Virus record (IMG/VR): IMGVR_UViG_3300021507_000010
Span: 1-22,623 of that record
DNA length: 22,623 nucleotides
Source of the DNA: a virus
Strand: one strand, 5' to 3'
Under the pieces are notes generated by a model, which was given only the letters and a program-made list of their open reading frames with translations, did no database searches and had not been told where the DNA came from. The stretch's first letter is position 1; every line of letters starts with the position of its first letter. A program made the translations under genes and the position numbers. Below, one piece after another: positions 1-22,623 of this stretch.

Positions 1-73
1 TGATAATTCTATATTTGGGGAAGATGGATCAGTTCTGTTTAGGTCATTAACACTTGGTGATTGTGATGAGTAA
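1..73 (+). CDS. C-terminal end of an upstream phage gene (partial)
   Basis: Reading from base 2 there is an open frame to a TAA at 71-73. It ends in residues SLTLGDCDE. The ATG of the next gene (66-68) lies inside its last codons, which is the overlapping packing seen throughout this window. Another frame stops at 48-50 and the third at 1-3, so this frame is the best candidate. The product cannot be identified from 23 residues. In comparable phages the gene before the scaffold region is usually the portal or a MuF-type minor head protein, but nothing here proves that. Confidence 0.45.
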   Translation, partial: DNSIFGEDGSVLFRSLTLGDCDE

Positions 74-521
74 ATGTAATAGAGATGCTGCCAGACGTGC
101 TCTTGACTTAATTAAAGATGAGCCTGCAAGCAAATCTTTAGGATATGTCAAACGATCATTAGAGCTTATAGAAGATGGGTCCCATAATGGCTCTATAGTG
201 TATGACAAGAATGGTAAAGTATCTGCTGCTGCAGCATGGTTCAAGGATAAGGACTATATGAGATTAGACACAATGGGGTCTATAGGCAAATATGATAAGA
301 AAACAGGATTGACACCTGGCGCTATTGCATTAAAAGATTTTCTAATTCAAAGCCAGGATATGAAAGGGGTTAAAGCATATGCTGAAAATCCTTATGCAGC
401 ACAATGGTACAAACAAAGAACATTTCAAGAGCTAAATAAAAATGATGCAAGAGACTTGACAGCTTTGCCTGAGCATTTCATGGATTTTGTGGCATGGGTA
501 ACTAGTAGGGAAAAGAAATGA
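66..521 (+). CDS. GNAT-like N-acetyltransferase-fold protein in the head module
   Basis: 151 residues starting at ATG 66, with GGTGA at 56-60 as ribosome site. TTG, GTG and GTG codons just upstream (54, 57, 63) extend the frame but fit the site less well. The layout resembles a GNAT fold: a strand pair with a turn (VYDKNGKVSAAAAWF), a strand with MRLDTMGSI, a helix, then AYAENPYAAQWYKQRTF. This last stretch resembles the typical GNAT ending, in which N..A...Y...GF closes the acetyl-CoA domain. A clear Q/R-x-x-G-x-G/A acetyl-CoA loop is not obvious (GLTPGAIA may be its remnant), so the protein may keep the fold without activity. Its stop overlaps the next start (ATGA at 518-521). GNAT-like genes next to portal/MuF genes are known in phages; their role is unclear. 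Confidence 0.55.
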   Translation: MSKCNRDAARRALDLIKDEPASKSLGYVKRSLELIEDGSHNGSIVYDKNGKVSAAAAWFKDKDYMRLDTMGSIGKYDKKTGLTPGAIALKDFLIQSQDMKGVKAYAENPYAAQWYKQRTFQELNKNDARDLTALPEHFMDFVAWVTSREKK

Positions 522-652
522 TAAAAGTATATACAAAAGCTAAAATGAAAGAGCTTGATAAGCGATTTAGGGCCACTAAGGATGATGGTGACATAGCCGT
601 AGTGGAATATAAGAAAATACCCAAAAAGGGTAAAACACAGGAGAAGTCATGA
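518..652 (+). CDS. Small basic hypothetical protein (44 aa)
   Basis: ATG 518 overlaps the preceding stop as ATGA, and its own TGA (650-652) overlaps the ATG of the scaffold gene at 649. It is therefore held between two genes by stop-start overlaps, which is the main reason to call it real. The product is lysine-rich (begins MIKVYTKAKMKELDKRF) with no signal peptide, membrane segment or recognisable domain. Translation is probably coupled to the gene before it. The stretch also carries the AGGAG ribosome site of the next gene (about 639-643). Function unknown. Confidence 0.55.
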   Translation: MIKVYTKAKMKELDKRFRATKDDGDIAVVEYKKIPKKGKTQEKS

Positions 653-1335
653 ACTACGTATTGGATGAGAACGGAAACATTAAGATTGGCAAGAATGGTC
701 AACCTTTGGTAAAGGGAGCTGATGGCAAAGAGTATGAACTGGATGCTATTGGTAATGCAGCTAAACTTGAGACAGTTACAAAGGAGAGCAACGAGCGAAG
801 AAAAAAGCTTTCAGAGGTAACTGCAGACTTGGAGAAGGCTTCTGGGGATAACAAATCACTTCAGCAACAGGTAGATGCTATTGATGATAAAAGCAAAGTT
901 AAAATTAATGAGCTTAAAGACGAAATTAATTCTGCCTGGGCTGATAAAGAAAAAGCCTGGAATAATGAAAAAGCTGAAATGGAAAATAAGCTGTTTGATG
1001 CCACCGCTGGTGTGAAGTTTGCTACCAGTGAAGTAGTAAAAGGCTTAGTGCTACCTCCGGATATTGCCAAGTCTACATTTGGTGAGTTTTTTAAAGCAGA
1101 TGGCACAGCTATTGATGCAAATGGCAATCCTTTGTATTCAAAAGAAAAACCAGGCGAATATGCTGAATTTGATGAGGCCCTTACTATGCTCGTGGATGCT
1201 CGCCCTGATAAGGATTCATTGCTAAAGGCATCTGGTGCCTCTGGTGGAGGCGGCCATAAGTCCGGTGAAGGCGAGGGATTTGCAGAAGATAAGACTTCAC
1301 TACAAAACATATCTGAAGGATTGAAGTCATTATAG
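649..1335 (+). CDS. Probable capsid scaffolding protein
   Basis: 228 residues, ATG 649 with AGGAG six bases upstream. The N-terminus (MNYVLDENGNIKIGKNGQP) is a short polar beta-type segment. It is followed by a long charged, heptad-like coiled coil over about residues 40-115, rich in K, E and A. The C-terminal quarter has a glycine-rich hinge (SGASGGGGHKSGEGEG, about 196-211) and a final short helix (about 212-228). A helical rod with a flexible linker and a terminal helix, placed directly before the major capsid gene, is typical of phage scaffolds that fill the procapsid and leave or are cleaved on maturation. It resembles a scaffold-like phage family (DUF6651-type) from memory. No protease motif is visible, so a protease-scaffold fusion is unlikely. 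Confidence 0.75.
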   Translation: MNYVLDENGNIKIGKNGQPLVKGADGKEYELDAIGNAAKLETVTKESNERRKKLSEVTADLEKASGDNKSLQQQVDAIDDKSKVKINELKDEINSAWADKEKAWNNEKAEMENKLFDATAGVKFATSEVVKGLVLPPDIAKSTFGEFFKADGTAIDANGNPLYSKEKPGEYAEFDEALTMLVDARPDKDSLLKASGASGGGGHKSGEGEGFAEDKTSLQNISEGLKSL

Positions 1336-1378
1336 CGAATTAAAAGCTCCTAGAGCTGATATTTCAGATTTATCCAAT

Positions 1379-1400
1379 GATATCATATAGATATCATATA
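1379..1400 (+). repeat. Tandem 11-bp direct repeat upstream of the capsid promoter
   Basis: Two perfect copies of GATATCATATA lie head to tail at 1379-1389 and 1390-1400. The 11-bp period is close to one helical turn, so a protein reading both copies would sit on one face of the DNA. The pair ends 11 bp before the -35 box, at about -47 to -68 from the expected start. This is the usual place for an activator or an UP-like element. Each copy contains the palindrome GATATC. The role as a binding site is inferred. Confidence 0.6.
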
Positions 1401-1411
1401 TAAAATAAAGG

Positions 1412-1440
1412 TTGACAACCTCATAAATACATGATATTAT
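1412..1440 (+). promoter_or_regulatory. Strong sigma70-type promoter of the capsid leader
   Basis: TTGACA (1412-1417, perfect -35) and TATTAT (1435-1440, five of six to TATAAT) are separated by exactly 17 bp. The expected start is about 1446-1448. The -35 box lies in a perfect 11-bp palindrome, GGTTGACAACC (1410-1420), which could act as an operator. It is the only near-consensus promoter I noticed on the + strand, and it lies before the most highly expressed structural gene. Confidence 0.85.
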
Positions 1441-1446
1441 TAGAGA

Positions 1447-1590
1447 TAATCAAATTTCGCTCTGACTGAACAGGATTTGCGAAGTCATAAGATGTGAGAC
1501 TGAGGACTGAACAGGAATCGGTTGTTTCGCTGAACAGCGGCACTTCTCTAAGTAGCTCTAACAAGGCGCCTGGAGAGGTGCCGCTTTTTT
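1447..1590 (+). ncRNA. Candidate structured leader / small RNA before the capsid gene
   Basis: Transcription from the promoter at 1412-1440 would give an RNA of about 144 nt that reaches an intrinsic terminator before the capsid gene begins. The RNA carries CTGAACAG three times (1466, 1507, 1530); the first two sit in a 12-nt repeat, GACTGAACAGGA (1464-1475 and 1505-1516). TTTCGC occurs at 1455 and 1525, and GCGAA at 1479-1483 can pair with either copy, giving mutually exclusive helices. CGCTGAACAGCG (1528-1539) is self-complementary and overlaps the 5' arm of the terminator. No ORF of note lies within. It could be a stand-alone sRNA, an attenuator or antitermination leader, or a 5' stabiliser of capsid mRNA. 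The family is not one I recognise. Confidence 0.5.
1537..1590 (+). terminator. Intrinsic terminator directly upstream of the capsid gene
   Basis: GCGGCACTTCTC (1537-1548) pairs with GAGAGGTGCCGC (1573-1584): 12 pairs with one T-G wobble, a 24-nt loop, then TTTTTT at 1585-1590. This is a textbook factor-independent terminator in the + direction. It lies between the promoter and the capsid start (1609), and the capsid AAGGAG site begins five bases after the T-tract. Capsid expression must therefore come from readthrough or antitermination, or the structure serves mainly as a stable 5' hairpin. Confidence 0.8.
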
Positions 1591-1608
1591 AATTTAAGGA
1601 GTATTAAA

Positions 1609-2532
1609 ATGCAAATGACACTTGCGGAGTTCATCAAACGAACTCGTGACAAACTCGTCGCCGGCGTGGCAGAAGAAATCCTAACTACCAACCCATGGTT
1701 CCTGATTTGCCCATGGAATTCTTATGCCGGTTCTGGTATTACAACCAATCGCGAGAAGGTACTTGGTGATGCTGACTTCTACGGTCTTGGGGATACCATT
1801 ACCTCAAAGACTCCTTCTGAAGTAGAGCCTGTTCTTTTCCGGGGCACTCGAATCATTGGTGATGCTGAGCTTGATGGACTTCAAGTAGCAGAATCTGCCT
1901 CTGATATTAATGATCTTCGAGCTATGGAAGTAGCCTCTAAGTCCAAGTCTATTGGTCGTAAAATTCAGCTCGGAATGGCTACAGGAGATGGTGCCGATCC
2001 TAACTACAACTCCCTGCACTCCATGATTGATTCTGGACAGTATATAACAGGTGGTTCTGGTAACATTTTCGACTATCTGGATGCCCTTACTCAGAAGGTT
2101 CTTTCCAAAGATGGCCTTGTAGACTGGATTCAGCTCCCTGGGTCTCAGGCTCTTAAGATGCGTACTGCTTATCGTGCTCTTGGTGGCGTTCCTATGATGG
2201 AAGTCCAGTCCGGCGGTCGTACTTTCCAGGTTATGGAATTCAATGGTATTCCTTGCTTCACCAATAACTGGCTCTCTACCACTGAGACCCCAGGCGGTGG
2301 AGACTTGACTGGCGGTGATCTTTCCAGTATCTACGCTGGTAACTTTGATGATGGTTCCTACAAGACTGGCGTTGCTCTTATCCACCCTCAGGCTACTCCT
2401 GCAGGTATCTCAGTCGAAGCCATTGGAAAGATGGAAACAAAGGACCAGGAAATTTACCGTGTTAAAAGCTACAGCAACTTTGCTTCTTTCAATAAGATTG
2501 GTGTCGCTCGTTTGACCGATATGCCTGCATAA
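1609..2532 (+). CDS. Major capsid protein
   Basis: 307 residues, ATG 1609 with AAGGAG at 1596-1601; a second ATG two codons on (1615) is less well spaced. The size, the position after a scaffold and before connector genes, and the composition (mixed alpha/beta, several Gly-rich loops such as TPGGGDLTGGDL near 225-236) fit an HK97-fold coat protein of about 33 kDa. There is no long cleavable N-terminal delta domain; the separate scaffold gene probably replaces it. The N-terminus begins with a helix (LAEFIKRTRDKL). Codon use is less AT-driven than in neighbours (many GGT, CGT, CTT, few ATA or AGA), as expected of the most abundant virion protein. It is the only gene here with its own strong promoter and structured leader. 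Confidence 0.85.
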   Translation: MQMTLAEFIKRTRDKLVAGVAEEILTTNPWFLICPWNSYAGSGITTNREKVLGDADFYGLGDTITSKTPSEVEPVLFRGTRIIGDAELDGLQVAESASDINDLRAMEVASKSKSIGRKIQLGMATGDGADPNYNSLHSMIDSGQYITGGSGNIFDYLDALTQKVLSKDGLVDWIQLPGSQALKMRTAYRALGGVPMMEVQSGGRTFQVMEFNGIPCFTNNWLSTTETPGGGDLTGGDLSSIYAGNFDDGSYKTGVALIHPQATPAGISVEAIGKMETKDQEIYRVKSYSNFASFNKIGVARLTDMPA

Positions 2533-2563
2533 GTTTTACTGATTTTTTCCTCCACCACAACCA

Positions 2564-2593
2564 GCCTAGGCTCTTTTAATTAAGAGCCTAGGC
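2564..2593 (+). promoter_or_regulatory. Perfect 12-bp hairpin after the capsid gene
   Basis: GCCTAGGCTCTT and AAGAGCCTAGGC are exact inverted copies around TTAATT. No T-tract follows on either strand, so it is not a classical terminator. In the mRNA it would cap the 3' end of the capsid message and could block exonucleases, serve as a processing site or cause partial termination. This would favour capsid over the genes downstream. Confidence 0.6.
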
Positions 2594-2611
2594 ACTTTCA
2601 AGGATACCATT

Positions 2612-3007
2612 ATGGCAGATAATAAAACGCTTGGGTCGCCAAACGCACCTGAGCAGCCTGACACACTGGATACAGTTGATTACCAGAAACTTTTAGCAGA
2701 GCTTGAAATAAAGCTTGATGAAGTGACTGCTCAATTAAATGCAACCATCGTGGAAAAGGATGCATTGGAAGAGCGATACAATAAACTGAAACCAGCTGCA
2801 AAAGTAGTTAAAGAAAAAACAGCCACCTTGTACTGGCTCCATCCGGAATTGCCCGCAGACGGCAGTCGACCTACCGCATATGGATTTTACCTTACACCTT
2901 ATAAAAGCTATTACAAAGCAAGTATACCTGTGTCTCGTGTTGAGGATATGCTTACTCGTGATAAACCTTTTGTCAAAGAGCTTCCTAAGGAAGAAGAGGA
3001 CAAATAA
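2612..3007 (+). CDS. Hypothetical head-region protein with coiled coil
   Basis: 131 residues, ATG 2612 preceded by AAGGAT at 2600-2605. Residues about 1-22 are polar and Pro-rich. Residues 24-62 form a probable coiled coil (KLLAELEIKLDEVTAQL and on). The rest is a compact segment with aromatic residues (TLYWLHPELPADG, YGFYLTPYKSYY) and a very acidic/basic tail (KELPKEEEDK). The stop at 3005-3007 directly abuts the next ATG at 3008. Its place after the capsid gene suggests a virion or assembly component, but I do not recognise the family. An RNA- or DNA-binding role is not indicated. Confidence 0.6.
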   Translation: MADNKTLGSPNAPEQPDTLDTVDYQKLLAELEIKLDEVTAQLNATIVEKDALEERYNKLKPAAKVVKEKTATLYWLHPELPADGSRPTAYGFYLTPYKSYYKASIPVSRVEDMLTRDKPFVKELPKEEEDK

Positions 3008-3454
3008 ATGAGTGTTCATAATCTTCATCCGCAACCAACCTTGCATAACGATACGAGGACCCCAACAGTAGCCGACATTATGGATGCTTCCCGAATGAAG
3101 CTGACAATGGGTAAACAGTGGAATAAGGACGAGGAGGCCTTTCATATTGGCTTTGTCTCTCCTGCTACTCCTTGGAATCCTATGGGCTCAATATCTGAAA
3201 ATGCCAAAACGGTAGATGGAAAGCTACTTACTATTTTGCAGTGCTCGGCTCATACTGATAATATTGTGGCAGAGTTTGAACAGGTCAAGGTATTCGATGC
3301 TGACTCCATAACACTTATTCTCGGATTTGAGACCTTTACCCTGTTATGGTACGACGCTGATAAGCTTTACAGCACCAACGGTGTACCAGACAATCGTTTT
3401 AGCCGTCTGGATCATTTTGTAGGTGTATCAATAGAGCTGAACGTTACTCTATAA
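3008..3454 (+). CDS. Hypothetical head-region structural protein
   Basis: 148 residues, ATG 3008 immediately after the preceding stop; ribosomes probably re-initiate, with GGAAGAAGAGGA just upstream as Shine-Dalgarno-like sequence. The protein looks mostly beta (alternating hydrophobics in VFDADSITLILGFETFTLLW and VGVSIELNVTL), has no signal peptide or membrane segment, and has a polar N-terminus. Being between the capsid and connector genes, a decoration or head-stabilising role is possible but unproven. No family was recognised. Confidence 0.55.
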   Translation: MSVHNLHPQPTLHNDTRTPTVADIMDASRMKLTMGKQWNKDEEAFHIGFVSPATPWNPMGSISENAKTVDGKLLTILQCSAHTDNIVAEFEQVKVFDADSITLILGFETFTLLWYDADKLYSTNGVPDNRFSRLDHFVGVSIELNVTL

Positions 3455-3463
3455 AGGTTTCTT

Positions 3464-4099
3464 ATGCGACATAGAGCTTGTAAAACTTCTCGACGAAAAT
3501 TGGGGACTGGCACTGTAAAGGCAAGGCCGGTTTCCTGCCGTCGAAGGACAGGAATTGAAGGGCACATGACCGTATTTCAACCTATGGAAATGCATGTTGA
3601 TTGGTCCCTTTTTAGCGGAGTTGGCCCTACTCCCACTATATATGATGAAAGGAATAACACGTTTTCTACTACAGAGAACACAGCACCATCTTCCTTTTAC
3701 CCCCTTATGTATTCCGGCTATGGTCTTATAGATGATTGTCATATGGAAGTCATTATGGACTATGAAGGAGTTAGCAATACCTATGAGACCTATATGATGG
3801 CAAAGGGGTTAGATAACCTTAATTTCATTGGGGCTACTAGCTATAATGACAAAGTAATGCTATATGAGCGGCGTGCTGGTAACTGGATAAATCCGGGAGT
3901 TGAGACTCCTGTAACTGGAACCATCGGGCAGCTTGTTGAAATGGATGTAGTAGGTGACTAATTCACCCTGACTGTGAACGGGGTTGTAATAGGTTCTGCT
4001 ACTCATGGAATGACTGGCTCCGCTCACATGGGTATTTTACTACGAGGTATGCCTATTCATGGTCAGTTATGGCATGGAATGAATTTTACAGGACATTAA
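3464..4099 (+). pseudogene. ConA/LamG lectin-like head protein interrupted by an in-frame UAA
   Basis: ATG 3464 opens a frame of 165 codons to TAA at 3959-3961. The same frame then continues for 45 more codons to TAA at 4097-4099, four bases before the next ATG. The joined 211-position product has a basic, cysteine-bearing N-terminus (about 1-34), then a beta-rich domain that resembles concanavalin A-like/LamG folds. The best stretch crosses the stop: QLVEMDVVGD, stop, FTLTVNGVVIGSATHG, the usual strand-turn-strand with VNG. The short form would lack its last strands and probably not fold. One base change (for example TAA to GAA, AAA or CAA) restores it. Options are a recent nonsense mutation, a sequencing error, or programmed readthrough. 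The intact protein would be a sugar-binding head or decoration protein. Confidence 0.6.
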
Positions 4100-4103
4100 A
4101 GTC

Positions 4104-4262
4104 ATGTCTGGAGAAACTGTCGTAGACATAGATCATGACGGAAAGAGAGACGCTGTTATTGTAAAGGACTCTCAAGGGAACCCAATAGTCACCGTCGATT
4201 CCGATTCTGTTAATATCGATATTGATGGAGATGGAGACGCTGACATAATTATACTGAGGTAA
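4104..4262 (+). CDS. 52-aa microprotein with two calcium-loop-like repeats
   Basis: ATG 4104 to TAA 4260-4262, with AGGA at 4090-4093 upstream. The product begins MSGETVVDIDHDGKRDAV. It holds two copies of a D-x-D-x-D/x-G loop: DIDHDGKRDAVIV (8-20) and DIDGDGDADIIIL (39-51). Such loops resemble the calcium-binding D-x-D-G repeats of dockerin, FG-GAP/VCBS and thrombospondin type 3 modules. The protein is very acidic, has no signal peptide, and is almost entirely made of the two repeats. It sits between the lectin-like gene and a Cys-rich microprotein, so a calcium-dependent structural or head-decoration role is conceivable. This is inferred from the motifs alone. Confidence 0.55.
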   Translation: MSGETVVDIDHDGKRDAVIVKDSQGNPIVTVDSDSVNIDIDGDGDADIIILR

Positions 4263-4265
4263 AAA

Positions 4266-4439
4266 ATGGCAGTTCCAACTACCCCTTATAGATGCGGTAT
4301 TAATGGCAGATGCCCTACAGCACAAAAAGCATTAACTCGTAGGAATGCAACCTGCACTGTGCCTTCTGGAGCAAGAACAGGCCCTCAAAATCAAACAGGA
4401 CCAAGAGCCGCTACGGGCACTTGTGTAAAAACAAAATGA
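4266..4439 (+). CDS. 57-aa basic cysteine-bearing microprotein
   Basis: ATG 4266, three bases after the preceding stop; its TGA (4437-4439) overlaps the next ATG at 4436 as ATGA. The product has four cysteines (10, 16, 30, 53) and is rich in Arg, Lys, Thr and Gly, with no acidic residues that I can find. It could bind a metal or nucleic acid, but the Cys spacing matches no finger I know. The tight linkage on both sides argues that it is translated. The lectin-like gene 3464 also starts with a basic Cys-containing segment, so the two may share a partner. Function unknown. Confidence 0.5.
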   Translation: MAVPTTPYRCGINGRCPTAQKALTRRNATCTVPSGARTGPQNQTGPRAATGTCVKTK

Positions 4440-4900
4440 GCTTAATAGTCAATGGCAACTCGTATGTAGATGTATCTCAGGCGGACGAGTACTTCTCTGA
4501 TAAGTTCGGATACGATGAGTGGGAGGGCTTAGGCAACGATGTTAAAGAAAAACTTTTAATATCGGCAGCACAGCAATTAGATGCTTTATGCCTATGGTAT
4601 GGAGAGCCAGTTGACCCAGATCAGGCAATGGCTTTTCCAAGAACTCCTAATGCAGACCCTGTTCCAGATAAAGTAAAGGCTGCACAATGTGAAATGGCCT
4701 TTGCAGTGCATTCTAATGAGTCAACAAGTGCTGATGGTGGCGATCCATTAACAGAGCTAACAGCAGGTAGTGTTACTCTTAAATTTGAAGCTTCCTCCAC
4801 TGGCAATCCTTTGGTAAGCGATCTTACCAGGTCCTGGCTTAAAGCTTATGGTTTATGCTCTGGTGGGAGTACTAAAATAATACCAATGGAGCTGATATAG
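4436..4900 (+). CDS. Head-tail adaptor (DnaT-like / connector family)
   Basis: 154 residues from ATG 4436. A TTG at 4421 would add five residues but gives a worse start; the ATGA overlap favours 4436. The N-terminus (VNGNSYVDVSQADEYFSDKF), the helical core (EKLLISAAQQLDALCLWYG) and the FPRT stretch (72-75) match the phage family named DnaT-like, which are connector adaptors rather than replication proteins. The role is to bind the portal ring as the first neck protein after packaging. The next three genes are the usual partners, which supports this over a DNA-binding role. Confidence 0.75.
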   Translation: MSLIVNGNSYVDVSQADEYFSDKFGYDEWEGLGNDVKEKLLISAAQQLDALCLWYGEPVDPDQAMAFPRTPNADPVPDKVKAAQCEMAFAVHSNESTSADGGDPLTELTAGSVTLKFEASSTGNPLVSDLTRSWLKAYGLCSGGSTKIIPMELI

Positions 4901-5286
4901 TGTCATATTCAGCAGCAGCTACATTACAAGATAAATGGCCACTATTTGTTAAATATGGAGCCACTAAGCCTTGTGTATACCAAAGCATGCATGAAGCTAA
5001 TTATTCAGGAGGTTCTGTAACAAAGCCTATAAAATCTTCTCACAATATTGATACAGTTATGGATGCCTTAGGCGGAGGCATGCAAAAATACTTTGAGTCT
5101 ACATCTGACGGGGAAACAGTCAAGTCTATAGACAGGGTCGCCATATTCCCTGTAATGTCTCTGCCTGTGGAGCCAAAAGTATATGACTTGATTGTGGACC
5201 CGTCTCTTACTGAATGGGAAGTAAAAGGGATTGCAGGTGACCCTATGTCAGCACATTGGGAACTGTGGATTAGACCTATAAAATGA
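4900..5286 (+). CDS. Probable head closure / head-tail joining protein
   Basis: 128 residues starting at GTG 4900, which overlaps the TAG of the previous gene (4898-4900); GGAG lies at 4888-4891. The protein looks beta-rich. The C-terminal half (VYDLIVDPSLTEWEVKGIAGDP) resembles the small beta-barrel head-closure proteins that cap the connector. Its place between an adaptor and a gp10-like protein is the normal place for a head closure (SPP1 gp16-type) protein. No catalytic motif is visible. The assignment rests on order, size and fold impression. Confidence 0.6.
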   Translation: MSYSAAATLQDKWPLFVKYGATKPCVYQSMHEANYSGGSVTKPIKSSHNIDTVMDALGGGMQKYFESTSDGETVKSIDRVAIFPVMSLPVEPKVYDLIVDPSLTEWEVKGIAGDPMSAHWELWIRPIK

Positions 5287-5711
5287 AAAAAATTAAAGTA
5301 AGCCAATTAGGTTCAGTATTAAAAGGTCTAAGTGAGCTTGCTGGTGATGATTATACAGAAATACTTCAAAAATTAAGTATGGATGCATTTAGAGATTTAG
5401 TAATGCTATCTGCAAAAGACACTGGTTTTTTGAGAAGTAATTGGTCAGTGACAACAGGGGTTCCTGATGAGTTAAGGTTAAACAGTAATGTAAGAGCTAA
5501 AAATTCATTTGTAAAGGCTCAATGGTCAACAGTAGATATACAACTTGATTCTCATATAACATTATACAATAATACAGTTTATGCAATATATGTTGATCAG
5601 GGAACACCAAGAATGAGAGCTCAGCCTATAATAGAGCCTGCCAGAAGGCGAGCTGAAATTCAAGCAATACGCCTATCCAAACTTTTAACAAAAAAGAGAT
5701 ATAATGTATAA
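5283..5711 (+). CDS. HK97 gp10-like neck / tail completion protein
   Basis: 142 residues; ATG 5283 overlaps the preceding stop (TGA 5284-5286). The signature KDTGFLRSNW (about 45-54), followed by VYAIYVDQGTPRMRAQPIIEPA near residues 100-120, is the hallmark of the HK97 gp10 family: the DTG-L-S motif and the YA-YV-GT segment before a C-terminal helix. Members sit between the head closure and tail terminator and help join head and tail. The gene is AT-rich, with more ATA and AGA codons than the capsid gene. Its last codons overlap the next ATG at 5704. Confidence 0.8.
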   Translation: MKKIKVSQLGSVLKGLSELAGDDYTEILQKLSMDAFRDLVMLSAKDTGFLRSNWSVTTGVPDELRLNSNVRAKNSFVKAQWSTVDIQLDSHITLYNNTVYAIYVDQGTPRMRAQPIIEPARRRAEIQAIRLSKLLTKKRYNV

Positions 5712-6102
5712 AGCAGCCACACAGCTTATAGAAGATAGACTACGAGACTCATGGTCAATGACTGATATAGACTGGGATAATGTTGAGTACACGCCATCTC
5801 GTGGCATGCCTTTTATACGTTTGCAAATAGAATGGGTAGATACTAATCAAATATCAATGGGTGGATTAAACAGGGGCGAAGGCTACACCAATATATCCAT
5901 CTATGTACCGTTTAACACTGGCCTTATTCAATGTATGGATATTGCAGATAATTTATCTGAAGTTTATGATAAGTGGAGTACAAAAGAATTGAAATTTAAA
6001 GTTGCTCGTATAGTGCGCGTAGGGCAGCAGGAGCAGTGGTACAGAGTAGACGTTATAACACCTTTTTCTTATGACGAATGTAAGCCACTAAATACACCTT
6101 AA
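5704..6102 (+). CDS. Tail terminator protein (DUF4128 / gpU-like)
   Basis: 132 residues, ATG 5704 inside the last codons of the gp10-like gene. Features of the terminator family: an N-terminal helix (QLIEDRLRDSW), the strand FIRLQIEW, the charged loop GGLNRGEGY, the strand ISIYVPFNTG, then a helix (IADNLSEVYDKW) and a final strand pair (WYRVDVITPFSYDE). Terminators form the hexameric ring that stops tail tube growth and binds the head. The tail tube gene follows after 11 bp with an AAGGAG site, as in many siphoviruses. Confidence 0.75.
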   Translation: MYKAATQLIEDRLRDSWSMTDIDWDNVEYTPSRGMPFIRLQIEWVDTNQISMGGLNRGEGYTNISIYVPFNTGLIQCMDIADNLSEVYDKWSTKELKFKVARIVRVGQQEQWYRVDVITPFSYDECKPLNTP

Positions 6103-6113
6103 GGAGTAAACAA

Positions 6114-7292
6114 ATGAGTAAGAACGCAACGGGCTCTCAGTCTTACGTAGCAGTACTTAAGCAAGACCCTACAAAACCACGTGAAATACCTGTTAATCCT
6201 GTTATGCAGATGGTCAACTTTGACGCTGACACATTGGCGATGGAACTTGATACAGGCACTTCTAACCATATTCGTCCAGATAGAATGACTGCAGACCTTA
6301 ATGTAAAAGGTTTTACAGTAGGTGGCGGATATTCCTTTGAATTCCAGTTTGAGAATAGTCTTGCTGATGAACTCCTACAGGCTTTCTTGTGGGCAAAGAA
6401 CTGGTCTACTCCTTGGGTAGATGTTGATGTTGCGGGAGCGGTTATTACAGCAGCCGGTGTTTGGGATATGTCCGGAGTTGTTTCGCCCCCTGAAATCACT
6501 TCAGGCCAAGGATTCAAACTTTCCGGGACTGGAAATAGTGGTGAAAATGACGGTTTTTATTACCTGACTGAAGTATCAACAGATACCTTTCAGATGGAAC
6601 CACCTCCCAAGGCTGATGAGACCTTGGTTGCAGGCGCTGTACTGACCGGTTCTATGATCCGAAATGGCTCTGTATATCAGCCGTTTTTCATTGAAAGAGG
6701 TCACCTTGATGTTAGCCAGTATTTCAAGTTTGTTGGAATGTCTGCTAACATTTTATCATTGGATTTCCCTGACCAGGATGACGTTACAGGTTCTTATGAT
6801 TTTGTAGGGCTTTTCAGAAAAATTGAACCAGCAGTTGAAGCTGGAGCTACATATACTCAGCCAACAAACAGCCCTGTATTTTCTACTTCTAACAATATGC
6901 CTCTTGCATTGATGGATGGAGTACCTCTTGAAAGCTGTTTTATCAAAGAGCTGGATATGGAGCTCAATAACAACGTGACTCCAAAAACAGGCATTGGCGT
7001 ATATGGGGCATGCGCCACCAATGCTCATCGTCTTAGCATATCTGGAAAGATTAGCCTTTACTTTGAAGATGAGACAGTACAAACTCAATTTGAACATGGC
7101 ACACCGCTTTCCATTGCATGGGTAGTTGAAGATGCTAACGGGCATGGCTATATGTTCAGGCTTCCAAGAATTAAATATGACACAGCAAAGAATAATGTTA
7201 CAAGCGTAGATGATGATGTTATGGATGATGCCACATATGTAGCAACAGCCGATCCAGATACTGCTTGCATGATTCAGATAGACAAATTCTAA
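6114..7292 (+). CDS. Major tail tube protein
   Basis: 392 residues, ATG 6114 with a strong AAGGAG site. The beginning (VMQMVNFDADTLAMELDTGTSNHIRPDR) and the repeated beta-strand pattern with GGGYSFEFQFEN fit the phage tail tube family (Phage_tail_3/TTP-like). Two related halves are likely: an N-terminal tube fold (about 20-215) and a C-terminal one (about 245-392, with SFCIKELDMELNN-like strands and RLSISGKISLYF). A middle segment (about 100-190) seems inserted and may form a surface domain. The length is greater than that of a simple tube protein (about 150-250 residues). The gene precedes the chaperone and tape measure, the conserved order for long tails. No sheath gene is present. Confidence 0.75.
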   Translation: MSKNATGSQSYVAVLKQDPTKPREIPVNPVMQMVNFDADTLAMELDTGTSNHIRPDRMTADLNVKGFTVGGGYSFEFQFENSLADELLQAFLWAKNWSTPWVDVDVAGAVITAAGVWDMSGVVSPPEITSGQGFKLSGTGNSGENDGFYYLTEVSTDTFQMEPPPKADETLVAGAVLTGSMIRNGSVYQPFFIERGHLDVSQYFKFVGMSANILSLDFPDQDDVTGSYDFVGLFRKIEPAVEAGATYTQPTNSPVFSTSNNMPLALMDGVPLESCFIKELDMELNNNVTPKTGIGVYGACATNAHRLSISGKISLYFEDETVQTQFEHGTPLSIAWVVEDANGHGYMFRLPRIKYDTAKNNVTSVDDDVMDDATYVATADPDTACMIQIDKF

Positions 7293-7319
7293 TTAATCCA
7301 TAATCACAGGAGATTTACT

Positions 7320-7703
7320 ATGGACTTTCAAGAAGCATATGCAGAGGATAAAAACGCAGCCACTAAAGGCAAATGGATGGTTACACAAGCTGGTTTTGAT
7401 GTAAAAGTAGCTAAAATGGGTAATCCAGTATATATGGCAGAATTGACAAGGCTTCAAAAGCCCCATTTGGCTGCATTGCGATCTTCAGCAGACACTAGTG
7501 AATTGCTTGACAGTATTATAATTCAAGCTATGTCAACTCATATCTTGTTTGATTGGAAAGCTGAATCTAATGGCAAACCGATAAAATACACTCCAAAATT
7601 AGGTGCTCAATATTTGACTGAATACCCTGAATTCAGAGAAGACATATCAGAGCTTGCATTATCTCGAGCTAATTTCAAACCAGAGGTGATTGGGAAAAAG
7701 TAG
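7320..7703 (+). CDS. Tail assembly chaperone, short form (G-like)
   Basis: 127 residues, ATG 7320 with CAGGAGAT upstream. The protein is mainly helical and has no membrane segment. Between the tail tube and tape measure, this is the place of the lambda G-like chaperone, which binds the tape measure and recruits tube subunits. The frame stops at TAG 7701-7703 right after the A-rich stretch GGGAAAAAG (7692-7700), where a -1 frameshift would make the longer G-T protein described in the next entry. The short form should be the more abundant one. Confidence 0.75.
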   Translation: MDFQEAYAEDKNAATKGKWMVTQAGFDVKVAKMGNPVYMAELTRLQKPHLAALRSSADTSELLDSIIIQAMSTHILFDWKAESNGKPIKYTPKLGAQYLTEYPEFREDISELALSRANFKPEVIGKK

Positions 7704-7963
7704 CAGAAGCCATGCTGTGGTACCGTAAGCATGGCCATAATGTTGATTGGTACTTGAGAGTAGCTGCTAAAGGGGCTCATGTCAAGGCATTAGACACTGA
7801 GCCTCACCTAACTCACTGTGAATTATTCTATTATAACATGCATACTGCATGCGGCAATGATATAAATAAGATAAAATCTTTTTGCGAGTTGCATCTAATG
7901 ACGTTTGATGAAATTATAGAATCCTTATATATACTACAGGACATATCCTTTAGGGTGAATTGA
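7700..7963 (+). CDS. T-like part of the G-T chaperone, made by -1 frameshift
   Basis: The frame continuing from G in the -1 register reads VAEAMLWYRKHGHNVDWY and on to TGA 7961-7963, adding 87 residues to give a G-T fusion of about 214. The -1 frame is closed by a TAA at 7670-7672 and the 0 frame by TAG at 7701-7703, so the shift must occur within about 30 nt. The candidate site is GAAAAAG (7694-7700), where the two lysine tRNAs can slip back one base, with a stop codon next. An ATG at 7712 is in the same frame but has no good ribosome site, so independent translation is less likely. The T part is helical with a few Cys and His (about four each). Lambda-type G/T frameshifting is the precedent. 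Confidence 0.65.
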   Translation, partial: VAEAMLWYRKHGHNVDWYLRVAAKGAHVKALDTEPHLTHCELFYYNMHTACGNDINKIKSFCELHLMTFDEIIESLYILQDISFRVN

Positions 7964-9708
7964 TGCCAGTAATTCAATTAGAATTAGATTCCAAAGGCGC
8001 GGTAAAGAGTTTACAGAAGTTCGATAAAGCTGCGGATGTAACTTCTAAAAAAGTTACTGCTAATTTCAAGAAAATACAAATAGCAGCTGCAGCAATGGCT
8101 GCTGCTGCTACTGCAGCTGTGCTTGCAATTGCTAAATCATCTTTGGATGCTGCAGCACATATGCAAGAGGCTAGAAACAAATACGCTCAAGTATTTGAAG
8201 GCATGACTGCTGAGTCCGACGCGTGGGTTAAAAATCTTCAAAATAATTATGGATTGTCTGAATATGCTGCAACAGAGTACCTATCTGCAACAAAAGCTGT
8301 CTTGGATGGAACCAAGATGCAAACTGCAGAAGCTGCTAAACTAGCTAATAAGCTTGTATTAGTTGGTAATGATTTAGCTTCATTTCATGATAAACCTGTT
8401 CAACAGGCAGTCAAAGCAATGACGTCTGCTTTAACCGGTGAATATGAAGCTATGAAGCAGTTTGGCATAGTAATTAAAAAGACTGAAATAATTCAAAGAG
8501 CTATGCTTGACAACAACCTTAAAAATAAGGATGCTGTCACTCAAGCAATGGAGGCACAAGCAGCATATGCCCTTATAGTTGAAAAATCTGGTAAAGCTAT
8601 AGGCGATACTATTAGAAGTCAGGATACATACACTTTTCAACTTAAACAGTCTAAAGCTTTAATAATGAATTTGAAAGTAGCAATAGGAGAGCATTTACTT
8701 CCTTATGCAACTAAGATTTTAACCATTACAAATAAGTGGATAAAAGCCAACCAAGGCCTAATAGATGTAAAGCTTGATAAGTTTTTTGAAAATGCAGGAC
8801 AAATGGTTCAGCAGTTTGCTAAAGCAGTCAGCTGGGCCTATGATAGAATGGTGGCATTCTCTAATTCTCTTGCATTATTTGAAGCAGTAGGAAGCGATCA
8901 ACTATCGTGGTTTGAGTATGCCACTATGAATGCCAAAGAAGCTGCAGAATGGTTGGACAAGCATCGCGAAGTCGTTGAAAAAGACACAGATGCAGTATCA
9001 AAAAATGCAGAAGAAAATGCAAAATTAAAAACTAGTCTTGACATTGTAAATGAGGCTGTAGAAAAATCATCTAAGTCTATGGATAGTTTGGCAGATAGCA
9101 CAGAAACTGCTGCAGATAAATCTAAAGATTTAGCTAGTTCGCTTAAAGATGAAGTAACGCCAGCTGTAAAGAGCTCGGTAATACCGTCAGAAAAAGAGTT
9201 AAAAGAAGCAGTAGAAGCTGTATCAAAAGCTGCTAAAAGCTCTGTAACTGAGCTAACTAAGCAAGCAGATGCAGCAAATAAAGTAGCAGCTGCTGCTAGG
9301 AGCATACAATCAGCTTCAAGAACTGCAGAAGGCACTTATAAAGCTTCAAAAGCGTGGTCAGGCGGGACTCATACTTTTAGTGGCAGTAGCTTTGAAAGTA
9401 CTCTTTCAAAAGAGGAGTTGGCGATTTATCGGTCTATGACTCCAGCAGGCAGAGGAAATGATTTTTATAAAACATATGGGAATCAACCTCAATTAGGCCC
9501 TAGTATGGGGGGTGGGAATTCTCACGATTATCTGGATAGGATTCAGTTACAGCATGACTCAGCGAGGGCTTATATAGAAAGGATGAGAAAGCAAGGTAGC
9601 TCTGCTGGCTGGTCTGGTCAAAACGTTTTTAATTTTAACCAGCAGGTATCGCGCTCGGACATAATGAATATTACAAATTCTCAACAGACTAATGGAGCTC
9701 GTGCATGA
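7963..9708 (+). CDS. Tape measure protein
   Basis: 581 residues from ATG 7963 (AGGGTGA at 7952-7958); a TTG at 7960 is also open but less likely. The N-terminus (VIQLELDSKGAVKSLQKFD), an alanine-rich hydrophobic segment at about 40-60, and the conserved SLDAAAHMQEARNKYAQVF and YEAMKQFGI regions are typical of tape measure proteins. The remainder is long and helical with many Ala, Lys and Glu, including a Lys/Ala/Ser-rich stretch near 360-470. The C-terminus (about 510-581) is Gly/Asn-rich. The length would give a tail of roughly 85-90 nm, using the usual 0.15 nm per residue. No lysozyme or peptidase domain is visible. Its stop overlaps the next start (ATGA). Confidence 0.9.
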   Translation: MPVIQLELDSKGAVKSLQKFDKAADVTSKKVTANFKKIQIAAAAMAAAATAAVLAIAKSSLDAAAHMQEARNKYAQVFEGMTAESDAWVKNLQNNYGLSEYAATEYLSATKAVLDGTKMQTAEAAKLANKLVLVGNDLASFHDKPVQQAVKAMTSALTGEYEAMKQFGIVIKKTEIIQRAMLDNNLKNKDAVTQAMEAQAAYALIVEKSGKAIGDTIRSQDTYTFQLKQSKALIMNLKVAIGEHLLPYATKILTITNKWIKANQGLIDVKLDKFFENAGQMVQQFAKAVSWAYDRMVAFSNSLALFEAVGSDQLSWFEYATMNAKEAAEWLDKHREVVEKDTDAVSKNAEENAKLKTSLDIVNEAVEKSSKSMDSLADSTETAADKSKDLASSLKDEVTPAVKSSVIPSEKELKEAVEAVSKAAKSSVTELTKQADAANKVAAAARSIQSASRTAEGTYKASKAWSGGTHTFSGSSFESTLSKEELAIYRSMTPAGRGNDFYKTYGNQPQLGPSMGGGNSHDYLDRIQLQHDSARAYIERMRKQGSSAGWSGQNVFNFNQQVSRSDIMNITNSQQTNGARA

Positions 9709-10070
9709 AGTTTATAAAAGGTGCAGTACAGGTCGAGCTGTCTTGTCCCGCCCAGTTCCCTCAAAGCGAAAATGTAAAGCTAGTTCAGGCTAAGGATTAT
9801 TCTAGCTCTGGAATAAAGCATTCTGAGGATTTTAGTGTTAAAAGTGGAACGGAGAATTTTGTATTTTCTGATATGCCTACAGACGATTACCTAAAACTTC
9901 TTGAGTTCTTTGTAAATGAAGCTAATGGCATGATGGAAGAATTTGAGCTTGTGGATGATTTAGGAGTTAGTAGAATGGGTACATTTGCTGATCCTGAGAT
10001 AAATTTTAGAAATACCAGCTATGACCTATGGGCTGGAAGCTTTACATTTGAGCAATCAGGTGCTGCATAA
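9705..10070 (+). CDS. Small distal tail / tail tip protein
   Basis: 121 residues, ATG 9705 overlapping the tape measure stop; GGAG lies about 8 bases upstream. It is beta-rich and acidic (for example FVFSDMPTDDYLKLLEFF) with no signal peptide. Its place between tape measure and hub matches a distal tail (Dit-like) or lambda M/L-like tip component, but it is shorter than a full Dit. I do not recognise a family. It likely forms the ring joining tube and hub. Its TAA (10068-10070) overlaps the hub ATG. Confidence 0.5.
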   Translation: MKFIKGAVQVELSCPAQFPQSENVKLVQAKDYSSSGIKHSEDFSVKSGTENFVFSDMPTDDYLKLLEFFVNEANGMMEEFELVDDLGVSRMGTFADPEINFRNTSYDLWAGSFTFEQSGAA

Positions 10071-12577
10071 TGATAACTAATTTACCGGCTGATTTCTTAG
10101 TAGAGCTTAAGAAGTTTTCAAGAAAACCAGTTCAGTTATGCACCTTCCTTATTAATGGGACGAAGTATTATCTGTCTGATTTCCCTATAACCATTGACGG
10201 AAACAAATATGAACCATGGGTTGAATCATGGGGGGAAATTGTAGATAATTCTGATATAGAATCTTTATTCGGTGGTCAAAGTATTGGGATTAGGACTTGT
10301 AATATTGTTCTCTTCAATTCGTCTTTAACATACTCTTTTATTCAAAAATTATTTGGAAGCGGAGTTGAGAACACTCGGGTTGATTTGTACCAGTGGTTTC
10401 AAGGTATGACTAGCCCTCCTGTCCTTATAGACGAGTTCGTTTGTCAGAACCCTATATCCATCTCTGAAAACTCGATGCTAGTTAAGATTGACCTTGTTTC
10501 CCCTCTTGCCGCATCAAATAGGAGGATATTCCCAATTAAAGCCGGGGATAAGCAGTATCCCGTCATCGTTGGGAGGGTATCCGGCGTTCCGCTGATAGAC
10601 CTTGAGACTGGACAATATGTGGTTCTTGGTGAAGATTTAGCTTTTGACCGGTTGGGTACGATAAATTTTGATAATACTGGCAAACTTCCGTCATCTGGAA
10701 CCATCATTATAGATGAAGAACAGATAAGTTATACAACCAGAACAGATACAACTTTAAATATTACAGCAAGAGGGACGGGTGGAACTACAGCTCTACCTCA
10801 TTCAGCCGGATCCATCTCGGTACTTCTTGGTACAAGTTTTCAATATGCGGTTTGTGGTGGGCCTGTCAGTGCTATTGATTCTGTTGTCGCAGGTGGTAGT
10901 GCTGTTGCCGGTTGGGTAGCGCAACCTGCAGGAAACCCAGCCACTGTGACTTTTAGTCAGTGGCCGCCTAATATTGGTATCGGGGTAGGTCTTGCCCCCG
11001 TAAATCAGAATCTTACCCGTATTAATGAAGTTCCTTATAACCATACAAATAATATAAATTATCCTCTTACTTACAGCCAAACTGTTGATAATGATTTTCC
11101 TGTAGGCGGGCACAGCATAGCAGGCGGGTACTTCTACGATGTATCTCCTCCTGTTTCTGCTCCCTCTTATAAAGTCAAAGTAAAAATGTTTTACAGGGTT
11201 TCGGTCTTAGCTACAGATGCAAAATTCCGTATTGATTTTGGTTACTCTACGCATTTAACCCCTTCTGATACTGATGTAATAGGGATTGTTTCAACAGAGA
11301 TAACAGAAGTTCAGACAACATGGGTTGAAGTCCTTGTCGATTGTGGAGTCATAAGTCATGATGAACTTGTCGGTATTGGCACCCCGTATTGGAGATTTGC
11401 CTTTTTAATTGAGTTATTTGGGGCAAGTGGAAGCATTTTTATAATGCATCCTCAATTCATAATCGAAACCAATTACACTGAGCAGATATCCCCTGAGGGG
11501 AAACAGAGAACTTTTATCAGTGAGCCAGTAACTTGTACTGTTACTGCAGGGCATGGGGTCGATGTAACGCCTCCTGTTTTGGTAAGAAACATAATTGAGA
11601 ATAACACTGATTATGGATACCAGATAGACACCACTGACTTTGATAATGAACATAACAGATATAACGCTGCAGGATATTACTTTAATGGGATGCTGCCTGC
11701 TGGTATCCGAACACAGGAACTTATCAAAATAGCGCTGCTTGAGGGACTCGCAAGGCTAAAATATAATCAAGGAAAGATACAGTTTTTAAGCTATTTTGAC
11801 GATGACTTGGAAAGCGTTGATAAAGAAATTAATCTTGATCATATTAGGATACGGGGTCGGTACATTGAGCATTATTCTAGTGGTAATATTAAGAACGATA
11901 TCACAGTTAAGTATGCTTATGATCTATTGACCGGGGATTACACTGGAACGATAAACAAAACAGACGCTGACTCGATTGCGAAGTACACATTAAAAGACGA
12001 CGAAAGGGACTTGATTCTTGTAAGTTCTGCCAGTGTGGCGACCCTTCATGCCGAAAGAATGTTGAAGTTTTTGAAAGACTCTCCTGAAGTCTTTAACGTT
12101 GATATTTTTTTGCCTGAAGGATACGAACTTGAAAAGGGTGACAGGGTTGCATTACCAGATTTTCTGGATAAGAGAAAACTGCTTTTTGGAAACATTCTTT
12201 CGATGACAAGGACTATTGGGCAAGGCAAGACCGGGCTTATTAATTCTTTTCAGGTTATGCTCACAAATTTGGATTATATCTTATTAATGCGCCTAGAGGA
12301 AGAACTTATTCTAGATGATTCTTTACTTGGTTTCTCTCAAAGTATGGAACTGTTTGAACGTCTTGGGATAGATGATAGAAAGTTACTATCAGCGAGAAAG
12401 ATTGTTTATACATTGACCGAACAGTTGGTTTTAGATGATTCAGCATTATATGCTGGGACGAATCTGACCTTGGTGCTGCCTACAGAACAGGTTATTTTGG
12501 ACTCAACAGATATAAAACTTACTGTTTGTGGTGGTTATGGCGATTGCGGATATGGTGAAAAAGGATATGGAGAATAA
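10070..12577 (+). CDS. Tail tip hub / central baseplate protein
   Basis: 835 residues, ATG 10070 overlapping the previous stop as TAATG, with AGGTG about ten bases upstream. Residues 1-175 resemble the N-terminal hub domain of phage tail tip proteins. Residues about 334-470 look like an inserted beta-sandwich. About 480-735 holds a second hub-type part with a helix-rich middle and VALPDFL-type strands. The C-terminal 95 residues carry about four 20-residue repeats built on E-x-L-x-L-D-D-S (for example EELILDDSLLG and EQLVLDDSALY). They end in a Gly/Tyr-rich tail (GGYGDCGYGEKGYGE). Position after tape measure and before the fibre genes supports a central hub that opens to release DNA. No protease or muramidase motif is seen. 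Confidence 0.65.
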   Translation: MITNLPADFLVELKKFSRKPVQLCTFLINGTKYYLSDFPITIDGNKYEPWVESWGEIVDNSDIESLFGGQSIGIRTCNIVLFNSSLTYSFIQKLFGSGVENTRVDLYQWFQGMTSPPVLIDEFVCQNPISISENSMLVKIDLVSPLAASNRRIFPIKAGDKQYPVIVGRVSGVPLIDLETGQYVVLGEDLAFDRLGTINFDNTGKLPSSGTIIIDEEQISYTTRTDTTLNITARGTGGTTALPHSAGSISVLLGTSFQYAVCGGPVSAIDSVVAGGSAVAGWVAQPAGNPATVTFSQWPPNIGIGVGLAPVNQNLTRINEVPYNHTNNINYPLTYSQTVDNDFPVGGHSIAGGYFYDVSPPVSAPSYKVKVKMFYRVSVLATDAKFRIDFGYSTHLTPSDTDVIGIVSTEITEVQTTWVEVLVDCGVISHDELVGIGTPYWRFAFLIELFGASGSIFIMHPQFIIETNYTEQISPEGKQRTFISEPVTCTVTAGHGVDVTPPVLVRNIIENNTDYGYQIDTTDFDNEHNRYNAAGYYFNGMLPAGIRTQELIKIALLEGLARLKYNQGKIQFLSYFDDDLESVDKEINLDHIRIRGRYIEHYSSGNIKNDITVKYAYDLLTGDYTGTINKTDADSIAKYTLKDDERDLILVSSASVATLHAERMLKFLKDSPEVFNVDIFLPEGYELEKGDRVALPDFLDKRKLLFGNILSMTRTIGQGKTGLINSFQVMLTNLDYILLMRLEEELILDDSLLGFSQSMELFERLGIDDRKLLSARKIVYTLTEQLVLDDSALYAGTNLTLVLPTEQVILDSTDIKLTVCGGYGDCGYGEKGYGE

Positions 12578-12580
12578 AAA

Positions 12581-13036
12581 ATGAAAACTGGTTTTATAAT
12601 TGAAGGTACAATTAAACTACGGAATGAAAGAGCAGACGGTAGCATAGTTGAGGTGATTCAAAAGAATTTAGTGGTAAGATGGGGGCTTGAGCAGGTAGCG
12701 TCTTTACTTGCTGGTAACGCTATGCCAGCAAATATGATAACTCATCTAGCTATGGGAGACGATAACACTGCCCCTGCTGATGCCGACACTACATTAGGAA
12801 ATGAATTGAATCGTTCCGCTGTTACTATCACTCAATTAACAGGGGCTGAAAGCAATAAGATTGAATACCGAGTTGTTCATGCTACAGGCGCTATAGTTGG
12901 TGTTTTTAAAGAAGCCGGTTTATTTGACGCTGATTCAGCCGGTAATATGTTCAATAGAGCGGTCTTTGCAGACTTCCCAGTAAATGCGGCCGATACCCTT
13001 ACAGTAATATGGATTGTTGAGGTTAAAAACGTATAA
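12581..13036 (+). CDS. Small tail tip / fibre-associated protein
   Basis: 151 residues, ATG 12581 three bases after the hub stop; GGAG overlaps the end of the hub. The central motif (HLAMGDDNTAPADADTTLGNEL, about 49-70) matches a phage tail protein pattern with A.GDG...P...DT.LG.E, followed by a beta domain with AGLFD and FADFPVNAAD. Such proteins occur next to receptor-binding proteins at the tail tip and probably link fibre to hub. No enzymatic motif is present. The stop overlaps the next ATG at 13036 (TAATG), which implies coupling. Confidence 0.6.
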   Translation: MKTGFIIEGTIKLRNERADGSIVEVIQKNLVVRWGLEQVASLLAGNAMPANMITHLAMGDDNTAPADADTTLGNELNRSAVTITQLTGAESNKIEYRVVHATGAIVGVFKEAGLFDADSAGNMFNRAVFADFPVNAADTLTVIWIVEVKNV

Positions 13037-15735
13037 TGGCTATTTCAAAAACTCCTAATCTTAATCTTAATGTCCCCGACTACCAGACGCCGGATTGGAA
13101 TGTTCCTGTCAATGAAAACTGGAATATTCTAGATAGCTCCCATTGCACCTGTCCTCAGCTGGCGTTGAGGTTGTTGGATGTGGAAGTTGTAGATGTCTTT
13201 ATATACGATACTACTAAGGACTCCGATGGTGGAGCATGGGTGGATAATTGCTCTAGAACATCTTGGTGCAACGAACCCTTAGACACAGCTATACGTGGGA
13301 AGACACGAGGTTTTCCTAGAATAGTCGCTATCGTCTTGGAGGCCACTAAGCTTACTATTTACGATCTTACTGATCCAACTGTCCCAATGTGGATGGTCTT
13401 CTTAAGAGTGGCAGGCAGTCTAGCCGATGGCGCAATATGGGCGGATGCAGTCACCGGGCGCTGTGTTACGGCTTTTGATTCTACTATTTGTATCGGAACG
13501 GATGACGTTTCCTCTAGAGGTGGAGTTAGAGCTATTTGCTTTAGCGAGGATACTGCTGAATTGTACGGTGATAGTAGTTATAGACATTACAATGGAGGTA
13601 TAGCAGAGAGGAATGTTGCTGGTACAGGTTATCTATCCGGTGCGTATACTGCTGTAGAGAGACATGCTAATGACATAGCTATGATAAAAGGTGAAGTGTT
13701 GAGTAGACCAATTATCGCTATAGCCACACTAAGTTCTGTGTACATTATAAACAGTCCTACAGGGGTTATTCATGGATCTGGTACTGGATCCTATGGAAAA
13801 GTATCCTTTTTTAACGGCCGACTAACCGCTGCTAGATCAAATGTACCTCGTATACACGTATCATCTGATTTTTTGACGGATAATTTTCCTTATATTACCT
13901 ACAGAGAAATCTCTACTCCTGCTATTCTCCCTCAAATATGTAGCGGTCTAGTAGGCACCCATGGAGGAGGGCATAACGGATTAGTCCTGTTGGAGGAAAA
14001 TATAGAAGCGCCTGAAAAGGGTATGGTTAATTATATAACGGGCACTTATCAATCAGGGTGGATGCAGGGCGATATAAAAGGAGCATGGCTTGCTGATACT
14101 GAGGAAGGTGCTGTTTATGAAAACCATATTGTTGATCCCGGTTTTGACGATGCAGGTGCATGGAGTACAAACGCAGCTTATATTGTTGATGGAGGAAAAC
14201 TTACAGGGGTACCCGGAAACTCTGCCAATGCAAGCAACATTGGCCTTATTCTTAAACTGACTGTTGGTAAGAGCTACACTGCGACCTTCACAATAGATAG
14301 TATTAGTGTTAATAGAGTGTTTTTTAATCAGGTCGGAGGACCTAATGGAATCGTTAGAACGGCTCCAGGGACATATACAGAAACCTTTGTGTTGGATGCT
14401 TCTACAACGAATGTCGGAATATACATTAACAACACTGATGCAGTCATTGACAATTTCACGATCATAGAAATGGTCGCAGATCGTTCAGTAAATGAAAACC
14501 CTCTTGAAAATATAGGGACTACTGTTACCCGTACTCCGGTTAATACAAATGCAGAGCTTATGGGGTACACTGGCTTCACTCAAAATGATTATCTCATTCA
14601 GGCTCACAACAATGATTTAGATTTTGGAACAGATGATTTTTACGCTATGGCATGGGTAAAGACCAATACTACAGGAGATAACTATATTATTTCGCTTGAT
14701 GAAGCAACCACGAATAACGCTAATAGGTTATTTATTTATTGTGCAAATGGGATTCCAACTATAATGATTGGAACCATTCTTGTTCAGGCCACAACTTTAA
14801 TTGATAATGATAAATGGAGTTTTATAGTAGGCTATCGAAAAGATGGGATTTTACATATTTCTGTAAATGGGGAAGAAGAGGGAAGTATTGCGAACTCTAC
14901 AGATATTACAAATTCAGCTCATGAATTAGTAGTAGGTTCAAGAAGAGATGAAAATACACCTTGGCTTGGTTCTTTATCCCTTGTACGAATGGGGAAGGGG
15001 GCTCCTTCAGATAATCAACTAAAGAAAATTTACGAGGATGAAAAAAGTTTATTTGATGCAGGAGCCCAATGTACTCTTCAATCTACTTCTGGTCATATTA
15101 CTTGTATGGAAGGCTGTGAAGGAGAACTTTATCTAGGAACAACAGCTGGATCGTGTGTTCTTGATAATTTGGTAAGCTCCTCGTTAACAGTATGCGAGAA
15201 AGATGTAGATGGAAACATCGTTTGTAGTGATGATAAGCTTTTCAAAGCTATTTCTGCTAATAAAGGTGCCGTACTTAGTGGGTTGAGTGACGGGGCTGTA
15301 CTAGACTCTCCAGAGTTCAATACTAAGGTAGAGGTGCTAGAGCTTCTTGATAGAGTAGATACTATCGAAACCGCTATGTCCTACAACTTCGAGAAAGTAA
15401 AAAATCTACTGGATATCAGCGATACCTATCAACCTATCGTTTCATTAGCTACAGATAGACTATGTGAAGGGATATACGAAATAAAAGCCTCTGTGACTTA
15501 CAGCTATGATAGGACTACCAAGTCATCGTTTTTTAGATGGAGGCTAGATGGCGGTGCATGGGAAGAGATAAAAAAAGAGGCTAAGGATATTACAGATATT
15601 ACAGTCTCGTCTTTTTTCTATCCCACACAATTAAGTAGAGGGGTTCATGTTTTAGAAATTGAAGGGAGAAAGGAAAGCGGTGGTGGAACCTTCGATATAT
15701 TATTTGCTAATGCTATTATTGAGAGGAAGAAATGA
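13036..15735 (+). CDS. Large receptor-binding protein with propeller-, CBM- and LamG-like parts
   Basis: 899 residues. The N-terminus (TPNLNLNVPDYQTPDWNVP, then VNENWNILD) is the common attachment motif of phage tail appendages. Residues about 40-345 look like a repeat-strand domain, possibly a beta-propeller, with the phage motif SGWMQGDIKGAWL near 339-351. Residues about 361-476 resemble a carbohydrate-binding jelly roll (DPGFDDAGAW, then ITGTYQ-type strands). About 508-673 is a LamG/ConA-like domain (DDFYAMAWVK, HISVNGEEEGS, LVVGSRRDE). About 764-799 is helical, and a final beta domain closes it. It has many Cys. It probably binds cell-surface glycans; two sugar-binding modules suggest avidity or two receptors. 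No catalytic residues are evident, so a depolymerase is not claimed. Confidence 0.7.
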   Translation: MAISKTPNLNLNVPDYQTPDWNVPVNENWNILDSSHCTCPQLALRLLDVEVVDVFIYDTTKDSDGGAWVDNCSRTSWCNEPLDTAIRGKTRGFPRIVAIVLEATKLTIYDLTDPTVPMWMVFLRVAGSLADGAIWADAVTGRCVTAFDSTICIGTDDVSSRGGVRAICFSEDTAELYGDSSYRHYNGGIAERNVAGTGYLSGAYTAVERHANDIAMIKGEVLSRPIIAIATLSSVYIINSPTGVIHGSGTGSYGKVSFFNGRLTAARSNVPRIHVSSDFLTDNFPYITYREISTPAILPQICSGLVGTHGGGHNGLVLLEENIEAPEKGMVNYITGTYQSGWMQGDIKGAWLADTEEGAVYENHIVDPGFDDAGAWSTNAAYIVDGGKLTGVPGNSANASNIGLILKLTVGKSYTATFTIDSISVNRVFFNQVGGPNGIVRTAPGTYTETFVLDASTTNVGIYINNTDAVIDNFTIIEMVADRSVNENPLENIGTTVTRTPVNTNAELMGYTGFTQNDYLIQAHNNDLDFGTDDFYAMAWVKTNTTGDNYIISLDEATTNNANRLFIYCANGIPTIMIGTILVQATTLIDNDKWSFIVGYRKDGILHISVNGEEEGSIANSTDITNSAHELVVGSRRDENTPWLGSLSLVRMGKGAPSDNQLKKIYEDEKSLFDAGAQCTLQSTSGHITCMEGCEGELYLGTTAGSCVLDNLVSSSLTVCEKDVDGNIVCSDDKLFKAISANKGAVLSGLSDGAVLDSPEFNTKVEVLELLDRVDTIETAMSYNFEKVKNLLDISDTYQPIVSLATDRLCEGIYEIKASVTYSYDRTTKSSFFRWRLDGGAWEEIKKEAKDITDITVSSFFYPTQLSRGVHVLEIEGRKESGGGTFDILFANAIIERKK

Positions 15736-16262
15736 AAAAGACTATTGTTTGTATTGTTGTCCTATTGTTTTTATCGGCATGCGCTCATAATGAGTATAAC
15801 GCTGCAGTCGCTAAGTATGAGCAGACAAGAATGAAGGCATATGGTGACGCTATGGCGAAACAGTCTACTGAGACTGGTAGAATGGCCGTAGCAATGGCGT
15901 TTGCCTATGGCATGGGTAAAGGCAAGTTCCAGCGAGAAGATACCGTTTTGGACTATGCTACGGCGTTTTTACCCTATGCTAATTTACTTCTCCCTCTTGC
16001 TTATGGTGGTGGATACTTTAAATATGGGAATGGAGATATTGAAGCAGGCGGAGATATCTACATGAATTCGGCTCGGGCTGATAGTCGATACTTGAATAAT
16101 TCAGTGCTGCAGGAATACGGTATCAGTGGTCAGGGTAATTGGGTGGGCTCGAATGAGCCTATGAATATATCAGCACATGAAGGGTCTGCAGCGGGTGCCG
16201 GAGATGGATCAACGGCAGATGGTATGCCAAGTGAGGTGGAGGCTGAGGAGCTTCTTCCTTAA
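15732..16262 (+). CDS. Phage-encoded lipoprotein
   Basis: 176 residues, ATG 15732 overlapping the previous stop, with GAGAGGAAG upstream. The start is a clear lipoprotein signal (MKKTIVCIVVLLFLSAC): basic start, hydrophobic core and lipobox LSAC with Cys17. The residue after Cys is Ala, which by the E. coli rule favours outer-membrane sorting. The mature part has a helical Ala/Met-rich segment (VAMAFAYGMGKG), a possible amphipathic or hydrophobic patch (LPYANLLLPLAYGGGYFKYG, about 76-95) and an acidic Gly/Ser-rich C-terminus. It comes after the receptor-binding gene and before the collagen/YadA-like gene. It might be a superinfection exclusion or host-surface-altering moron. Rz1-type spanin is less likely because it is long and no Rz is nearby. 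Confidence 0.7.
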   Translation: MKKTIVCIVVLLFLSACAHNEYNAAVAKYEQTRMKAYGDAMAKQSTETGRMAVAMAFAYGMGKGKFQREDTVLDYATAFLPYANLLLPLAYGGGYFKYGNGDIEAGGDIYMNSARADSRYLNNSVLQEYGISGQGNWVGSNEPMNISAHEGSAAGAGDGSTADGMPSEVEAEELLP

Positions 16263-16280
16263 CCTAGATAAGGAGATATC

Positions 16281-16846
16281 ATGAAACATTTTATTTTAAT
16301 TGCAGTCTTTATTACTTCTACAATGTATCTTGGTGGTACTGTGTTGGCTTGTCAAGGATGTGACTGCCCTCCTGGCCCTCAAGGAGACAAGGGGGACAAA
16401 GGTGATAGAGGAGAAAGAGGGTATACCGGTAAACGCGGTAGAACTGGCCTTATTGGTCTTTCGGGTCTTAGAGGTACTCATGGTATTAATGGCGTTAATG
16501 GCGTTAATGGCTCCGTAGGTGCTAAAGGGGACACAGGATTTCGTGGCCCACAAGGTAACACTGGTGCTACAGGTGCTACAGGCGCTACAGGAAAAGCTGG
16601 CAGAGATAGTGATGATGCCTATGGGGCAGTTGCCGGGGCAATGGCTATGGGTATGCTGGAGGACCCCTATGTTGGTGGCATGGTTGTCACTGGTGGTACT
16701 TCTTATTATCATGACTCAGGAGCGATAGCTATAGGATTTGGAAAGTCCTTCAATGATTCGTGGTCTGCTAAGGCTAGTGCTTTGCTGCCACTTCGGATGA
16801 TGGCGAAGATGTAGGAGTAGCAGCATCTGCAGCATACCACTTCTAA
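16281..16846 (+). pseudogene. Collagen-like YadA-anchor protein with -1 frame break at its last strand
   Basis: ATG 16281 with a perfect AAGGAGATATC leader. The zero frame runs to TAG 16812-16814 (177 residues). Parts: a signal peptide (about 1-23, ending VLA before CQGCDC), 26 Gly-X-Y triplets (32-109, including GAT GAT GAT), then a YadA-like anchor (about 111 onwards, with MVVTGGTSYYHDSGAIAIGF). The zero frame ends in LLPLRMMAKM, unlike a barrel. In the -1 frame from 16781 the sequence reads FAATSDDGEDVGVAASAAYHF and stops at 16844-16846, ending in Phe as outer-membrane barrels do. That frame has a TAG at 16775, so the break lies at about 16778-16811. One extra T in the TTT at 16781-16783 would restore one frame. 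Options are a mutation, a homopolymer error or frameshifting. The predicted protein is a trimeric autotransporter-type surface adhesin. Confidence 0.65.
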
Positions 16847-16849
16847 AAT

Positions 16850-17332
16850 CTAAAGGTGTTGCGCCTCCCATGTGCCTATAGGCGCAACATCTGCTATTGA
16901 TTTTCTTTTCGACATAGTTTTATCTGGCTCTTGTTTCTTCATCGTTGTAACTAGTTCCATTGTCCCTTTAGTTTTATACTTCACCACAGGCTTGAATAAT
17001 TTATCATAGTCTCCATCTAAGCACCATCTTTCAAGTCGCTTTGTTCCAGATGTTTGCATACATCCAGACAACTTCATTACAATACTCATCCACATTGGAC
17101 AATGTTTATGATAGTATGTTTGCTCTTTTGATGATATACCATTCTCAGCTTTAACAATAAAATCATTTATTTTGTACTTTACATCTGGCCTATGTATAAT
17201 GATTCTAGCAGTAGTCATACTTATATTGCATCTCTTAGCTAGACTCTCCATATTGTAAAGCCTGCCTCCAACATACACTTGGTAGGCTCTTCCTTTTTTA
17301 CGAACTATAACATTATACATTTTAGGTTTCAT
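16850..17332 (-). CDS. Hypothetical protein with HTH-like segment, last gene of the leftward operon
   Basis: 160 residues. ATG 17332-17330 overlaps the ligase stop (ATGA), so translation is coupled. Near residues 29-46 a segment (SLAKRCNISMTTARIIIH) has the pattern of a helix-turn-helix that would recognise DNA. The middle contains a Cys/His cluster (HKHCPMWM, later SGCM and RWC) that might bind zinc. The C-terminal part is basic (for example KKQEPDKTMSKRKS) with no hydrophobic segment. It is the most downstream gene of the replication operon and may be a phage regulator or endonuclease-associated protein. I do not recognise the family. Confidence 0.5.
   Translation of the reverse strand: MKPKMYNVIVRKKGRAYQVYVGGRLYNMESLAKRCNISMTTARIIIHRPDVKYKINDFIVKAENGISSKEQTYYHKHCPMWMSIVMKLSGCMQTSGTKRLERWCLDGDYDKLFKPVVKYKTKGTMELVTTMKKQEPDKTMSKRKSIADVAPIGTWEAQHL
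16857..16889 (-). terminator. Possible terminator between the converging operons
   Basis: TGTTGCGCC (16857-16865) and GGCGCAACA (16881-16889) form a 9-bp perfect stem with a 15-nt loop. Read on the - strand it is followed by CCTTTAGATTTTAG, which is U-rich and overlaps the stop of the leftmost gene. On the + strand the T-rich stretch comes later and is broken. It could end the leftward operon and perhaps weaken rightward transcription. The run of T is imperfect, so this is tentative. Confidence 0.35.
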
Positions 17333-18540
17333 ATATGTCCTCCTACTACCCTTTTAAACACAGGAAGAAATAGGGAGTATGTATCATTGTTTTTTGCTTT
17401 AATAATATCATTATACTCAACTTCAATGGCATATCCGACATAAAAGTCATGCGGCATATCTCTAGCATAGTCAGATAGCCCTGTTCCAACTTTTACATCT
17501 ATAAGATATTTTCCTTTTATAGTTCCAATACAATGGATAGCTCCGATCATATTCTCATATTTACCGTGGCCATCTATTACATCCACACATGTGAGCTCTG
17601 CTGTTGCAGTTTTCTTTACTTTCATTAAAGCTTTAGTTCGACGCCATTCGTATGCATCATCCATATAGCGAAGTATTAAACCTTCATATCCTCTCTCATG
17701 TACAGATGCAAATAAATCAGCTATTTCTTTATGCGAGTTAACAGGCTTCTGTGTAACTGTTCTTAGGTATATATCAGGTATTAAATTTTCATTCAAGTCA
17801 GAAAGTCTACAACTTAGCGATCTTACACATGTATGATTATCCCATTCGCGATTGGTTAATTTATCGAATATACAGAATGTGTATCCTTCTATATCATCCA
17901 TAGTACCTGTTAAAACTTTATTTACAGCTCCTGTTATGCCTGTTCTTGTTACTTGGAGGCCATCACCCATAACAAGTTCGCCATCATACACACCGTCCGG
18001 TTGTTGTTCAAACGATTTTGTTAATGAAGAAATATACAATTGTTTACCACTTCTGGTTCTTATTTGTATATCTCCAAAACGTTTGAGAACAACTACACGA
18101 ACACCATCGTATTTTATGCTAGCATATACAGGGAATTTAGTAGGTTTGCATTTTTCAGCTAACATTACATCAAATGTAGGTATCAGGCAAGGATATGCTT
18201 TGTTTATTGTTTTTACACTTATGCCTGCATTAACAGAACCTTTAAGTATTAACCTAAAAATTTCTCCATAAGCTTTTGAGCCTTTTATTGCTAATGCTCT
18301 TGCATTGTTTCCAGTAACTGCTCTGGAACTTAAAGTAAACAATATGCTAAACATCCCTGCACAATCATTTTCTACAAAGGTCATATCAGACGGGGCAGAT
18401 ACGTAGTAATTTACGCTGCTATCATACATTGCTACAAGGACATTTTTCCATAAAGTATTATCTTTATGCTTTCTTAGTATAGATAGTTTGGCATTTCTAC
18501 CCCTAACTTTTCTTAATTCATGGACAATTCTTATTGGCAT
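17329..18540 (-). CDS. ATP-dependent DNA ligase
   Basis: 403 residues; ATG 18540-18538, with GGAG upstream on the - strand. It seals nicks in DNA during phage replication, forming a lysyl-AMP intermediate. Motif I KYDGVR (143-148, Lys143 is the expected AMP-accepting residue), motif III VYDGELVM (184-191), motif IV EGLILR (286-291) and motif V LMKVKK (305-310) are all present. An OB domain follows (about 310-403). The N-terminal 130 residues are longer than in the smallest phage ligases. The gene overlaps both neighbours in the operon. The presence of all motifs makes it likely to be active. Confidence 0.9.
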   Translation of the reverse strand: MPIRIVHELRKVRGRNAKLSILRKHKDNTLWKNVLVAMYDSSVNYYVSAPSDMTFVENDCAGMFSILFTLSSRAVTGNNARALAIKGSKAYGEIFRLILKGSVNAGISVKTINKAYPCLIPTFDVMLAEKCKPTKFPVYASIKYDGVRVVVLKRFGDIQIRTRSGKQLYISSLTKSFEQQPDGVYDGELVMGDGLQVTRTGITGAVNKVLTGTMDDIEGYTFCIFDKLTNREWDNHTCVRSLSCRLSDLNENLIPDIYLRTVTQKPVNSHKEIADLFASVHERGYEGLILRYMDDAYEWRRTKALMKVKKTATAELTCVDVIDGHGKYENMIGAIHCIGTIKGKYLIDVKVGTGLSDYARDMPHDFYVGYAIEVEYNDIIKAKNNDTYSLFLPVFKRVVGGHI

Positions 18541-18983
18541 GATCGTATCTCCGAGTATAATTGTATACCAGCTTCATTAAACATCCTTTCGGATATCATA
18601 GTTTCCTTATACCAACGAGTAAGAGCTTCTCCGTTGCTTACTGTTGTATAAATTCTTTTTATGTTGGACTGTATAATAACCCCAGCGCACCGTGAACAAG
18701 GTGGCAATCCAGATGTGTATAAATAGCAACCAGTTAGATCAGTATTTGCATGTAATATAGCATTTATTTCTGCATGTATAGTTTTTGCATACTTAAGCTC
18801 ACGACTATCATGAGTATCCTTTAAACCGTGAGGATACCCATTAAAGCCTATACTTATTACCCTATTTTCCCTGGATATTACACAACCAACTTTTGTAGAA
18901 GGGTCTTTTGACCATGCCCCGACTAATGTGGCCATGGTCAAAAATCTTCTATCCCATTTTGTGATTTCTAGCGGTTTAGTCAT
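18531..18983 (-). CDS. dCMP deaminase
   Basis: 150 residues; ATG 18983-18981, overlapping the ThyX stop. It deaminates dCMP to dUMP, the substrate of thymidylate synthase. The zinc site is complete: HAEINA (His70, Glu72) and PPCSRC (Cys96, Cys99). The residues before (STKVGCVIS, GFNGYP, 29-37 and 46-51) match the substrate pocket of the phage and bacterial dCMP deaminase group. The length is close to other phage enzymes, and it lies directly downstream of ThyX. Together these would raise dTMP from dCMP. Allosteric regulation by dCTP/dTTP is usual in the family but cannot be judged from sequence. Confidence 0.9.
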   Translation of the reverse strand: MTKPLEITKWDRRFLTMATLVGAWSKDPSTKVGCVISRENRVISIGFNGYPHGLKDTHDSRELKYAKTIHAEINAILHANTDLTGCYLYTSGLPPCSRCAGVIIQSNIKRIYTTVSNGEALTRWYKETMISERMFNEAGIQLYSEIRSCQ

Positions 18984-19890
18984 CCAATACCTCTATCAAT
19001 TTATTATATCTGACAACAAGCTTTGACCACAACTTTGTGAATGTTTTGCCGCCGCGCATGTGACTTCTTTGCTTTCCGTATACAAAGTGCTGGGGTTTCC
19101 ATTCAAACACATCATTCCTTTTTTCAGGTGCATACAGATTAGAGCTATGGTCAGTTTGCGCAGTTTTTACATACCATGCATCCGGCTTTTGTAAATCTAC
19201 ACAATAGGATATTTCAGGAAATACTTTAGCTACCTCAATAAGCATTCTCATTGCCACTATGTTATCTGACTCCGTCTGTATCTGTCTGTCAAGTCGCTGG
19301 TTAAGAAATGCTATCAAATCTTTCAGATTGACACGAGCATAATAATGGTTAGCCATACCTCGTGGAAGTACAGTTCTTGCATCCAGTATTGATATGTCTT
19401 TACTATCAACCATATCTGCATATAGTTGTTTACAATCTTTAACTATATTCATATATTTTGTAGCAAACTTAGATTGAAGAATTGATGCTTTTATCAAAGA
19501 CTCATCATCCCTCTGGTCACGGTCGCCGGTGCAGTGGGCAGAGAATGACATTGATCTGTGTCGTATAAGATGAGTTACATCTACTAGATCAATATTGGAT
19601 ATTAAGAAAGTGAATCCTATAGTTTCCATAGCAGTAGGTAAAAGTTTAAATTTAAATAAGCTTTTTATTACATCACATCTTTTTTCACATGTATAATCAT
19701 TTCGTGGGTGATCTTCCCATGTAGCAAGAGAGTATTCTGGTATGTAACTCATAACATCTCGTCTGGATGGGCAATTCATGAGCTTCACTTTAATAGCTGT
19801 AAGGGCCTCCAAAAACTGTGTTGTAGGCAGTTCATTCCATTTGAATGCCATAGGGAATTTTTTATCCGGCAAATTGTTATTAATTGGCAT
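18976..19890 (-). CDS. thyX: ThyX-type flavin-dependent thymidylate synthase, atypical
   Basis: 304 residues; ATG 19890-19888, overlapping the previous gene. It should make dTMP from dUMP using FAD and methylene-tetrahydrofolate. Visible family marks are RHR at 110-112 (part of the RHRx7S signature) and the block LPRGMANHYYARVNLKDLI (175-193), which lines the dUMP site. The expected Ser of RHRx7S is Cys120 (RHRSMSFSAHC), an unusual change; the loop after it (TGDRDQRDD) is also divergent. The protein is longer than the usual 220-250, with an extra N-terminal segment. The neighbouring dCMP deaminase supplies its dUMP. It may still be active, because the Ser is reported not to be essential in some ThyX. 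Confidence 0.8.
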   Translation of the reverse strand: MPINNNLPDKKFPMAFKWNELPTTQFLEALTAIKVKLMNCPSRRDVMSYIPEYSLATWEDHPRNDYTCEKRCDVIKSLFKFKLLPTAMETIGFTFLISNIDLVDVTHLIRHRSMSFSAHCTGDRDQRDDESLIKASILQSKFATKYMNIVKDCKQLYADMVDSKDISILDARTVLPRGMANHYYARVNLKDLIAFLNQRLDRQIQTESDNIVAMRMLIEVAKVFPEISYCVDLQKPDAWYVKTAQTDHSSNLYAPEKRNDVFEWKPQHFVYGKQRSHMRGGKTFTKLWSKLVVRYNKLIEVLDD

Positions 19891-20242
19891 TTTCTGGTCC
19901 TTTCATGACATCGTCACGTATCAATTTTGCATATCCACGAATATCATTCCAGCTATCTTCGTGAGTAGGGGTTACAGCAAGTCTACATAGCTTATTTGCT
20001 ATATCAAAAAAATAAGACTGCTGTCGCCTTGGCATTTCTTGACCGTGATGTTTTTTGTATCCTTGGAATATTGCTGCAATAATGTTTTCCCTGATGACCA
20101 ACCCATCTTTGTAAGGACCATACACCCTGCCTCGTGATTCTAATGTCTTATCACCAGCTCTCATTTGGTCATCACTTGTTCCGGCTACACCTGCAGGCTT
20201 TCTTTTTGGAACTCCCGGTAGATTTTTATAATTTTCTGACAT
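19880..20242 (-). CDS. DUF6378-like phage protein
   Basis: 120 residues; ATG 20242-20240, overlapping the end of the HD gene. The C-terminal two thirds are a helical domain with ESRGRVYGPYKDGLVIRENI (35-54), QQSYFFDIANKLCRLAV (74-90) and DSWNDIRGYAKLI (96-108). I associate this layout with the phage DUF6378 family, which looks like the all-alpha NTP pyrophosphatases. An N-terminal 30 residues are polar and probably flexible. The neighbours (HD nucleotidase, ThyX) suggest a nucleotide-pool role. The typical metal ligands EXXE...EXXD of MazG enzymes are not all obvious, so enzymatic activity is not claimed. Confidence 0.55.
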   Translation of the reverse strand: MSENYKNLPGVPKRKPAGVAGTSDDQMRAGDKTLESRGRVYGPYKDGLVIRENIIAAIFQGYKKHHGQEMPRRQQSYFFDIANKLCRLAVTPTHEDSWNDIRGYAKLIRDDVMKGPENAN

Positions 20243-20726
20243 GATCTAGTAACTTCCTTTGCAAGTTTCGTACTCTTGCTTTTGAATTTGTATACACTCT
20301 TTCCATATATCCTTTGTTTCCAAGGTCAACTTCCACTTTGGAGAATTGAATACATTGAATAGCATCAGCCAAACGAACAATACGAGACTCTATTGATTCG
20401 TTTTTATCATATTCAAGAACTCCATGCCTACAAGCTTTTGGAAGAGTTTCTGCAACTTCCCTTTCGCATTCTGCAAAAGCTTTAGCAATAGCTGGGTATT
20501 TCTTTTTTATAACCCATGGAGCATCATTGAGCTCTATTTCTGGCATATCATGTGATATAGCTATTATAACAGCTTCTCCAAGATCAAACTTATATACTTC
20601 GTAAAGCTCCATTACTATAGCTGCTACAAAGAATCCATGCTCGGCTACAGATTCTTCATGTATCTTTGGCACATTGCTATATCGTTTTATATATGCCAAT
20701 CTGTATATATCTTCCAGAAAAGTCAT
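20226..20726 (-). CDS. HD-domain 5'-nucleotidase / dNTP triphosphohydrolase (YfbR- or DatZ-like)
   Basis: 166 residues; ATG 20726-20724 overlaps the preceding stop as ATGA. HD residues: His30 (ESVAEHGF), His59-Asp60 (ISHDMPE) and Asp121 (RLADAIQC), the metal site expected for YfbR-type enzymes. The HDMPE and NDAPW stretches (59-71) are characteristic of the group, which removes phosphate from deoxynucleoside monophosphates or, in DatZ, hydrolyses dATP to dA. The shorter length and the phage context leave both possible. It lies with a deoxyribosyltransferase and polymerase and is probably used to shape the dNTP pool. PurZ is not visible in this window, so a 2-aminoadenine pathway cannot be claimed. 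Confidence 0.8.
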   Translation of the reverse strand: MTFLEDIYRLAYIKRYSNVPKIHEESVAEHGFFVAAIVMELYEVYKFDLGEAVIIAISHDMPEIELNDAPWVIKKKYPAIAKAFAECEREVAETLPKACRHGVLEYDKNESIESRIVRLADAIQCIQFSKVEVDLGNKGYMERVYTNSKARVRNLQRKLLDHVRKL

Positions 20727-21160
20727 TCAATATCTCCCGTATATTGTATATAATCAATTGCGCCATTTACTGAAGCAACTGTTAAATATGCTTTAAGGTC
20801 ATCCAATGTAGTAAATACTGCAGTGGCGGATTCTGCAAGCATTAAATTAAATGCTCCTGAACCACCTGGCCAGTAGTATACAATTGGCATTCCTGTAGCA
20901 AATGCAACACCGCATTCAAAAAGTGTTCCCATATCTTTGCCTACTGTGGATGCAAGTATAAAATTAGCATTACACATTTCTTTGATATTAGTAGCAAACA
21001 CTTCTGTTTTGTTTGATTCACCTGGTATAAATAGCAAATCATCTTTAGGACTGTACACGCCCATTTCAGCTGCAGATAATGCTTGTAGCATTTCTACTCT
21101 GGCTTTCTCTTGCTCTTTAGTGAACCATCCACTTGCTAGATATGCTTTCAATATTTCCAC
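20723..21160 (-). CDS. Nucleoside 2-deoxyribosyltransferase
   Basis: 145 residues with a GTG start (21160-21158) overlapping the polymerase end by 13 nt; AAAAAAGAG precedes it. The enzyme moves deoxyribose between bases (salvage) through a covalent sugar intermediate. Marks: YLASGWF (7-13), SPKDDLL (37-43), DMGTLFECGVAFA (76-88) with the likely nucleophile Glu82 and Asp76, then a GMPIVYYWPG loop (90-99) and FNLMLAES. The layout is that of the Ndt family. It could redirect host deoxynucleosides to bases the phage needs, or be part of base replacement. Tight coupling with the next gene (HD enzyme) supports a joint role. Confidence 0.85.
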   Translation of the reverse strand: MEILKAYLASGWFTKEQEKARVEMLQALSAAEMGVYSPKDDLLFIPGESNKTEVFATNIKEMCNANFILASTVGKDMGTLFECGVAFATGMPIVYYWPGGSGAFNLMLAESATAVFTTLDDLKAYLTVASVNGAIDYIQYTGDIE

Positions 21161-22623
21161 CTCTTTTTTATTTCTGCCTCTGCAGGCATTGCTAAGTCTG
21201 GATATGCCAAGTCTTTAATGACATAATACCATGCATCTACCATACATTCATTTAATCTTTCTACCCACAATTCTGCCTCGTTCCCTTCATCTTTAAGTAG
21301 TGTTATACTATCATGCACTACATTTATTATATCTGGAGTTTTATATCTTTTATACAAATTGTCAACTGCCACTTTAGTGACTTCTGCAGAAGAGCCTTGA
21401 ATAGGGAAGTTCAATGAATCATTTAAAGAATATGCTCTTATTGGCCTACCTAGTGCTGTAACTATGTCTAAATATCCATAAATTTGCATCTGTCGTTTAT
21501 GTATTTTATGCCACTCATCAAAATAGTTGTACATAGTCAACCATTTAGTTCTTAATTCAGTGACCTTTTTTAAACTAAGATCAATCCTGGCTTGCGATCT
21601 TAGGAGCTCTCTTAATGTTTGAGGATATGCTCCGTATGCAGTTCCAAAATTATAAAATTTTGTTATAGTTCTTAGCTCTTTTGGGAGTGTTTCTGGAGTT
21701 TTATCAAATAAGTAGCAACCAGTTTCTGTATGCATATCTTTGCCTTGCATCATCATTGCATACATAGTAGGCTCTCCACACCAGGTTACTGCCATTCTTA
21801 ATTCAAGGCCGGAGTAATCTTTGTATACCATTACTTTGCCTGGAGGTGCCTCAAATGCAGAAAACATAGCATGTGGAGGATTCTGTGTATTATCACAAAA
21901 ATACCTATTCCCACCTTTGCAAGTCATTCTGCCAGTCCTGGCACCCGCTGCATTATGAAAGCCTCTGATAAATGGTGCTTTGTACTTCTTTAAAAACCCA
22001 AGCATTTTTGTATGCTGTCTGGCTTTTATGAGATTTTCTGCATCAGTATTCCCTTTGAGGGCCATAACACCAAGTGTATTAGCATTTGTACTCGTGGTAC
22101 CCAGCCATGCATTGCATTGTTTTGGTGAATTTACATTCACTGGGCAAAGTCGTTTATATTTTTCAGATTTTCTTATGTGAAGTTGTTGAAGCTGGGTTAT
22201 TGTATCTATATTTACAGGCATACCGACTCTGTCATATTCTATAGAATACTGTTGATTTTTTATATCTATCCTATATCCTTCCATTGGAAGTACATATTTT
22301 ATTTTTTCCCATAAAAGAGATAAGTATAAAACATCGTATGCAGCATACATTAATTGGTCTGGCATTAATGCTTGAGACCAATCTGACTTTTGTTGTGCTT
22401 TTTTGTCTATTAATTCTATATGTTTATCAGATACTCCTGCATGATCTAAGCAGCTATAAAAATCAAATTTTGTTTGGTCAGGGTAGGCGAACTTTGATGC
22501 ATACATTGTATCATCTGCTTTAGCTGGAAGCCATAATTCATCTGTATTGCAATTTATTGTGTGTAAATCAAAAGAACCATTATGAAATACTAACCAACCA
22601 GGTTTTATTATTTCAAGAACTTC
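21148..22623 (-). CDS. Family A DNA polymerase with 3'-5' exonuclease (N-terminus outside the window)
   Basis: The frame is open to the window edge, so the true start is outside. Visible part about 491 residues. A DnaQ/RNase D-type exonuclease is seen: Exo II FHNGSFDL near the edge and Exo III MYAAYD at 22344-22327. The polymerase has motif A KDYSGLELR (about 21822-21796), motif B RTITKFYNFGTAYG (21672-21631), where R, K and F follow the expected R...K...F spacing, the IQGSS segment and motif C VVHDSITL (about 21321-21298). The usual HDE of motif C is HDS here. The stretch from Exo III to motif A is short, which suggests a compact phage-type thumb. It replicates the phage genome. The stop overlaps the next gene. 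Confidence 0.9.
   Translation of the reverse strand, partial: EVLEIIKPGWLVFHNGSFDLHTINCNTDELWLPAKADDTMYASKFAYPDQTKFDFYSCLDHAGVSDKHIELIDKKAQQKSDWSQALMPDQLMYAAYDVLYLSLLWEKIKYVLPMEGYRIDIKNQQYSIEYDRVGMPVNIDTITQLQQLHIRKSEKYKRLCPVNVNSPKQCNAWLGTTSTNANTLGVMALKGNTDAENLIKARQHTKMLGFLKKYKAPFIRGFHNAAGARTGRMTCKGGNRYFCDNTQNPPHAMFSAFEAPPGKVMVYKDYSGLELRMAVTWCGEPTMYAMMMQGKDMHTETGCYLFDKTPETLPKELRTITKFYNFGTAYGAYPQTLRELLRSQARIDLSLKKVTELRTKWLTMYNYFDEWHKIHKRQMQIYGYLDIVTALGRPIRAYSLNDSLNFPIQGSSAEVTKVAVDNLYKRYKTPDIINVVHDSITLLKDEGNEAELWVERLNECMVDAWYYVIKDLAYPDLAMPAEAEIKKRWKY

Follow-up and report, generated by a model that had tools for sequence, protein, structure and literature searches.

A collagen-stalk, YadA-anchor gene of a metagenomic phage, probably broken in one record by the loss of a single base

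Introduction

YadA homologues have already been described in virulent phages (PMC3728262), and in the cyanophage S-SZBM1 a YadA domain-containing protein was detected when the structural proteome was analysed by mass spectrometry (PMC9146016). A search with only the anchor region found further YadA proteins in isolated phages, each with a PF03895-like YadA anchor: phi32_119 of phiEco32, annotated as a 'tail protein/agglutinating adhesin', gp117 of Proteus phage Pm5461, gp20 of Pantoea phage AAM22 and gp273 of Erwinia phage pEa_SNUABM_5. Phage proteins with this anchor are thus already published and are annotated in several isolated phages; the present gene is one more, in a broken copy.

The gene lies in a 22.6 kb virus record from IMG/VR, a fragment of a phage genome, which is referred to in its entirety as the window. 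Its product has in common with the four proteins from isolated phages an N-terminal signal-like segment, a C-terminal helix with YadA-type strands and its location in a phage; identity across the anchor is about 30–36%, and several of these matches are weak on their own. Three of the four proteins (those of phiEco32, Pm5461 and AAM22) end in YEW, YGW and IGW, respectively, which fits the aromatic end of the anchor, and that of pEa_SNUABM_5 ends in IGN. What distinguishes the window, where the copy is broken, and two relatives, IMGVR_UViG_3300033146_004697 (L002) and IMGVR_UViG_3300021513_000031 (L071), is a collagen stalk next to the anchor. The S-SZBM1 protein is also phage-borne and has a YadA domain but is longer (444 amino acids); it is likened to the present protein by description. 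Compared with YadA of Yersinia, the protein has a collagen-like stalk in place of a coiled coil, lacks an adhesin head and is carried by a phage.

Results

Gene neighbourhood and layout

The plus strand of the window carries phage head and tail genes (Table 1), and the collagen–YadA gene is the last gene on this strand. The genes on the minus strand belong to nucleotide and DNA metabolism: a DNA ligase, a dCMP deaminase, ThyX and a YfbR-like nucleotidase, together with a nucleoside deoxyribosyltransferase and DNA polymerase A. The start of the mature part of the collagen–YadA protein, after the predicted cleavage site, is conserved in L071.

Table 1. Features of the window, with positions numbered from its first base
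Feature	Position	Strand	Remarks
Major head protein	1609–2532	+	phrog_212
Tail-tube protein	6114–7292	+	
Tape-measure-like protein	7960–9708	+	
Putative lipoprotein, upstream neighbour	15732–16262	+	LSAC lipobox; without family match
Collagen–YadA ORF as found	16281–16814	+	177 amino acids: signal peptide, collagen repeats, truncated YadA-type anchor, out-of-frame tail LLPLRMMAKM
Probable signal peptide (MKHFILIAVFITSTMYLGGTVLA), then conserved C..CDCPPGPQG	16281–16349	+	From reading of the sequence
Collagen-like Gly-X-Y repeats	16368–16616	+	PF01391
In-frame portion of YadA_anchor	16686–16781	+	PF03895 positions 11–42 of 60
T-run, break in frame	16781–16783	+	One base fewer than in L002
Rest of anchor	16781–16846	+	−1 frame; last part of strand 3 plus the whole of strand 4, ...FAATSDDGEDVGVAASAAYHF, stop
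Convergent gene	16850–17332	−	ORF, function without assignment; 3 bases between its stop and the −1-frame stop

The frame break

In the zero frame the ORF terminates in ...SAKASALLPLRMMAKM, the LLPLRMMAKM end that a sequence-only reading of the window had given for it. The −1 frame has no stop from 16778 until that at 16844–16846 and translates as CFAATSDDGEDVGVAASAAYHF; it encodes the remaining part of PF03895, ending in DDGEDVGVAASAAYHF. As the convergent ORF ends at 16850, exactly three bases lie between the two stops, in agreement with the tight spacing that had been noted from the letters.

Protein searches found 64 viral loci, of which L002 is the only close relative. Across 6482 bases it has 98.6% identity to the window, interrupted by two gaps: an in-frame 9-nucleotide collagen unit (three extra residues in L002) and one base of the T-run. 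The L002 gene is one unbroken ORF of 191 amino acids that ends in KASAFAATSDDGEDVGVAASAAYHF and includes the same peptide as the −1 frame of the window. The proposal that the last YadA-like strand, with its final Phe, lies in the −1 frame is thereby borne out, and on sequence grounds the match of this peptide to the single ORF of L002 is beyond chance. One T has been lost from the window copy, so the last barrel strand is out of frame. To the right of the T-run 157 bases are identical between the window and L002; there has thus been no decay after the break, which is either recent or not real. To the left of it the gene is mildly conserved, with a pN/pS of about 0.5 (six non-synonymous and four synonymous differences).

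With the major capsid protein as query, eleven related phage contigs were retrieved, among them L071, which has a homologue of the whole gene: an intact protein of 173 amino acids with 47% identity and the C-terminus SLSYHFK. Identity in the anchor region is 51%, and the homologous ending is in frame. At the break point L071 has the codons GCT TTT, as does L002, so the deletion of a T proposed by the sequence-only reading has the support of two homologues. Membership of PF03895 was judged by the Pfam gathering cut-off of 22.7 bits across the domain: L002 (positions 10–60 of 60, 25.4 bits) and L071 (11–60 of 60, 30.2 bits) are above it, and the zero frame of the window (20.5 bits) is below it because of the frame break. 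L002 and the −1 frame of the window (YHF), like L071 (YHFK), have an aromatic residue at the C-terminus or beside it; the zero frame of the window, ending ...MAKM, is without one. Alignment to homologues, which had been suggested as a check, thus gave two in-frame genes and no instance of the zero-frame ending. The same reading had held that reads with four T here would mean an assembly error; four T are found in the relatives' records, which concerns the relatives and not the reads of the window. We also considered L002 as the faulty copy, which is opposed by the in-frame homologue in L071.

The anchor fold

The membrane anchor of Yersinia YadA (PDB entry 2lme) was matched, with an E value of 0.002, by a profile built from both phage anchors; the match covers the helix and strands one to three. 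The predicted model of the anchor, which is of low confidence (mean pLDDT of 52), has a helix (H3–16) and four strands, the fourth of which (residues 68–79) lies entirely past the break. A Foldseek search with this model, which is too weak for a fold search, gave nothing significant.

Distribution and position of the gene

The searches turned up just two homologues of this architecture, a small number that tempers the reading favoured below. The other 63 viral records that match the collagen repeats lack a YadA anchor at an E value of 0.001 and so do not represent homologues of the gene as a whole. Isolated phages had no nucleotide match to the region, and tblastn with the L002 protein at 1e-5 was likewise negative. 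The L071 protein retrieved 634 phage records; the matches listed were mostly to collagen repeats. Searches with the neighbouring genes returned only the same relative or nothing, and no relative emerged from bacterial genomes scanned with the anchor profile.

In L071 the gene (2844–3365) sits between head–tail connector genes, while the window copy follows the tail genes; from these different sites the gene has moved within the late cluster. In this it resembles a mobile accessory gene.

Other differences between the window and its relatives

The L002 copy of the putative lipoprotein gene stops a few codons sooner. The nucleoside deoxyribosyltransferase-like gene at 20723–21160 has about 11 non-synonymous differences and one synonymous difference from L002 (pN/pS of about 3), and the genes adjoining it are conserved. 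The protein encoded at 3008–3454 has 79% identity to its counterpart in a further record, L070, where its neighbours have 95–99%, and 85% identity to that in L071; this uneven identity suggests recombination.

A second broken gene lies at 3464–4262 in the window, and its homologue in L071 is an intact ORF of 231 amino acids (1946–2641). At 3959–3961 the window has TAA where both L070 and L071 have CAA, and at 4096–4097 it has one T more than L071. A scan for this extra-T site matched L071 only.

Discussion

Origin of the break

The reading that we favour, with a probability of about 0.94, is that a normal gene has been broken in this record by the loss of one base, whether by mutation or by an error of sequencing or assembly. 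The intact phage gene would encode an outer-membrane protein that is exported and probably forms trimers; in it a Sec signal peptide is followed by the collagen-like stalk and the YadA-type C-terminal anchor. Loss of a T from the T-run gives a product that lacks the final strand of the barrel as well as the aromatic residue at its end, and this truncated product would be expected to fail in outer-membrane insertion. An intact gene in both the near-identical L002 and the distant L071 argues for an ordinary mutation or an assembly error, not a regulated frameshift.

The loss would be either a recent mutation private to this phage or a sequencing or assembly error, and we consider the two origins about equally likely. 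That the error is the whole explanation, the gene of the phage itself being intact, comes out slightly below even odds. The lost base falls in a homopolymer, there is no drift beyond it, and the second broken gene contains another single-T indel that was not seen in another record; two such indels suggest sequence error. The change from CAA to TAA in that same gene, however, is a nonsense substitution, which is atypical of homopolymer error, and the remaining homopolymer runs match L002: the stretch shared with L002 has 112 runs of length 4 or more, none with a change in length, which gives no sign of an assembly that is error-prone in general.

Phase variation had been raised as a possibility in the sequence-only reading, along with programmed frameshifting, and neither found support. 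In the former case the T-run would toggle between three and four bases, turning the protein on or off by switching the last strand in and out of frame, so that some phage populations would have the outer-membrane form and others would not. We regard this as very improbable, although two close phages, the window and L002, do differ exactly at the T-run. Known contingency tracts are longer than the 3–4 bases present here, and the gene contains a single homopolymer of at least five bases, GGGGG at 16391. The long form is present in both homologues, and a scan with a pattern of variable length matched only the L002 contig, giving no further record of the short form. Programmed −1 ribosomal frameshifting, yielding two products with and without the last strand, is less probable still: the −1 frame is open over the overlap (16778–16814) and TTG could re-pair to TTT at two of three positions, but the entire ORF is without an X XXY YYZ slippery heptamer, and in L002 and L071 a single frame, with no shift, suffices for the full anchor, so the arrangement of the frames is not conserved. 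The lack of such a heptamer and of a long run, with a scan matching only L002, makes both mechanisms unlikely.

Function of the intact gene and its meaning

The sequence features of the intact protein suggest an exported trimer, made late in infection, whose anchor would form a barrel of 12 strands in the Gram-negative host's outer membrane, leaving the stalk outside the cell. The signal peptide in the window gene points to export rather than to a place in the virion. Its role could be to alter the host surface, for example by blocking superinfecting phages or by clumping. A role in the virion may also be considered by analogy with S-SZBM1, in which the YadA-domain protein belongs to the structural proteome (PMC9146016).

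The main lesson is that an apparent recoding site in one metagenomic phage contig is explained by comparison with a close and a distant relative. The intact gene is a modest addition to the phage-encoded YadA-anchor proteins, one that couples a collagen stalk with an outer-membrane anchor.
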